Positions 1 through 64,000 of a stretch of 64,000 nucleotides of DNA are shown one piece after another (within the stretch, counting starts at the first letter, position 1; every line of letters starts with the position of its first letter). Source of the DNA: Thiomargarita sp. (GTDB taxonomy: Bacteria > Pseudomonadota > Gammaproteobacteria > Beggiatoales > Beggiatoaceae); assembly GCA_020721005.1 (NCBI GenBank), contig DYNP01000001.1:124001-188000 (forward strand), read 5' to 3'. The position numbers were made by a program, and so were the translations under genes. The notes below the pieces were generated by a model. It was not told the DNA's origin. It made no database searches and was given only the letters and a program-made list of their open reading frames with translations.

Positions 1-658
<658 letters not shown>

Positions 659-815
659 TTACGTGAATATATAAGTAGGGAACAGCAGTGGTATCAGATT
701 CATTACTATTCCTCCTTATACAGAAAGGGGAAAAATAGATCGGCTTTCTGTAGAAAGGAGGGGGAATAATTCCCGGCATCGGGAGGAATTGGAGGCAGTT
801 AGGGACCAGGGACCG

Positions 816-1310
816 TTAACTTTGTAAACTTTGGCTGCCACGCACAATGCCTGAGGTGCCAGATCTGACCACTTCCATGATGAGTCGAGGTTCAACGGCT
901 TTGAGAAAGGCATCGATTTTATCACCACTGCCGGTCATTTCGATGGTGTAGGTGCTTTCTGCCACATCGATGATGCGGGCTCGAAAAATATCGGACAGAC
1001 GTTTTATTTCTTCTCGCTCATGGGTGTCTAATACTTTGACTTTGAGCAGCAGCAGTTCCCGTTCAATATGGGCACCTTCGGTCAGGTCAACCAGTTTGAT
1101 CACATCACCTAACTTATTGAGTTGTTTGGTAATTTGTTCAATCACTTCGTCAGAGCCACGGGTGACTAAGGTCATTCGGGACATGGAAGGATCTTGAGTG
1201 GGGGCTACGGTTAGAGACTCGATATTATAGCCTCGGGCTGAGAATAGTCCCGCCACTCTGGACAGGGCACCGGCTTCATTTTCCAATAAAATCGCAATAG
1301 TGTGACGCAT
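816..1310 (-). CDS. ilvN: Acetolactate synthase small (regulatory) subunit
   Basis: Regulatory subunit of acetohydroxyacid synthase, which activates the large subunit and confers valine feedback inhibition. The 164 residues have the usual length. An N-terminal ACT domain (about residues 3-75, beginning MRHTIAILLENEAGALSRVA) is followed by the C-terminal ACT-like half with MTGSGDKIDAFL near residues 125-136. It starts only 3 nt after the ilvB stop, so the two are surely co-transcribed and probably translationally coupled. The same gene is called ilvH in ilvIH operons; sequence alone does not separate the isozyme names. Confidence 0.96.
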   Translation of the reverse strand: MRHTIAILLENEAGALSRVAGLFSARGYNIESLTVAPTQDPSMSRMTLVTRGSDEVIEQITKQLNKLGDVIKLVDLTEGAHIERELLLLKVKVLDTHEREEIKRLSDIFRARIIDVAESTYTIEMTGSGDKIDAFLKAVEPRLIMEVVRSGTSGIVRGSQSLQS

Positions 1311-1313
1311 AAT

Positions 1314-3047
1314 TTAAACAATCTCTCTTTCTGGGGTTAGCATCATCTCATGTTGCCCTTTTCCAGCCGCCACCATGGGATACACATTTTCTCCTTGATC
1401 GATCATAAAGTCCATAAAGACCAGTCGATCTTGAATGGCTAAGGCTTCTCGTAAGGCACCTTCCACATCTTTGGGTTGGTCAATGCGCATGCCAATGTGG
1501 CCGTAGCTTTCCGCGAGTTTGACGAAGTCGGGTAAGGCTTCCATGTAGGTATGGGAATAGCGTTTGTCATAAAACATTTCTTGCCATTGGCGAACCATTC
1601 CCATGTAACGATTGTTGAGGTTGATGATTTTCAAGGGCAGGTCGAATTGTTTGCAGGTTGACAGTTCCTGAATGCACATTTGAATACTGGCTTCTCCAGT
1701 GACACAAACCACGGTTTCATTGGGGAATGCTAATTTAACACCCATGGCAGCGGGCATGCCAAAGCCCATGGTGCCAAGTCCTCCGGAGTTGATCCAGCGC
1801 CGAGGTTGGGTGAATTTGTAGAATTGGGCAACGAACATTTGGTGTTGACCGACATCTGAGGTCACGTAGGCGTTCCCATTGGTGATTTCATAGAGTTTTT
1901 CGATGACAAATTGGGGTTTGATCAGGGCGCTCTTGCGATCATAACGTAAGCAATGGGTGGCTTGCCAGGCTTTGACTTGTTCCCACCAAGTGGCCAGGGC
2001 ATTGGTGTCGGGTCGTTGTCCGGTGTTGTTGAGCAGTTGAATTAATTCTTGTAAAACGGGGGCCACATCGCCAACGATAGGGATATCGACCCGGACATTT
2101 TTAGAGATTGATGAGGGGTCGATGTCGATGTGAATGATTTTGGCATAGGGGCAGAATTTTTTAACGTCACCGGTCACTCGGTCGTCAAAACGGGCGCCAA
2201 TGGCAATTAAAAGGTCACACTCGTGCATGGCCATGTTGGCTTCATAGGTGCCATGCATGCCCAACATGCCAATGAATTGGGGGTCTGTGGCTGGATAGGA
2301 GCCGAGTCCCATAAGGGTTTGGGTGATGGGGAATCCCAGCAGTTTGGTGAATTCCACGAGTTTATGGGAGGCATTGCCGAGAATGACTCCGCCGCCGGTG
2401 TAAATAACCGGTCGTTTGGCTTGAAGAATCAGGTCTACCACACGTTGTAATTGACCGAAATGGGTCTCAACTTGGGGTTGATAGGAGCGCATTTCTAAGG
2501 TGTCAGGATAGTCAAATACTGCCAAATTAGCAGTAATGTCTTTGGGAATGTCAATGAGCACAGGACCTGGCCGACCGGTGGTGGCCATGTAGAAGGCTTT
2601 TTTGATGGTCAGGGCTAATTTGTTGACGTCTTTGACCAAGAAGTTGTGTTTGACGCAGGGACGTGAAATGCCCACGGAGTCAACTTCTTGGAAGGCATCA
2701 TTCCCAATCAGGTGGGTGGGCACTTGGCCACTGAGCACGACCAAGGGAATGGAGTCCATGTAGGCGGTGGCAATGCCGGTAATAGCATTGGTGGCTCCGG
2801 GACCGGAGGTGACCAAAACGACTCCAGGTCTGCCAGTGGAACGAGCATATCCATCTGCAGCGTGAACAGCGGCTTGTTCATGACGAACCAAAATATGTTT
2901 TAATTGGTTTTGTTTGAACATGGCGTCGTAAATGTGCAACACAGAGCCGCCGGGATAGCCAAACACGTATTCAACACCTTCTTTGAGTAAAGAATTGATG
3001 ATGATGTCGGCTCCGGTCATGGTTTGGATTTGATTGGCTACAGTCAT
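1314..3047 (-). CDS. ilvB: Acetolactate synthase large (catalytic) subunit
   Basis: ThDP- and FAD-dependent enzyme making 2-acetolactate or 2-aceto-2-hydroxybutyrate from pyruvate. The 577 residues match the family. The catalytic glutamate is E57 in VRHEQAAVHAADGYAR. SGPGATNAITG marks the N-terminal domain, and the ThDP-binding stretch VTGEASIQMCIQELSTC lies around 448-465 with LNNRYMGMVRQWQ after it. The usual GDGS or GEGS is GEAS (451-454) here, a small departure in the cofactor motif. The ATG at 3045-3047 has a good ribosome site (AAGGGGC). First gene of the operon. Confidence 0.97.
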   Translation of the reverse strand: MTVANQIQTMTGADIIINSLLKEGVEYVFGYPGGSVLHIYDAMFKQNQLKHILVRHEQAAVHAADGYARSTGRPGVVLVTSGPGATNAITGIATAYMDSIPLVVLSGQVPTHLIGNDAFQEVDSVGISRPCVKHNFLVKDVNKLALTIKKAFYMATTGRPGPVLIDIPKDITANLAVFDYPDTLEMRSYQPQVETHFGQLQRVVDLILQAKRPVIYTGGGVILGNASHKLVEFTKLLGFPITQTLMGLGSYPATDPQFIGMLGMHGTYEANMAMHECDLLIAIGARFDDRVTGDVKKFCPYAKIIHIDIDPSSISKNVRVDIPIVGDVAPVLQELIQLLNNTGQRPDTNALATWWEQVKAWQATHCLRYDRKSALIKPQFVIEKLYEITNGNAYVTSDVGQHQMFVAQFYKFTQPRRWINSGGLGTMGFGMPAAMGVKLAFPNETVVCVTGEASIQMCIQELSTCKQFDLPLKIINLNNRYMGMVRQWQEMFYDKRYSHTYMEALPDFVKLAESYGHIGMRIDQPKDVEGALREALAIQDRLVFMDFMIDQGENVYPMVAAGKGQHEMMLTPEREIV

Positions 3048-3091
3048 AATTAGCCCCTTAAGAAATAGTTGATAAATGGGTATGGGTAAAA

Positions 3092-3118
3092 ATTGTAAAT
3101 ACCACTAGATTCAGTCAA
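3092..3118 (-). promoter_or_regulatory. Candidate sigma-70 promoter of the ilv operon
   Basis: On the minus strand TTGACT (3113-3118) and TACAAT (3092-3097) are separated by 15 nt, about 45 nt upstream of the ilvB start codon. Each hexamer matches consensus at five of six positions, but the spacer is short. No obvious leader peptide rich in branched-chain codons was seen. Confidence 0.35.
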
Positions 3119-3282
3119 TCAGGTAGTATTTTTGTATGGGTTAAGGGAAAGTAAGGGTGAGGAAAAGCCCTTGTCTAGGGTTATACTTTGTTTAGTGGAG
3201 TTGAAGAAATGTTTAAGGCGATGAAATTTCATTGAACAATGTGATTGATGAGTTTTCTGTCGTCAGTTCGTCTTACATATTA

Positions 3283-3705
3283 CTAATTGCCATGATCATG
3301 AAGTGTGAAGTTATGATCGAACCACAAAACATAGAATATATTCTTAACTCTATAGCCAACCATTGGCTTTATACCTGAAAAACGAAAGGCTAATAAATTG
3401 TGTTCGTCTTCTGTGATAAACTTTGGTATAGTGACTTTGATGGCGGCCACTTTTATTTTCTCATATCCTAGCCCATGTCGGTCTATTTGTTGTATTTGGT
3501 TCCATGTAACATTTTTTCTCTTAAAAATTGAATCAGCAAACGCTGCTTTGTCATCCTTTTCCAACTCCGACAGACAGTAGTCCCCGGTTTGTAGCCGTTC
3601 TAAAGAGAAAAGTGGAACCATTTTGTTGTAATCTTCTGGTGCTTCGACAATAAGACGATCACTTTGATTTGTATCTGCTTTAAGTTTCCCTTTATTTTTT
3701 CCCAT
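3283..3705 (-). CDS. Putative toxin partner of the Panacea-domain protein
   Basis: A 140-residue soluble protein with no signal peptide or membrane segment. It looks like a compact family rather than a spurious frame: FSLERLQTGDYCLSELEKDD, then RHGLGYEKI, then LLAFRFSGIKPMVGYR, and a C-terminal VLWFDHNFTLHDHG. I cannot assign a biochemical activity. Its start ATG overlaps the stop of the upstream Panacea gene in a TGATG junction; a GTG one codon earlier is also possible. That tight coupling to an antitoxin-type gene is the reason for the toxin proposal. It sits alone between the ilv operon and a repeat element, a typical place for a mobile two-gene module. Confidence 0.6.
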   Translation of the reverse strand: MGKNKGKLKADTNQSDRLIVEAPEDYNKMVPLFSLERLQTGDYCLSELEKDDKAAFADSIFKRKNVTWNQIQQIDRHGLGYEKIKVAAIKVTIPKFITEDEHNLLAFRFSGIKPMVGYRVKNIFYVLWFDHNFTLHDHGN

Positions 3706-4160
3706 CACTTTAGCCTTGTCTTGAAATAACTCCCCAATTCTTCATCCTCCATGACAGATGCATCTTTCTCATGGTCTAACCAAAGTTTTTCATTATGAGA
3801 CATATCTCTTAGTTTCCATGCGCTAAACTGCCCAAAAACTGACCACACTTCATTCAGTAGCTCTAGCTGCTCACCGTCAAATTTTTCAGACGGATTATAT
3901 TCCAGCTCTGTAATTGGAGCAGTGCCATAATGTTTGTATTCGTGGTACACACTGGGAACGACAGGGCCATGTGTCCATGCCTGTAGTTTTTCTTGAAATA
4001 AGGGGTTATCGAAAATTGCCTGATGAAATCCTTTTGCGTAATAAAGCAGTTTTTGCAATTTTAAATTTGTAATTGGTTCTTCATCGTCTAATCCCTTCAT
4101 GATGAAAAATTGGACAACCTCTTTTTCTGAAATCATAGGTTTATTTCTATCTGTTGTCAC
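3705..4160 (-). CDS. Panacea-domain (DUF4065, SocA-like) putative antitoxin
   Basis: A 151-residue protein whose core (about residues 10-100) matches the Panacea/DUF4065 fold: VVQFFIMKGLDDEEPITNLK, LQKLLYYAKGFHQAIF, LQAWTHGPVVPSVYHEYKHY. Panacea domains serve as promiscuous antitoxins that neutralise unrelated toxins encoded beside them; the Caulobacter SocA adaptor belongs to the same group. The frame opens with GTG at 4158-4160, eight nt after GGGG. An in-frame ATG eight codons later (4134-4136) is the alternative start. It precedes and overlaps the 140-residue gene, giving the usual antitoxin-first order. The family is secure; the antitoxin role is inferred. Confidence 0.82.
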   Translation of the reverse strand: MTTDRNKPMISEKEVVQFFIMKGLDDEEPITNLKLQKLLYYAKGFHQAIFDNPLFQEKLQAWTHGPVVPSVYHEYKHYGTAPITELEYNPSEKFDGEQLELLNEVWSVFGQFSAWKLRDMSHNEKLWLDHEKDASVMEDEELGSYFKTRLK

Positions 4161-4190
4161 TATTTATGCCCCAATTAGCGTACGAATTAC

Positions 4191-4365
4191 TTATAGGACG
4201 CAATATCGCTAGCGTATTGCGCCGCATGTTTACCCCAAATTTAGGGTTACTCTCTTAATGTGGTGCACTCACAACAAAATCAATGGGTAGGGAGGTTGCC
4301 TGGTCCACGAATTAATGTCGGTATTTTTATGCGGCGCAATACGCCAACGCTATTGTGCCTCATAA
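4191..4365. repeat. 175-bp element with 37-nt imperfect terminal inverted repeats (MITE-like)
   Basis: Positions 4191-4227 and the reverse complement of 4329-4365 agree at 30 of 37 positions, with the inner 16 nt (GGCGTATTGCGCCGCAT side) nearly perfect. The 101-nt interior encodes nothing convincing. No clear target duplication was found. It could be a non-autonomous transposable element or a pair of REP-type palindromes in opposite orientation. Confidence 0.6.
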
Positions 4366-4683
4366 AATCACGTCTTGGGTTAGTGACAATACTTATAGAA
4401 TATACCAAAACTGCTCCATGTGCAAAGTTTCTAATGTTTCATTTTTAAGAAAGAAGTAGGGAAGTATATCCGCCTAAAGGTAAATATAGAGTGGGCTGAC
4501 GATAGGAAGCCGATCAATCGCGTCAGTCACTTAGTAAGATTCCGTCGCAACATTACTTAATATTTGAATCAGAATTTGCAGAATTTTAGAATTTTCAGAA
4601 TAGGGTGGAATTTTATTCTGTTCATTCTATAATTCCGGAAATTTGGATTCAAATTTTCCTTTATACGTAAGAGATCAACCGTA

Positions 4684-4850
4684 ATGATACATTTAAGGTT
4701 GATTAATCTCCAACAACATAAAACCGAAATTCTCGCTTTACGTCAAAAATATTATGCTTCTAATATCCGCGTATTTGGCCCAGTAGCACATGGGGACAGG
4801 CGCGAAGGAGGCGATCCGAACCAGAATTTCAGAGAATTTATCGAGTTACT
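4684..4850 (+). pseudogene. Relic of an MntA-type nucleotidyltransferase (antitoxin) gene
   Basis: From the ATG at 4684 the frame reads LQQHKTEILALRQKYYASN and then IRVFGPVAHGDRREGGDP. This resembles the start of MNT-family nucleotidyltransferases of MntA-HepT modules, where the catalytic motif is GSVARGD...SDIDF. Here GSVARG has become GPVAHG and the following Asp-x-Asp pair is lost, so catalysis is unlikely. After about 45 codons the similarity stops and the frame runs out of phase into argJ. No HepT partner is present. Confidence 0.55.
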
Positions 4851-4913
4851 TAATTTAAGATCCAATAGGTTGATTTTGTTATTCAAAATAGACTTTTTTA
4901 AAAGGAATCATCA

Positions 4914-6137
4914 ATGCCCGTTAATCTTGCTCCTCCTTCTCACTTACAATCTATTGCCGGTATTCAAATTGGTACTGCTCTGGCGGGTATTAAGCCCAGT
5001 GCCCAACGGGACGATTTAACCCTGTTTGCCTTAGCTCCTGAAAGTACCTGTGCCGCCTTATTCACGCGCAACCTGTTTTGTGCCGCGCCAGTCGTAGTGG
5101 CTCGTCAACATTGGCAGCAAAAAGCGCCTCGTTATCTACTGGTCAATTCTGGGAATGCCAATGCTGGCACAGGTCAAACCGGTATACAGGCGGCATTGGC
5201 TTGTTGTCAGACTGTGGCGGAACAGGGGCAGTGTCAAATCTCTGAAGTGTTGCCATTCTCCACCGGTGTGATTGGCGCACCTTTGCCTGTAGATAAAATA
5301 CAGCAAGCCTTGCCACTGGCCCTCAGTCGTTTAACCGATGAAGGTTGGTTGGCCGCAGCACAGGCAATTATGACCACCGATACAGTTGCCAAGGGAATTT
5401 CTCTGCAAATTCACTTGGAAAATCAAGTAATTAACATTACCGGAATTGCCAAGGGAGCTGGTATGATTCGCCCGGACATGGCCACCCTATTGGTTTTTCT
5501 GGCCACTGATGCAAACATTCCCCAACCCTTGTTGCAACAGGCTTTATCCGAAGCAGTTGCCAAAAGTTTTAATCGCATCACTGTTGATGGAGACACTTCA
5601 ACCAATGATTCTATTATCCTAATCGCCACCGGACAGGGGCAAGGAATCGTTACGACTGCCAACGATCCCACTTTTCACTCATTTTCTCAACTGCTCACGC
5701 AGGCCTGTTTGCATTTGGCTCAAACCATTGTGCGGGATGGGGAAGGAGCAACCAAATTTGTAGAAATCAAAGTCGAGCAAGGTCGCAGCGAAGCAGAATG
5801 TTTGCAAGTGGCTTATACCATTGCCCATTCCCCACTGGTTAAAACCGCACTATTTGCCAGTGATCCCAATTGGGGGCGCATCTTGGCTGCGGTGGGGCGA
5901 GCTGGAGTAACTGATTTGGAAGTTGAAAAGATCCGTATCCAATTGGGAGAAGTGACCATTGTTGAACAAGGCGGTGTCGCAAGTACTTATACTGAAGAAC
6001 AGGGACAACACGTAATGCAACAAGAGGAATTACTAATTCGAGTGCAATTGGGAAATCGCGGAACTGCCCAAGCCAGTGTATATACCTGTGACTTTTCATA
6101 CGATTATGTGCGCATCAATGCCGAATATCGTACCTGA
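4914..6137 (+). CDS. argJ: Bifunctional ornithine acetyltransferase / N-acetylglutamate synthase
   Basis: Transfers the acetyl group from N-acetylornithine to glutamate, recycling it in arginine synthesis; many homologues also make N-acetylglutamate from acetyl-CoA. The 407-residue precursor has the expected length. The self-cleavage site lies in GMIRPDMATLLVFLATDA; Thr191 becomes the N-terminal nucleophile of the beta chain. NSGNANAGTG (78-87), FSTGVIG and the C-terminal DPNWGRILAAVGR further support the call. The ATG has AAAAGGAA eight nt upstream. It is monocistronic: leuC starts 181 nt downstream behind its own promoter. Confidence 0.97.
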   Translation: MPVNLAPPSHLQSIAGIQIGTALAGIKPSAQRDDLTLFALAPESTCAALFTRNLFCAAPVVVARQHWQQKAPRYLLVNSGNANAGTGQTGIQAALACCQTVAEQGQCQISEVLPFSTGVIGAPLPVDKIQQALPLALSRLTDEGWLAAAQAIMTTDTVAKGISLQIHLENQVINITGIAKGAGMIRPDMATLLVFLATDANIPQPLLQQALSEAVAKSFNRITVDGDTSTNDSIILIATGQGQGIVTTANDPTFHSFSQLLTQACLHLAQTIVRDGEGATKFVEIKVEQGRSEAECLQVAYTIAHSPLVKTALFASDPNWGRILAAVGRAGVTDLEVEKIRIQLGEVTIVEQGGVASTYTEEQGQHVMQQEELLIRVQLGNRGTAQASVYTCDFSYDYVRINAEYRT

Positions 6138-6208
6138 TTGACAGCCAATCAGAACCGTAAACCTCACTCCTTACCAATGGAATTCAAAGACTCTGGCGAT
6201 CATCCCGC

Positions 6209-6237
6209 TTGACCTCTCTTAAAAGGTATGGTACTAT
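6209..6237 (+). promoter_or_regulatory. Candidate sigma-70 promoter of leuC
   Basis: TTGACC (6209-6214) and TACTAT (6232-6237) are separated by the ideal 17 nt, about 80 nt upstream of the leuC start. It is the best promoter match in the argJ-leuC gap. Confidence 0.5.
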
Positions 6238-6318
6238 GACAGTATACTGGTTGTGGGAATTGATCCTGTCAATACCCATCCAACCCAATCCTACTTTACC
6301 CCGTCTTAAGGACCTGCC

Positions 6319-7734
6319 ATGCCCGCCAAAACTTTATACGACAAAATTTGGGATGATCACGTGGTTCACGTGAATGAGGATGGTTCCACCCTGCTCTACA
6401 TCGACCGTCAACTCATTCATGAAGTGACCTCTCCACAAGCTTTTGAGGGATTGCGTTTGGCAAACCGCCAACCTTGGCGAACTGAAGCCAACTTTGCAGT
6501 CCCCGATCACAACGTTCCCACCACTCCCAGAGCCGGCGGCACGGCCAGCATTCCCGATCCGATTGCTCGTTTGCAAGTTGAAACCTTGGATCGCAACTGT
6601 CAACACTATGGTATCACTGAATTTACCATGAACGATCCTCGTCAAGGCATTGTGCACGTGATTGGGCCAGAACAGGGTATTACCTTACCCGGCACCACCT
6701 TAGTTTGCGGAGATTCACATACTTCCACTCATGGGGCTTTTGGCGCCCTAGCCTTTGGAATTGGGACCTCAGAAGTAGAACATGTACTGGCTACCCAATG
6801 TCTAATTCAGAAAAAATCCAAAAACATGCTCATCCGAGTGGAAGGGGAATTGAGCACTGGAGTTACAGCCAAAGACTTGATTTTAGCCATCATTGGTAAA
6901 GTGGGTACTGCTGGCGGCACTGGGTATGCGCTGGAATTTGCGGGACCAGTTATCCAAGCTCTCTCCATAGAAGGACGCATGACTTTATGCAACATGGCCA
7001 TCGAAGCTGGAGCCCGGGCCGGTCTCATCGCTGTGGACGAGAAAACCATTCGCTATCTCAAAGACCGTCCCTATTCTCCAAAAGGTCAACTCTGGGAACA
7101 AGCAGTTAACCACTGGCGACAACTGACCAGTGACAGCGATGCTCATTTTGATCACGTGGTTACCTTGGACGCTCATCGTCTAATTCCCCAAGTCACCTGG
7201 GGCACCTCTCCCGAAATGGTAATTGGCATTGACCAAACCATTCCCGATCCAACTCAAATTGCCGATGAGACCAAAGCCAATAGCATTCGACGAGCCTTAG
7301 AATATATGGGACTGACTGCAGGCACGCCTATAAATACTGTAGAGGTGGACGTTATTTTCATTGGCTCTTGCACCAATTCCCGCATTGAAGACTTAAGAGC
7401 CGCTGCCCACATTCTCCAAGGTCGTCGCATAGCCCCCCAGATCCAACAAGCCTTGGCAGTGCCTGGCTCTGGAGCAATCAAACAACAAGCGGAGCAAGAA
7501 GGATTGGATAAAATCTTCCAAGCTGCCGGCTTTGAATGGCGAGAACCAGGCTGCTCCATGTGTTTGGCAATGAATGCTGATCAATTAGCCCCTCAACAAC
7601 GCTGTGCCTCCACCTCCAACCGCAATTTTGAAGGGCGACAAGGATTGGGTGGACGCACTCATTTAGTCAGTCCCATGATGGCTGCGGCTGCGGCTGTGGC
7701 AGGACACTTTGTAGATGTGCGCACCTTTTTTTAA
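6319..7734 (+). CDS. leuC: 3-isopropylmalate dehydratase large subunit
   Basis: Aconitase-family subunit that with LeuD isomerises 2- to 3-isopropylmalate in leucine synthesis. At 471 residues it is normal length. The [4Fe-4S] ligands are visible: C351 in [11 protein letters not shown], and C412 and C415 in [31 protein letters not shown] (129-152 region) and [18 protein letters not shown] near the C-terminus are diagnostic. The ATG has AAGGACC upstream. No leuD or leuB follows; the next gene, hemH, is convergent, so leuD must be elsewhere. Confidence 0.97.
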
Positions 7735-7823
7735 AAAGGACAGTGAAACAAATTTCAAAGAAAGACCTCCCTCTGGTTTCCTTTTCACCAAGAAGAGAAT
7801 AGATCGGTAATTAGCGTATGTAA

Positions 7824-7850
7824 GATGGGCTGACCAACGGAAAGCCCATC
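7824..7850. repeat. Short inverted repeat between leuC and hemH
   Basis: GATGGGCT (7824-7831) pairs with AGCCCATC (7843-7850) across an 11-nt loop. The context GTAAGATGGGCTGACCAACG resembles decayed copies near 4490, 26330, 37830 and 46205. It may also act as a hairpin for the convergent genes, but no T-run follows. Confidence 0.45.
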
Positions 7851-7936
7851 AGTTGCGATTCTCGTTAAGATAAACAACCGCTTCCTTTTTACCTTAAACG
7901 ACAATTGTTTAGTTCCCACCTGTTTTTAGAAACAAT

Positions 7937-8953
7937 TTACTCTTTCCAATCATGCTCAGCAATCAAAGCCAACAAAGCTTGAATATGTTTGGGACTGTTA
8001 TTTAAAGCCGGAATATAATTTAACTGCTCACCCCCAAACTGCAAAAATAACTGCTGATTTTCCACAGCAATTTCTTCCAAAGTTTCCAAACAATCTGCAG
8101 CAAACCCGGGGGCAATAATATCTATTTTACTCACCCCTTGTTGGGCCAACTCAATTAAAGTCTTATCAGTATAAGGTTGCAACCATTCCTCAGGTCCAAA
8201 ACGAGACTGAAACACCACCTGCCAATGTTCCGAAGACAATTGCAACTCAGCAGCCACCAATTTTGCAGTTTTTTCACACTCATAACGATAAGGATCCCCG
8301 GCATCGGAAAAACGCTTGGGTATTCCATGAAAAGAAAATAACAACTTATTCGGTTTCCCAAATTCTCGCCAACGTTCTTGAATACTGGAAGTTAGAGCCT
8401 GAATATAACTGGGATGTCCCGCATAACTGTTGATAAAACGTAACTCAGGTACCCAACGCCAAGTTTGTAACATGCGGGTCACTTCATCAAAAGTGGAACC
8501 TGTGGTTGAACCAGAATATTGGGGATACAAAGGTAACACCAACACCCGTCCCACTCGAGCCTGTTGTAATTCCTCCAAAGCATTGGCAATGGAAGGATAA
8601 CCGTAACGCATTCCCAAAGACACCACCTTGGACTGTCCAGCTTGCTCCAAACCTTGTCGTATCAATTGCAACTGAGCCCGACTGATGACCAACAGAGGAG
8701 AACCTTGCTCGGTCCAAATCTGTTGATATTTTTTAGCAGCTCGTCGGGGACGAACTCGCAAAATGATCCCATGCAAAATCAACCACCATAACCAACGCGG
8801 TTTCTCGGTGATTCGGGGATCAGCTAAGAATTCCCCCAAATATCTCCTTAAAGCAGTTGGAGTAGGCGCAGAAGGTGTGCCCAAATTGACCAGCAGCACC
8901 CCCGTATTCATAGCATTTCCGTAATGATAAGTCACTGAACTGTAAGCACTCAT
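7937..8953 (-). CDS. hemH: Ferrochelatase
   Basis: Inserts Fe2+ into protoporphyrin IX, the last step of heme synthesis, at the inner face of the membrane. GVLLVNLGTPSAPTPTALRR opens the fold. LLFSFHGIPKRFSDAGDPYR carries the catalytic His209, and FQSRFGPEEWLQPYTDK and PGFAADCLETLEEI hold the conserved acidic residues. The 338-residue version starts at 8953. Families often begin at MNTGVLLVNLGTP, that is the ATG at 8909-8911 preceded by GGAAA; that start is equally plausible and would drop 14 residues. Convergent to leuC and divergent from epmA, 44 nt away. Confidence 0.96.
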   Translation of the reverse strand: MSAYSSVTYHYGNAMNTGVLLVNLGTPSAPTPTALRRYLGEFLADPRITEKPRWLWWLILHGIILRVRPRRAAKKYQQIWTEQGSPLLVISRAQLQLIRQGLEQAGQSKVVSLGMRYGYPSIANALEELQQARVGRVLVLPLYPQYSGSTTGSTFDEVTRMLQTWRWVPELRFINSYAGHPSYIQALTSSIQERWREFGKPNKLLFSFHGIPKRFSDAGDPYRYECEKTAKLVAAELQLSSEHWQVVFQSRFGPEEWLQPYTDKTLIELAQQGVSKIDIIAPGFAADCLETLEEIAVENQQLFLQFGGEQLNYIPALNNSPKHIQALLALIAEHDWKE

Positions 8954-8997
8954 TGTCTGTCAACACCCTAATTTAAAAAAATACACTATATCAGTTT

Positions 8998-9975
8998 ATG
9001 AGGTCAAAAGTAAATCCCCTTTACCATTGGCAACCGACTGCTTCTTTAGAGAATATACGAGAACGAGCCCGGTTGTACCAAACCCTTCGCAACTTTTTTG
9101 CTGACCGTCAAATATTGGAAGTAGAAACGCCAATCCTCTCTAATGCCGCAGTACCAGAACCCACAATTGCCCCCTACCCTGTTCAATGCGGGGGAAATGA
9201 CACCTTGTCAACGCAATTTCTGCACACCTCCCCGGAACTGGCGATGAAACGTCTGTTGGCTGCCGGCAGCGGTCCCATTTATCAAATTGCCAAAGTTTTT
9301 CGCCAAGGAGAACAGGGACCATGGCATAATCCAGAATTCACCCTATTAGAATGGTATCGACCCGGATTCACCCAATTTAACCTGATTCAAGAACTAGGAG
9401 AACTATTACAAACTCTATTGCACTGTCCTCCTCCCAGCCTCATTACCTATTGCGATCTCTTTTTACAACACACCGGTCTTCACCCTTTGCACGCTCCCCT
9501 TACAGCCTTACGATCCCAACTTAAAAATCATTCAATTCAAGGACTTGAACAACTGGATCGAGACAACTGTTTACAACTGATCATCAGTTATCAAATTCAA
9601 CCCCAATTGGGACTGGATACTCCTCAAGTGATTTACAACTATCCCCTCAGTCAAGCTGCCTTGGCTCGCCCCTGCCCAGAAGATCCCAACTGGGCTCAAC
9701 GATTCGAGGTGTATTACCAAGGCGTAGAATTGGCCAACGGTTTTCGAGAATTGACGGATGAAAAAGAACAACGTCAACGCTTTATCCAAGATTTACAACG
9801 GCGCCGCGAACTGAATTTACCCACCTATCCCCTAGACGAACGATTTTTATCTGCCTTGGAAGCCGGATTACCCGAATGCTCTGGAGTGGCGATGGGACTG
9901 GATCGAGTGCTGATGCTGCTCCTCCAAGCCACTCATATACATCAAGTTATCTCTTTTCCCAACGAATTTGCTTAA
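8998..9975 (+). CDS. epmA: EF-P beta-lysine ligase (GenX/PoxA/YjeA)
   Basis: A class II lysyl-tRNA synthetase paralogue without an anticodon domain. It attaches (R)-beta-lysine to a lysine of elongation factor P, easing translation of polyproline stretches. At 325 residues it has the standard EpmA length. Motif 2 is visible as FRQGEQGPWHNPEFTLLEWY and motif 3 as GVAMGLDRVLMLL near the C-terminus. ETPILSNAAVPEPTIAPY is typical of the N-terminal part. Its stop codon abuts the tsaB start (TAA then ATG with no gap), indicating an operon. No strong ribosome site is seen before the ATG. EpmB and EF-P are not in the window. Confidence 0.95.
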   Translation: MRSKVNPLYHWQPTASLENIRERARLYQTLRNFFADRQILEVETPILSNAAVPEPTIAPYPVQCGGNDTLSTQFLHTSPELAMKRLLAAGSGPIYQIAKVFRQGEQGPWHNPEFTLLEWYRPGFTQFNLIQELGELLQTLLHCPPPSLITYCDLFLQHTGLHPLHAPLTALRSQLKNHSIQGLEQLDRDNCLQLIISYQIQPQLGLDTPQVIYNYPLSQAALARPCPEDPNWAQRFEVYYQGVELANGFRELTDEKEQRQRFIQDLQRRRELNLPTYPLDERFLSALEAGLPECSGVAMGLDRVLMLLLQATHIHQVISFPNEFA

Positions 9976-10644
9976 ATGAAACTACTTGCTTTTGACACAT
10001 CAACGGAACTGTGTTCCTGTGCCCTTTACCTGGATGGGCAGATCAGCCATCGTTCCCTATTAACTCCCCAACGCCACACCCAATTTATTCTCGGCCTGAT
10101 GGAAGAATTGCTGGCCACTGCTGAACTGAATTTATCCCAATTAGACGGCTTGGCAGTGGGTCAGGGACCGGGCAGCTTCACTGGATTGCGCATTGCCTGC
10201 GGAATTGCTCAAGGTTTGGCATTGGCCAACAATCTGCCAGTGGCTATGGTCTCCACCTTGGCAATGTTGGCTCAAAAAGCATATGAAATTCATCAAGTTA
10301 CCCAAGTATTATCGGCTATCGATGCCAGAATAGGAGAAGTTTATTGGGGTAGCTACCATTTAAATTCCCGTAATATCATGGAGAAACAAGATGTAGAAAT
10401 AGTTTGTTCTCCAGAGCAGGTAACATTGCCGACAACCGGTCATTGGTATGGCGTGGGTAGTGGTTGGGACCGATATGGCACTTTATTAATTCAACGCTTG
10501 GGTCCACTTTTAAACGGTCATCAACTCGGACAATATCCAGATTCCACAGCCTTATTATCTCTGGCATTGGATCAATTTGCCAACCAACATTGGGTCACCG
10601 CAGAACAAGTATTGCCAGTTTATCTGCGCAATAAAGTGGTTTAA
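9976..10644 (+). CDS. tsaB: tRNA threonylcarbamoyladenosine biosynthesis protein TsaB
   Basis: Subunit of the TsaBDE complex that transfers the threonylcarbamoyl group to A37 of ANN-decoding tRNAs. The 222 residues show the ASKHA-fold start MKLLAFDTSTELCSCAL and the signature VGQGPGSFTGLRIACGIAQG around residues 57-76. SAIDARIGEVYWG near 115 is also typical. It begins directly after the epmA stop. TsaD and TsaE are not in view. Confidence 0.95.
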   Translation: MKLLAFDTSTELCSCALYLDGQISHRSLLTPQRHTQFILGLMEELLATAELNLSQLDGLAVGQGPGSFTGLRIACGIAQGLALANNLPVAMVSTLAMLAQKAYEIHQVTQVLSAIDARIGEVYWGSYHLNSRNIMEKQDVEIVCSPEQVTLPTTGHWYGVGSGWDRYGTLLIQRLGPLLNGHQLGQYPDSTALLSLALDQFANQHWVTAEQVLPVYLRNKVV

Positions 10645-10762
10645 ATTCTAAACTTGATAACTTATTGAAATAAAATATTTTTTAACATTCGGCTTTTGCT
10701 AATCCCAAAAACTTAAACCGATCATTTTAATTCTTCAGTTAATTCTCCTTGCACTTTGTAAA

Positions 10763-10791
10763 TTGACATGTTACACTGATTTATTAACATG
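10763..10791 (+). promoter_or_regulatory. Candidate ptsH promoter overlaid by an inverted repeat
   Basis: A perfect TTGACA (10763-10768) is followed after 16 nt by TAACAT (10785-10790). CATGTTA (10767-10773) and TAACATG (10785-10791) form a perfect 7-11-7 inverted repeat that spans from the -35 end to the -10 box, the position expected for a repressor operator. The start of ptsH lies about 90 nt downstream. Confidence 0.4.
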
Positions 10792-10879
10792 GTTGCTGTA
10801 GTTATTTCCAATAAACGGTGTAATATAATAACTTACAACAACCCATTCCCCAATTTATCCAACACTTTTATCACCTGTC

Positions 10880-11149
10880 ATGCTCACCAAAACACTCACC
10901 ATCGTCAATAAGCTAGGACTGCACGCCCGAGCTGCCGCCAAATTGGTCAAATTGGCTTCCTCCTTTGAAAGTGACGTTCAAGTAAAACGCCAACAACGTG
11001 AAGTTAACGGCAAAAGTATCATGGGCGTCATGATGCTAGCTGCCAGTAAAGGGACCGAAATCGATCTCACAATCTCTGGAGCAGATGAAACCACCGCCAT
11101 GGAACAACTGATTGATTTAATTCAAAGTGGTTTTGGAGAAGCCGAGTGA
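10880..11149 (+). CDS. ptsH: Phosphocarrier protein HPr
   Basis: Small PTS phosphocarrier accepting phosphate from enzyme I. Phosphorylatable His15 lies in KLGLHARAAAK, and the regulatory Ser46 in NGKSIMGVMML, which suggests it can also be a target of an HPr kinase. At 89 residues it is normal length. The stop overlaps the GTG start of ptsI by 4 nt (GTGA), so the pair is coupled. No sugar-specific EII component, ptsN or hprK is in the window; a regulatory PTS is likely but inferred. Confidence 0.97.
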   Translation: MLTKTLTIVNKLGLHARAAAKLVKLASSFESDVQVKRQQREVNGKSIMGVMMLAASKGTEIDLTISGADETTAMEQLIDLIQSGFGEAE

Positions 11150-12885
11150 CCTTAACTTTACATGGTATCGGAGTTTCCAAAGGAATTGCCATTGGAAAAG
11201 TTTACATTCTCAATCATCAACCCATCGAAGTCAATGAATGTACCTTATCCAAAAGGGCTCTTGAGGGAGAAATTATTCGTTTTGAAGAAGCTCTTACTGT
11301 TGCTCGTCGGCAATTGCAAGAGATTCGGGACAACATTCCCAAAGATAAGGACAATGCTGTCGATTTGGATGCTTTTGTAGAAGCCCATCTGATGATGTTA
11401 GAAGACAGTTTGCTTGCCAAAGACACAGTCAATTTGATTCGAATTCATCAATGCAATGCAGAATGGGCTTTAAAACTGCAATGTGAGAATATCATGCGAA
11501 TCTTCGCAGAAATGGAAGATCCCTATCTCAGGTCTAGAAAAAATGATGTAGAACAAGTGGTTAACCGAGTTTTGCGTATCTTGCGAGGATATACTGAAAT
11601 CAACTCTGGCTCAGAAGACGCTCTGATCAATGCCATCGTGTTGGCTGATGATCTTTCTCCTGCCGATACTTTGCATATGCAACATTATGGAGTGCAAGCC
11701 TTTGCCACAGAATTTGGGGGGACCACTTCCCATACCGCTATTTTAGCCCGCAGTCTAGGAATACCGGCCATAGTCGGTTTACATAAAGTTCGAGCTTATG
11801 TGCGACACGATGACACGGTTATTGTTGAAGGAGAACAAGGAGTTATCCTTATCAGTCCCGATGAGAACACTCTTAGTTATTATCAGCAACAACAACAACG
11901 GGAAAAGCGACATCGCACTTCTCTCAATAAAATTAAAACTACTCCAATAGCAACTCAAGATGGCATTCCCATCACCTTGCATATCAATATTGAACTTCCA
12001 GAAGATGTAGAAGCAGTTAAACGAGTGGGAGGGGATGGTATTGGGTTATTTCGGACCGAATTTTTATTCATGAATCGCAGTTCTCCACCGGATGAAGAGG
12101 AGCATTTTGAAGCTTATGTCAAAGTTGTGAGGGCTTTAAGAGGTGGGGTTGTCACCATTCGGACTCTTGATTTGGGTGCGGATAAACAGGTAGATAGCAA
12201 ACGTTTTGAAAAAAATGCGACCACCAATCCGGCTTTGGGACTGAGGGCCATTCGTCTTTGTCTCAAAGATCCCAAATTGTTTAAGCCCCAACTGCGAGCC
12301 ATTCTTCGAGCTTCAGCCGAGGGCAATGTGCGCATGATGATTCCTATGGTCTCTGGTTTAACTGAGTTGATCCAAACTCAACATTTGGTTGCCGAAGTCA
12401 GTGAGGAACTGAGGCAAAAGTCTCAAAAATTCGATCCTCATTTGTCATTTGGCGCCATGGTGGAAGTGCCGTCTATGGCGATTTGTGTGGATCTTTTTGC
12501 CCCCTACATCGATTTTCTTTCGATTGGGACCAACGATTTAATCCAATATACCTTGGCTTTGGACCGGGTGGATGATTCTGTCAATTACCTTTATGATCCT
12601 TTGCATCCGGCGGTATTGCGTCTTATTAAAACCAGTATTCAAGCCGCCACTCGAGCCAATAAACACATCAGCATGTGTGGAGAAATGGCCAGTGACAGTC
12701 GTTACATAAAATTATTATTGGGACTGGGACTGCGTTCCTTCAGTGTCAATCCTGCGGCCTTTTTGGAGGTGAAACAAATTATTAATCGGAGTCATATCCA
12801 ACACCTGTCTCGCCTGGCAGAGCAAGTGTTGAAAGCCAGCTCTTCCACAGAAATTGCTCAGTTGTTGGAAGAAATTAATCGTTAA
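11146..12885 (+). CDS. ptsI: PTS enzyme I (phosphoenolpyruvate-protein phosphotransferase)
   Basis: Autophosphorylates from phosphoenolpyruvate and passes phosphate to HPr. 579 residues, beginning at a GTG inside the end of ptsH. The active-site His196 lies in the swivelling domain motif EFGGTTSHTAILARSLGIPA. The PEP-binding barrel is evident from GIGLFRTEFLFMNR, VEVPSMAICVD, SIGTNDLIQYTLALDR and SMCGEMASD. There is no N-terminal GAF domain, so this is PtsI and not the PtsP form. Confidence 0.97.
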   Translation: MTLTLHGIGVSKGIAIGKVYILNHQPIEVNECTLSKRALEGEIIRFEEALTVARRQLQEIRDNIPKDKDNAVDLDAFVEAHLMMLEDSLLAKDTVNLIRIHQCNAEWALKLQCENIMRIFAEMEDPYLRSRKNDVEQVVNRVLRILRGYTEINSGSEDALINAIVLADDLSPADTLHMQHYGVQAFATEFGGTTSHTAILARSLGIPAIVGLHKVRAYVRHDDTVIVEGEQGVILISPDENTLSYYQQQQQREKRHRTSLNKIKTTPIATQDGIPITLHINIELPEDVEAVKRVGGDGIGLFRTEFLFMNRSSPPDEEEHFEAYVKVVRALRGGVVTIRTLDLGADKQVDSKRFEKNATTNPALGLRAIRLCLKDPKLFKPQLRAILRASAEGNVRMMIPMVSGLTELIQTQHLVAEVSEELRQKSQKFDPHLSFGAMVEVPSMAICVDLFAPYIDFLSIGTNDLIQYTLALDRVDDSVNYLYDPLHPAVLRLIKTSIQAATRANKHISMCGEMASDSRYIKLLLGLGLRSFSVNPAAFLEVKQIINRSHIQHLSRLAEQVLKASSSTEIAQLLEEINR

Positions 12886-12938
12886 AATCGAGGATAACTC
12901 CTCACCATTCTCTAAATATAACTTGATAAATACTTTTC

Positions 12939-13691
12939 ATGTCCAACAATGCCCATTCCAATTCATTGATTTTGGTGCTTATTTTCAGGTCCCTGCTTTT
13001 CTACATGGGACTTTGGTTAATAACTTTTCTATTTGCTCCTATTGTGCTCATTATTCTGTTATTCCCCTATCCTTATCGCTATTTTGTGTTGACCAAATGG
13101 TCCCTTGTCATTCTGGGGTGGTTAAATATCACGTGCCGTCTCAGTTATGAAGTGGAGGGATACCAAAATTTGCCACAGTCTCCAATTGCCATGGTTATTT
13201 TGAGTAAGCATCAGTCTACTTGGGAAACTTTGGCTATGCAGCAGGTTTTGCCCCGGCAAACTTGGGTGTTGAAACAGGAATTGCTGTGGATACCGGTTTT
13301 TGGATGGGGACTGGCTGCCTTAAAACCCATTGCCATCAATCGCAAAAATGTTCGTCAATCTCTACAGCAGTTGTTGCAACAGGGTCGTTCTCGATTGACT
13401 CAAGGTATCAGTGTGATCATTTTTCCGGAAGGCACTCGAGGATTTTTTGGAGAAAAAAAAACCTATCATGTTGGAGGGGCTTTGTTGGCTGCCAATACGG
13501 GTCATCCAGTGCTGCCAATAAGCCATAATGCAGGAAAATTTTGGCCGGCAGGTCGGTTGATCAAATATCCGGGGAGAATTCGGTTAAGTATTGGACCTTT
13601 GATAGAAACTCATGATAAAAATGCCCGTGAAATCAATTTATTGGCAGAGGAATGGATTGAGAACACTTTACTTAATTATCCCCCTTCTTAA
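12939..13691 (+). CDS. plsC: 1-acyl-sn-glycerol-3-phosphate acyltransferase
   Basis: Membrane acyltransferase that makes phosphatidic acid from lysophosphatidic acid. Of its 250 residues, about 12-45 are strongly hydrophobic (one or two membrane segments). The catalytic block reads SKHQSTWET: His91 followed by Glu96, an H-x4-E form of the usual H-x4-D motif, seen in one proteobacterial PlsC branch. The glycerol-phosphate site is FPEGTR at 162-167. It begins 53 nt after ptsI and may be read with it. Start at the ATG 12939-12941; a later Met (codon 23) lies inside the membrane segment. Confidence 0.93.
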   Translation: MSNNAHSNSLILVLIFRSLLFYMGLWLITFLFAPIVLIILLFPYPYRYFVLTKWSLVILGWLNITCRLSYEVEGYQNLPQSPIAMVILSKHQSTWETLAMQQVLPRQTWVLKQELLWIPVFGWGLAALKPIAINRKNVRQSLQQLLQQGRSRLTQGISVIIFPEGTRGFFGEKKTYHVGGALLAANTGHPVLPISHNAGKFWPAGRLIKYPGRIRLSIGPLIETHDKNAREINLLAEEWIENTLLNYPPS

Positions 13692-13739
13692 TTCCTTTCG
13701 TTAAGCATATAACGCCCCTCCTTAGAGGAAAATTCCCAT

Positions 13740-13932
13740 TGGAGTGGAGGCTTTAGCCGGCCGGCCCTTGCGATATGGAGTGGAGGCTTTAGCCGGCCAG
13801 CCGTAGGCATTACCCCACATACACAAATTGCAAGGGCCGGCCGGCTAAAGCCTCCACTCCAATGTATCTTCTAAAGCTTCCACTCCAATATATCTTCTAA
13901 AGCTTCCACTCCAATGTACCTTCTAAAGTATC
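13740..13932. repeat. Hairpin repeat family, locus A
   Basis: Left arm GGAGTGGAGGCTTTAGCCGG appears twice (13741 and 13777, 36 nt apart). A conserved loop with CCCCACATACACAAATTGCAAGG follows in two parts, then the right arm CCGGCTAAAGCCTCCACTCC ends at 13860. Three decayed right-arm fragments (CTTCTAAAGCTTCCACTCC type, about 28-nt spacing) continue to 13932. It fills the space between convergent plsC and comEC. Confidence 0.85.
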
Positions 13933-13943
13933 CTCGTAACTTC

Positions 13944-16574
13944 CTATTTGTGCCAGTAGTAACGCCGAGGAAATAAGGGACCTTCTAGGCGGTCGGGAGT
14001 GAGTCGAAAGGTGATGGCACCTACTTCAGCGGTGTTAAAAGTACGAACTTGATGTTGTTGATAACGAGCTACGGTGTCTGGATGAGGGTGACGGAAACGA
14101 TTGCGATAGCCGGCGGAAAATAGTGCAAATCGGGGTTTGACTTGGGAGAGGAATTTTGAGGTGGAGGAGTGTTTGCTGCCGTGATGGGGAACGATCAAAA
14201 TGTCGCTTTGTAATTGTTTGCCCAAGCTATTGACCAGACGGTATTCCACAATTTTTTCAATGTCTCCGGGGAATAGGATGCTGTGTTGACCAGTGGTGAC
14301 TTTGAGCACGCAGGCTAAATTGTTGGGACGGGAATAGAGGGAGTAACGACTGTATGGAAAGTGCTCTGGAGGGTACAGCAGTTCAAATTGAACTCCGTCC
14401 CAATTCCAATATTGACCTGCCCGGCACGAACTGATAGTAAGAGATGGGTAAGGACGGGCCGCCATAATTTCTCGTACATAACCAGGAGATTGGATCAGGC
14501 TCTTTAACCCTCCTTCGTGATCATCATCAAAGTGGCTTAAGATCAGTTTGTCGAGGCGCCTGATCCCATGCCGTTGTAAAAAAGGCAGAATGATTGTGTT
14601 CCCAGCGTCACTGGTGGCTGTGAATTGAGGTCCCGTGTCATAAAGCAAGGTATAATGAGCGGTCCTGACCACTGCCGACAGTCCTTGTCCCACGTCCAAT
14701 AGCGTCAATTGAACTGTACCCGATGGGGGGGAGGACGATGGTACCAAAAGCAGGAATCCAGTGAAACCTAACCATTTGCCTGGAAATTTGGGCAGGAGTA
14801 GCAAGAGAATGGACAGGATCAAAAAGGTGGCCGTGATAAGGGAAAGGAAGGGGGGGAAATACGGCTTGGGGTGTTCGGTAAATAATTGTAAGAAATACCA
14901 GAATCCTGTCAGCAGCCAGTCTAAATCGATCAGTAAGTTGCGGCCGGTTTGTTCGGTAATGGCAATGAAAGAGGGACGAAGGGCTTGGCTTGCCAACAAG
15001 AGTCCCAGGCTGCTGTATAATGAGTTGATGAGTAAATTTTTGCGGCAATCGGAGAGCCAGAGGGAGAGGGTCAAATTGATGACCAGTGTTAGGCTCATGA
15101 GAATCTGGAAAGCGTGGATGAGCAGGCTAATGTTGAGTAGAGCTAAGCCTATGAATAAAAAGGGAATAGTTAAGAAGGTGATCCAAGGAATTGCAATGAG
15201 ATTGGTCAGCAGTGAGGATGGGGGGATGTAGCCATAGATTACCGCTAATAAGGGGGATAAAAGCAGGGTGATGACCCATTGTAAGTAAAGGAAGCCACGG
15301 ATTTTAAGTACTCCAATTTGAATAGTGTAACTGACTAAACTGCGCAAAGTGGAAAATTTTCGATCCCTGAACAGGTGATAGATTTCTTTTATGCGAGTTT
15401 TGAGGTCCAGCAGGGGGTAACGCAGGATGCTTTTTTGATATTTTTGCGTTACCCCGGGTTTTCTGAAGGTGGCGACAGCATAAACGATGATGGCCACTGC
15501 CCCAAATGACAGCCAAAAACTGATCCCAAGTACTGCTAAAGGGTCAAATAGCAGTACGCCCAGCAAGCTGAGCAGGAGGATCTGAAAGGAGAACAGTTGG
15601 CGATTGAAACTGAAGGCAAAGAGGGCTGCCAACAGCATGATCAGGCTACGTTGGGTTGGCACTGTGAGTCCCGCAAGCACAGCATAGCTTAAGGCACAGA
15701 GCAGACTGATCAGAGTGGCAAAATGACGAGCTGGCAGCCACAGGGGGGCTTCTCGCCAAAATCCCCATAATCTATGGGCTAGGATAAAACCCAGGGCAGC
15801 AATGAAGGCAATGTGAAGTCCAGAGATGGTGAGCAGGTGAATGGTGCCGGTGTTTTTTAGAATTGACCATTGTTCCGGGGTTATCCATTGTTTTTCGCCC
15901 ACGGTGAGACCAATGAGTATACCTGCATTGGGAGAATCTTTCTTCAAAGTGTGCAGAATATCATGCGCCAGGTGAAAGCGTAAATTATTGATTTGAGAGA
16001 AAAGATAGGACAGGGAATAGGGAGGAGGTGCCAACAGTTGAGAATTACTTGCATTGTGCACATAGCCGGTGGCTCGAATGCGATTTTGAAACAGCCATTG
16101 CGACCAGTCAAAGATGTCGGGATTCAGAGAGGACTTGGGAGGTTTGAGACGAACTGTCAATTGCCAATGTTGACCGGGCTGTAGTGTGCGGGGAGGATTT
16201 CGCCAATTGAGTACAATTTTGGGAGGGAATCCAGTGGATTGTTGTTTAAATACGGGACTGGTGGGTATGAAATGGAATTTCCAATGGTCTTGTGCGGCGT
16301 CTCTGAGTTGGGGAATGTCTATGATCAGACCTTGAATGATTTGATTTTTACCGTCAAAATCGGACAGCAATTGTTGATTTAAGATCAGATCAGCCCGCCA
16401 GCTGGCATAGAATAGACCGATAATCCACCAGGCCAACAGTGGGAAGGGTCTGGGCAGTCTGAAGAGAATGAGAATGAAGGGAGAGAGAAGGAGTAAATAT
16501 GAAGTATCGGGGAGGTCAGTTAAGGTTTGACAACTGAGAATGCCGAGGAAGAAGGCAATAACCGCAGTTGGCAT
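13944..16574 (-). CDS. comEC: DNA internalisation-related competence protein ComEC/Rec2
   Basis: Polytopic inner-membrane channel for uptake of single-stranded DNA during transformation. With the ATG at 16572-16574 it has 876 residues: an N-terminal DUF4131 region with membrane segments, the Competence domain (GLTVGEKQWITPEQWSIL, then TISGLHIAFIAALG), a long set of membrane helices, and a C-terminal metallo-beta-lactamase-like domain with LLDVGQGLSAVV, SHFDDDHEGG and VPHHGSKHSS. A longer frame begins at 16823 but would swallow all of csrA, so MPTAVIAFFLGI was chosen as start. No comEA or pilus gene is adjacent. It probably belongs to the minus-strand run after csrA. Confidence 0.92.
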   Translation of the reverse strand: MPTAVIAFFLGILSCQTLTDLPDTSYLLLLSPFILILFRLPRPFPLLAWWIIGLFYASWRADLILNQQLLSDFDGKNQIIQGLIIDIPQLRDAAQDHWKFHFIPTSPVFKQQSTGFPPKIVLNWRNPPRTLQPGQHWQLTVRLKPPKSSLNPDIFDWSQWLFQNRIRATGYVHNASNSQLLAPPPYSLSYLFSQINNLRFHLAHDILHTLKKDSPNAGILIGLTVGEKQWITPEQWSILKNTGTIHLLTISGLHIAFIAALGFILAHRLWGFWREAPLWLPARHFATLISLLCALSYAVLAGLTVPTQRSLIMLLAALFAFSFNRQLFSFQILLLSLLGVLLFDPLAVLGISFWLSFGAVAIIVYAVATFRKPGVTQKYQKSILRYPLLDLKTRIKEIYHLFRDRKFSTLRSLVSYTIQIGVLKIRGFLYLQWVITLLLSPLLAVIYGYIPPSSLLTNLIAIPWITFLTIPFLFIGLALLNISLLIHAFQILMSLTLVINLTLSLWLSDCRKNLLINSLYSSLGLLLASQALRPSFIAITEQTGRNLLIDLDWLLTGFWYFLQLFTEHPKPYFPPFLSLITATFLILSILLLLLPKFPGKWLGFTGFLLLVPSSSPPSGTVQLTLLDVGQGLSAVVRTAHYTLLYDTGPQFTATSDAGNTIILPFLQRHGIRRLDKLILSHFDDDHEGGLKSLIQSPGYVREIMAARPYPSLTISSCRAGQYWNWDGVQFELLYPPEHFPYSRYSLYSRPNNLACVLKVTTGQHSILFPGDIEKIVEYRLVNSLGKQLQSDILIVPHHGSKHSSTSKFLSQVKPRFALFSAGYRNRFRHPHPDTVARYQQHQVRTFNTAEVGAITFRLTPDRLEGPLFPRRYYWHK

Positions 16575-16630
16575 AGTAGTTGGGTGAGGGGGGAGGACAG
16601 TAATCGCCGGGGGTGTGGCGATCAACTGAG

Positions 16631-16654
16631 GGGTCCAAATGGGAATTTGGACCC
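16631..16654 (-). terminator. Hairpin between csrA and comEC
   Basis: GGGTCCAAAT (16631-16640) and ATTTGGACCC (16645-16654) form a perfect 10-bp stem with a 4-nt loop, 36 nt past the csrA stop. No U-run follows in either direction, so it may be a weak terminator, an mRNA-stabilising hairpin or an attenuator for comEC. Confidence 0.4.
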
Positions 16655-16689
16655 GGGGGGTGCCCAGTTTTCCTAGAAAAGGAATCGGT

Positions 16690-16893
16690 TTAAGGTGAAG
16701 GTTGCTCACCTTCTTCACTAGGTTGGATCTTTTCTTGTTGGATCCGCTGATAAATTTCTTCGCGATGCACAGATATTTCTTTGGGGGCATTGACTCCAAT
16801 TCGCACTTGGTTACCCTTGACACCTAAGACCGTTACTGTGATGTCATCTCCTATCATCAATGATTCTCCAACACGCCTTGTCAAAATCAACAT
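16690..16893 (-). CDS. csrA: Carbon storage regulator CsrA/RsmA
   Basis: Homodimeric RNA-binding translational regulator acting on GGA motifs in mRNA leaders. From [17 protein letters not shown] it reads [18 protein letters not shown] and [15 protein letters not shown], a textbook CsrA core with Arg44-region RIGVNAP. It has 67 residues, with an acidic/Pro tail EEGEQPSP. An upstream Met (codon -7, 16914) exists, but the conserved start at 16893 is preferred. It follows lysC by 58 nt, the usual lysC-csrA order in gammaproteobacteria; the serine tRNA often found next is absent and comEC follows. Confidence 0.96.
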
Positions 16894-16951
16894 AGATTGT
16901 CCTCCTAGTTTCAAACTTCCTTGGTGTCAGGTTGTGCCTCAACACCCAATG

Positions 16952-18175
16952 TTACGCTGTTGCCTGTTCCAAATGGAAGGCAGAATGCAGGGTTCTTACA
17001 CCCAATTCGAGGTATTTTTCATCCACAACCACCGAAATCTTAATTTCAGAAGTTGAAATCATTTGGATGTTAATGCCTTCGGCTGCCAAGGCCTTGAACA
17101 AAGTACTGGCAATTCCCGCGTGGGAACGCATTCCTACGCCAACTACTGAGATTTTGGCAATGCGGTCATCCCCTCGCACCTCTTGTACTCCCAAAGAAGG
17201 AGCTTGTTGTTGTAAAATGCCCAAGGCTTTTTTGAACTCATTGCGATGTACGGTAAAAGTGAAATCGGTGTGACCGTCTGCCCCTACATTTTGGATGATC
17301 ATGTCAATCTCAATATTGGCATCGGCAATGAGGGCCAAAATTTGATAGGCAAGGCCAGGTTTGTCGGGCACACCTAACAAGGTGAGTTTGGCTTCATCAC
17401 GGTTAAAGGCAATACCTGAGATTAGGGCTTGTTCCATGCGATTATCCTCTGGGGCAATTAACGTGCCTTGTCCTTCTGTAAAGGAAGACAGCACTCTTAG
17501 GGGTACGTTGTATTTGCTGGCAAACTCCACTGAGCGGATTTGTAACACTTTAGAGCCCAGACTGGCCATTTCTAACATTTCTTCAAAACAGATTCGATCC
17601 AAACGTCGAGCTTCGGGGACAATGCGTGGGTCAGTGGTATAGACGCCATCAACGTCAGTATAGATCTGACATTCATCTGCCTTCAATGCAGCGGCTAAGG
17701 CCACAGCGGTGGTATCCGATCCACCTCTTCCGAGGGTAGTAATGTTGCCTTCGGCATCAACGCCTTGAAAACCCGCTACTACGACGACTCGATCTTGGGA
17801 CAAGTCCGCCCGAATCCGATGGTCATCAATACTCAATATACGGGCTTTGTTGTAAGCCTCATCCGTCAAAATTTTAACCTGAAATCCCGTATAGGAACGG
17901 GCAGGACAATGACGATTTTGCAGGACAATGCTGAGCAAACCAATGGTGACTTGTTCGCCAGTGGTTAAAATAACATCCAATTCTCTGGGGTCAGGTAAGT
18001 CAGTAATTTCTTTAGCCAATTTCAACAATCGATCGGTTTCTCCACTCATCGCAGAGACCACCACAATCACCTGATGTCCTTGTGCACGAGTCGCAATGAC
18101 CCGGTCAGCCACTGCTTTAATGCGTTCTATCGTGGCTACAGACGTACCACCATATTTTTGCACAATTAGCGCCAT
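16952..18175 (-). CDS. lysC: Aspartate kinase
   Basis: First enzyme of the lysine/threonine/methionine pathway, phosphorylating aspartate. From MALIVQKYGGTSVATIERI the 407 residues show the kinase domain (VSAMSGETDRLL, then TTGEQVTIGLLS, then GRGGSDTTAVALAAAL) and two C-terminal ACT domains (about 265-335 and 345-400) that bind feedback effectors. The frame stays open upstream to 18262, but the family begins with MALIVQKYGG, so the start at 18173-18175 was chosen. Upstream neighbour is the epimerase, 124 nt away. Confidence 0.97.
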   Translation of the reverse strand: MALIVQKYGGTSVATIERIKAVADRVIATRAQGHQVIVVVSAMSGETDRLLKLAKEITDLPDPRELDVILTTGEQVTIGLLSIVLQNRHCPARSYTGFQVKILTDEAYNKARILSIDDHRIRADLSQDRVVVVAGFQGVDAEGNITTLGRGGSDTTAVALAAALKADECQIYTDVDGVYTTDPRIVPEARRLDRICFEEMLEMASLGSKVLQIRSVEFASKYNVPLRVLSSFTEGQGTLIAPEDNRMEQALISGIAFNRDEAKLTLLGVPDKPGLAYQILALIADANIEIDMIIQNVGADGHTDFTFTVHRNEFKKALGILQQQAPSLGVQEVRGDDRIAKISVVGVGMRSHAGIASTLFKALAAEGINIQMISTSEIKISVVVDEKYLELGVRTLHSAFHLEQATA

Positions 18176-18299
18176 GTTTTGCATTCCTTTATCGTAAATA
18201 AGCCAGAGTGAATTATACATTATAACCCAAATTGACAACAATAGGAAACGGATTTGTATCACTGGCGGGGGAAATTTTTTAACCCCTTTTTGAATTCAT

Positions 18300-19316
18300 T
18301 CAAACTGAAGAAATCCCATAATAATCCTTATACCATTCTACAAAATAGCGGATTCCTTCTTGCACTGAAGTGGTTGACTGAAACCCCGTGGCTTGTTTCA
18401 AATCACTGACATCCGCAAAAGTGGCTGGCACATCTCCGGCTTGCAAGGGCAACCATAACTTATGAGCGGTTTTTCCCAAACAGTGCTCAAGTTCTTCAAT
18501 AAAGGATAATAGAGCCACTGGGTGCTGATGACCAATGTTATAGAGACGATAGGGCGCCACACTGCTGCCGGGATCGGGGGTCTGTTGAGACCAATGTGGA
18601 TTGGGTTGGGGAATGTGATTTAAAACCCTCATTATCCCTTCCACAATATCATCAATATAGGTAAAATCCCGATACATTTGCCCCTGATTATAAACTTCAA
18701 TAGGTTGATCTCGTAAAATGGCTTCGGTAAATTTAAACAAAGCCATATCCGGTCTGCCCCAAGGACCGTAGACCGTAAAAAAACGCAGCCCAGTGGTCGG
18801 CAATTGATAAAGGTAGGCGTAACTGTGCGCCATCAACTCATTGGCCTTTTTGGTAGCCGCATACAGGGAAATTGGATGATCAACCGTTTGATGCACAGAA
18901 AATGGCATTTGAGTGTTGAGACCATACACCGAGCTGGAAGAGGCAAAGACCAAATGAGGCACTGCCTGATGTCGACAACCTTCCAACACATTGAGAAAGC
19001 CGACAATGTTGCTGTCAATATAACTGTGAGGATGTTGCAGGGAATAACGCACTCCCGCTTGGGCTGCCAGATTCACTACCCGCTCAAACTGATGGGTTTG
19101 AAACAGCCCGGTCATCCCCGACCGATCTCCCAACTCCATCTGCACAAATTGAAATTGGGCTTGGGCTTTTAATTGGGCCAAACGAGCCAATTTGAGGCGC
19201 ACATCGTAATACTCATTCAAATTGTCCAGTCCCACCACTGTTTCACCTTGATTCAACAAGCGTTTAGCCAAATGAAAACCAATAAATCCAGCCACTCCGG
19301 TAATCAATATTTGCAT
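18300..19316 (-). CDS. NAD-dependent sugar-nucleotide epimerase (UDP-glucuronate 4-epimerase-like)
   Basis: Extended short-chain dehydrogenase of 338 residues. The NAD site is ITGVAGFIGFHLAKRLL at the N-terminus; the catalytic motif is YAATKK with the preceding FASSSSVYG. NLAAQAGVRYSLQHPHSYI and LRFFTVYGPWGRPDMALFKF are characteristic of the UDP-glucuronate/galacturonate 4-epimerase group (LspL, CapI). It starts 11 nt after the UDP-sugar dehydrogenase stop. Together they could make UDP-uronic acids (GlcA/GalA or their N-acetyl forms) for a capsule, exopolysaccharide or LPS. Exact substrate is not readable from sequence. Confidence 0.9.
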   Translation of the reverse strand: MQILITGVAGFIGFHLAKRLLNQGETVVGLDNLNEYYDVRLKLARLAQLKAQAQFQFVQMELGDRSGMTGLFQTHQFERVVNLAAQAGVRYSLQHPHSYIDSNIVGFLNVLEGCRHQAVPHLVFASSSSVYGLNTQMPFSVHQTVDHPISLYAATKKANELMAHSYAYLYQLPTTGLRFFTVYGPWGRPDMALFKFTEAILRDQPIEVYNQGQMYRDFTYIDDIVEGIMRVLNHIPQPNPHWSQQTPDPGSSVAPYRLYNIGHQHPVALLSFIEELEHCLGKTAHKLWLPLQAGDVPATFADVSDLKQATGFQSTTSVQEGIRYFVEWYKDYYGISSV

Positions 19317-19327
19317 ATTCTCAATTC

Positions 19328-20608
19328 CTATAAACGGGCATCAATTAAGCCATCTGGCAAAATGCCCTTCACATCATAAATCACTGCCGGGCTCTTCACT
19401 AATGTCCGAAAGTTAGCCACTGACAGATCAACAAAAATTTGATGAGCCACCGCAACGATCAAGGCATCATACTGTTGATGATATTCAAGTTGTGGCAACA
19501 CTTCCAAACCATATTCTTGCACAGCCTCATCTGGATCAACATGAGGATCATAGACCTCAACAAGGGCTTGATAATTGCGTAAAGTATGAATAATATCGAT
19601 CACTCGACTGTTGCGCAAATCGGGACAATTTTCCTTAAAACTCAAGCCCAAGACCAAAATTTTAGCTCCGTTGACATGAATTCGCTTTTGAATCATGTAT
19701 TTAATAACTTCAGTGGCCACATAATGGCCCATGCTGTCATTGATGCGCCGACCCGCCAAAATTACTTCTGGATGATAACCCACTTCCTGAGCCTTTTGAG
19801 TCAGATAATAGGGATCGACCCCAATACAATGTCCGCCCACCAATCCTGGTCGAAAAGGTAAAAAATTCCATTTGGTCCCAGCCGCTGCCAACACTTCTTG
19901 AGTGTCAATGCCCAATCGATTGAAAATCAGCGCCAACTCATTGATTAAGGCAATATTTACGTCTCGTTGAGTATTTTCAATCACCTTGGCTGCCTCAGCA
20001 ACCCGGAGACTACTGGTCTTATGAGTGCCAGCAGGAATAATGCTGTGATAAGCCTGATCAACCAATTCTGCAGCCTCGGGCGTGGATCCCGAAGTGATTT
20101 TAACCACGGTGGTCAAACGATGTGCCTGATCTCCAGGATTAATGCGTTCCGGACTGTAACCTACAAAAAAGTCCCGATTGTAGCGCAGTCCAGAATGAAT
20201 CTCTAAAAGGGGCACACAGACCTCTTCTGTAGCCCCAGGATAAACTGTAGATTCATACACCACCACATTCCCGGAAGATAAACACTGGCCCACCATGACA
20301 CTGGCTGTTTTTAACAAGGACAGGTCTGGGGCCTTGTGTATATTGATGGGGGTGGGCACACTGACCACATAGAAATTACAAGGAGCAATTTCAATGGGAT
20401 CATCAGTGTAACGCAACTGTATCGCCTGTTGCAATTGCTCTGCACTCACTTCTCGAGTGCGATCATAACCTGCTTTTAATTCCCGAATTCTCGCGCGTTT
20501 GAGATCAAAGCCCAAGGTGGGATAGTGTTTGCCAAATTCTACCGCCAAAGGCAATCCTACATAGCCTAGCCCAATGATGGCAATTTTCAATTGACTTAAG
20601 GTAAGCAT
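19328..20608 (-). CDS. UDP-sugar 6-dehydrogenase (TviB/WbpO-type nucleotide-sugar dehydrogenase)
   Basis: Oxidises C6 of a UDP-hexose or UDP-N-acetylhexosamine to a uronic acid with NAD. 426 residues; Rossmann motif [19 protein letters not shown] at 9-27, catalytic Cys261 in [14 protein letters not shown], and the C-terminal UDP-binding domain with [37 protein letters not shown] (33-51) is characteristic of the VipA/TviB/WbpO branch acting on UDP-GlcNAc/GalNAc. Downstream is an epimerase, upstream (54 nt) the hybrid kinase. Glycosyltransferases are not adjacent; the nearest are 32 kb away. Confidence 0.92.
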
Positions 20609-20662
20609 AATTCATTCCCCAGTGATTGTTCCCAGTGATTGTGAATGAGAAACTTAAGTCAG

Positions 20663-22183
20663 TTAAATGATTAACCGCTTGATTTCCTCCAACAAATGGT
20701 TGGAAGAAATGGGTTTTATCAGATATTGTTGACATCCAACTTCAAAAGCATATTTCCGATCTTGAGGCAAGGCCGAGGCAGAGATGGCGATGATCGGTTG
20801 GTTAAAACGTTGTTTACGCAATTCTTGACTGGCAGCATATCCATTGATCCCGGGCAAATGGACATCCATTAACACCAAACAAGGTTGTTCCTCTAACGCC
20901 AATTGAATGGCTTTTTCCCCATTTTCTGCAATGAGAACGCCATAGCCACCTTCTCGCAGATAATTTTCCATCAGGGCACAAAATTCTGGACTGTCATCGA
21001 CAACTAAGACTTTCAAATGATTGGTGTGAATGTTAGAAACCAGAGGAGAATGAACTAAACCTACTTGGATATATCCTTGAAAAACCGTGCCTTGTCCCAA
21101 GGTAGAAGTCACAGTTAAATTGCCTTGCATCAAATTGACCAGTTGATGACTGATAGCCAAACCCAAACCCGTTCCGGACAAATTTTTGGCATCTTCACCC
21201 CGTTGAAATGGCATAAACAAAGTTTGCTGAGTTTCTTGAGAAATACCTTGTCCTGTGTCAGTCACTTTAAAATACAATCGGTCTGGCGCCTGCCAATACA
21301 ATTGTACTTGAACTGAGCCTTGTTGAGTAAATTTGAGGGCATTGCTGATCAGATTGATGAGAATTTGTTGAAAACGCAGAGGATCTAAGGTAAGTCGACG
21401 CGGCATCCCAACATTCACTTCGACTTGAAATTGCAGACCTTTTTTCAAGGCAGTGGACAAGAATAAGGTTTTTAAATTATCAGCCAGCAATTCAATTTCA
21501 TAATTTACTGGTTGCAATACGGTTTGCCCAATTTCCAATTGCGCCTGATTGAGCAGATTATCGATCAGTCCCAACAAATGTTGCGCATTTTTCTGCACGG
21601 ACTGTAGATACTTTTCTTCTTGTAATTGGGTTTGTTGAAGGGTTTTTAACAGATCAGCAGAGTCCACAATTGAGGTTAGAGGAGACCGTAATTCATGGGA
21701 CAGAGTGGCAATGAATTGACTTTTGAGTTGACTGGCTTTTTCGAGGTGTTGCTTTTCCGACTGTAGAGTTTGGCGAGTGATTTCCAAATCTTGTAACAAT
21801 TGAGTTTGTCGATAGGTCAAAATACTCAATTCATTGAGTTGTTGTTGCATGGCTTGGGTTTGATCGTGCTCTTCAGTGGCATCAATGAGAATAACCCATA
21901 TTTCCCGTTCAAATGGGATGATATGAATATGGGCACTGCGATCGTTGCCGATGCGCACAAATTTGAGTATTTGAGTATGGGGAACAGTCAACATGCCTTC
22001 CAAAAAATACAGGGAATCAGTAGCCGATTGCCCACTGGTTAATTCACTCAGCCCATAATGTACAGGATGTCCTCCCCAATCAATCAGATTATGGTGCTCA
22101 TCGATGCGTAAATAAGTCATGATGGTCTCTGCCATCCACATCGAGCAAATATGTTGAGAAATATGAGTAGGTATCACACTCAT
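20663..22183 (-). CDS. Hybrid sensor histidine kinase with C-terminal receiver
   Basis: A 506-residue soluble kinase with no membrane segment. Residues about 20-105 look like a PAS-type sensor, followed by a Gln-rich coiled coil (108-155). HisKA has phosphoacceptor His163 in FIATLSHELRSPLTS. The ATPase domain shows LISNALKFTQQG, VTDTGQGIS and GTGLGLAISHQLVN. The receiver has phosphorylated Asp440 in LVLMDVHLPGING, with VLVVDDSPEF upstream and LIKP as the switch Lys. AGGAAG stands 6 nt before the ATG. It begins 12 nt after the small GTPase stop, so the two are an operon. A fully cytoplasmic hybrid kinase with no separate output is a plausible partner of the GTPase. Confidence 0.93.
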   Translation of the reverse strand: MSVIPTHISQHICSMWMAETIMTYLRIDEHHNLIDWGGHPVHYGLSELTSGQSATDSLYFLEGMLTVPHTQILKFVRIGNDRSAHIHIIPFEREIWVILIDATEEHDQTQAMQQQLNELSILTYRQTQLLQDLEITRQTLQSEKQHLEKASQLKSQFIATLSHELRSPLTSIVDSADLLKTLQQTQLQEEKYLQSVQKNAQHLLGLIDNLLNQAQLEIGQTVLQPVNYEIELLADNLKTLFLSTALKKGLQFQVEVNVGMPRRLTLDPLRFQQILINLISNALKFTQQGSVQVQLYWQAPDRLYFKVTDTGQGISQETQQTLFMPFQRGEDAKNLSGTGLGLAISHQLVNLMQGNLTVTSTLGQGTVFQGYIQVGLVHSPLVSNIHTNHLKVLVVDDSPEFCALMENYLREGGYGVLIAENGEKAIQLALEEQPCLVLMDVHLPGINGYAASQELRKQRFNQPIIAISASALPQDRKYAFEVGCQQYLIKPISSNHLLEEIKRLII

Positions 22184-22195
22184 GGGACTTCCTTT

Positions 22196-22705
22196 CTAGT
22201 GGGTCTCTAGGGTGGCTTTGGCCAGATAGAGGAAAGATTCCTCGACCCCCAAGCCGGTTTTTGCACTGGTTTTTAAGATAGACCAGCCTTGTTGTTGCTG
22301 ATCTTGCACCAATTGTTCATCAATTTCCCATTGTTCAACCAAATCTGCCTTGTTCAACAAAGCCACAAAAGGTTTATTCCCCAATTGGGCTGTAACGGCT
22401 TTTTGTAGATTTAAGGCACTTTGCCACGTGGGAAATCGAGTGCCATCGATGACCAATAGATAGCCCGCTGCGCCTCGTAAATAAGAAGCGGTGGTGGTGT
22501 TAAGGGCATCGGTGCCAGCAATGTCCCAGAGGATGAGTTTAACCTGTTGGCCAGTGGGCAAATCGATGGTTTTGGTATCAATTTTAACTCCCACAGTGGT
22601 TAGATATTTGTCAGAAAAGGCTTGGCGAACGAATCTAGCTACTAAACTGGTTTTTCCAACTGAAAAGTCGCCAATCATACAGATTTTTTTTTGGACACTG
22701 GCCAC
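22196..22705 (-). CDS. Small Rab-like (Ras-superfamily) GTPase
   Basis: A 169-residue eukaryote-like small GTPase. G1 P-loop GDFSVGKTS at 12-20, then YLTTVGVKID with the G2 Thr, G3 WDIAGTDALN (the Gln of the canonical DTAGQE is replaced by Thr), G4 NKAD, and G5 TSAK. There is no lipidation motif and no transmembrane part. The start is the GTG at 22703-22705, with GGAG eight nt upstream; a TTG nine codons earlier gives a longer frame without a good ribosome site. The next gene is the hybrid kinase, 12 nt on. The Thr at the catalytic-Gln position suggests slow intrinsic hydrolysis and dependence on a GAP, which is an inference. Confidence 0.92.
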   Translation of the reverse strand: MASVQKKICMIGDFSVGKTSLVARFVRQAFSDKYLTTVGVKIDTKTIDLPTGQQVKLILWDIAGTDALNTTTASYLRGAAGYLLVIDGTRFPTWQSALNLQKAVTAQLGNKPFVALLNKADLVEQWEIDEQLVQDQQQQGWSILKTSAKTGLGVEESFLYLAKATLETH

Positions 22706-22771
22706 GTCATTTGCTCCTGGATATGTGGTCAAGATAAGGACATTTTACAAATGGTATTTTTATTAGATCTC

Positions 22772-22914
22772 TTGCAAAAGTATGCGATGATGAAAAGATA
22801 AGATACGAAAAAATAAATTAGCCGGAATGGAGGCTTTAGCCGGCCGGTGGCAGGTATTACCCCACACACTCAAATTACAAAGACCTACCGCTGGCCGGCT
22901 AAAGCCTCCACTCC
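22772..22914. repeat. Hairpin repeat family, locus B
   Basis: A single unit: left arm GGAATGGAGGCTTTAGCCGG from 22824, loop with CCCCACACACTCAAATTACAAAG, right arm CTGGCCGGCTAAAGCCTCC ending at 22914. Its left border TTGCAAAAGTATGCGATGAT (22772 on) and AGATACGAAAAAATAAA recur at locus D, marking element ends rather than chance flanks. It lies upstream of the GTPase gene and beyond the end of the 433-residue gene. Confidence 0.85.
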
Positions 22915-22943
22915 ACTTTAATGGCACTTTAGCACGAGAATTC

Positions 22944-22968
22944 AGTTATCAAAAAGTCCTTGATAACT
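22944..22968. terminator. Hairpin downstream of the 433-residue gene
   Basis: AGTTATCAA (22944-22952) pairs perfectly with TTGATAACT (22960-22968) over a 7-nt loop, 43 nt beyond the stop of the minus-strand gene. No proper T-run follows, so the terminator reading is tentative. Confidence 0.3.
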
Positions 22969-23010
22969 GTGGAGGATGGCAAGTCATGCCAGGTCAAGTT
23001 CCACAGCCTT

Positions 23011-24312
23011 TCAAGAGTAATTGGCAAGTCGGGCAAATCTTCCCCAAGCAATGGCATAATTATCAATATCTTGAACCCATTCCCGAAGGGGTTCGGAATT
23101 CCAATTTAACGGATGCATGGGGACGGTGCCGGTTTGTCCATTGGAATCTTGAAGTTCACAGCGAGAGGAATGTAAAGGGGCGGCAGACCAGGCTCGTAAG
23201 GGGTGCCGAACTACCGGGACTCCAGCAATGTTGCCCATGCCTTGGGCTTCAATGATGCTTAAATAACGACCTTTACTGTTGCGAATGTCTGCATCAGCTG
23301 TGGTGGTGGGATCGAGAATAAAAGCATCGACCCCATTGGGACCAGGGGTAACGATGAGGTAATCGGGATGACTTTCTAATACCGATTGACATGAGAAACC
23401 ACTGGGATGAGTTTTGCGTTTGGAGAATCGTGGTTCAATCCAAATACTGAGTTGCACGTCTGATTTATAAAGACAAATTTCTCCGCCCAAAAATAGGGCG
23501 CCAGTGGCTTCAACATGCCGAATCCATCCCAAGGTTTCAAAGGTTTGTAACAGTTTGACGCCACACCAACGTTGATAAAGATAAGGGGTATCGGCAATTT
23601 CAACGGTGCCATTGAGTAAGGTTTGTAGAAAGCCGGGCAGGTAGTCATCCGGGTGCATGAGCTGTTGAGAAAAGCGTCTGAGCCGAGTCCAGCCAGCGGC
23701 TCGTGGATAAGGATAGGGTATGTTGGGAGAAGGAACCAAACGTTGTTGGGCCAGTTTTAACAGGGTCAATCGGGCATGACTGAGTTTAGCGTCGGCTTCA
23801 TCAAGGCGAGACTGCATACTTAGTAGGGTTGCTCGATCATTTTCGGCATAGCTGGATTTGCCTTGTTGAGACAGCAGGGAATCTTCAATATACTTGGTAG
23901 TGCGATTGTAAACTTTGGAGAGTGAACTTTTTTGTAAATCAAGGAGATACAATAGCCAACGGAGGGGACGAGTGTCCATTTGGCTAACGGGTAAAATGGT
24001 TACCCAATGGGCAGGCAATACTCGTTTGTTAGCGTCTTGTTGGTAGTCGCTGGCGCGGCGGGAAAACAGGGCTTGTTTGGGAGTGTTGCTGTAGTGGACC
24101 ACCCATTTGTGAGTGACATCAATAGTTTGCAGTTCGGTGATCAGCTGGGGGACCAGTGCACTGAGGAAATCAATCGCTTTTAGCAGGGCTGTAGTACTGG
24201 CGACAGTGCCCATGCTGGTGGGAATTTGTTGGGTGGAATGGAGGCCGGGAGCTAAGAGGTCGGTGGAGAATTGTTTGAGGTCATCGATCAGTTTTTGTAG
24301 GAAGAGATTCAT
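23011..24312 (-). CDS. Uncharacterised 433-residue protein, possibly nuclease-like
   Basis: I do not recognise the family with certainty. No signal peptide or membrane segment is seen. Residues 1-120 are helical with WVVHYSNTPKQALFSRRASD and LPAHWVTILPVSQMDTRPLR. A coiled-coil-like stretch (about 150-190, ENDRATLLSMQSRLDEADAK) follows. The C-terminal half has LYQRWCGVKLLQTFETLGW and then SHPDYLIVTPGPNGVDAFIL near residues 305-330. The order of a W/C-rich helix followed by PDYLI...DAFILD recalls DUF2357/McrC-associated PD-(D/E)XK nucleases, but the expected catalytic Lys is not evident. The ATG at 24310-24312 lacks a clear ribosome site. It stands alone, flanked by a hairpin repeat locus and the rpoH region. 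Confidence 0.6.
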   Translation of the reverse strand: MNLFLQKLIDDLKQFSTDLLAPGLHSTQQIPTSMGTVASTTALLKAIDFLSALVPQLITELQTIDVTHKWVVHYSNTPKQALFSRRASDYQQDANKRVLPAHWVTILPVSQMDTRPLRWLLYLLDLQKSSLSKVYNRTTKYIEDSLLSQQGKSSYAENDRATLLSMQSRLDEADAKLSHARLTLLKLAQQRLVPSPNIPYPYPRAAGWTRLRRFSQQLMHPDDYLPGFLQTLLNGTVEIADTPYLYQRWCGVKLLQTFETLGWIRHVEATGALFLGGEICLYKSDVQLSIWIEPRFSKRKTHPSGFSCQSVLESHPDYLIVTPGPNGVDAFILDPTTTADADIRNSKGRYLSIIEAQGMGNIAGVPVVRHPLRAWSAAPLHSSRCELQDSNGQTGTVPMHPLNWNSEPLREWVQDIDNYAIAWGRFARLANYS

Positions 24313-24382
24313 GGGAGAATTGGGGAGAGGAGGAGTCGCGGGAAGTTAGGAAGGGCGAGTTGGGGATGGGATAGGGACTTTG

Positions 24383-24410
24383 GATTGAGTGCCTGCATGG
24401 GCACCCAATC
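24383..24410 (-). terminator. Imperfect hairpin downstream of the rpoH-side transcript
   Basis: GATTG-A-GTGCC and GGGCAC-C-CAATC pair around a short loop between the small ORF (ends at 24458) and the start of the 433-residue gene. It could end the rpoH transcript, but there is no T-run. Confidence 0.3.
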
Positions 24411-24457
24411 GCTATTTTATGAGCAGGCAGGGATTTCCAGAAATTCCCTTGGGTAAA

Positions 24458-24598
24458 TTAAGCTGCCCGTCTCAATAAGTATTTTTGCAAAGTCTCTCTT
24501 TCCACTCGTTGAATTTTTCGCACGGCATTTGAATAAGCCAATAGTCGAGGCGCGGGTTGAGGTTTGGGTTTTATATAAGCTGAATGAGTAGAGGTCAT
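24458..24598 (-). CDS. Small basic ORF downstream of rpoH
   Basis: A 46-residue frame beginning MTSTHSAYIKPKPQPAPR and ending YLLRRAA, with RKIQRVERETLQ between. It has a good ribosome site (TAAGGGGATG about 10 nt before the ATG) and begins 30 nt after the rpoH stop on the same strand. The protein is basic and Pro-rich at its N-terminus, then helical. No known family was recognised. A 67-codon frame in another phase over the same region lacks a ribosome site and reads less protein-like, so this one is preferred. Confidence 0.45.
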   Translation of the reverse strand: MTSTHSAYIKPKPQPAPRLLAYSNAVRKIQRVERETLQKYLLRRAA

Positions 24599-24628
24599 GG
24601 CTAAAACATCCCCTTAGCATTGTTTTTT

Positions 24629-25498
24629 TTAAGCGACCAGTTTAATTTGTTTCTTGAGTTTTTTCATGGCGTTATTCTCGATTTGCCGAATTCTCTCAGC
24701 CGACACTTGGTATTGATCAGCCAATTCTTGTAAAGTGGCCTTTTCTTCATTCATCCAACGTCTTTGTAAGATGTCTCGACTGCGCTCATCCAATTGGGCA
24801 AAGGCTTGCTGTAATTGTCCTTGGCCATGGGCTTCCCAATCTTCCTTCTCAACGAGAACGGCTGGATCATAACGTTTGTCTTCCAAGTAGGCAGAAGGTG
24901 AAAAGGATTCTTCTTCATCTTCACAATCGACCGGAGCGTCAAATGGAATGTCTTGGGCACTGAGGCGCTTTTCCATTTCCAAAACGTCCTTACTGGTGAC
25001 TCCCAAATCCTTAGCAATGTTGTTGACTTCATCTTGAGTCAACCAACCGAGACGTTTCTTCATGCTGCGCAGGTTGAAGAATAGTTTGCGTTGGGCTTTG
25101 GTGGTGACCACTTTGACAATTCGCCAATTACGGAGAATATATTCATGAATTTCGGCTCGAATCCAGTGGACAGCAAAGGAAACCAGTCGTACTCCTATGC
25201 TGGGATCAAACCGTTTAACTGCTTTCATCAAACCGATATTGCCTTCTTGCACTAAATCTGCCAATGGTAGACCATAACCCACATAACTTTGGGCTATGTA
25301 CAGCACAAATCGCAGGTGAGACATTACCAATTGCCGAGCCGCTTCCAAATCACCTTCCTTGCAAAGGCGTTCCGCCAGTTGCAATTCCTCTTCGACAGTA
25401 AGGATTGGAATGGTGCGAATGGATTGGGTATAGGTCTCCAAATCGTGTTCAAAACCGGTGACTTGACCAGTTGAGCGTAAGGTTAAAGCAGTTGACAT
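24629..25498 (-). CDS. rpoH: RNA polymerase sigma-32 (heat-shock) factor
   Basis: Directs RNA polymerase to heat-shock promoters. 289 residues. Region 2 shows [31 protein letters not shown] and [16 protein letters not shown]. The RpoH box QRKLFFNLR (about 137-145), specific to sigma-32, follows. Region 4 has [21 protein letters not shown] for -35 recognition. The ATG at 25496-25498 follows GGGGAGAGATC. Unlike in enterics, ftsEX is not upstream; nearly 1 kb of repeat-rich DNA is. A CIRCE-like operator sits on the promoter, so HrcA control is proposed. Confidence 0.96.
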
Positions 25499-25539
25499 GT
25501 GATCTCTCCCCTATTTCACATTAAAAATGTTTTAATTAT

Positions 25540-25566
25540 TTGGCACTGTCCAATCAGGAGTGCCAA
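25540..25566 (-). promoter_or_regulatory. CIRCE-like HrcA operator upstream of rpoH
   Basis: On the minus strand TTGGCACTC, a 9-nt spacer and CAGTGCCAA. The CIRCE consensus is TTAGCACTC-N9-GAGTGCTAA: arm and spacer lengths match exactly, the left arm has one difference and the right arm two, and the third-position change is compensatory (A-T to G-C pair). It lies 41 nt before the rpoH start and 4 nt after the -10 box, so it would cover the transcription start. Confidence 0.65.
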
Positions 25567-25570
25567 TTCA

Positions 25571-25598
25571 AATATAGACTTTTTTGGGTAAAGATCAA
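25571..25598 (-). promoter_or_regulatory. Candidate sigma-70 promoter of rpoH
   Basis: TTGATC (25593-25598) and TATATT (25571-25576) on the minus strand with a 16-nt spacer. The CIRCE-like repeat begins just downstream of the -10 hexamer. Confidence 0.55.
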
Positions 25599-25825
25599 GT
25601 GCTTTATTGTCGTTAAGCCCTATTGTGCAAAATCGGAGGATTTATTAAACCATAGAGGTAACACTTTGAAATTAAGTTGTTTTCCCCTAAGTTCCCTTAA
25701 GATAGGAGTATTTTAAACGACGGAGTTAAGCTTACAAACTTTGACGTGTAGGATAGTTTTATATCAGGGGAGCTTTTTTATTTAACGCTAAAATAGGAGG
25801 GTAGGAGATTAAAAACGGCATACGG

Positions 25826-26294
25826 GTTATTCAATTTTTGCCAAGATGAGGTTATGATAATACCTTAAATAGAGGGATTGATTTTGTGGAGGCTTTAGCC
25901 GGCCGGTGGTAGGTATTACCCTACACACTCAAATTGCAAGGGCCTACCGCTGGCCGGCTAAAGCCTCCATTCCATTTTATTGGTGCCCACCCTATAGCGC
26001 TTTAGCCGGAGTGGAGGCTTTAGCCGGCCGGTGGTAGGTATTATCCTACACACTCAAATTGCAAGGGCCTACCGCTGGCCGGCTAAAGCCTCCATTCCAT
26101 TTTATTGGTGCCCACCCTATAGCGCTTTAGCCGGAGTGGAGGCTTTAGCCGGCCGGTGGTAGGTATTATCCTACACACTCAAATTGCAAGGGCCTACCGC
26201 TGGCCGGCTAAAGCCTCCATTCCATTTTATTGGTGCCCACCCTATAGCGCTTTAGCCGGAGTGGAGGCTTTAGCCGTTATTCAATTTTTGCCAA
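25826..26294. repeat. 19-nt direct repeats bounding the hairpin array
   Basis: GTTATTCAATTTTTGCCAA occurs at 25826-25844 and again at 26276-26294, identical over 19 nt. The first copy lies 41 nt before the array; the second begins at the base where the fourth, truncated array unit breaks off. This looks like the scar of an insertion or duplication event. Confidence 0.8.
25886..26276. repeat. Hairpin repeat family, locus C: 125-nt tandem array
   Basis: Units begin at 25886, 26011, 26136 and 26261 (period exactly 125 nt; the fourth is cut after 16 nt). Each unit has left arm GGAGGCTTTAGCCGGCCGG, a loop with CCTACACACTCAAATTGCAA, right arm GCTGGCCGGCTAAAGCCTCC and a linker TTTATTGGTGCCCACCCTAT. 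The arms form a stem of about 26 bp. The copies are almost identical, differing at about one loop base, which implies recent expansion. Confidence 0.92.
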
Positions 26295-26353
26295 TAAGCA
26301 TTCAAAGTACCTGAGTTCGGTTAGCAAGCGATCGATGGGCTTCCTGTAGGTCC

Positions 26354-26447
26354 AACAATGGTAGAGACGCGATTAATCGCGTCTAACAATGGTGACGCAA
26401 TTAATGGCGTCTAACAATGGTAGAGACACGATTAATCGCGTCTCTAC
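26354..26447. repeat. Three copies of a GAGACGCGATTAATCGCGTC palindromic repeat
   Basis: AACAATGGTAGAGACGCG followed by ATTAATCGCGTCT occurs three times in a row, the middle copy shortened and mutated. The core GACGCGATTAATCGCGTC is a perfect palindrome. The last copy ends 10 nt before the moeA start, so it could lie in the moeA leader. Confidence 0.75.
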
Positions 26448-26457
26448 TTTAAGGTAA

Positions 26458-27717
26458 ATGGCTATGACTACTTCTTTGAATACCTCCTGTTGTGAAGATG
26501 AACGAGAACCCAATACATTGTCCATAGAGGAGGCATTACAGTACATTAAAACTCAGTTACCCTCTTTTACAGATATTGAAAAAGTGGGACTGCAAGATGG
26601 TTTAGGCAGAATTTTGGCACATTCTATTCTTTCTCCCCTCAACCTTCCCCCTCATGATTGTGCGGCGATGGACGGTTATGCTTTGGCAGGTCAAACACTG
26701 TCCACGACCCAACAATATCGAGTGATCGGCAGTGCATTTGCAGGCAAACCTTTTCTCGGAACGGTGCGGGAAGGAGAATGTGTGCGAATCATGACCGGTG
26801 CCGTGTTGCCAGAAGGGACTGATACAGTGGTAATGCAAGAGCATGTAACCTGTCTGGAGGAAATAATACAACTGGGAACTGATGAGCACCCTCGACAACA
26901 TGTTCGTTACAAGGGAGAAGATCTGGCTCAAGGTCAAGTTGCGCTCCAGGCTGGGAAACCGTTATTGGCTGCAGAATTGGGACTGTTAGCCTCACTGGGC
27001 TTTGTAGAAATCACAGTAAAACGTCGTTTGCGAATAGCTTTCTTCTCAACAGGAGATGAATTGACTGCTCCCACTTCTGCATTGGAAAGGGGACATATTT
27101 ATGACAGCAATCGCACCACATTATATGCCATGTTGAAGCGATTGGGGGTAGAGCCTCTGGACATGGGAATTATTCCAGACGAACTGTCAACCTTGCAACA
27201 CGCTTTACGAATGGCCAGTGGTCAAGCAGAAGTCATTCTCACTTCTGGAGGAGTGTCAGTGGGAGAAGCCGATTTTGTCAAACAAGCACTGTCAGATTTG
27301 GGGAACATTCATTTTTGGAAGCTGGCGATCAAACCCGGCCGGCCTTTGGCCTTTGGTAAAATTCAAGACAGTTTATTTTTTGGACTGCCAGGAAATCCAG
27401 TGGCTGCCATGGTGGCCTTTTACCAACTGGTACAACCTGCCTTACAAACCATGATGGGAATTAAAATCAACATCCCCACTTGGAAAGTGCGTTGTACCTC
27501 CAAATTGGCAAAGAAACCCGGCCGCACAGAATTTCAACGTGGGCTGCTGAGTCAAACTGAGAATGGAGAATGGACAGTATGTAGCACCGGTGCTCAAGGT
27601 TCGGGAATGCTGCGATCTATGAGTGAAGGCAATTGTTTCATCATTCTGCCCCAAGAGCAAGGACGTGTGCAAATCAATGATTGGGTGACCGTACAACCTT
27701 TTTGGGGTCTGATTTAA
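26458..27717 (+). CDS. moeA: Molybdopterin molybdenumtransferase
   Basis: Inserts molybdate into adenylylated molybdopterin. 419 residues. The N-terminal MoeA domain shows LPPHDCAAMDGYALAG and RIMTGAVLPEGTDTVVMQEH. The MoaB/MogA-like domain has FFSTGDELTAP, HIYDSNRTTLYAMLKRLG and LTSGGVSVGEADFVKQAL, then LFFGLPGNPVAAMVAF. Domain IV is the C-terminal beta barrel. Start at 26458 behind AAGGTAA; a second in-frame ATG follows two codons on and is as good. No other moa/mob gene is in the window. Confidence 0.96.
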   Translation: MAMTTSLNTSCCEDEREPNTLSIEEALQYIKTQLPSFTDIEKVGLQDGLGRILAHSILSPLNLPPHDCAAMDGYALAGQTLSTTQQYRVIGSAFAGKPFLGTVREGECVRIMTGAVLPEGTDTVVMQEHVTCLEEIIQLGTDEHPRQHVRYKGEDLAQGQVALQAGKPLLAAELGLLASLGFVEITVKRRLRIAFFSTGDELTAPTSALERGHIYDSNRTTLYAMLKRLGVEPLDMGIIPDELSTLQHALRMASGQAEVILTSGGVSVGEADFVKQALSDLGNIHFWKLAIKPGRPLAFGKIQDSLFFGLPGNPVAAMVAFYQLVQPALQTMMGIKINIPTWKVRCTSKLAKKPGRTEFQRGLLSQTENGEWTVCSTGAQGSGMLRSMSEGNCFIILPQEQGRVQINDWVTVQPFWGLI

Positions 27718-27757
27718 GTAAGGAAGGTTAAGGCGTGTCATCAAATAATAGCAACCT

Positions 27758-27790
27758 CAGGACTGCAAGTCCTTTAAAGACTGGCGGTCC
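27758..27790 (+). terminator. Hairpin downstream of moeA
   Basis: AGGACTGCAAGTC (27758-27770) pairs with GACTGGCGGTCCT (27778-27790) with three mismatches or wobbles over a 7-nt loop, 40 nt past the moeA stop, followed by AATTAAAA rather than a T-run. Confidence 0.4.
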
Positions 27791-28318
27791 TAATTAAAAA
27801 TCAAACGCTTAATCACGGCTTGATACTCCGATGTTTCAACTACAAATAATCCTGAATTGTGATACAAAAAACGCGTCACAACCCAACCTGCTATTACATA
27901 GTCTGGCAAGCTTTAGTGGGACTGCCTATTTTGGTAAAAGATTGTCATGGCTCTGATACTATGTCAATTAAGTATAACTTATTCAAGTGAGGGAACTACG
28001 CTTGTTATAATGACTGATTTTAGGTAAACTGACCCCATAATGATGCCAAAACTGCGAACAATTTCTACAATTAGATCCTCTTAAGCCGCTGAATTTCTAT
28101 AAAAATCGACGGAATAAACAAAAGTGTCATCCCTTAAAAGGATAATTGAATTGCTCATTTCAGATTCCTCCTACTCTAAGGAAGGAAACTATTTCCCTCA
28201 CCCCCCCTCCTTTTTATCCTAAGGAGGGGAAGTTCTGGCCCCAGTTTAAAAAAAATTAAAATCAAGCTTCCGGCCAGTTCACTTACCCTTTTCTATCATT
28301 TGGGACCATTAAGCCATT
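27791..28318. other. Gene-free stretch upstream of rnfD
   Basis: About 530 nt with no convincing frame on either strand. It contains purine/pyrimidine-rich inverted segments near 28165-28230 (GGAAGGAAAC, CCTCCTTTTTATCCTAAGGAGG), a form of the short CCTCCTT/AAGGAGG palindromes found elsewhere in the window. No Rnf remnant was recognised. An rnfD promoter must lie here, but no strong match stood out. Confidence 0.6.
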
Positions 28319-29359
28319 ATGCAATTTAAAACTTCTTCTTCCCCCTACTTTCATCGCGATTCTCAAGATTCCCCTCATAATGTAGCCATTCTTATGCACC
28401 GAGTCTTGTATGCTCTGATACCCGGCATTGCAACTTACGTATGGTTTTTCGGTTGGGGAATTGTCATCAACCTGATTCTAGCCAGCTTGACGGCCTTGAT
28501 TTGTGAAGCTTTTCTACTCAAATTACGACACTATCCCTTACGACCCTTCCTAACCGATGGCAGTGCTTTGGTCACCGCCTGGCTGCTGGCTTCTGCCCTG
28601 TCCCCCTTAGTCCCCTGGTGGGTCGTGGTCATAGGTAGCGCTTTCGCAATCATCTTTGTCAAACACCTATATGGAGGATTGGGGAACAACCTGTTCAATC
28701 CTGCAGTGGCCGGTTATGCCGTCCTCTTGATCTCATTCCCTTCCGAAATGAGCCACTGGCCGGGACTCTCTTCCCTGGGTGGATTTTACCCCAGTTTTAT
28801 AGACAGTCTCAACCTCAGCTTCACTGGACACACCTTGGGCGGTTTGGCAGTCGATGCCGTCAGCAGCGCCACTCCCTTAGATATAGTTCGCACTGAACTT
28901 AAACAATTTTACACCTTGGGAGAAATTTGGAAATCTCCACTATTTGGCTATTTAGGCGCTCGCGGTAACGAAATCATCGCCGGTATCTTTCTGTTGGGCG
29001 GACTATGGCTGATCTATACCAAAGTGATCACCTGGCATATTCCAGTGGCAGTGCTGGGCGGCCTATTTATGTGTGCTGGTTTATTTTACCTGATTGATTC
29101 CGATATCTATCCCTCTCCCCTATTTCATATGTTCACTGGGGGTGCTGTCATCGGCGCCTTCTTCATTGCCACCGATCCAGTCACCGCAGCCACCTCTTTG
29201 CAAGGTCGATTAATCTATGGTATTGGCATTGGTCTGCTTATCTATATTATTCGCACTTGGGGCAGTTATCCCGACTCCATTGCCTTTGCTGTGTTATTAA
29301 TGAATATGGTCGCGCCCCTGATTGACTATTACACTCAACCCCGCGTGTTTGGATATTAA
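28319..29359 (+). CDS. rnfD: Rnf electron transport complex subunit D
   Basis: Polytopic NqrB/RnfD-family subunit of the ion-translocating ferredoxin:NAD oxidoreductase. 346 residues with about nine hydrophobic helices. The covalent FMN site is Thr185 in VSSATPLD, the family motif usually written SGATPLD. FNPAVAGYAVLL, FTGGAVIGAFFIATDPVTAAT and TDGSALVTAWLLASALSPL are typical. rnfG begins 4 nt downstream, in standard D-G order. rnfABC are not upstream and rnfE is not downstream, so the operon is split or reduced in this genome. Confidence 0.93.
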   Translation: MQFKTSSSPYFHRDSQDSPHNVAILMHRVLYALIPGIATYVWFFGWGIVINLILASLTALICEAFLLKLRHYPLRPFLTDGSALVTAWLLASALSPLVPWWVVVIGSAFAIIFVKHLYGGLGNNLFNPAVAGYAVLLISFPSEMSHWPGLSSLGGFYPSFIDSLNLSFTGHTLGGLAVDAVSSATPLDIVRTELKQFYTLGEIWKSPLFGYLGARGNEIIAGIFLLGGLWLIYTKVITWHIPVAVLGGLFMCAGLFYLIDSDIYPSPLFHMFTGGAVIGAFFIATDPVTAATSLQGRLIYGIGIGLLIYIIRTWGSYPDSIAFAVLLMNMVAPLIDYYTQPRVFGY

Positions 29360-29363
29360 ACCC

Positions 29364-29975
29364 ATGTTAATTCAAAAAATGTTACACTCAGCCGGCATGT
29401 TGACCTTATCTGCTTTATTGGGAGGGGGGTTAGTTGCCTTCAGTTTTGAAGTGACCGATCAACAAATTCAAGCCAATCAACGAGCGGCCTTATTGCGCGG
29501 TTTAAATGAAATTCTCCCCGCAGAACGTTATGATAATGACCTGTTTACCGATCTAAGTTACGTGCAAAATCAGACTCTATTGGGCACTGAAAAACCGGTG
29601 ATTGTCTACCGCGCCCGTAAAGCCGGTCACCCGGTGGCAGCCATTCTTACTCCCAGCGCTCCAGATGGCTATAATGGGGAAATTCGATTGTTAGTGGGAA
29701 TCAATTATCAAGGACAATTGGAGGGAGTCAGAATAGTATCGCATCAAGAAACTCCCGGTTTGGGCGATTGGATAGAATTGCGCCGATCGAAATGGATTTT
29801 AAATTTCAAGGACCGTTCCCTGCAAAATCCCTTGTCAAATCAATGGCTGGTCAAACGAGATGGGGGAATATTTGATCAATTCACCGGAGCAACAATCACG
29901 CCCAGAGCCGTGGTTAAAGCAGTTAAAAACAGCCTTTTATTCTTTCAAAGTTACCGGGACCAGATTTTCAAGTGA
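29364..29975 (+). CDS. rnfG: Rnf electron transport complex subunit G
   Basis: Membrane-anchored flavoprotein subunit of Rnf. From MLIQKMLHSAGMLTLSALLG the 203 residues show one N-terminal membrane helix and a periplasmic FMN-binding domain with ILTPSAPDGYNGEIRLLVGI, HQETPGLGDWIE and the flavinylation motif TGAT (174-177) in DQFTGATITPRAVV. The frame is open further upstream into rnfD, but the ATG at 29364 is the natural start. An intrinsic terminator follows 44 nt after the stop. Confidence 0.93.
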   Translation: MLIQKMLHSAGMLTLSALLGGGLVAFSFEVTDQQIQANQRAALLRGLNEILPAERYDNDLFTDLSYVQNQTLLGTEKPVIVYRARKAGHPVAAILTPSAPDGYNGEIRLLVGINYQGQLEGVRIVSHQETPGLGDWIELRRSKWILNFKDRSLQNPLSNQWLVKRDGGIFDQFTGATITPRAVVKAVKNSLLFFQSYRDQIFK

Positions 29976-30018
29976 TTTCTCACGTCAATCCACAGGTACG
30001 TAATTAAGGGAAAAAAGG

Positions 30019-30046
30019 ACCGGTCTCATTAGACCTGACCGGTTTT
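30019..30046 (+). terminator. Rho-independent terminator after rnfG
   Basis: ACCGGTC (30019-30025) and GACCGGT (30037-30043) form a stem followed by TTTT, with an A-rich run before it; an alternative inner pairing GGTC/GACC exists. Position and form are those of an intrinsic terminator. Confidence 0.75.
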
Positions 30047-30093
30047 AAAAACAGGTTAGGTTTTGCAACCTTAATTACGATTCAATAGACCTT

Positions 30094-30808
30094 TTGCAAA
30101 AGTAAATGATGAGATACGAAAAAAAATAAAAGGGAAATCCCCGTTGGAGTGGAGGCTTTAGCCGGAGTAGAGGCTCTAGAAAGTACCTTGAAGTGGAGGC
30201 TTTAGCCGGAGTAGAGGCTCTAGAAAGTACCTTGGAGTGGAGGCTTTAGCCGGAGTAGAGGCTCTAGAAAATACCTTGGAGTGAAGGCTTTAGCCGGAGT
30301 AGAGCTCTAGAAAGTCCCTTGGAGTGGAGGCTTTAGCTGGAGTAGAGGCTCTAGAAAATACCTTGGAGTGGAGGCTTTAGCCGGAGTGGGGCTCTAGAAA
30401 GTACCTTGGAGTGGAGGCTTTAACCGGAGTAGAGTTCTAAAAAGTACCTTGGAGTGGAGGCTTTAGCTGGAGTAGAGGCTCTAGAAAATACCTTGGAGTG
30501 GAGGCTTTAGCCGGTCAGCCGTAGGCATCACCCCGCATACACGAATTGCAAGGGCCTACCGCTGGCCGGCTAAAGCCTCCACTCCAAAGTTTCCACCCCA
30601 AAGTTTCCACTCCAAAGTCTCCACCCCAAAGTTTCCACTCCAAAGCCTCCACTCCAAAGTCTCCACTCCAAAGTCTCCACTCCAAAGTCTCCACCCCAAA
30701 GTCTCCACCCCAAAGTCTCCACCCCAAAGTTTCCACTCTAAAGTTTCCACTCCAACGTACCTTAACTGATGGGCAATTTTCACTTTTTCATGATCGCATA
30801 CTTTTGCA
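30094..30808. repeat. Hairpin repeat family, locus D: compound element with two tandem arrays
   Basis: The element is bounded by TTGCAAAAGTA (30094) and its inverse TACTTTTGCA (ends 30808). From 30146 a 43/44-nt unit (GGAGTGGAGGCTTTAGCC plus GGAGTAGAGGCTCTAGAAAG...) is repeated eight times; the ninth left arm (30495) enters the hairpin loop (CCCCGCATACACGAATTGCAA) and the right arm ends at 30595. A 14-nt unit AAAGTCTCCACTCC (variants) then repeats about 11 times to 30753. It occupies most of the rnfG to Uma2 gap; the rest of 29976-30822 holds only the terminator. Confidence 0.9.
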
Positions 30809-30822
30809 GGAAATTTAATATT

Positions 30823-31386
30823 ATGATTGAAATACAACAAGTTAGCATGGAAGACTATTTGGACGCTGAGGAATTGACTTTGGGTCAAAATGAGTATCTA
30901 AATGGACATGTTTACCCCCTCTCCAGTCCCCATGAACGTCATAACCTGATCGTGGGCAATCTGTATTATCACTTGCGAACCGCTACTCGGGGCAGTCGTT
31001 GCAAGGTGTTCATGAGCACCATGAAATTGCGGATCAATGAGCGCTCTACCTTTTATTACCCGGACTTGATGGTATGCTGTGACTCTGAGGATAACCATAA
31101 TTTGTACAAAAGTCGTCCTTTTCTCATTGCTGAGGTGCTGTCTACAACCACTGAAGTGATTGATCGGCGTGAAAAATTGATCGCCTACCAAGATATTCCC
31201 GGTTTACAATATTATTTTTTAATTGCCTCGCATCAGATGCAAGCAGATTATTATCAACGAACTGGGGATGGCAGTTGGTCTGGGACTCGTTTGGAACATG
31301 ACAACATTGTGGAAATTGACTGTCCAGGGGCAAAGACTATTTTTTTATGCCTGAATGATTTTTATCAAGAGGTTCCCATGCCCTAA
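30823..31386 (+). CDS. Uma2-family (DUF820) putative endonuclease
   Basis: Restriction-endonuclease-like fold protein of 187 residues. Catalytic-type positions are Asp81 in YYPDLMV and Glu104 in LIAEVLSTTTEVIDRREKL, with Lys118. The N-terminal EIQQVSMEDYLDAEE and LNGHVYPLSSPHERHN are typical of this expanded family in cyanobacteria and Thiotrichales; function is not established. The ATG at 30823 was chosen; the longer frame runs into the repeat array. It lies 14 nt past the right end of the repeat element. Confidence 0.85.
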   Translation: MIEIQQVSMEDYLDAEELTLGQNEYLNGHVYPLSSPHERHNLIVGNLYYHLRTATRGSRCKVFMSTMKLRINERSTFYYPDLMVCCDSEDNHNLYKSRPFLIAEVLSTTTEVIDRREKLIAYQDIPGLQYYFLIASHQMQADYYQRTGDGSWSGTRLEHDNIVEIDCPGAKTIFLCLNDFYQEVPMP

Positions 31387-31548
31387 GTTGGGTTGTGGCA
31401 CAAAAAATATGTGTAACCCAATTTACTTGGCATTCTCTTATTTAGTGCGAAGTGTTATACACCTTTTAGAGTTGACTGGATGACGACGCAAAAGACACAG
31501 TTATCCATTTTGCGCGGACTAAGGTAGATAATTCCGAAAAAGACATGT

Positions 31549-32610
31549 TTATTTCCCTTCTTTTAGGGATGAGATTGGCTTGGGCAATACTCGCAAACTG
31601 ATGATGAGATTTTTTGCATACTGTCCAGTGCCCACTTCGGTTTTAACATCTTCAAACAGTGGACTTTCTTCATAGGTTTTCACGAAGAAAATAGGATCGG
31701 GTTGTTCCATTTCAATGGTAAAACTCAGGCGACCTGCTCGATATAGCCAATGGACCATCAGAGCTCCAGAAGGTAAATGTTGTAGAACATAGCTGAGCAA
31801 TTCCAGTTGACTGGGATAGGTGTCAAATTGACTGATTTCTTGAATATGTTGTTGTTCCAACAAGGCTTGGTTGCGACTGGCTAATAAAGGAGCGACTTTT
31901 TCCCCCAATTGTTCAATTTGTTGTTCCACCTGCGATATTGCAGTTTGCCATTGCCAAATTCTCACAGTGTACCAAGTCAATGATACCGTCATTGCGATAC
32001 TGATCCCTAATACAGCTAAGCGCAGACCCAAAGCCAAGTGGGCTTGACTGGTTTTATGGCGCCCCCAAGGTCGTTTTGACAGGGGAATTTCTAGGGGTTC
32101 CGGGCGTTCGATTTGAGCGGCCAGGCCATGGGCTCGTTGAAAACGGTCCCATTCTGTTTGAGAGGGCAGTTGGAGCCACCAACGGCTGCCGATCAGTTGT
32201 CCGTCTTTCCAAATTTGTCCCTCAATTCCTTCCAAACAGGATACCAAACAGAGATTGTCGCGACTGGATGGCGGACGCAATATCGTTTCTGGCAGTACTT
32301 TAACCTTTTTAAGTACTAATTCTTTTTGTAAGTTGAATTGTTGATCTTGGTCCCAAATCCAAACTTGCACTTGAGTCCCTTGCCAAACTTGGTAGCTGCC
32401 CGGGTTGGCAAAGGGACTCCATTGTTGAATTTGAAGTTTTAACACACTGTCCCGGCGATTGAGGGGAATGTCAGTTAGTTTGAACAGTCGATAGTGACAG
32501 AGACTGCGGGCAATGATCCATTCGGGTTGATTTCTTTTGGGATGAGTGGGGGTGATCAGCTCATGGCGCTGTTGTAGGTAGCGGTTGGCTAAGGAAGTCG
32601 ATTTGAACAT
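31549..32610 (-). CDS. GspL/PilN-like type II secretion assembly protein
   Basis: A 353-residue protein with an actin-like cytoplasmic N-terminal part (about 1-190), one membrane helix near 200-220 (LRLAVLGISIAMTVSLTWYT), then a coiled coil (225-260) and a periplasmic ferredoxin-like domain. This is the architecture of GspL, with the PilN-type C-terminal part. It overlaps the end of the GspK-like gene by 50 nt, unusually long, and no alternative Met exists in the first 100 codons. Other gsp genes are not adjacent. The T2SS assignment rests on architecture and on its neighbour. Confidence 0.7.
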   Translation of the reverse strand: MFKSTSLANRYLQQRHELITPTHPKRNQPEWIIARSLCHYRLFKLTDIPLNRRDSVLKLQIQQWSPFANPGSYQVWQGTQVQVWIWDQDQQFNLQKELVLKKVKVLPETILRPPSSRDNLCLVSCLEGIEGQIWKDGQLIGSRWWLQLPSQTEWDRFQRAHGLAAQIERPEPLEIPLSKRPWGRHKTSQAHLALGLRLAVLGISIAMTVSLTWYTVRIWQWQTAISQVEQQIEQLGEKVAPLLASRNQALLEQQHIQEISQFDTYPSQLELLSYVLQHLPSGALMVHWLYRAGRLSFTIEMEQPDPIFFVKTYEESPLFEDVKTEVGTGQYAKNLIISLRVLPKPISSLKEGK

Positions 32611-33607
32611 GATGAGGAGTTTTCTCAGTGTAAACAGGTAGAAGTCGCAATTCCATTTGGTAGTTGATCAGCCAAGGTTTTTCTCCTTTATCTTTGATTG
32701 CAAAGCGAATTTGTTTCATGCGTTGTCCTTCGGCAATCCATAAAGTCATTCTCAGAAATCCGGAAGCATAGTAATTGGTGTCTAATTCATTCATTTCGCC
32801 TAAACTGCCCATCAATTGATGGATTTCTGTGCTGCGATAAAATGGGGTTTGTTCCCTGGCTTCTATCAGATAGCGGCTACTTTCAAGGTCAAAATTGTAG
32901 GTGGCTTGTAATACTTCAAGTGGTGCTGTATTAAAGTTAGGATAGACCGTGGTACTGGTATCAGTCAACTGGGATAGAGCGTAATCTTTCCAAAGTGGTA
33001 ACTGTTCGGCCCATTCTAAAACGCGTTGTGCTTCCAAAGGATTTGTCAAGTGGCGATTGGTGGGCGGGAGCAAACCGGCTTGTTGGTAGTGGGAGGCTTC
33101 TGCTCCATTTAGACGGTGTAAGTCATCTAAATCAATGTAATCTTTTAACTTGGCCACTAAGCCATCTTGCAATTGCGAGGAAATGCCCAAGACGCCTAAA
33201 AAACGTTTTAAAATTGGCTCTGGCATAATGTTCAAGTTGATCAATCCTCCCAAGTCTTGTAGCGCAAAATAAGCTGAGCCCATTCCTTTATAAGGTCGAT
33301 CATCCAGTTTGAGTTCCGTACCGCGAGCCGGGTCATCTTGATAGCTGTAAAGGCGTTGGGTCAGTATATCCGCTTGATCGGATAAAGGGACGGTGAGGCC
33401 TGCAATGGTGAAACGTTGGGTGGAGAGTAGGTAGAATAGACTGTTCCGAGTACTGACCATGTCAATTTCTCCCTGCAATTGAGTTTGCAATTGTTGAGCA
33501 ATGCTCAAAGTGCGTTGACTCCATAGAGCAAAAAATCCTACGGCAATACCCATCGCCGCCATCAACCATAACGTGGTGACTAAAATAAAACCTCGCTGAT
33601 ATTTCAT
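32561..33607 (-). CDS. GspK-like type II secretion minor pseudopilin
   Basis: Begins MKYQRG|FILVTTLWLMAAMG: a short basic leader, a prepilin peptidase site after Gly6 and a hydrophobic helix. The fifth mature residue is Thr, not Glu; lack of Glu5 is the hallmark of GspK, which caps the pseudopilus tip. The 348-residue size and the segment FALQDLGGLINLNIMPE, with NFNTAPLEVLQATYNFDLES later, agree with the GspK fold. Downstream is the GspL-like gene. No GspC-J or secretin is in the window. Confidence 0.78.
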   Translation of the reverse strand: MKYQRGFILVTTLWLMAAMGIAVGFFALWSQRTLSIAQQLQTQLQGEIDMVSTRNSLFYLLSTQRFTIAGLTVPLSDQADILTQRLYSYQDDPARGTELKLDDRPYKGMGSAYFALQDLGGLINLNIMPEPILKRFLGVLGISSQLQDGLVAKLKDYIDLDDLHRLNGAEASHYQQAGLLPPTNRHLTNPLEAQRVLEWAEQLPLWKDYALSQLTDTSTTVYPNFNTAPLEVLQATYNFDLESSRYLIEAREQTPFYRSTEIHQLMGSLGEMNELDTNYYASGFLRMTLWIAEGQRMKQIRFAIKDKGEKPWLINYQMELRLLPVYTEKTPHHVQIDFLSQPLPTTAP

Positions 33608-34020
33608 ATCGTTATCTCAATCCTCAAGTTGCTGCTTATTATTCAATATTGGGTTATCTGCGCGGACAATATCCAAAATTTTTGCCAACTTTATACCTTG
33701 TAATCGTAATCCACAATTTATACACGCTTTAAATGGGCAAGTTAGCAAGGTAAAATAATCCCTTGATCTCCACTGACAGCCACTTGAAACAGGCTATCCT
33801 TACGCCTTGAGCTGTTAGATTTCTTAACCGATTGATTACCAAGAACCCAATTTGAACTCTCCACTCTCTAACTAAAGAAGAGAAACACTCCTTTTCTTCT
33901 ACTTTTGAGAAGGGTCAGAAGGAAGTTGACCGTCATTTATCCTGCCTTGATGAGAGAAGAAATACCTTATCACGTCCTCTGACCCTAAAATTATAAACTT
34001 AATATAAGGATTTTGCACCA
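33608..34020. other. Gene-free stretch upstream of the cold-shock-like gene
   Basis: Divergent promoter region of 413 nt without a credible gene. GGGTCAGA (33912-33919) and TCTGACCC (33978-33985) form a distant inverted repeat, and GAAGAGAAA...TTTTCTTC a nearer one, so a structured leader for the cold-shock-like gene is possible. Confidence 0.5.
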
Positions 34021-34419
34021 ATGATACCTCAAAAGAAACGCACTTATGGGCGGATTCGAGCGATTAATACGACAAAGGATTGTGGTACTGTCCGTTGTGA
34101 AAACGGATATGACCTATTCCTGCATTTTCGCAGTGCCTACCTGGCCCAAAGTGGCGAAAAGTGTGAGTTAATAGTTAACCAAGAGATTAGTTTCCTACTG
34201 GACAAAGAGAAGGGCCGAAAGATCGCCACTGATATTGTTGTGTATGAGGACAGTACTCAGCCTAAATCCGAAGAGGAAAAGTACTACGATCCCAATGAGG
34301 AAAAATATGTACCTGAACCAGTGGTTACTGCTGCTTGCGGGGATGATGATGGAGGATGGGAAAACCTTGCAGAGACCAGTCCGTTAGACGACTATCTAGA
34401 CAAGCCCGGGACCCCTTGA
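34021..34419 (+). CDS. Cold-shock-like OB-fold protein with acidic tail
   Basis: The first 75 residues resemble a cold-shock domain: YGRIRAINTTKDCGTVRCEN, then DLFLHFRSAYLAQSG (RNP2-like), then ISFLLDKEKGRKIATDIVVYED. The RNP1 aromatic motif is degenerate. Residues 80-132 form an acidic, probably disordered tail (SEEEKYYDPNEEKYVPEP, DDDGGWENLAE). A nucleic-acid chaperone role is likely but unproven. AAGGA precedes the ATG. The next gene, on the same strand 147 nt on, encodes the zinc/RelE-like protein. Confidence 0.65.
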   Translation: MIPQKKRTYGRIRAINTTKDCGTVRCENGYDLFLHFRSAYLAQSGEKCELIVNQEISFLLDKEKGRKIATDIVVYEDSTQPKSEEEKYYDPNEEKYVPEPVVTAACGDDDGGWENLAETSPLDDYLDKPGTP

Positions 34420-34566
34420 TTTCTGATCCAACTTGACTGTCAACCTCTCTGAAATTCAAGGATAACTTTCCACACCCCATACAAATAGCTCAGTTTATCT
34501 CATCCCACATTTGCCTTTGGGATTGAATCTCAAAGGCTATTTTCTAACTAATAGGAGTATTTTACA

Positions 34567-34947
34567 ATGGCCGGCAGAAAAAAGATTTTCCCTTGTGGAC
34601 ACGCAGGTTATGGTAAATTCTGTCACAAATGCAAACAAGTCGAAGACGAAAAAACTGAAAAAGAAGATTGGAACAATCTGTTTTCCAGTGACGAAGTCAA
34701 TCTCAGGGAACTTCCCAATAAACACCTGGTCCTGAAAGCCCGCAAAATCATCCAATCAGTGATTTCCGGCGCTCCTTATCAAAACTTCGGGGGCAAAAAA
34801 ATGAACTATGATAGGCGAGTCATTTCTGTACCTATCAATGCGGATTACCGAGTCCTATTCAAAGAAACCGAACAAGGACTTAAACCGTTTGAGGTACTTT
34901 CTCACGAAGAATACAACCGCAAAAAACCGGGAGCCTCCAAAGTCTAA
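34567..34947 (+). CDS. Zinc-ribbon protein with RelE/ParE-like C-terminal domain (DUF7682-like)
   Basis: 126 residues. A short N-terminal metal site C10-x-H12...C19-x2-C22 in [17 protein letters not shown] resembles the DUF7682 zinc-binding family as I recall it. After an acidic linker, residues 55-120 look like a RelE/ParE-type fold: [12 protein letters not shown], then [18 protein letters not shown] and [16 protein letters not shown] lies before the ATG. No catalytic RelE residues can be confidently assigned. Pairing with the upstream cold-shock-like gene suggests an RNA-related module; this is inference. Confidence 0.6.
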
Positions 34948-34994
34948 CCCCCCTCCCACCTTTCATAACTCTCTCTTACTCGACACGCGCTGGC

Positions 34995-37772
34995 ATGGAC
35001 AAAACCTATCATCCTCAAACGATTGAACACTATTGGTATCCTATTTGGGAAAACCAAGACTATTTCGCTCCCACCGGGCAAGGACAGCCTTATTGCATCA
35101 TGATTCCCCCCCCCAATGTCACCGGCACCCTGCACATGGGCCACAGCTTTCAAGACACCCTCATGGACCTGCTCATCCGTTATCATCGCATGAGCGGACA
35201 CAACACACTTTGGCAAGCCGGCACCGATCACGCTGGAATCGCCACCCAAATGGTCGTTGAACGACAACTCCTAGCCCAAGGACTCACTCGTCACCAATTG
35301 GGTCGCGACACCTTCATTCAAAAAGTTTGGGAATGGAAAGCCCTATCAGGAGGACACATCACCCGTCAATTAAGGCGCATGGGCGCCTCTTTAGACTGGG
35401 CAAGCGAACGATTTACCCTAGACGAAGGATTATCTCGAGCCGTACAAACCGTCTTCATCCAGCTCTACGAAGAAGGTCTCATCTACCGTGGCCAACGCCT
35501 GGTCAACTGGGACCCCGTCTTACACACTGCAGTCTCCGATTTAGAAGTCGTCTCCCAAGAAGAAAAAGGCGCCCTCTGGCACTTACGTTACCCATTGCAA
35601 AACGGCACAGGCTACGTAGAAGTCGCCACCACCCGTCCCGAAACTATGCTGGGCGACATGGCCGTCGCAGTCCATCCAGAAGACGAACGTTACCAACATC
35701 TCATCGGCCAACACCTCATCCTCCCCCTCACCGATCGCCACATTCCCATCATAGCCGACACCCACATCGACCCCAGTTTTGGCACCGGTTGCGTCAAAAT
35801 CACCCCCGCCCACGACTTCAACGACTATGCCATTGCCCAACGTCACCAACTCCCCCTGCTCAACCTGTTCACCCCCGACGCCAAACTCAATGACAACGCC
35901 CCCTTAGCCTATCGGGGACTTGATCGTTTCGTCGCCAGAAAACGCATTGTCGCCGACCTCGAACACGCCGGATTACTCGCTGCCATTCACCCGCACACAC
36001 TCATGGTTCCCAGAGGAGACCGCAGCCACGCCATCATTGAACCCCTCCTCACCGACCAATGGTATGTCAAAGTTGCTCCCCTTGCCGCCCCAGCCATTCA
36101 AGCAGTCCAGGCTGGACACATTCGCTTCATTCCCGAAAACTGGGCCAAAACCTATTTCGACTGGATGGAAAACATACAAGACTGGTGCATCAGTCGCCAA
36201 ATCTGGTGGGGACATCGCATTCCCGCCTGGTATGATCCCCAAGGCCAAATCTATGTAGCCTCAGACGAAGCCGCTGCTCGTCAAAAATACCAACTGCCCG
36301 ACTCTCTACCCCTCACTCAAGACTCCGATGTTCTCGACACCTGGTTCTCCTCTGCCCTCTGGCCATTCTCCACCCTGGGCTGGCCCGAACCTACCGAACG
36401 ACTCGCCACTTTCTATCCCACCAGCGTTCTGGTCACCGGCTTTGACATCATCTTCTTCTGGGTCGCCCGCATGATCATGATGGGTCTCAAATTTCAAGGA
36501 CAAGTGCCATTTCGAGAAGTCTATATACACGGTCTCATTCGAGACAGTGAGGGACAAAAAATGTCCAAATCCAAAGGCAACGTGCTCGATCCATTAGACC
36601 TTATCGACGGTATTGATCTTACCAGTCTCATTGCCAAACGCACCACCGGTCTCATGCAACCTGACATGGCTCCTCGCATCGAACAAATCACTCGCCAACA
36701 ATTCCCAGAAGGCATCCCTGCCTTTGGCACCGATGCCTTGCGCTTCACTTTTGCGGCCCTCGCCTCCACCGGTCGCGACATTCGCTTTGAACTGGGACGA
36801 ATTGAAGGCTACCGAAATTTCTGCAACAAATTGTGGAATGCCAGTCGTTATGTCATCATGAACACTTCTGCCCAAAACGACTCCACTCCTCCCAACTCTG
36901 ACCCCGTTCCCTGGGACTCGCTTGCCCTCCCAGAGCGTTGGATTCTCACCCGTCTTTACCAAACCATTGCCCAAGTCCACCAACATCTGTCCGCTTACCG
37001 GTTTGACCTGATGGCCCAAACCCTCTACGAATTTACCTGGAATGAGTATTGTGACTGGTATCTAGAATTCTCCAAATCTGCCTTACAAAGCCACTCAGTC
37101 CCTGCACAGCAAGCCACTCGTTACACCCTGATCCAAGTCTTAGAGACCCTGTTGCGACTGCTACACCCGATCATTCCTTTTATCACCGAAGAGCTGTGGC
37201 AAAAAATTGCCCCCTTGGCTGGCAAAACCGGTCCCACTTTACTACAACAACCTTATCCACAGCCCAGTCCTGAACTTCCTGATCTCAATTTGATTCAAGA
37301 AATTGAATGGCTAAAACAGGTGATTTTGGGTATTAGGCGCATTCGGGCAGAAATGAACATTGCGCCGGGCAAACCTCTGTCGATATTGTTACAACAAGGG
37401 ACTGAGACCGATCGCCAACGCATTGCCAGCCATCAATCTCGACTCATCAACTTGGCTCGTCTGGAAAGTATTACTTGGCTTGATGCCACCGCCCCAACTC
37501 CAGAATCTGCCTATGCCTTGGTTGATGAATTGCGAATTTTAATTCCCTTGGCAGGTCTGATTGACAAAACCGTAGAATTAAACCGTTTGCAACGAGAAAC
37601 CCAAAAATTGCGCAAAGATTTAGAAAAAGGTCAGGCTAAATTACAAAATCCCCAATTTACCGACAAAGCACCGGCTGAAATCATTGAAAGAGAACGGGAA
37701 CGAGTGGGTAAAATGGAAATTGCCTTGCAGGAGTTGGAAGCCCAAATACTGCGTATTCAGGCGCTTGTCTAA
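34995..37772 (+). CDS. valS: Valyl-tRNA synthetase
   Basis: Class Ia aminoacyl-tRNA synthetase charging tRNA-Val, with editing of threonine. 925 residues. HIGH-type motif HMGH at 47-50 in [15 protein letters not shown]; editing (CP1) domain with [19 protein letters not shown] and [21 protein letters not shown] at 522-526 in [14 protein letters not shown]; anticodon-binding helical domain; C-terminal tRNA-binding coiled coil (about 855-925, [20 protein letters not shown]). ATG at 34995. It starts 47 nt after the zinc-ribbon gene. The holC gene often found upstream is absent. Confidence 0.97.
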
Positions 37773-37931
37773 TTGGTCAATGACTGATGGCTGATTTAAT
37801 GGTAAATTTATGAATTATAAATAACCAGTATGTAGGATGGACTGTTCAATGGGAGGACTATGATTCGCGTTATTTTCCAATACCAGTGTAGATGTAGGGT
37901 AATTACTGTAGGTTGGTGGGTTTCCCGTTGT

Positions 37932-38789
37932 TCAGTCTATGTTATTTGTGCTCAACCACCGTTGAATGGGGGCTATTTGGGCAGGGTCCATAAGCGCGGG
38001 AGCGTGACCAACTTGGGAAAAGGTAATTGCTTTCATTGGGGGATGAATGAGTTGCATTTCTTTGATGATTTCGGGAGTAAGAACGTCGGAATGTTCACCA
38101 TGTAACAGTAGGACCGGACAGGTAATTTGACACCAGAATGGCCATAAGTCAATTTGTCGAATATTGTGTCGAAAGGGCAGGGCAATTCGAGGGTCATAGC
38201 ACAATTCATATTTCCCAGAAGCGGTGGGACGAATGCTGTAGCGAGTTAAATGGTGCCACTGGGCGGTTGTGAGTTGACCAAAATTGGCATGAACGGTACG
38301 AAAGTAGTCTTCGGCTTCGGCAAAATTGGCAAATTGAGGGGGGGATTGAGTCAAGTAGTAGGCAATGCGTCTTAAACTGGATTGGGGAATGCTGGCGCCG
38401 ATGTCATTGAGTATCAGGCGTTTGATCGGGGAACAGCTGAGGGTGGCCAATAACAGTCCCAAAATGCCTCCCAAAGAAGTGCCTAACAAGTCTATTTTTT
38501 CCAGTTTCAAGTGTCTTAATAAGTTAAGAATATCAGTTAGGTAGAGAGCATTGTCATAATCAGTAGTCTCGGGTAGCCAGTCACTTTGACCGCGACCAGG
38601 TAAGTCGAGGCAGAGGATCCTACAATTTGTAGATAGGGCAGTTGCCAGGGGATCAAAGTCTCGAGCCGTGCGAGTGAAGCCTGGAATGCACAGTAAAACT
38701 TGTGGATTTTCAGAATCTCCCCATTCAGTATAGGCAATTCGGTGGGGAGGATTGGGACAAGCTAGGTAATGATAGGCATTGGGAGTCAT
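37932..38789 (-). CDS. Alpha/beta hydrolase
   Basis: 285 residues of the alpha/beta-hydrolase fold. Nucleophile Ser105 lies in the elbow LLGTSLGGILGLL; an oxyanion segment is CIPGFTRTARDFDPLA; the acid is in LLHGEHSDVLTPE and the catalytic His in QVGHAPALMD near the C-terminus. LDLPGRGQSDWLPETTDYDN is typical. No signal peptide. The substrate cannot be named. Convergent to valS across 159 nt that carry only a decayed GTAGGATGGACTG-type repeat. Confidence 0.85.
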   Translation of the reverse strand: MTPNAYHYLACPNPPHRIAYTEWGDSENPQVLLCIPGFTRTARDFDPLATALSTNCRILCLDLPGRGQSDWLPETTDYDNALYLTDILNLLRHLKLEKIDLLGTSLGGILGLLLATLSCSPIKRLILNDIGASIPQSSLRRIAYYLTQSPPQFANFAEAEDYFRTVHANFGQLTTAQWHHLTRYSIRPTASGKYELCYDPRIALPFRHNIRQIDLWPFWCQITCPVLLLHGEHSDVLTPEIIKEMQLIHPPMKAITFSQVGHAPALMDPAQIAPIQRWLSTNNID

Positions 38790-39284
38790 AATGGATTATT
38801 TTTAATTTGGGAACAGTGTAAGTTAGGCTGGTGCTTATTATAACAGAGTTCGAGGGGTAAAGCAGTGTAGATATAGCTAACAAACTATAAAAGGAGACCG
38901 CATATCCTGTGTAGGATGTGCTGAGCATTTTTTGCGAAGCGCATCCTACGCAGTATACATGGACTCTTTTTATGGTGTGTTAGCTATGATTGAATTGGAT
39001 CGGGAGATCAGCGGAGATACGCAGAAAGTTTTGGATGAAAGTAAGGGTACTTTAAAACGAGGTTAAAAAATTGTTTTGAATTTGCGACAGGAACTGGCTT
39101 GCTGCCACGTTTAAGTTGATAAGAAGGTGATCACAAGGACTGCTTCCTGAGATTGCTGATTCCCATTTAGAGTAAAATCCTATGGATAACCATAAAATTT
39201 TACGACTTGTAGGATAAACGAACTGTCAGAAATTTGACGGTGGTGATTTAAATTTGACAAACCCTTAATGATTGGAGTTAAATT
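38790..39284. other. Gene-free stretch upstream of the EF-hand gene
   Basis: 495 nt without a credible gene. It contains the inverted repeat at 38909-38952. A 35-codon frame from 38960 was seen but not accepted. Confidence 0.6.
38909..38952. repeat. GTAGGATG...CATCCTAC inverted repeat
   Basis: TGTGTAGGATGTGCTGAGC and GCGAAGCGCATCCTACGCA pair at 15 of 19 positions around a short T-rich loop. This is the form of dispersed small palindromes common in such genomes. Confidence 0.6.
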
Positions 39285-39941
39285 ATGAAAACTTTCCTCA
39301 CGGTATCTACATTGATCGCGATGACTTTAACCAGTTACGCCAGTTTGGCAGGTCCCGGTCGGCATGGACATGAAATGGGCATGGGTGGAGAACCCATGTT
39401 GATGGAGGGCAAGATGGGTCGCTTCTCGTTGGAAGAATTAGATATCAACGGAGATGGACAGATTGCGTTGGATGAAGTGCAATCTCAACGGCAGGCTCGT
39501 TTTACTGAAGTGGACATCAATGCCGATGGGTATTGGACGGCTGAAGAATTGGAAGCTTACCGGGCGTTGAAACATCAGCAACGTTTTACAGAAATGGATA
39601 CAGATGCCAGCGGTGGTTTGAGTTTTGAAGAATTTATCGCAGGGGCTCCAACTCCGTCTCAACGTAATGAAACCCGGAAACAGCAGCATTTTACCCAAAT
39701 GGATACTGATGGAAATGGGGCTATCAGTTCGGCAGAATTTATGGCATTGCCACGTCCACAAGGTCCTGATTTTGAAGATCGTCTTACCCGTTTAGATGGT
39801 GATGGTGATGGGATGATTTCCCAAAGCGAATTTGTGGAGAATGTACCTTTGTTTGACCGGTTGGACAGCAATGAGGATGGAATTATCAGCACGGAAGAAA
39901 TGGCTCAACGGGGTTGTCATTCTGGCAAAAATAAACAATGA
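39285..39941 (+). CDS. Exported EF-hand protein with six calcium-binding loops
   Basis: 218 residues with a signal peptide (MKTFLTVSTLIAMTLTSYASLAGPG, cleavage probably after Ala22). Six 12-residue EF loops follow at 53-64 (DINGDGQIALDE), 77-88, 105-116, 140-151, 171-182 (DGDGDGMISQSE) and 194-205 (DSNEDGIISTEE), each ending in Glu. A His/Met-rich stretch (HGHEMGMGGEPMLMEGKMG, 28-46) after the signal could bind a transition metal. A calmodulin-like calcium sensor or buffer in the periplasm is likely. TGGAG precedes the ATG. The ECF sigma operon starts 171 nt downstream on the same strand. Confidence 0.88.
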   Translation: MKTFLTVSTLIAMTLTSYASLAGPGRHGHEMGMGGEPMLMEGKMGRFSLEELDINGDGQIALDEVQSQRQARFTEVDINADGYWTAEELEAYRALKHQQRFTEMDTDASGGLSFEEFIAGAPTPSQRNETRKQQHFTQMDTDGNGAISSAEFMALPRPQGPDFEDRLTRLDGDGDGMISQSEFVENVPLFDRLDSNEDGIISTEEMAQRGCHSGKNKQ

Positions 39942-40112
39942 AATTTTGAATTCAAGTAACCTTGAATAGTTTATTCTCGCAATGGTCTATTTCAGGAAAT
40001 AGCAGCTGAGTTCATTTGGAATGGAAAGTGGGGCATTGAACACTTGTAAAATGTCTCACTTTAACTGGCCTTGAGAATATGGGCGCTGTGCCGCGTTTAG
40101 AGGATAAGTAAC

Positions 40113-40697
40113 GTGCCGTTTTTAGGGGATAAATTTGCTGCAACTGATGAAACTTTGATGTATAAAATCCAACAGGGTGATGAGCAGGCTTTTGCAACCT
40201 TAGTGGATCGGCATTTAACCCCCTTGTATAACTTCATATATCGTATCCTTAACCATCCAACTGATTCAGAGGATCTTGTACAAGATACCTTTTTACGAGT
40301 TTGGGATCATTCTCAACAGTGGAAATCTAGGGAAAATGCAACGGTATCAACCTGGTTGCATAAAATTGCTTATCACTTGTGTATAGATTACTTACGGCGC
40401 CGCCATCCCATCGATTATCTTTCTGAAGAGGAAATGGAACAAATACCAGCCTCCACCCAAATTATGGACAGTTTACAAGAACTTGAAGTCTCAAGAGAAG
40501 TAGAGAAAGCGCTACAAGATTTACCCACTCGTCAAAAAACTGCACTTGTCCTTTGTTATTATCAAGATTTGAGTAATCAAGAAGCGGCCACTGTATTAGG
40601 AATCACAGTTTCGGCACTGGAATCTTTGATGGCAAGAGGAAGGAAAACTCTGAGACAGAAACTACAACTTGCTGATTTATTAGGAGAAGTCTCATGA
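40113..40697 (+). CDS. ECF-family RNA polymerase sigma factor
   Basis: 194 residues. Region 2: LYNFIYRILNHPTDSEDLVQDTFLRVWDH and TWLHKIAYHLCIDYLRRRHP. Region 4: LPTRQKTALVLCYYQDLSNQEAATVLGITVSALESLMARGRKTLRQKL. GTG start at 40113 after GAGGATAAG. Its stop overlaps the next gene by ATGA, and the membrane proteins downstream make a CnrH-like role (extracytoplasmic stress or metal response) likely. Its target promoters are unknown. Confidence 0.93.
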   Translation: MPFLGDKFAATDETLMYKIQQGDEQAFATLVDRHLTPLYNFIYRILNHPTDSEDLVQDTFLRVWDHSQQWKSRENATVSTWLHKIAYHLCIDYLRRRHPIDYLSEEEMEQIPASTQIMDSLQELEVSREVEKALQDLPTRQKTALVLCYYQDLSNQEAATVLGITVSALESLMARGRKTLRQKLQLADLLGEVS

Positions 40698-41173
40698 AAA
40701 GAGAAAGCAGGATTATAGAGCCCACTCGACTCATTCAATTGTTAGCCAGTTATGGCGCCAATCCTAAGCGATGGCCAAAGGAAGAGCGGAAAGCTGCCCA
40801 ACAATTGTTGAAAACATCGACACCACTTCAAAATCAGCAGCAGCAAGCGTTGAAATTAGATCGTTTGTTGGACGCCGTGTCGGCGCCAAAACCTGCCTTG
40901 GAATTACGAGCCCGTATCTTGGCTCGCTTACCTGTTCCCCCGACACTGGAAGCTGGAGAATGGATCGCTCAATGGTTGGGGAATTGGCAATTTTCAAATT
41001 GGCGCATGGCTACACTATTTTTAGTGCCATTATGCTTGGGTATAGTATTGGGACTGTCAGTTGCCGGTTACTCCCAGTACAATTTGGAAATTCAAGACGA
41101 ATTGGCAGACCTGAGTGTGCAAGATGAAGTAACTTTGTTAGCCTTTATCATCAACTTGGAATCTTTGCCATGA
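40694..41173 (+). CDS. Putative single-pass anti-sigma factor
   Basis: 159 residues. The cytoplasmic N-terminal part has the motif LIQLLASYGANPKRWPKEERKAA, seen in small proteins encoded after ECF sigma genes. One membrane helix follows at about 112-133 (ATLFLVPLCLGIVLGLSVAG), then a short periplasmic tail. Overlap with the sigma gene (ATGA) and with the next gene (ATGA) shows tight coupling. Anti-sigma function is inferred from position and topology, not from a recognised ZAS motif. Confidence 0.7.
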   Translation: MKRESRIIEPTRLIQLLASYGANPKRWPKEERKAAQQLLKTSTPLQNQQQQALKLDRLLDAVSAPKPALELRARILARLPVPPTLEAGEWIAQWLGNWQFSNWRMATLFLVPLCLGIVLGLSVAGYSQYNLEIQDELADLSVQDEVTLLAFIINLESLP

Positions 41174-41682
41174 AGTTTAACCAGCGCTTTATTGCCCTGT
41201 TGTTGATTGGCTCCCTGGCCTGCAATCTGTTTTTTGCGGGACTTTTTCTGGGCCATCTCCTGGCTCGAGGACCTATGGGTCCCCCTTCTTTACATGATCA
41301 CAAGTTTCCCTTGACTCCCCTATTGATGCACGTATTGGAAGAATTACCACCCAAAACCCAGGAAAAGGTGCTGCCCCTGTTGAAAAAGCATCAGGACCTG
41401 TTGAAAAAGCAGGCCCAGCGTTTAAAGAAAGTCCGTAAACAGTCCCATCAACTGTTGAAGGCGGAAGATTTTAAGACTGAATTACTTGCAGAAAGTTTAT
41501 CTGTCTTGCGCAAAGAAACTCAAACCATGCAGGAAACCATGCATGCGGCTGTTCTCGAAATCAGTGCTCAACTGTCAAGAGCAGAAAGACGCCGATTGCT
41601 GCAAGCCTTGCATAGACCGCCGCCTCCCCCTTACGGTCCACCTCATGGTCCTCCACCTCCTTTTGAAGATGATTCTTTGTAA
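41170..41682 (+). CDS. CnrX/Spy-like periplasmic heavy-metal sensor
   Basis: 170 residues: an uncleaved-anchor-type N-terminal helix (FIALLLIGSLACNLFFAGLF), then a helical periplasmic domain (60-145) with LEELPPKTQEKVLPLLKKHQ and ETQTMQETMHAAVLEISAQL, like the periplasmic heavy-metal sensor (CnrX/CpxP/Spy) family. A Pro/His-rich tail (PPPPPYGPPHGPPPPFEDD) closes the protein. With the ECF and anti-sigma genes it gives a CnrYXH-like signalling set. The metal ligand residues cannot be fixed by eye. Confidence 0.75.
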   Translation: MKFNQRFIALLLIGSLACNLFFAGLFLGHLLARGPMGPPSLHDHKFPLTPLLMHVLEELPPKTQEKVLPLLKKHQDLLKKQAQRLKKVRKQSHQLLKAEDFKTELLAESLSVLRKETQTMQETMHAAVLEISAQLSRAERRRLLQALHRPPPPPYGPPHGPPPPFEDDSL

Positions 41683-41721
41683 ACCAACTCATTATCAAGT
41701 TATTGAAGGAAAAGGCTGAAA

Positions 41722-41761
41722 TTTTAAAGAGAGGATGGATATATCCATCCTCTCTTTAAAA
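41722..41761. terminator. Perfect 40-nt palindromic (bidirectional) terminator
   Basis: TTTTAAAGAGAGGATGGAT joined to its exact inverse ending TCTTTAAAA; all 20 base pairs match. The T-run on each side suits termination from both strands. It lies 39 nt after the CnrX-like stop and faces the minus-strand Gly/Lys-rich gene. Confidence 0.85.
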
Positions 41762-41788
41762 TTGAGAGCTGTTTTTCATTTACTTCCG

Positions 41789-41809
41789 TTCCCATGCAAA
41801 GCATGGGAA
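41789..41809. repeat. TTCCCATGC/GCATGGGAA hairpin
   Basis: Perfect 9-bp stem with AAA loop, followed by TGAGAAAAA. A related palindrome with a TTCCCAT/ATGGGAATGAG form is at 63486-63507, so this is a dispersed small repeat. Confidence 0.6.
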
Positions 41810-41842
41810 TGAGAAAAACCTGAAATTTATCGAACAAATAAG

Positions 41843-42244
41843 TTACTGATTTGACTCTGAGGAACCCTCTTCAGAGGAACTTTCCTCAGACGCACACTCT
41901 TTTTTGCCTTTCCCTTTCCCTTTTCCCTTCCCCGGACAACCTGCATTTTTATTTTTACCCTTATTGCCTTTACCTTTGCCCTTTCCCTGTCCATTTCCGT
42001 TGCCCTGTCCATTGCCCTGTCCATTGCCATTATTCCCATTTTCCTGCTTATTCTCCTTATGTTGCCCCTTCCCCGACTTTTGTCCCTGTTCACTGGCTTG
42101 ATTGTCAAGGCTATGTTCCAAAACTGCTGGATTCATTATTCCAACTTGGTTATAATCAACGGGAATTGCTGAAACTTGAACGGTTAAGAGGGTTAAGCAA
42201 ATGGGCAAGGTGTATATTAAACAATTCATTTTAGAAGTTGACAT
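41843..42244 (-). CDS. Exported low-complexity Gly/Lys/Asn-rich protein
   Basis: 133 residues: signal peptide (MNCLIYTLPICLTLLTVQVSA from Met6), a 30-residue ordinary stretch with VDYNQVGIMNPAVLEHSLDN, then a Gly-Lys-Asn-Gln repeat (GQGNGNGQGKGKGKGNKGKNK), a GCPGKGKGKGKGKKEC segment with paired Cys, and a Ser/Glu tail. GAGG lies about 11 nt before the ATG at 42244; Met6 is the alternative start. A highly basic disordered exported protein could bind polyanions, polysaccharide or mineral. I recognise no family. Confidence 0.6.
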   Translation of the reverse strand: MSTSKMNCLIYTLPICLTLLTVQVSAIPVDYNQVGIMNPAVLEHSLDNQASEQGQKSGKGQHKENKQENGNNGNGQGNGQGNGNGQGKGKGKGNKGKNKNAGCPGKGKGKGKGKKECASEESSSEEGSSESNQ

Positions 42245-42339
42245 GGGATTTGACCTCGTTAAGTTAAGATTAAAATATAAACTTGTTCTAGCAAATAAGG
42301 TGCCAATAAATTAAAAAACCAGTGCGATAGGAGGGTTAT

Positions 42340-42424
42340 TCCTCTCCTTTTTAAGGAGGTGGTAGGGGCAGTTAATTGCCAAACTGTGAACCACCCCCTG
42401 CCCCTCCTTGCCAAGGAGGGGAGA
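42340..42424. repeat. Nested CTCCTT/AAGGAGG palindromes
   Basis: CTCCTTTTTAAGGAGGTGG, then GGGGCAGTTAATTGCC, then ACCACCCCCTGCCCCTCCTT and GCCAAGGAGGGG can fold into several hairpins. Similar motifs stand at 28165-28230 and 46084-46191. Confidence 0.55.
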
Positions 42425-42606
42425 TTGATGCGCTTCCCAGTAGCATATAGGGTATTAATAATTTTTTGTCTTGCTCCCAGCATTGTTTTGCCATTTTGGG
42501 CACAATAGACACAGTGGCTTTGTCAGTTTTGTAAGCCAAGTCGGTTACACGTTCATTAGCAATGACTTGAAATTTTGAATAAGAGTTGCCCCTCAGTTAG
42601 GATACG

Positions 42607-42838
42607 TTGGAGTGGAGGCTTTAGCCGGTCAGCCGTAGGCATCGCTCCACATACACAAATTACAAGGATCTACCGCTGACCGGCTAAAGCCTCCACTCCA
42701 ACAAGGATCTACCGTTGACCGGCTAAAGCCTCCACTCCAACAAGGATCTACCACTGACCGGCTAAAGCCTCCACTCCAACAAGGATCTACCGCTGCTGAC
42801 CGGCTAAAGCCTCCACTCCAACGGGGATTTCCCTTTTA
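42607..42838. repeat. Hairpin repeat family, locus E: right arm amplified fourfold
   Basis: Left arm TTGGAGTGGAGGCTTTAGCC, loop with CTCCACATACACAAATTACAA, then the right arm in four tandem 39-nt copies (starts 42663, 42702, 42741, 42780; CAAGGATCTACCGCTGACC plus GGCTAAAGCCTCCACTCCAA). The last copy has a 3-nt insertion. The right border CGGGGATTTCCCTTTTATTT then TTTCGTATT is the inverse of the left border of locus D. Confidence 0.9.
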
Positions 42839-42877
42839 TTTTTTCGTATTAAGGGGATTGATAAAAAAATGTTTTGT

Positions 42878-42911
42878 GGGTGGGCAACACAAAAAGATGT
42901 TCTGCCCACCC
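42878..42911. repeat. GGGTGGGCA/TGCCCACCC inverted repeat
   Basis: Perfect 9-bp arms at 42878-42886 and 42903-42911 around a 16-nt loop (ACACAAAAAGATGTTC), just outside locus E. A dispersed small palindrome. Confidence 0.55.
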
Positions 42912-43059
42912 TACCTGACTCCATACCTCCTTTTAAGCAAGAATTGGGGAAGGGGGTAGTTGACATAAACTCTGGTGGGTCAGGCTGAGCAAATACTACA
43001 GTTTTCTTAGCAAGAAAGTTTCCTCTTTTCCTCTCCTCTTTATCAGGAACTGGAACCGA

Positions 43060-43458
43060 TCATTTATTATGTTCCCCATATTTGGTATCAATTCCCCGAA
43101 TATGAGTGGACAACCAAAATTTCAGAAAGATGACAAATTCCGCACTAATTTTTGCGGAAGTTCCCTGTTTGAAATTGGTAACTAAACGGCCCAAATCAGT
43201 CAACAAGTGACCATGGATTTGTTGATGCGCACTCAATCCTGGGAATTGAATGGAAGCCATATACTTCTCTTCATCCGCAAAGTGTTGAATCACATAATTG
43301 ACCAAATCATCCAAACACGCATTCACTTCATCCTTAGAAAAAACCCCACTTTCACTTTTATCGTATAAAACTTGCATCAATCCGATCAAAGTTTTATGTT
43401 GTTCATTCATTTCATTGACGTTAACGTCCAATGAAGCATCCCATTCAAAAAAAGCCAT
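43060..43458 (-). CDS. Bacteriohemerythrin
   Basis: Non-heme di-iron oxygen-binding protein, 132 residues. All seven iron ligands are present: His21 (NEQHKTL), His59 and Glu63 (HFADEE), His78 and His82 (HQQIH), His119 and Asp124 (HIRGID). Trp6 in FFEWDASL is also conserved. AAGGAG lies before the ATG. Single-domain cytoplasmic forms store or deliver O2 or sense it, which fits a microaerophilic sulfur oxidiser. Divergent from the M48 protease gene across 102 nt. Confidence 0.95.
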   Translation of the reverse strand: MAFFEWDASLDVNVNEMNEQHKTLIGLMQVLYDKSESGVFSKDEVNACLDDLVNYVIQHFADEEKYMASIQFPGLSAHQQIHGHLLTDLGRLVTNFKQGTSAKISAEFVIFLKFWLSTHIRGIDTKYGEHNK

Positions 43459-43560
43459 AGATACACTCCTTCAAATAGCTAAAACCATCATCATTCTAAT
43501 CCAAAGCGTCTCAATAAAAAAGTATAATTCATTTTCTGACAATAACTCTAGGAAATTTTG

Positions 43561-44910
43561 ATGTTTCATTTACCTCAGGAACGCATTTATCAACGGGCCA
43601 TGACTCGTCGCGACTTTTTATGGCTAACCTCTTTAACTACACTGACTTTAATGACTACTGATTGCGCAGTTAACCCAGTAACCGGTCAACGTCAACTCAT
43701 GCTAGTTTCAGAATCTCAAGAGGTTGCCATTGATCAAGAAAACGCTCCTCACCAATTTTCTGCGGATTACGGAACTGTACAAAATAGCGCACTCAACAAC
43801 TACATCAATCAAGTTGGACAAGGCCTTGCCGCCCGCTCTCATCGTCCTCAAATGCCTTATTCCTTCCAAGCAGTCAATGCTACTTACGCCAATGCCTATA
43901 CATTTCCTGCTGGCAGTGTAGGGGTTACACGCGGTATTTTGGTTACGTTGAACAATGAGGCTGAATTGGCGGCCTTACTCAGTCATGAAATTGCCCATGT
44001 CAACGCTCGCCATACTGCAGAGCAAATGAGCAAAAATCTGGCTATCGGCCTTGGCCTGGCTGTCGGTTTGGCTTATATTAGTACCAGTGACAAATATCAA
44101 AAGTACAGTGACATCGCCGCCATTGCTGGCCAAGTTGGCGCCAGCCTGTTGCTTGCCCGCTATAGCCGTGATAATGAACGCGAAGCCGATGCTTTGGGTA
44201 TGGAATACATGACTCGTTTAGGTTACAATCCCACGGGCATGGTTGGGCTCATGGAACTGCTCATTAGTTTTTCCAAACAACAACCCGGTTTCATTGAAAC
44301 CATGTTTGCCAGTCACCCTATGAGTCAGGAACGTTATCAAAATGCCCGACAGAGATTGACGGCCTATCGCAGCTCAACTGCCCAAAATCTGCAGACTGAA
44401 CGCTATCAAGATCAAATTGCGGATTTACGTCGTATTAAAAGTACTCTCAATTCTCTGCAAAACGGAGATGAGCTTTTCAACCAAAAACGTTACTCAGAAG
44501 CTGAAGTCCAATTCAAAACTGCCTTGCGCCAAACCCCCAATGATTATGCGGGACTGGTGATGATGGCCAAATGTCAGTTGGCTCAGGAAAAAACCCGCGA
44601 AGCCTATAAATATGCTAAAAAGGCACAATCTATTTATCCCAAAGAAGCTCAAGCCTATCATATCGAAGGTTTATCTTTACTCGAAGGGGAACAACCTGAG
44701 AAAGCCTATGAGGCCTTTCACACTTATGAACAACGGCTTCCTGGCAACCCTAACACTGTATTTTTTAAAGCCATTTCTCTGGAAAATATGCAAGATAAGA
44801 AAGGTGCTGCCCAAGAATACAGCCGTTACCTTGATAAAGTTCCAGAAGGGGAACAAGCCACCCATGCTCGTCAACGTCTCAAAACTTGGGGCTACCTAAA
44901 AACTCCTTAA
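43561..44910 (+). CDS. M48-family metalloprotease with C-terminal TPRs (BepA-like)
   Basis: 449 residues. N-terminal export signal with a twin-Arg look (MTRRDFLWLTSLTTLTL) and a lipobox-like TTDC (Cys35), suggesting a periplasmic lipoprotein. The zinc protease motif HEIAH (142-146) in LLSHEIAHVNARH is followed by the third ligand in DNEREADALGMEYM. TPR-like helices fill about 285-440 (YSEAEVQFKTALRQTPNDYA). BepA-type proteins degrade or assist misassembled outer-membrane proteins. The ATG at 43561 has AGGAAA upstream; Met14 is an alternative start. Confidence 0.9.
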   Translation: MFHLPQERIYQRAMTRRDFLWLTSLTTLTLMTTDCAVNPVTGQRQLMLVSESQEVAIDQENAPHQFSADYGTVQNSALNNYINQVGQGLAARSHRPQMPYSFQAVNATYANAYTFPAGSVGVTRGILVTLNNEAELAALLSHEIAHVNARHTAEQMSKNLAIGLGLAVGLAYISTSDKYQKYSDIAAIAGQVGASLLLARYSRDNEREADALGMEYMTRLGYNPTGMVGLMELLISFSKQQPGFIETMFASHPMSQERYQNARQRLTAYRSSTAQNLQTERYQDQIADLRRIKSTLNSLQNGDELFNQKRYSEAEVQFKTALRQTPNDYAGLVMMAKCQLAQEKTREAYKYAKKAQSIYPKEAQAYHIEGLSLLEGEQPEKAYEAFHTYEQRLPGNPNTVFFKAISLENMQDKKGAAQEYSRYLDKVPEGEQATHARQRLKTWGYLKTP

Positions 44911-44980
44911 CCCCCTCAACCGACCATTTTTTATCCTCAATCTCTCCTCAAGTCAGGAGAGAATTCATGGAAGTTTGAAC

Positions 44981-46003
44981 ATGAACATCTTCATCAAAAT
45001 CTTTTTACCTCAGTTACTTATCCCCTGTTCCCTACTTGCCTATGCCCAACCTCCCCAACGAGATGTTCTCAGCATACCTCAACCCCACAAACAACTGTGG
45101 CCCCTCACTTCTTCCCTTCTCAATCAAAAATCTTCTTCCCCCCTCGATTGGGAATCTTCTCTCTTTCCTGACCAGAAAGCACAGTTGGTTTCTCCCCCTT
45201 TCTTCGGTCAACTTTACTATTCCCAAAACCGCACCCTAGCCGAGCTTGGCAACCAAGCCAATGCTGGAAAATGCTTGGATGCTCCCGATCCCAATCATGA
45301 AGGAGGCCGCATTCACCTTTGGGACTGTCATGGTGGTCCCCAACAGCAATGGCAATGGCAGGGCCAACAACTGATCAGCAGTGGTGGAAAATGTCTAGAA
45401 GTTTCCGATCCTTACCTGGACGGTGCCTTCATCTATCTGGCCACCTGTGCAGACAATAACCGCCAATATTGGCAACTTCACAATGGGCAACTTCTTACTG
45501 CAGGGGAAAGGTGTTTAGAAGCCCTCGATCCCTACACCAATGGCAGTGACTTAGATACTTGGCGCTGTGATGAACGCCGACTTAGCCAACAGTGGAGCTA
45601 TTCTGACACCCAACCTTCCCCGACCACGGAACGTTACTTAATTCAAAGTCACGATGGCAAATGTTTAGACGCCCCCCAACCTTTTTCTATCGGCAGTATT
45701 GTTTACCTCTGGGACTGTTATGGCGGTCCCAACCAACAGTGGCAACATCAACAAGGTGCTCTGGTCAGTACAGGTGGACTCTGTCTTGACGCACCCAATC
45801 CAGCAGCCACCGGCGGCATTGTTTACCTTTGGCATTGTTATTATGGTACTAACCAACAATGGCGAGTGGAAAATGATCAAATTATCAGCAGTGGAGACCG
45901 CTGCCTATCCACTCCAACCATCGATGTTATTCCCAAAGCTTTTTACCTCTGGGACTGTCATCAAGGTCCCACTCAACAATGGAATCTCAAGCCCCTGCGC
46001 TGA
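44981..46003 (+). CDS. Secreted ricin-B-type lectin protein
   Basis: 340 residues with a signal peptide (IFIKIFLPQLLIPCSLLAYA). After a linker, six repeats of the form CLDAPDPNHEGGRIHLWDC...QQW are found, each about 42-48 residues with the QxW hallmark (QQWQW, RQYWQL, QQWSY, QQWQH, QQWRV, QQWNL). Three repeats make one beta-trefoil, so there are two complete ricin-B lectin domains and no separate catalytic domain. Each repeat carries a Cys pair that may form disulfides. Likely a carbohydrate-binding surface or sheath protein. ATG chosen at 44981; it follows the M48 gene by 70 nt and may be co-transcribed. Confidence 0.85.
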   Translation: MNIFIKIFLPQLLIPCSLLAYAQPPQRDVLSIPQPHKQLWPLTSSLLNQKSSSPLDWESSLFPDQKAQLVSPPFFGQLYYSQNRTLAELGNQANAGKCLDAPDPNHEGGRIHLWDCHGGPQQQWQWQGQQLISSGGKCLEVSDPYLDGAFIYLATCADNNRQYWQLHNGQLLTAGERCLEALDPYTNGSDLDTWRCDERRLSQQWSYSDTQPSPTTERYLIQSHDGKCLDAPQPFSIGSIVYLWDCYGGPNQQWQHQQGALVSTGGLCLDAPNPAATGGIVYLWHCYYGTNQQWRVENDQIISSGDRCLSTPTIDVIPKAFYLWDCHQGPTQQWNLKPLR

Positions 46004-46083
46004 TCACTGCTTGTTCTCCTTTGAACAACAAGGGGAAAAACAGGAAGGGAAAGGCCATCAGGCGTTTAAAACTACCCTCTGCC

Positions 46084-46191
46084 CCTCCTTTGTAAGGAGG
46101 AAAGAAGTAAGTAATTCCCCGCTGTAAGGAGAGTGGAAGTAAGCAGCTCCCCCCCTTTTTTCCAAGGGGGGGGTGGGGGGGTTAAGGAGGA
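46084..46191. repeat. Palindromic CCTCCTT/AAGGAGG and poly-C/poly-G hairpins
   Basis: CCTCCTT-TGT-AAGGAGG (46084-46100) and CCCCCCCTT...AAGGGGGGG (46150-46173) stand between the lectin gene and convergent cbbR. The second is strong enough to act as a terminator hairpin, without a T-run. Confidence 0.55.
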
Positions 46192-46267
46192 GACAGCACA
46201 GGTAGGGTGGGTTTCCCATCGTCAGCCCAAACTACTTGTGCTTTTACAAGAATTCTGCTGAGAACAA

Positions 46268-47194
46268 TTAGGTTTTTCCACTGAGTTTGGAGACGGTTTG
46301 CATAACTTGGTTGGCATGAGTGAGGAGGAATTCCAAAAAAGTTTTGGCAACCAGATTGAGTTTTTTTTCTTTGAGATGGGCAATATACCAATGTCGACTG
46401 AGGGGAAAGTCTTCGACATCCAGCAGGGCAAGGCGGCCCATGGCCAATTCTAAGGCAATAGTGTGTTTGGAGAGTACGGAAATTCCCAAGCCTGCGATAA
46501 CACCTTGTTTAATGGCTTCATTACAGCCCAATTCTCGATTGATAGGAAGGTCCAAACCGTGGGCAGCAAAGCAACGTTCTATGGCCAGACGAGTGCCAGA
46601 GCCCACTTCTCTGATTAAAATGGTTTCTTCAGCCAAGCGGGCCAGGCTGAGATTGGTGTGGCCAACTAAGGGGTGGTCAGGGGGAGCTATGACTACTAAG
46701 GGGCTTTCTAGAAATTGGTAGGCTTCCACTTGTAATTGTTCAGGAATTTGTCCCATGATAATGAGATCGTCTTCATTGTTGCTGAGTCGTTCCAAAACAT
46801 TATTGCGATTGGTGACGTTGAGACGAATATTGACTTCGGGATATTGTTGAGAAAAGGCTTTAAATAAGTAGGGCACAAAGTAGGCAGCAGTTGTGACTAC
46901 GGACAGTTTGAGTTGCCCTTTAATACTACCTTGCAGTTCATTCAATGAGGTTTCTAAAACTTCAATGCGGGCAAAAATATCTTGACAAGCCCGGTAGAGT
47001 TCTTGTCCGGCTTCGGTCAGAAAAATGCGTTTGCCAATTTGTTCAAATAAGGGGCTGCCAATGTGTCCCTCCAATTGTTTAATTTGGATAGATACTGCAG
47101 GTTGAGTAAGGCACAGTTCGGCAGCTGCTCGCGTAAAACTCAAATGTTGAGCCACGGCTCTAAATAAAGTTAATTGACGTAATGTCATGTACAT
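46268..47194 (-). CDS. cbbR: LysR-type regulator CbbR
   Basis: 308 residues. N-terminal winged helix: TLRQLTLFRAVAQHLSFTRAAAELCLTQPAVSIQIKQLE (about 4-42). The C-terminal effector domain has QLEGHIGSPLFEQIGKRIFL and NRNNVLERLSNNEDDLIIMG, characteristic of CbbR. It is divergent from cbbL with a 222-nt intergenic space holding LysR-type inverted repeats; CbbR proteins activate the adjacent cbb operon in response to redox or phosphorylated metabolites. The start has two close Met codons (47194 and 47188). Confidence 0.93.
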   Translation of the reverse strand: MYMTLRQLTLFRAVAQHLSFTRAAAELCLTQPAVSIQIKQLEGHIGSPLFEQIGKRIFLTEAGQELYRACQDIFARIEVLETSLNELQGSIKGQLKLSVVTTAAYFVPYLFKAFSQQYPEVNIRLNVTNRNNVLERLSNNEDDLIIMGQIPEQLQVEAYQFLESPLVVIAPPDHPLVGHTNLSLARLAEETILIREVGSGTRLAIERCFAAHGLDLPINRELGCNEAIKQGVIAGLGISVLSKHTIALELAMGRLALLDVEDFPLSRHWYIAHLKEKKLNLVAKTFLEFLLTHANQVMQTVSKLSGKT

Positions 47195-47231
47195 GCCAGA
47201 TAATCCGCCTGCTGAAAGTTTAAGAACTAAT

Positions 47232-47246
47232 TTATGACTAACATAA
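47232..47246 (+). promoter_or_regulatory. Candidate CbbR site (TTATG-N5-CATAA)
   Basis: A perfect 5-5-5 inverted repeat containing the LysR T-N11-A core, 38 nt before the cbbR start in the shared control region. A good candidate for autoregulation and cbbL activation. Confidence 0.5.
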
Positions 47247-47297
47247 GAAAATTTACTTTTATTTTCAGATGTAACCAGGTTAGAATAACCGGGCGTT

Positions 47298-47314
47298 TGA
47301 TAGCTATTGTATCA
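47298..47314 (+). promoter_or_regulatory. Second inverted repeat upstream of cbbL (TGATA-N7-TATCA)
   Basis: Perfect 5-7-5 inverted repeat, 36 nt upstream of the putative -35 of cbbL, a usual position for LysR-type activation. Confidence 0.4.
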
Positions 47315-47349
47315 TTCCATTGCGGTTGTTGTTGAGTAGCCGCAGCATT

Positions 47350-47378
47350 TTGTGTCAATGAGGAATTCTAACTATAAG
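47350..47378 (+). promoter_or_regulatory. Candidate sigma-70 promoter of cbbLS
   Basis: TTGTGT (47350-47355) and TATAAG (47373-47378) with a 17-nt spacer, 38 nt before the cbbL start. The weak -35 fits an activator-dependent promoter. Confidence 0.5.
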
Positions 47379-47416
47379 ATAATACTCATTAAAATCCATT
47401 TAGGAGGTATTGTAAC

Positions 47417-48838
47417 GTGGCAGTCAAAACTTATCAAGCCGGTGTGAAAGAGTACCGTGAAACTTATTGGAATCCCAATTATACGCCAAGCAACACTGAT
47501 ATATTGGCATGTTTTAAAATCACTCCTCAAGCCGGAGTGCCCCGAGAAGAAGCAGCTGCCGCCGTGGCCGCTGAATCCTCCACTGGCACTTGGACTACTG
47601 TATGGACTGACTTACTCACCAATTTGGACTACTATAAAGGACGTGCTTATCGCATCGAAGATGTACCTGGCGATGACACCTGCTTCTATGCCTATATAGC
47701 CTATCCTATTGATCTGTTTGAGGAAGGTTCTGTAGTTAACGTATTCACTTCCTTAGTAGGTAACGTATTTGGCTTCAAAGCCATTCGTGCACTGCGTTTA
47801 GAAGACGTGCATTTTCCACTGGCCTACGTAATGACCTGTGGTGGTCCTCCTCACGGTATTCAAGTGGAACGCGACAAAATGAACAAGTACGGTCGTGGTC
47901 TATTGGGTTGCACCATTAAACCCAAACTGGGCTTGTCTGCTAAAAACTACGGTCGGGCAGTTTATGAATGCTTGCGCGGTGGTTTGGACTTTACCAAAGA
48001 CGACGAAAATGTCAACTCCCAACCTTTCATGCGTTGGCGTCAACGCTTTGAATTTGTGGTAGAAGCTACCCGCAAAGCCGAACGGGAAACTGGAGAACGT
48101 AAAGGGCACTATCTGAATGTCACTGCTCCAACCCCTGAACAAATGTATGAACGGGCCGAATTTGCCAAAGAATTGGGCGCTCCCATCATTATGCACGACT
48201 ATTTGACCGGTGGTTTCTGCGCCAACACTGGTTTGGCCAACTGGTGCCGGAACAACGGCATGTTGTTGCACATTCACCGCGCTATGCACGCAGTTATCGA
48301 CCGCAATCCTCACCATGGTATCCACTTCCGCGTACTGACCAAAGCCCTGCGGTTGTCTGGTGGTGACCACTTGCACTCTGGGACTGTTGTCGGAAAATTA
48401 GAAGGCGATCGTCATGCCACCTTAGGCTGGATTGACCTGATGCGCTCCAAATTCATCAAAGAAGATCGTTCTCGTGGTATCATGTTTGACCAAGACTGGG
48501 GCGCCATGCCTGGCGTGTTCCCAGTGGCCTCTGGTGGAATTCACGTATGGCACATGCCCGCCTTAGTCAGCATTTTTGGTGACGATGCCGTCTTCCAATT
48601 CGGAGGAGGAACTTTGGGTCATCCATGGGGCAATGCCGCAGGCGCTGCTGCCAACCGGGTTGCCTTAGAAGCATGTGTGGAAGCCCGTAATCAAGGCGCG
48701 GAATTGGAAAAACAAGGCAAGGAAATCCTGACCAATGCCGCCAAACACAGTCCAGAATTGAAAGTGGCGATGGAAACTTGGAAAGAAATCAAGTTTGAAT
48801 TCGACACCGTTGACAAATTGGACGTGTCCCACAAATAA
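47417..48838 (+). CDS. cbbL: RuBisCO form I large subunit
   Basis: Carboxylates ribulose bisphosphate in the Calvin cycle. 473 residues, typical of form IA. Catalytic Lys168 and Lys170 in [17 protein letters not shown]; carbamylated Lys194 with metal ligands Asp196 and Glu197 in [17 protein letters not shown]; loop-6 region [26 protein letters not shown] near the C-terminus. Starts at GTG 47417 behind a strong TAGGAGG. Form IA is favoured by the N-terminal sequence and by CbbQ; no carboxysome genes are present, so this is the IAq-type arrangement. Followed by cbbS after 85 nt. Confidence 0.98.
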
Positions 48839-48923
48839 GCAGTCTCCCTTCCTGACAGCTCAATCACTTGGGCTGTCTTTAGTGGACAGCATTCATCACC
48901 CATTTACATAAGGAATTTGCCGC

Positions 48924-49280
48924 ATGAGCGAAATGCAAGATTACCAATCCAGTCTCAGTGATTCCAGCAGCCGTAAATTTGAAACCTTCTCTTACCTGCC
49001 AGAAATGAACAAAGACAATATTGTCAAGCAGGTTAAGTACATCGTGAGTAAGGGCTGGAACCCCGCCATCGAACACACCGAGCCCGAACATGCCTTTGAC
49101 CACTATTGGTACATGTGGAAACTGCCCATGTTTGGCGAAACTGATGTGGACAAAATTCTAAGCGAAGCTGACGCCTGCCACAAAGCTCATCCTCGTAACC
49201 ATGTTCGCTTGATTGGCTATGACAACTATCAACAAAGCCAAGGTGCCTCCATGGTAGTCTATCGGGGACCCATGAAGTAA
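48924..49280 (+). CDS. cbbS: RuBisCO form I small subunit
   Basis: 118 residues. [20 protein letters not shown] and [19 protein letters not shown] are conserved small-subunit motifs; [19 protein letters not shown] lies near the C-terminus. AAGGAA precedes the ATG. It follows cbbL in the same operon. A terminator-like hairpin separates it from cbbQ, which would lower cbbQ expression relative to cbbLS. Confidence 0.98.
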
Positions 49281-49320
49281 TTGATTCTCTGACACCACAG
49301 AGCCATTTACGGTAATCATC

Positions 49321-49360
49321 AACCCCTGCGCGACCTTAAAAATCGTTCAGGGGTTTTTTT
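49321..49360 (+). terminator. Terminator-like hairpin between cbbS and cbbQ
   Basis: AACCCCTG (49321-49328) and CAGGGGTT (49348-49355) form an 8-bp stem running into seven T residues. It is an intrinsic terminator by form, placed inside the cbbLSQ run, so partial termination with read-through to cbbQ is likely. Confidence 0.75.
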
Positions 49361-49379
49361 AGAAACAGGAGCCCCTTTT

Positions 49380-50180
49380 ATGAGTCAAATTGAACAATAC
49401 CAAATCAAAAACCAACCCTATTATCGCTCAGTGGCCGATGAAGTTGCCCTGTATGAAGCTGCCTATGCAGTCAGAATGCCCATCATGCTCAAAGGTCCCA
49501 CTGGATGTGGCAAAACCCGCTTTGTCGAATACATGGCTTGGAAACTCCAAAAACCCCTGATCACCGTCGCTTGTCACGAAGACATGACCGCCTCTGACCT
49601 TGTGGGACGCTTCCTACTGGACGCCAATGGCACCCGTTGGCAGGACGGTCCCTTGACCGTTGCAGCCCGTATTGGCGCCATCTGTTACCTAGACGAAGTC
49701 GTAGAAGCCCGCCAAGATACCACGGTCGTCATTCACCCCCTCACCGACCACCGTCGCACCTTACCTCTTGAAAAAAAAGGCGAACTGGTCGCTGCCCATC
49801 CTGACTTTCAACTCATCATCTCCTACAATCCCGGCTACCAAAGTCTCATGAAGGACCTCAAACAATCCACCAAACAACGCTTTGGCGCCCTGGATTTTGA
49901 CTATCCTTCTGCAGAAGTAGAAACCGAAATTGTCGCCCATGAAAGCGGCGTCACCTCCAACATTGCCGAAAAACTGGTGGCGATTGGACACCGGGCTCGC
50001 AATCTCAAAGGTCACGGTTTAGACGAAGGCATCTCCACCCGTCTACTGGTTTATGCCGGCTATCTCATCGCCAAAAACATCGACCCCAAAATGGCCTGTG
50101 GCATGACTTTAATACGTCCATTAACAGACGATCCCGACATGCGCGACACTTTGGACGCTGCAGTCAATACTTACTTTTAG
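49380..50180 (+). CDS. cbbQ: RuBisCO activase-type AAA+ protein CbbQ
   Basis: MoxR-family AAA+ ATPase that with CbbO removes inhibitory sugar phosphates from RuBisCO. 266 residues. Walker A GPTGCGKT at 39-46, Walker B in [11 protein letters not shown], sensor 1 in [16 protein letters not shown], and [17 protein letters not shown] near the C-terminus, as in CbbQ/NorQ. AGGAG lies before the ATG. CbbO, its usual partner downstream, is not here; convergent clpB follows. Function without a local cbbO implies that gene is elsewhere. Confidence 0.95.
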
Positions 50181-50201
50181 TTCCTTACCCTTTGAAACCC
50201 A

Positions 50202-50232
50202 GACCTGACAAACCCTAAAAACCTGTCAGGTC
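50202..50232. terminator. Hairpin between convergent cbbQ and clpB
   Basis: GACCTGACA (50202-50210) and TGTCAGGTC (50224-50232) form a perfect 9-bp stem with a 13-nt loop, 21 nt after cbbQ and 10 nt beyond the clpB stop. T-runs are weak, but the position suits bidirectional termination. Confidence 0.55.
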
Positions 50233-50242
50233 CTCAACCCTC

Positions 50243-52813
50243 TTACCCAATAACCAACTGACCCGCCTGCCAATCCACGCGAATCGTATCACCACCTCCA
50301 AAATCACCGGCCAACACCCGTTGAGCCAACGGATTCTCCAAATAATGCTGAATAGCCCGCTTCAACGGCCGCGCCCCATAAACCGGATCAAAACCCGCCA
50401 ATCCCAAATTCTCCAAAGCGCTCTCACTCACCATCAACTCCAGACCCTGCGCCTGTAACCGTTTCCGCAACTGCTCAATTTGCAATTCCGCAATCGCTCG
50501 AATCTGCACTTTACCCAACGGATGAAACACCACCACATCATCAATCCGATTCACAAACTCCGGCCGGAAATACTGACCCACAATTCCCATCACCGCCGTC
50601 TTCATCGCCTCATATTGACCCTCCCCAGCCATCTCCTGAATCACCTGAGAACCCAAATTAGACGTCATAATAATCACCGTATTCCGAAAATCCACCGTGC
50701 GACCTTGTCCATCAGTCAAACGCCCATCATCCAACACCTGCAACAACACCCCAAACACCTCAGGATGCGCCTTCTCTATCTCATCCAACAAAATCACTGA
50801 ATAAGGACGACGTCGCACCGCCTCAGTCAAATACCCCCCCTGTTCATAACCAACATACCCTGGAGGAGCACCAATCAAACGAGCCACAGAATGCTTCTCC
50901 ATAAACTCCGACATATCCACCCGCACCATAGCCTCATCCGTATCAAACAAAAAATTAGCCAATGCCTTGCACAACTCGGTCTTACCCACCCCAGTGGGAC
51001 CCAAAAACAAAAATGAACCATTCGGACGCTGTGGATCAGACAAACCCGCTCGAGAACGACGAATCGCATTCGCCACCGTCTGCAACGCTTCCTCCTGTCC
51101 CACCACTCTTTGCTGCAAAGCCTCCTCCATACGCAACAATTTCTCCCGTTCCCCTTCCAACATCTTAGTGATTGGAATTCCCGTCCATTTCGACACCACC
51201 TCTGCAATTTCCTCTTCCGTGACCGTATCTCTCAACAACTGAAATGCCCGCTTTTCTGACTGTGTCATCGTAGCCAAACGCTTTTCCAACTGCGGAATCT
51301 TCTCATTCTTCAACATCGCCATCTGATACAAATCCCCGGATCGCGCCGCAGCCTCCAAAGCCAACTGCGCCTGCTCCAACTCCTCCTTAATCTGCTGACT
51401 CCCTTGCACACTGCTCTTCTCCAACTGCCAAATCTTAGTCAACTCAGCAATTTCCTCACTCAAACTCGAAATTTCACCATTCAACTTCTGCAACCGTTGC
51501 TTAGACGCCTCATCCTTCTCCTTTTTCAATGCCTCCCGCTCAATCTTCAACTGAATCAATCGCCGATCCAAGCGATCAATCCGCTCTGGCTTGGAATCAA
51601 TCTCCATCCGAATCCGACTCGCCGCTTCATCCATCAAATCAATCGCCTTATCGGGCAACTGCCGATCCGTAATATACCGATAAGACAAAGTCGCCGCTGC
51701 CACAATCGCTGGATCCGTAATATCCACCCCATGATGCACCTCATAACGAGGCTTGAGACCGCGTAAAATCGCAATCGTATCTTCCACACTCGGCTCATTC
51801 ACCAACACCTTCTGGAATCGACGTTCCAAAGCCGCATCCTTCTCAATATACTGGCGATATTCATCCAACGTTGTCGCCCCAATACAATGCAATTCCCCAC
51901 GAGCCAACGCCGGCTTCAACATATTCCCAGCATCCATAGCCCCCTCAGCCTTACCCGCCCCAACCATCGTATGCAACTCATCAATAAACAAAATAACCTG
52001 CCCTTCCTGCTTGGCCAAATCACTCAAAACTGCCTTCAAACGCTCCTCAAATTCCCCACGATATTTAGCCCCAGCAATCAAAGACCCCATATCCAACACC
52101 AACAACTGCTTACCCTTTAAACCCTCTGGGACCTCTTTATTAACAATACGTTGCGCCAAACCCTCCACAATTGCACTCTTACCCACTCCAGCCTCTCCGA
52201 TCAACACCGGATTATTCTTTGTGCGACGCTGCAAAACCTGAATCACCCGCCGAATCTCCTCATCCCGACCAATCACCGGATCCAACTTCCCTTGCACCGC
52301 CCGCTGAGTTAAATTAATCGTATATTTCTCCAACGCCTGCCGTTGCTCTTCTGCATTGGGACTATTGACAGTCTGACCTTGACGTAACTGGAGAACAGCC
52401 TGCTCCAACAAACCCGGTTCCACCCCCGACTTGCGCAACAATTCCCCCAACTGCCCCTTATCTTGCGCCGCTGCCAACAAAAACAACTCACTCGAAATAT
52501 AACCATCTCGACGCTGCTGTGCCAACTTATCTGCCACATTCAACAAACGCCCCAACTCATTTGATACATGCACTTCTCCATGAGTCCCTTTGACTTGCGG
52601 AATACGCTCAATCAAATCTTTCAAAGCCGATTGCAAAACCTGAAGATCAGCACCAATATGAGAAATCAAACGAGTTACCGTCAAATCATTCTGTTCTATC
52701 AACGTCAACAACAAATGACTGGGCTCAATAAACTGATGATCGCGACCCACCGCCAAACTCTGAGCCTGAGCCAACGCCTGCTGCAACTTTAAAGTCAACT
52801 TATCAAAATTCAT
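50243..52813 (-). CDS. clpB: ATP-dependent disaggregase ClpB
   Basis: Hsp100 disaggregase working with DnaK. 856 residues from [19 protein letters not shown], the start with GGAGGTGG upstream; a frame open 15 codons earlier is rejected. Clp_N repeats cover about 1-145. NBD1 has Walker [10 protein letters not shown] and Walker [14 protein letters not shown]. The middle coiled coil covers about 395-525. NBD2 has [17 protein letters not shown] and [16 protein letters not shown] sigma-32-type promoter lies upstream, linking it to RpoH in this same window. Confidence 0.97.
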
Positions 52814-52842
52814 AACCACCTCCAAAAAATAATGTGACCCTA

Positions 52843-52870
52843 ACATAAGGACAATCACAAAATAATCAAG
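52843..52870 (-). promoter_or_regulatory. Candidate sigma-32 promoter of clpB
   Basis: On the minus strand CTTGATT (52864-52870), a 13-nt spacer, then CCTTATGT (52843-52850). The sigma-32 consensus is CTTGAAA-N13/14-CCCCATNT; the match is close and the distance to the clpB start (29 nt) is right. It overlaps the end of the upstream glycosyltransferase gene by 5 nt. Confidence 0.6.
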
Positions 52871-54425
52871 AGTCCCCTTCCAACAAAGCTGCCCTCACCT
52901 GCTCCAATACCCCTGCCCAATCCCCCACCTTTTGCTGTCGAAACAAACGAATTGTAGGATACCAGGGACTGTCTTCCCTTCCCATCAACCACCGCCAATC
53001 TGCAAAATACGGTAACAACACCCACACCGGCTTCCCCAAAGCCCCCGCCAAATGAGCCACTGCGGTATCCACACAAATCACCAAATCCAATCCGCACACC
53101 AAAGCTGCAGTATCTCGAAAATCCCTAATTTCCTCTGAAAAATCAAGCACCTCAAACCCAACCTTTCTCACCTCCCCAGCAACACTTCCCTTTTGCAAAG
53201 AACAAAGCACCACTTGCGGCACCTGCTTCAACACTGCGAAATAGGATAGAGAACAAGAACGCATCCGATCATTCGTATGAGTGGGACTCCCCGCCCAAGC
53301 AATACCAATCTTTCGCATTTCCCTCAAACTACAACGAGACTGCCAATAATCTATCCAATTCGATTCAACACTCAAATAAGGCACTTCATTGGGAATATTA
53401 CCCAAATCAGTCCCAAACAAATGAGGCAAACTCAACAAAGGCAACCACACCTCAAAATTCAACCCCATAAGCTCCTGATCTTGCGAAAAAACCTCACAAT
53501 TCTCCACCCCAATTAAACCCTCTTTCAACAAAGACACCAAACTGCGCTGACAAACCAATAAAACTTTGCCTCCCTTGATCAAGCGCAAATAACGCACAAA
53601 TTGCAAAGTATCTCCAAACCCCTGTTCCCAATGAATCAACAATCGTCGTCCTTCGAGTGGACTGCCATCCCAACGCGGTTGTGGCAACTCAAATATCAAC
53701 TCACTGGTCCCAATTCTCCACTCATATTCCCGCCAACCCGCCTGCAACTTTCCCATTCTCAACAACATCTGAGCATACCCAAAATGCAAACGAGCCTCCC
53801 CCGGACTCAACTCCACTGCCTGTTGACAATAACTCAACGCAGAAAATTGATGCCCCTGTTTCTGCAAAACCAACGCCAATTGGTAATAAGAATCTGCAGA
53901 ATCTGGCATTCTCAACAACACCTGACGACAACAATCGGTCGCCTCTTCCCAACGGCCCAACTCATCCAACACCTGCCCCAACTGATAATAAGTCAAAATT
54001 GGATCATGTGCCCAACGCAAACCCTGCTGATAATAATCCACAGCCAACTGCCAGTGCTGCTGCAACTGAAACAAACGCCCCACATGATAATAAGTCTCAG
54101 CATCTTCTGGACGCACCGCCAACACCTGCTGATAACAAAACAAAGCCTGTTCCCAACGTTCTTGAGCCACGTATAAATTGCCCAAATTACCATAAGCCTC
54201 CACACATTGGGGGCACAACTGCAACACTCGCCGATAATAATTCTCAGCGCGTTCCCATTGCTGTTGAGACTGCAATAAATTGCCAAACTCAAAATAATTC
54301 TCTACCGTGGGAGCCAACCCAATCACCGCCTCGAAACATTGATATGCAGCCTGCCAATTCCCCTGCACAACATAATCACGTCCCTGCTGTTTATATCCCT
54401 CAACTGACCCTGCCCAGCCATTCAT
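52866..54425 (-). CDS. TPR-repeat protein with GT9-like glycosyltransferase domain
   Basis: 519 residues. Residues 5-245 are seven or so tetratricopeptide repeats (for example [20 protein letters not shown] and [20 protein letters not shown]), with [20 protein letters not shown] as a bridge. The C-terminal half (250-510) looks like a GT-B heptosyltransferase-type domain: [60 protein letters not shown] and [10 protein letters not shown]. This fused architecture is frequent in proteins that glycosylate surface or secreted proteins. It follows the GT2 gene with a 1-nt gap. Acceptor unknown. Confidence 0.85.
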
Positions 54426-54426
54426 A

Positions 54427-55179
54427 TCAGCTCAAATCCACCTGAAACAACCGCTCCATTTCTGCCACCTTTTCCGCACTCCAGGCTTCCCCTTCAAAAG
54501 CCAATTGTTGATACAATCGCCCCGATAACCACTTTTTCACAAAATACCTCATATCTTGCCACTTTACCTGTTCAAGCCCTTCATCACTCCTTTGAGCTGA
54601 TTGCCCAACTTCATGAATACCCTTGGCTTTTGCCACACACCACACCTGCCAGCCTCGACTTCTGGCCGTGAAACAATAATCACTGTCTGAGCCAATAAAC
54701 TTAAAATTACCATCCAATAACCCAATATCTTGCACCATTTTCTTGCGCAACAACATACAAGCCCCATTCCCCCAAACTAACTCCCTATCCTCACCAAATT
54801 CACTCAACGGTCCCTGAATATGCTGACCCACTGGGACTGCCTGTAAACCGCCGGCACAAATCACATAATCGGGATATTGATGATGCAACTGTAAAGGCAC
54901 CGCGATTCCACAACGTGGATGCTGCTCCATAAACTGGCACAACACCTCCACTGCCTCTGGAAATAAATACATATCCTGATTGAGAATTATCAAATACTTC
55001 ACCAAGATATTCTCCAAATACCGCCTCAATCCCTCATTGACTGCAGCAGTAAAATAAACATTATCTTGACTGTTGTCACGCACAAAAATCTCAACTGGCA
55101 CCGTTTGAATTCTCAAACTGTGCAAACATTGTTGCAACTGGGCCACCTGCTGATAATAGGGAATAATCACTGGAATCAT
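54427..55179 (-). CDS. GT2-family glycosyltransferase
   Basis: 250 residues. GT-A fold: MIPVIIPYYQQVAQLQQCL at the N-terminus, VRDNSQDNVYF, the catalytic acid region in IILNQDMYLFPEAVEVL, NGACMLLRKKMVQDIGLLDG and FIGSDSDYCFTARSRGWQV, as in rhamnosyl/galactofuranosyl-type GT2 proteins. No membrane helix. The stop is next to the start of the TPR-glycosyltransferase, so both act together, probably on the same glycan. Sugar donor cannot be told. Confidence 0.88.
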   Translation of the reverse strand: MIPVIIPYYQQVAQLQQCLHSLRIQTVPVEIFVRDNSQDNVYFTAAVNEGLRRYLENILVKYLIILNQDMYLFPEAVEVLCQFMEQHPRCGIAVPLQLHHQYPDYVICAGGLQAVPVGQHIQGPLSEFGEDRELVWGNGACMLLRKKMVQDIGLLDGNFKFIGSDSDYCFTARSRGWQVWCVAKAKGIHEVGQSAQRSDEGLEQVKWQDMRYFVKKWLSGRLYQQLAFEGEAWSAEKVAEMERLFQVDLS

Positions 55180-55231
55180 ACAAAATCATAACCGATAAAG
55201 TGAAAGTTGAGCGTAAAATTTTCCAAAAACA

Positions 55232-57244
55232 TCACTTCCTAAGTGACTCTAATTCCTTAGATTTTTTTTGCAATAAAGCCGGAGTGCAACGAGAATTCTG
55301 TGAATTTTTGGACATCACAAACGCTTCGAACAAAAATCGGAGTGTAGTTTCCAAAATCGTCTTCTGATCCTGAGTCGTCAATGCCAACTCTATTCCCTCA
55401 GCCAAATGAACCAAAGTATGACCTTTGCCCAGAGAACGAGCTTTTTGGCGAAAAGTGGACATATCGTTAATTGCAATCGCTCCACACAACTCATTTAAAG
55501 TGGCCTCATCAACCTGTGCCTGATCATCAATCTTAGCCTGATCGTTAGACTGCTGTAAATTGTCACCAGACTTCAAAACACTGTCTGTCTGACCATCATT
55601 AATCTGAAGAGGAATGGATTTTGCGCTTATCAACTCTGAATTTGGCACATCTTCCACATTGGGAACAGCGTCTTGAGTTATAGGCTTAGGTGCCTCTAAA
55701 CTGGGCAATGGATTGCTTTGTAGGGACTTCAAAGGATCAACTTCCAATGATTTTAAAGTTGCTTCATATAGGGAACTTGGCTGCACAAGCCCCATTTCAG
55801 GCACTTTTTTCGACAACTCAGTTTCCCCCTTAACGATGGCAGTTGCAGGCACCTCAATTCCCTGCGCCAATGCCAACAACTTTTCAGAAGCAGTCATTTC
55901 GGAAGTTGTTGGATTGACACTTGCGAGTTTGGATTCACCTTTTTTTCCAACCTCAATCGTTGCAGAAACCTTATCCACTGCAACTGCTTTAACCCCAACA
56001 ACTTTCTGATTGTCTAATTGGTTAGACTTGTTAGATTGAAGACTGGAATCAACAGATGCTGAAACCTTTTCATTCCCAACAGCTATTTTAACTGAACCAT
56101 TCTCCTGTGATTTAGAGATTATTTCAGTTTTCTGGGTCGACCCAGTTTGGCCACCTTTTTCTTTTTGCAAAGATTTAAATTGAATATCAGTAGAAACAGG
56201 CACTTGCTCCTTTGCAATTGCTGTTGTAACGGGTGTATTTTGAGTTGCAGTTTCCACCGGTTTGGCAGTTTCCACCGGTTTAGCAGCCGTTTTACTGGTC
56301 ACAGTTGGCACTTCAACCTTTGAAGAAATCGTTTTGTCAGACTGTTGACTTTCTACCGGAATTTTTTGAGTTTCTACCGGAATCTTTTCAGTCGGAGTGC
56401 CATTAGGAGAATTTGACTTTTCTACAATCAGCGTGGGAGTTTTAGATGGTTTGGGAGGAGTTGGAAGTGGAATTAACCCCGGGTGATGCTTCAAAATCAA
56501 TTTTCCAGTGGGGTGAATTTGTAGAAAAGTCAATATGTTCCGAGAAGGAATTGCAAATGTACCTTGCGAATGCCCAGCCACAATCCCAATCATCTGATTG
56601 TCTTGAAACACTGGAGCACCCGTATAACCAGGATCGACTGGATTAGAAAAAAATAAATGACTGGCCACTTTTTGATATTCCAGAAAAACCGGAGTCCAAG
56701 CCGGTGCCTGAGCTGGAAAACCAACGCTAAATACTGGCAATTTAAGATCTTTTTTTGGCAATGCCAAGGTCAATTGAGTTCCCAAGTTGGCAGGTAAATT
56801 CAAATGCTCAAGCGAAATTTCCAACAACGCCAAATCAAGTTTGACATTAGCATAAACGAGAGAAACTGGCTGATCACCTTGTTGGAACAAATTAACCACC
56901 AGTTTGGAATTATTTTCAACTAAGTGAGCAACAGTTAAAATATAGGCTTTAGGGTCAATTTTATCAATAATCACCCCGCTACCTAAACTTTTCCCTTGCG
57001 AATCATAAATCTCAACTACTGCCTGTTTTGCCTGATGTAATTGAAGAGTTGACAATTTGGGCGGTTCAACGGTAGTCAAAGAAGTTAAAGTTGATTCGGA
57101 AATTGTTGTTTGAACTGGATCAGCTTGTTGCACAACGGGAATATCCTGATATAAGGAACATCCTTTTATGAGCAAAAAGATAGAAATATATGTAAAACAA
57201 TAGATTGTCGAAAAAAAGTGATGAGGAGAAAGTTTAAAGTTCAT
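55232..57244 (-). CDS. Lipoprotein with trypsin-like domain, catalytic Ser replaced by Thr
   Basis: 670 residues from MNFKLSPHHFFSTIYC; a longer frame to 57358 lacks a signal. A signal with lipobox LIKGC (Cys29) indicates a lipoprotein. Residues 70-245 are a chymotrypsin-fold domain: His107 in YILTVAHLVE, Asp137 in VKLDLALLEI, but the Ser position in the GxSGxP motif is Thr208 in DPGYTGAPVF. The remainder (about 265-560) is Ser/Thr/Pro/Lys-rich low complexity with imperfect KPVETA / EKIPVETQKIPVES repeats, then a short helical C-terminal domain (NELCGAIAINDMSTFRQKAR). A degenerate or slow protease is inferred. Confidence 0.7.
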   Translation of the reverse strand: MNFKLSPHHFFSTIYCFTYISIFLLIKGCSLYQDIPVVQQADPVQTTISESTLTSLTTVEPPKLSTLQLHQAKQAVVEIYDSQGKSLGSGVIIDKIDPKAYILTVAHLVENNSKLVVNLFQQGDQPVSLVYANVKLDLALLEISLEHLNLPANLGTQLTLALPKKDLKLPVFSVGFPAQAPAWTPVFLEYQKVASHLFFSNPVDPGYTGAPVFQDNQMIGIVAGHSQGTFAIPSRNILTFLQIHPTGKLILKHHPGLIPLPTPPKPSKTPTLIVEKSNSPNGTPTEKIPVETQKIPVESQQSDKTISSKVEVPTVTSKTAAKPVETAKPVETATQNTPVTTAIAKEQVPVSTDIQFKSLQKEKGGQTGSTQKTEIISKSQENGSVKIAVGNEKVSASVDSSLQSNKSNQLDNQKVVGVKAVAVDKVSATIEVGKKGESKLASVNPTTSEMTASEKLLALAQGIEVPATAIVKGETELSKKVPEMGLVQPSSLYEATLKSLEVDPLKSLQSNPLPSLEAPKPITQDAVPNVEDVPNSELISAKSIPLQINDGQTDSVLKSGDNLQQSNDQAKIDDQAQVDEATLNELCGAIAINDMSTFRQKARSLGKGHTLVHLAEGIELALTTQDQKTILETTLRFLFEAFVMSKNSQNSRCTPALLQKKSKELESLRK

Positions 57245-57404
57245 GGGATTTGATCCAGAATTGTCTAAACTGGGACTTAATGTTAGAGGTATCAGGGAAG
57301 GGAATGGTTTAGTTGAGACAGATCCCGGTCTTCTCTGCTGGTTTGGGGAGGGAAACATCTTGCCCCTTTCCCAATAGGGAAATGGGGGATTTCTAAATTA
57401 CTTT

Positions 57405-58610
57405 TTAGAATTCAGATTGAGCAACCAATTGACTTAAAGGGGAATGTTGTGCAAAATAGTTCTGAATTCCTTCAAAAATAGCGTGGGCTATTCGTAATCG
57501 GAATTCTACACTGTTTAACTTTTCTTCTTCCAAAGGGTTGGAAAGAAAGGCAGTTTCTACCAAAATGGAGGGAATGTCAGGGGAACGCAACACCATAAAA
57601 CTTGCTCTTTGTATCGTGCTGTAATGAACTTTATTGGATTTTTTCAAAGCATTTATCACCTCGTTACCCACCAAGGCACTGGCTTCCAAAGTGCCAGCTT
57701 GTGACAGATCGAGCAGGACTGAAGCCAGTAAATCATCCTTATCACTTAAACTAATTCCCCCAAGTAAATCGGCTGCATTTTCCTTTTCTGCCACCCATTG
57801 AGCAGCTTCACTGCTGGCCCCTCCATTAGACAGCATATACACAGAAGCCCCTTGAATTTGTTTATTTTCTGGATAAGCATCCGCATGAATAGAGATGAAC
57901 AAATCTGCTTGATGTTCCCTAGCCAATTCAATGCGTCTGCGCAATTTTAAAAAATAGTCTCCTTCGCGAATCATGACAGCAGACAGACCAGCAGTTTGAT
58001 TAATTAGGGTGGCCAATTCCTTGGCTATCATCAAGACCACTTCTTTTTCGTAAGTCCCATTGGGACCGACTGCTCCAGAGTCAATTCCCCCATGTCCAGC
58101 ATCAATAGCCACCACAATTTTTTCCTTGGGAGTTGAACTTTTTTTTCCTAGGGGAATGATAGGCAATATTGATTTTGCTGACAGGGAACGAATCGTTGAA
58201 ATAGCACTGTTTTGAGCTGCCTTTGGATTGATGTCAACGGTCAGTTGATGACCACCGCGACCTGCAGTTACCTTGGCAAGAAAACTTTTGGTCAAGACCG
58301 GAACATTGAGATCTAAAACAATACGTAGATCATCTTTGTTACGACGTGCAATGCGCACATTTTGAATGAAATCTTGGTTATTCAAAGTGGGCTTAAATTC
58401 CGTTTTTAGGATAGTTTCTTTGAGATCAATCACCAAACGATCCGGGGAATTTAAGGTGAAAACAGTGTGGGTGGTGGGTCCACTCAGGTTGAATAGCAAA
58501 CGCATACCGTGTGGAGTTTGCTTCCACAAATTAATTTCAGTCACTTCCGCAGTTCGAGCAAAACTTACGCTCGAAAAAGTAACTAAACATACAATGAGCA
58601 AGAATGGCAT
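57405..58610 (-). CDS. amiC: N-acetylmuramoyl-L-alanine amidase
   Basis: Cleaves the amide bond between MurNAc and the stem peptide during septation. 401 residues: signal peptide (MPFLLIVCLVTFSSVSFA), AMIN domain (about 20-115, with LNSPDRLVIDL) that targets septal peptidoglycan, and an Amidase_3 zinc domain (165-385). Zinc ligands lie in AIDAGHGGIDSG (His), TYEKEVVLMIA (Glu), LFISIHADAYPEN (His), and the catalytic Glu in SILVETAFLSN. No LysM domain. GGAG before the ATG. AmiC/AmiB cannot be separated firmly by sequence alone. Confidence 0.95.
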   Translation of the reverse strand: MPFLLIVCLVTFSSVSFARTAEVTEINLWKQTPHGMRLLFNLSGPTTHTVFTLNSPDRLVIDLKETILKTEFKPTLNNQDFIQNVRIARRNKDDLRIVLDLNVPVLTKSFLAKVTAGRGGHQLTVDINPKAAQNSAISTIRSLSAKSILPIIPLGKKSSTPKEKIVVAIDAGHGGIDSGAVGPNGTYEKEVVLMIAKELATLINQTAGLSAVMIREGDYFLKLRRRIELAREHQADLFISIHADAYPENKQIQGASVYMLSNGGASSEAAQWVAEKENAADLLGGISLSDKDDLLASVLLDLSQAGTLEASALVGNEVINALKKSNKVHYSTIQRASFMVLRSPDIPSILVETAFLSNPLEEEKLNSVEFRLRIAHAIFEGIQNYFAQHSPLSQLVAQSEF

Positions 58611-58874
58611 GTTTTACTCCGTTAAAATGATTTATAGAAAACTTCTGAAAATTGGCAATTCACGCAAGAAATATTCCATTTCTATCAAGAAACAATTCAG
58701 AAAAATTGATCGGGGAAATTAGAAAATTGACCGGAGAGAAAGGTTTATCGAAAGTTTGATTTCAATGGGTAATTTAAGCAATTTGCTTCATCATGGGAAG
58801 TGACGGTTTTGTATTTAACAAACCCACTTTCTCTACAAAACATCACTTTTATTTCCCACATGAAGCGAAATAAA

Positions 58875-59915
58875 TCAATTTTCAGTTTGAACCGGGGGCG
58901 CTGGTGAAAGTTCTAAACTCTTAATTTCAGGTGGCTTTGGATCGTCTACTTTTGGAATCTCCACAGGCTTTGGATCTGTAACTGCCGGGATTTCCGCCTC
59001 TTCAATCGCAGAAGGCTCTGATTTTTCAACAGATTTTTCCTCTTTTTTAAGGGGAGGCAATTCTAACAAACGTGCCACCTGTTCCACTGGCAAATGATAT
59101 TGGATCTTTTTCTCTGGTCTCGCTAAGATCAATTCTGGATGGACAGCCTGAATGAGCAAGGTGATCACTTGCCCATCCTGCAAAGTCACTACAATTTGTC
59201 CTTGGTGGGCACTGCCTTCCTGATAGGACTCCACACTCAATGCTTGGACATAGCGCCAATGATCGATCAGTTCCTGCAAGATATCGGCACTGATGTTTGC
59301 ATGCTCAGCAGAATCTGGAAGCAATTTCCAATTCCCATCTTGTAAATTGAGCTGATAATTAGGCAGTTGCAAACTCATAATTTTAGGATTATCCCCCAAA
59401 ATTGATAAATTGACAAAAGCCATGGCATCTTCTAACAAATTGGCATAAAGACTGTCTTTAACCAAAAATACTTGTTGTGGTTGATCTCCTCGTTGTACAT
59501 AACGTCGATCAGGATGCAAAGGAGAAATATCTCCCAATTTTAATATCTGTTGGTCAAAAGTTAGGATCACGCTTGGAGGATCCAATTGAATATCAGCCAG
59601 AGACAATTCCTCACTGGGAAACACTTGGTAATCCTGTTCTCCTAAGATCGTCAACAACCGTTTTACTCGAAAAGTGTTGGCTGATAAATCCAAAGGAGAT
59701 GTCATTTGCCATTCTCCAGTTACTTGCTTGTTGAATGTTAAGGTTTCTTTCCCAATACGTTCAATATTAACAGTTTTTACATCTTCAATCTTGAGGTTAA
59801 TCAAAGGTGGAAATTGCTCTGGTTTTTCAAGTCCAGGTTCCCAAATTGCCAGAGAAGTCAGTCCCAATATGATGAACAACAACAGGGCATTCAACCACCA
59901 ACGTTTACGAATCAT
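58875..59915 (-). CDS. DUF4340-domain membrane-anchored protein of the Gld-type ABC cluster
   Basis: 346 residues. One N-terminal membrane helix (WWLNALLLFIILGLTSLAIW), then a DUF4340 beta-rich domain (VNIERIGKETLTFNKQVTGE, WQMTSPLDLSANTFRVKRLL, LKLGDISPLHPDRRYVQ, VFLVKDSLYANLLEDAMAF). A Lys/Glu/Pro-rich tail follows from about 290 (KKEEKSVEKSEPSAIEEAEI). Start at 59913-59915 (AGGAG eight nt upstream), overlapping the stop of the upstream GldG-like gene by ATGA. Function of the cluster is not known; homologous clusters occur widely in proteobacteria and cyanobacteria. Confidence 0.88.
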   Translation of the reverse strand: MIRKRWWLNALLLFIILGLTSLAIWEPGLEKPEQFPPLINLKIEDVKTVNIERIGKETLTFNKQVTGEWQMTSPLDLSANTFRVKRLLTILGEQDYQVFPSEELSLADIQLDPPSVILTFDQQILKLGDISPLHPDRRYVQRGDQPQQVFLVKDSLYANLLEDAMAFVNLSILGDNPKIMSLQLPNYQLNLQDGNWKLLPDSAEHANISADILQELIDHWRYVQALSVESYQEGSAHQGQIVVTLQDGQVITLLIQAVHPELILARPEKKIQYHLPVEQVARLLELPPLKKEEKSVEKSEPSAIEEAEIPAVTDPKPVEIPKVDDPKPPEIKSLELSPAPPVQTEN

Positions 59916-61507
59916 GCTTTTCTCCTGTGTAACCATACTAAAATTCCCATACTGATTAAACTGATTGGTAATACAAATAGGAAGAATAATCCCAATAAAA
60001 TCACTAAATTATCTGACAATTGTAATTTAGAATCTGTGGCCATTTTGGGTGGAATTTCAATAAAACTGTCTTCCGAACTGAGCCAATTTAATATTCTCAT
60101 AGCCAATTCTGAATGCCCGGCATACTGGAAGAGACTATTGGCTAAAAAGTCACTGTCTCCAATGATGACAATGCGTTGTTCAAGACCACTTTCTGAAGAT
60201 TCTGCAGATCCTTGATTGGATTCATGTTTATGTTCTTCCTCATTACCTTCTTCATGATCTTTCTCGTGATCTTCAGTGGCATGCTCATCCAGTGTTTCAC
60301 TCATCGTATTTTCTGCCTCTTTCCCTTCTTTCACAGAAGGTTTAGCCTCACTGGATTCTTGAGCGGCCAATTTTTGGTCTGCAGTTTCTTCTTTGGGACT
60401 TTGAACATGACTTGCAGTTGTCAACTCGAGAGTTCGTTTCAAAGCAAATCCCACATCCAAGGGACCATTAATATCAGTTCCCTCATTATATTCAACAGCA
60501 CCTTCTTGAATAGCGCCCACTTCAGACCAAGCCTGAGGATGAGTTTTCAGTAGACTGATCAGTTCCCATTTTTCATCAGGCTCTATTTGTAAACCAACTG
60601 CTTGGGGAAGCAGGGTAAGATAATTTTCAAAACCCACCGTAATTGAATGTTCTCCATATCCTTCAGTGCTAATAGTTACCACGGAGGGATTGTTTACTCC
60701 AAACAGCTGTCCCACTGGGTCTAAAATCATGCCAGGGTGCACTGTCAATTTCAGTTTTTCTGCCAATAATTCAAGTCCTTGCAATTGGGCTGAGGGATTA
60801 AGTAGCCACAACAAGTTTCCCCCATTATTGATGTAATCCAGAATGGCAGTGACTTCTGCTGGCAGTAATTTGGTTTGGGGACTGGGGATGACCAACACAT
60901 TGGTTTTATGTAACAATGAAGCATTTTCGCCAAAATTTAATTTTTCGACCATAAAACCAGCTTTTTCCAGTTGGTTAGCCCAATGATTGATGTCCTGATC
61001 GGAAAAACCGGTGGGACTGGGTTCCCCATGTCCTTGCAAGAAAGTGATCAAACGGTTACCTTGGCGGGCCAATCGTTGCAAGACTGCGGTCAATTCCGAT
61101 TCAGAAAGAGTTTGTAAATGTTCACTGCGCCCCTGATATTCTATAATCAGTTCCCCATTGATTTTAATACCTTTCTCTTTAACTTCAGAGGGAGAAGTCA
61201 ACGGATCAATAAAGCGAAGTTCTAAATTGGTTTTATGGCGTTGATAGCGTTCAATCAGGCCTTTAATGCCTTCTCTGGTCTCTCCAGATTTTTCGGCAAA
61301 AGCGGTTATAGTTAAGGGTAAACGAAGTTCTTCGAGGATTTGTACAGTGGTCTCAGACAGACTGTTACGGTTATCCATGGTCCAGTCAATTTGCCAGTGG
61401 TAACGGGTGCTTAACCAAGCCAATAAGCCAAACAAGACGAGGATAAGTCCTAAGAATAGGTAGTTTTGTAAGGTGAGATGTAGACGAGTTTGGGAATTGA
61501 TATTCAT
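59912..61507 (-). CDS. GldG-like ABC transporter auxiliary protein
   Basis: 531 residues: one membrane helix at 14-32 (QNYLFLGLILVLFGLLAWLS), a large periplasmic part with a class of ABC-type domain (FIDPLTSPSEVKEKGIKING, FLQGHGEPSP, LVIPSPQTKLLPAEVTAI, IVIIGDSDFLANSLF), and a C-terminal membrane helix (LVILLGLFFLFVLPISLIS). Between 371 and 443 an acidic, His-rich insert (DEHATEDHEKDHEEGNEEEH) interrupts the fold just before the IVIIGDSDF block. It lies between the ABC permease and DUF4340 genes. Confidence 0.85.
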   Translation of the reverse strand: MNINSQTRLHLTLQNYLFLGLILVLFGLLAWLSTRYHWQIDWTMDNRNSLSETTVQILEELRLPLTITAFAEKSGETREGIKGLIERYQRHKTNLELRFIDPLTSPSEVKEKGIKINGELIIEYQGRSEHLQTLSESELTAVLQRLARQGNRLITFLQGHGEPSPTGFSDQDINHWANQLEKAGFMVEKLNFGENASLLHKTNVLVIPSPQTKLLPAEVTAILDYINNGGNLLWLLNPSAQLQGLELLAEKLKLTVHPGMILDPVGQLFGVNNPSVVTISTEGYGEHSITVGFENYLTLLPQAVGLQIEPDEKWELISLLKTHPQAWSEVGAIQEGAVEYNEGTDINGPLDVGFALKRTLELTTASHVQSPKEETADQKLAAQESSEAKPSVKEGKEAENTMSETLDEHATEDHEKDHEEGNEEEHKHESNQGSAESSESGLEQRIVIIGDSDFLANSLFQYAGHSELAMRILNWLSSEDSFIEIPPKMATDSKLQLSDNLVILLGLFFLFVLPISLISMGILVWLHRRKA

Positions 61508-61547
61508 GTTAGAGAATGCAGTGGTTGAAAGGGCTATTTAGGAGAGG

Positions 61548-62294
61548 TTAAATGCGTTCCATGGTTAAACGATGAATGCTGAGAATTAGAAAGAGCGCAA
61601 TCACTAACAGGTAGTAAACCACGTCTTGGGAATCAAATAGCCCATGCAGTAGAGATTGATAGTGTTGTGTCATGGATAGGTAAGTCAAAACTCCAGTTTG
61701 TTCTCCTGTGTTTTCTGCCCAATCCAAAATCCGCAGCAGTAACAGCGTGCCAAAGGTGCTGATTGCAGCCACAGTGGGATAGGCAGTGAGGGTGGAGATA
61801 AAAAGACCGATGGCGCTGAAAGCAGCCAAGAGTAAGGTGACACCCAACAGTCCGGCAGCCACTTGCCCAAAATCCAACGTTCCTCCCAACAGTAAAGATA
61901 GAGGCATGAGCATTAAGATCAATAACATAATGAAAAAAAATCCCATCAGTCCCAAGTATTTTCCCAACACGATGCTGGTCATAGAGATGGGGGCAGACAG
62001 CAGCAAGGGTAGGGTTTTGCTGCGCTTTTCTTCACTGAATAGACGCATGGTCAGTAATGGGACTACCAGTAATAGCACGATGGCCATCCAGTCCAATAAG
62101 TTGCCAACTACAATTTCAGTAAGTCCGGGTCCATCCGGATGGTTTGCCAAGTTGGCTTGAATATCAGGTTGCAAAAACCAATGGACTAATACTGCAAATA
62201 CCCAGGCAAAAATGAATTGGAGAACTCCCAAAATGCTCCATGCTAAAGGGGAAAGAAATAGACTGCGTAATTCTTTAGCAGCAATGGTCCACAT
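61548..62294 (-). CDS. ABC-2 type permease (GldF-like)
   Basis: 248 residues with six membrane helices. MWTIAAKELRSLFLSPLAW opens the protein; LLLVVPLLTMRLFSEEKRS followed by TLPLLLSAP is the hallmark coupling-helix region of ABC-2 permeases of this group. Its ATG shares one base with the stop of the ATPase gene (TGATG), and the GldG-like gene begins 40 nt downstream. With its ATPase it forms the transporter core; the substrate is unknown. Confidence 0.9.
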   Translation of the reverse strand: MWTIAAKELRSLFLSPLAWSILGVLQFIFAWVFAVLVHWFLQPDIQANLANHPDGPGLTEIVVGNLLDWMAIVLLLVVPLLTMRLFSEEKRSKTLPLLLSAPISMTSIVLGKYLGLMGFFFIMLLILMLMPLSLLLGGTLDFGQVAAGLLGVTLLLAAFSAIGLFISTLTAYPTVAAISTFGTLLLLRILDWAENTGEQTGVLTYLSMTQHYQSLLHGLFDSQDVVYYLLVIALFLILSIHRLTMERI

Positions 62295-63259
62295 CAGGCG
62301 GCCTCCTTGTTGATTAAGTCAGTTGTGTGAGGTTCTTCGGCTTGGGTGAGGTCAACAAAGACTTGTTCCAGCGAACGTTTTTCTGGGATCAGTTCGAACA
62401 GTCCCCAATGAGCTGTTACCGATTGTTCAACCAATTGTTCCGCGGGACTGTGTTCCGCGGCATGTCGAATTCGGAAATGAGTGCTGTCGACTTGTTCGAC
62501 TTCTTCTATTCCATCTACTTGTAACAATTCAGTCAGTTCCGGGGGATGTCGCAAGCCAATGATTAATTGGGTGGTTTTCATTTGCGTCAACAGTCCTTGT
62601 ATGGTGTCATTTAAAATCAATTGTCCCTGATTGATGATTTGTACCTGATTGCAAACAGCCTGCACTTCGGGCAAAATGTGGGTGGATAAGATGACACTGT
62701 GCTCAGCGCCGATCTTACTGATTAAATTACGAATTTCTCGAATTTGAATAGGATCGAGCCCAATGGTGGGTTCATCGAGAATCACTACCGAAGGGGTATG
62801 AATGATGGCTTGCGCAATACCCACCCGTTGTTGATAACCCTTGGATAGGTTGCCAATTAAACGTTTGCCCACATGACTGAGCCCACAGTGTTCCATGGCG
62901 CGTTCCAAAGCTTGGGGAATTTGAGGGCGAGGCACCCGGTGTAATTTGGCACAAAATTTCAGAAATTCAATCACTTGCATTTCCTGATACAGGGGGGGAT
63001 GTTCAGGCAGATAACCCAGTTGACTTTTGGCTTCAATTGGATTCTCAAACAGGTCTTGGCCACCCACGGTGATTTGCCCAATAGTAGGCGCCAAATTGCC
63101 AGTGATCATTTGCATGGTTGTCGATTTTCCAGCCCCATTAGGTCCTAAAAATCCCAAAATTTGTCCACGTTTTACTTCAAAGTTCACTTCCCTAACTGCA
63201 CAAAAGTGGCCGTAGTAGCGCCAAAGATTATGTACAGAAATCAGTATGTCAGGGTTCAT
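62294..63259 (-). CDS. ABC transporter ATP-binding protein (GldA-like)
   Basis: 321 residues. Walker A GPNGAGKST at 39-47, Q-loop in GYLPEHPPLYQEM, signature NLSKGYQQRVGIAQAI (Lys instead of Gly in LSGGQ, usual in this branch), Walker B VVILDEPTIGLDP and switch His in ILSTHILPEV. The C-terminal extension (about 225-321) is longer than the core ATPase domain. It is the first gene of the four-gene cluster. Confidence 0.94.
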   Translation of the reverse strand: MNPDILISVHNLWRYYGHFCAVREVNFEVKRGQILGFLGPNGAGKSTTMQMITGNLAPTIGQITVGGQDLFENPIEAKSQLGYLPEHPPLYQEMQVIEFLKFCAKLHRVPRPQIPQALERAMEHCGLSHVGKRLIGNLSKGYQQRVGIAQAIIHTPSVVILDEPTIGLDPIQIREIRNLISKIGAEHSVILSTHILPEVQAVCNQVQIINQGQLILNDTIQGLLTQMKTTQLIIGLRHPPELTELLQVDGIEEVEQVDSTHFRIRHAAEHSPAEQLVEQSVTAHWGLFELIPEKRSLEQVFVDLTQAEEPHTTDLINKEAA

Positions 63260-63606
63260 AGATTTTCCTCAAAATGAGTGGAATGTGGGGGAAAAATAAT
63301 CCGTTTAACCGCTCATATTATTTCACCTAATGGCATAGTATACCATTTTAATTAAACAGTATAACATTTTTAGCCAGGGGTAGCAACACGTCCTTGAAAT
63401 TGATAAATATCCCATTTGTATTGGAAGTGGAGATCAATTATAATACAATTTTATGATTGATGAGCCACTGCCTAAAATGTTCTTGTTCCCATAGTTGATA
63501 ATGGGAATGAGATTAAACTGATGAATATCCCACTTTTACCATGGATAAACATCAATGGCAACTGGGTAATCACTGTATCATTACCTAAATTGAGGAGAAA
63601 ATGAGC
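63260..63606. other. Divergent promoter region with small palindromes
   Basis: 347 nt without a gene between the ABC cluster and the dienelactone-hydrolase-like gene. TTCCCAT (63486-63492) and ATGGGAA (63501-63507) form a hairpin related to that at 41789. AT-rich TATAACATTTTT and TATAATACAATTTT runs could hold promoters. Confidence 0.55.
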
Positions 63607-64000
63607 ATGAAGACATGGATAATCCTGTTATGTAGTTGGATGAGCCTATCGGCACAAGCCGCCGTTCAAGGTCGAGCGGTGGACTATACACTGGGAAATA
63701 TGACCTTTAAAGGTTACCTGGTGGCAGAAGAAGGGACTCGTAAACGACCGGGTGTTCTCGTAGTGCATGAATGGTGGGGACACAACGAATATGCCCGTAA
63801 CAAAGCCACTGCACTGGCTGAAGCTGGTTATATAGCCTTGGCAGTAGACATGTATGGCGATGGCAAACGAGCCCAACATCCTAAAGAAGCCGGAGAATTT
63901 GCCAGTGCAGTTCAAAAAGACCTCCCCCTTGCCAAAGCCCGTTTTGAAGCAGCCTTGGCTTTTCTAAAGCAACAACCAGCAGTTGATCCCAAAAATTTAT
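63607..64000 (+). CDS. Exported dienelactone hydrolase family protein, N-terminal part (cut by window edge)
   Basis: The start is the ATG at 63607, nine nt after GAGGAG; an ATG at 63601 is too close to that site. A signal peptide (MKTWIILLCSWMSLSAQAA) precedes YTLGNMTFKGYLVAEEG, RPGVLVVHEWWGHNEYARNK and ALAVDMYGDGKRAQHPKEAG. These are typical of the dienelactone hydrolase branch of alpha/beta hydrolases; VVHEWWG is the oxyanion-side motif. The nucleophile (usually Cys or Ser) lies beyond the window end. Periplasmic location is inferred from the signal. Confidence 0.88.
   Translation, partial: MKTWIILLCSWMSLSAQAAVQGRAVDYTLGNMTFKGYLVAEEGTRKRPGVLVVHEWWGHNEYARNKATALAEAGYIALAVDMYGDGKRAQHPKEAGEFASAVQKDLPLAKARFEAALAFLKQQPAVDPKNL

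Follow-up and report, generated by a model that had tools for sequence, protein, structure and literature searches.

A dispersed, probably IS5-derived MITE in a Thiomargarita genome with tandem arrays seeded from the arms of a foldback hairpin

Between rnfG and a Uma2-family gene in the draft genome of a Thiomargarita sp. (NCBI GenBank assembly GCA_020721005.1) lies a compound sequence in which one hairpin has an array of 44-nt units on its left and an array of 14-nt units on its right. What kind of element is this, and how could two unlike arrays come to surround a single hairpin? The original prediction, made from a stretch of 64,000 nt of contig DYNP01000001.1 (positions 124,001 to 188,000; hereafter the window), held that two independent slippage events around one hairpin are hard to explain by simple transposition. 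This is too strong: transposition covers the spread of the element and its 3-bp duplications, and local expansion of the hairpin arms covers the arrays. By the features tested, the window element is one copy of a dispersed MITE.

The element ends in 18-nt inverted repeats of the AGACCTCTTGCAAAAGTA family, with AAT outside both (Table 1). The inverted border words on which the prediction was built are present, TTGCAAAAGTA at 30094-30104 and TACTTTTGCA(G) at 30799-30809, the latter with one mismatch to the full word. The inverted ends were thus correctly seen, but the borders were drawn too short, as the inverted repeat runs 7 nt further out on each side. The compound structure, with inverted ends and two arrays of different units around a hairpin, was borne out, and the earlier counts of eight units on the left and about eleven on the right compare with 8.5 and 13.1 copies by TRF. 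The 14-nt unit had been taken for a piece of the right arm, and indeed both arrays derive from the hairpin arms. TRF rates the left array at 91% matches and a score of 637 (reporting also a 130-nt higher-order period, score 656) and the right array at 90% matches and a score of 277; since the best score in 40 order-1 Markov sequences of 64 kb with the same dinucleotide make-up was 62, the arrays are not due to chance.

Table 1. Features of the window element, its neighbour genes and further cores in the window (positions are those of the window)
Feature	Position	Strand	Basis or remark
Whole element, between rnfG and Uma2-family gene	30087-30816		730 nt
Left target-site duplication AAT	30084..30086	.	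Read from sequence
Left terminal inverted repeat AGACCTTTTGCAAAAGTA	30087..30104	+	1 mismatch vs family
'End 1' subterminal stretch, common to family copies	30105..30143	+	Scored vs end-1 string; window element is copy L151
44-nt array, 8.5 units, each with arm motif GGAGTGGAGGCTTTAGCC and a degenerate second copy of the motif	30144..30514	+	TRF
Hairpin core: 27-bp outer stem, inner stem and loop	30493..30587	.	DNA fold
14-nt array, 13.1 units, AAAGTCTCCACTCC, made from outer part of right arm	30572..30755	-	TRF
'End 2' subterminal stretch (CGTACCTTAACTGATGGGC...)	30756..30798	-	End-string scoring
Right terminal inverted repeat TACTTTTGCAGGAAATTT	30799..30816	-	4 mismatches vs family
Right target-site duplication AAT	30817..30819	.	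Read from sequence
rnfG, upstream of element	29322..29975	+	PRK01908, TIGR01947 above cut-off
Uma2-family gene	30823..31386	+	PF05685, E 1.3e-26; start chosen, 6 nt beyond right inverted repeat
Further copy without array	22765..22916	+	Left inverted repeat present, right one not found
Further core with 39-nt array (4.1 units)	42612..42822	.	Subterminal sequence kept, no inverted repeats found
Further core with 26-nt array (3.2 units)	13744..13928	.	No inverted repeats found
Three tandem copies of whole core, 125-nt period, 99%	25886..26276	.	Different surrounding, no inverted repeats found

Folded as DNA, the hairpin between the arrays reaches -40.3 kcal/mol (z -11.2). Folded as RNA, the whole element is predicted to form one long foldback of -334 kcal/mol (mean of 20 shuffles, -227), and in this predicted fold left units pair with right units. 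Since pairing persists between the left units (GGAGTGGAGG) and the right units (CCTCCACTCC), a growing array extends the arms of the foldback, as it does in Foldback transposons. Across the family copies described below, the lengths of the end-1 and end-2 arms are moderately correlated (Spearman 0.36, p 0.005, n=58, excluding two of 60 copies in which the loop was not placeable). No transposase gene lies within the 730-nt element; all that overlaps it is short mechanical ORFs across the arrays and the beginning of the Uma2 frame. The window gave no Rfam match at the gathering threshold.

Two smaller features accompany the element. Between it and rnfG lies an 81-nt stretch (29999-30079) bounded by an inverted repeat of 11 nt (CGTAATTAAGG/CCTTAATTACG), and part of this stretch (39 nt, 87%) recurs at another locus, L204. 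The end-2 stretch contains one TAACTGA heptamer (30763-30769); direct repeats of TAACTGA are reported in marine Beggiatoaceae (PMC4679880), and the single heptamer is probably unrelated to them.

A genome-wide search for the border sequences had been proposed as a check, their absence elsewhere to count against an active element. The 11-nt border word is abundant in the 4.05-Mb draft genome, with 136 exact places (73 + 63) against six (3 + 3) for a reversed control, so that the borders do recur genome-wide; in the window alone the word is mildly enriched (six places with at most one mismatch, 2.3 expected). No evidence of present-day activity was seen with a genome set of one genome per species.

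Copies were read from 100 stretches around listed border-word places, of the 136, plus some of the remainder, a sample that falls short of every copy. Pairs of facing ends, with at most four of 18 mismatches per end, define 60 copies; 45 partnerless end rows were excluded, and three pairs with an 11-nt end and one mismatch (L142, L207 and a second pair in L195) stand outside the 60. The two copies at locus L203 are counted as two. A threefold repeat of the element's right part occurs at L147; there the left end was matched to the closest right end, which makes the flank match of this pair non-independent. The 60 elements are 177-788 nt long, with a median of 320. Identical 3-nt flanks were found in 43 of them, where shuffling gave a mean of 18.2 and a maximum of 28 (2000 shuffles), and the flank words are AAT (20), ATT (19), AGT (3) and AAG (1); the middle base carries most of the duplication signal because the first and last bases (A..T) are near-constant. 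The duplication is absent in the other 17 copies. The family has inverted ends, makes a 3-bp duplication and is dispersed in the genome.

Whole cores are also found tandemly duplicated, with periods of 125-202 nt and 97-99% likeness, at L147, L162, L218 and in the window at 25886-26276; such tandem duplication is a second scale of amplification. A 31-nt array just upstream of moeA (window 26350-26443, 3.1 units, GTCTAACAATGGTAGAGACGCGATTAATCGC) is unrelated to the hairpin arms.

The arrays are not peculiar to the window copy. TRF finds at least one array in 42 of the 60 copies, 15 of which have arrays on both sides of the loop, and none in 18; the 44-nt and 14-nt lengths themselves recur, each on the same side of the element. 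Periods run from 14 to 134 nt, 20 different ones appearing in the TRF table for the 60 copies, and the commonest are 26 (22 arrays), 36 (8), 44 (6), 14 (5) and 18 nt (4). When copies are turned by their subterminal ends, all six arrays of 44 nt, five of them in copies other than that of the window, lie on the end-1 side and all five arrays of 14 nt on the end-2 side. Of the eight 36-nt arrays, seven likewise fall on the end-2 side (with one of the seven scored as spanning, and the second end unassigned in one copy), and the 22 arrays of 26 nt were found on both sides. Since 44-nt and 14-nt arrays recur side-specifically, the window element combines two recurrent, side-specific array types.

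Where do such unit lengths come from? One array-free copy, L175, has a single 44-nt-like unit on its end-1 side, which suggests that some array seeds were already in the founder, with just their number changing. Read by eye, several periods match the spacing of direct repeats in the arm (36, CAA/CAA; 26, ACC/ACC; 18, CC/CC; 14, AA/AA); this match is weak evidence, the fitting repeats being just 2-3 nt long. The loop itself occurs in either orientation relative to the ends, in 34 and 24 of 58 copies (p 0.24 for an even split), and as both orientations are common, either the core has flipped many times or it came in both ways round.

Units resemble others of their own array more closely than units from different arrays of equal period. 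Among arrays of at least 2.5 copies, mean identity within and between arrays was 0.929 and 0.848 for 26-nt units (21 arrays), 0.908 and 0.862 for 36-nt units (12 arrays), and 0.876 and 0.808 for 44-nt units (7 arrays); for each of the three, none of 500 label permutations reached the observed within-array likeness. The strictly best match of a unit lay in its own array for 41 of 106 units of 26 nt, 29 of 59 of 36 nt, and 26 of 31 of 44 nt.

A duplicated insertion site, L203, stood in for a comparison between isolates; the genome set has one genome per species. Here MITE copies occupy one and the same place beside two tandem haemagglutinin-like genes (545-1297 and 3396-4264). The near flanks differ at one of 480 positions and the elements at 20 of 247 aligned positions (Fisher p 4e-9), and the arrays differ as well, 272 vs 388 nt; flank likeness drops at distances greater than roughly 350 nt to the left and 200 nt to the right. 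This pattern could reflect fast change inside the element, exchange with other copies, or homogenised flanks, two insertions at one site being less likely. For a donor of the L203 bodies, a search of 110 stretches gave no near-identical whole-body match, and a 100-nt part of one body shows 96% likeness to L017, vs 91% to its twin. The pair provides a natural test of the instability of the element.

The origin of the shell was sought in related genomes. The exact 17-nt end occurs in two of 41 other genomes of the family (G044 and G019), at three places in each. In G044 it adjoins the same 33-34-aa IS5-like transposase tail at all three places, and this tail matches the C-terminus of the NF033581 IS5_4 model with an E of 6e-5, below the model cut-off; what G044 presents is one IS end with the tail, and no full IS with both ends was seen. 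In G019 a partial, stop-containing tail (77% over 22 aa) was found at one of the three places and none was seen at the other two. Because this end is found right beside an IS5-like transposase tail in a related genus, the MITE shell is probably of IS5 origin. Several IS5 subgroups produce a short target duplication of 2-4 bp, and the 3-bp duplication here, mostly AAT or ATT, lies within this range.

In this genome itself, NF033581 IS5_4 has no match (matches in G007, G019 and G044 are all below cut-off), DDE_Tnp_1_2 has none, and a regular-expression scan of 100 stretches (L135-L234) for the IS5-like C-terminal motif found nothing. The single DDE_Tnp_1 match, on contig C95, is not among the listed end-word places and was rejected as parent transposase; a weak protein match between longer ORFs at C76:96155 (E 0.024, containing a stop) was put down to chance or to a remnant. 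With no such transposase found in this genome, the mobiliser may be missing, may have fallen into an assembly gap, or may be of a different type.

The core reaches further than the shell. A core pattern matches 180 times in this genome and 282 times in G007, a genome from another genus of the family, with no match in the reversed control. In G007 the exact 17-nt end is absent and the surroundings of the core are different, often CAATGCCATTAAGTTAAGG; among the cores listed there (L120-L134 and L288-L302, even numbers), arms are constant and middles of several kinds, and some loci have arm-unit arrays of 18 to 51 nt. The exact 19-nt arm occurs 601 times here and not once in 368 other genomes of the class (G007 being outside that draw), and a DNA search of 40 genomes including this one gave matches in this genome and G007 alone. 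Plasmid and phage collections held no match to the 89-nt hairpin, and viral contigs no exact match to the 18-nt arm. Among 50 listed cores, an IS5-type end was found on both sides of 16 and on one side of 22; one has only subterminal sequence, two have a different end (ACCTTGTGTGCAACACCTATTT) on one or both sides and nine have none (at most five mismatches for the IS5-type end and six for the second kind, over 650 nt; the 50 include some cores that are tandem copies of one another). Some of the one-sided ends may be chance at that tolerance. Ends of this second kind, like ACCTTGTGTGCAACACCTATTT, have the same core within or beside them at L016, L019, L020, L234 and L314 here and at L128 in G007.

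The core might instead be REPIN-like, composed of two inverted REP-like arms moved by a Y1 transposase (RAYT) and lodged in an IS5-type MITE, with the arrays as BIME-like clusters. REPINs are described as hairpin-forming doublets, some in tandem clusters (PMC3116915), and the core resembles them and BIMEs in having two inverted conserved arms with a more variable spacer, a hairpin, hundreds of copies and some tandem clusters. The core-pattern counts in the two genomes, the constant arms and varying middles in G007, and Y1_Tnp matches in both genomes (two here, one with an internal stop; one in G007) all speak for this reading, as do the palindromes at L238:1836-1917, whose cores are GGCTGAAGCC and GGCTTTAGCC, immediately upstream of a Y1 (RAYT-like) gene. 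The palindrome beside that gene, however, could be a terminator, with a T run after it on the minus strand. REPs normally adjoin their RAYT (PMC3116915), and here the full arm motif, GGCTTTAG joined to the GTGGAG arm part, was found at none of the three Y1 loci (about 1.5 kb on each side). Moreover, 38 of the 50 listed cores are accompanied on one or both sides by an IS5-type inverted repeat (within 650 nt, at most five mismatches), so that the IS5-type shell explains most of the spread here, and we regard a REPIN-like origin as unlikely. A further reading makes the arrays selected regulatory or transcription-terminating devices, with the hairpin as the functional unit; the very stable predicted fold, the start of the Uma2 gene beside the element, and reports that BrickBuilt and BOX elements affect or carry transcription elsewhere (PMC4596501, PMC3049150) would suit it. 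Yet the region 29900-31000 has no sigma-70-like site (0.9 expected in shuffles), its sole terminator-like site (30022-30035) is outside the element, and unit length and number vary widely between copies, 18 of 60 having no array at all, which makes this reading highly improbable. That the array lengths or the compound structure are artefacts of assembly in a 133-contig draft is suggested by contigs that start (C88 and C96, base 1) or stop (C119, last base) inside arm arrays. All 60 paired copies, however, have sequence on both sides, 43 of them with the 3-nt duplication, units of an array differ by point differences, and the same unit lengths appear in many copies; we give this explanation almost no credence, although exact array copy numbers could be wrong in the draft assembly.

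As to the neighbour genes, the closest RnfD among the records returned is 66% identical, of Candidatus Parabeggiatoa and Thiomargarita-like origin, and no Uma2 relative was confirmed in viral contigs. The Uma2 frame extends back without a stop to an ATG at 30769, within the element. In this copy the right inverted repeat has become TACTTTTGCAGGAAATTT, a change that creates AGGA 11 nt ahead of the ATG at 30823 (window 30799-30825), and from its position this AGGA may supply the ribosome binding site of the Uma2-family gene.

The reading that we consider well supported is that of a transposed IS5-type MITE (18-nt ends, 3-bp duplication) with a foldback hairpin whose arms lengthen and shorten in place through slippage or unequal recombination. 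The arrays are seeded from the arms, units are more alike within arrays, and the two copies at the duplicated site have diverged. A non-autonomous MITE would have been mobilised in trans by an IS5-family transposase, carrying a foldback hairpin of about 95 nt inside its 18-nt IS5-type ends and making a 3-bp target duplication on insertion. After insertion, the hairpin arms would be copied into tandem arrays, through replication slippage or unequal recombination at the palindrome, with unit length set by local sequence and array length changing in place in each copy. Gene conversion between copies may also reshape the bodies, and the element would have no host function. A more far-reaching proposal, which we put forward tentatively and with some doubt, is that the core is a mobile passenger between shells and between two genera, in either orientation, and that its arms are a de novo minisatellite generator with unit lengths predictable from the spacing of short direct repeats.

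Comparable elements have been described. BrickBuilt of Porphyromonas gingivalis (PMC4596501) is likewise a MITE with an internal minisatellite; its inverted repeats are IS5-family-like (GAGACCTTTGCA, AAGACCTTTGCA), and the AGACCTCTTGCAAAAG and AGACCTCTTGCAAAAGT ends here resemble them. Its repeat number is reported to vary between strains, and its host range to be narrow, as is the range seen here. It has 18-19 copies per genome, a distinct leader and tail, and is also described from P. gulae; its target duplication is 4 nt (GAAA, AAAA) rather than 3, and one 23-nt unit is reported for all repeat-bearing copies (PMC4596501), whereas here there are many unit lengths. Unlike BrickBuilt, the present family has arrays on both sides of a central hairpin, a loop in either orientation, and a core common to another genus. 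BOX of Streptococcus pneumoniae (PMC3049150) is similarly a composite MITE-like element with inverted ends and variable tandem internal modules (boxB), and has a strong predicted fold and a length of 67-637 bp (here 177-788). In BOX, compared by its description, one type of boxB module stands between boxA and boxC (PMC3049150), whereas here side-specific units occupy both arms. With BrickBuilt and BOX the family shares an array inside inverted repeats with a number that varies between copies (42 of 60), and it differs in having 20 periods in place of one shared unit type.

Drosophila Foldback elements (Tetris, PMC4079207; Galileo, PMC3573991) are described as having inverted repeats with variable tandem subrepeats, in arrays that expand inside the element. 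Inverted repeats of tandem subrepeats that fold back are found here as well, by the predicted fold and the arrays. The Drosophila elements are eukaryotic, kilobase-sized and served by other transposases, whereas the present arrays lie inside 18-nt ends, in the arms of a central hairpin; the analogy is one of working, and we claim no relationship. Closer to home, the related sulfur bacterium Thiomargarita nelsonii (Beggiatoaceae) is reported to have many MITEs and palindromic repeats, and its hupL MITE, set beside ours by description, has a 10-bp direct repeat and a 19-bp inverted repeat (PMC4853749). The term 'tandem repeat' is absent from the main text of that paper (PMC4853749). Our searches of a library of open-access papers turned up no report of the present MITE family.

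Minisatellite-bearing MITEs are thus already known from a few bacteria, and a similar working from flies. What appears to be new relative to the bacterial precedents compared here is how diverse the unit lengths are, that arrays flanking a single hairpin are side-specific, and that two genera have the core in common. One genome presents dozens of insertions of the same hairpin, whose arrays range from absent to about fourteen units and come in many unit lengths. This is a natural series for asking how minisatellites arise at palindromes in bacteria, and whether MITEs act as their seeds. If array lengths vary between strains, the loci would be usable as typing markers; some already coincide with contig ends in the draft.
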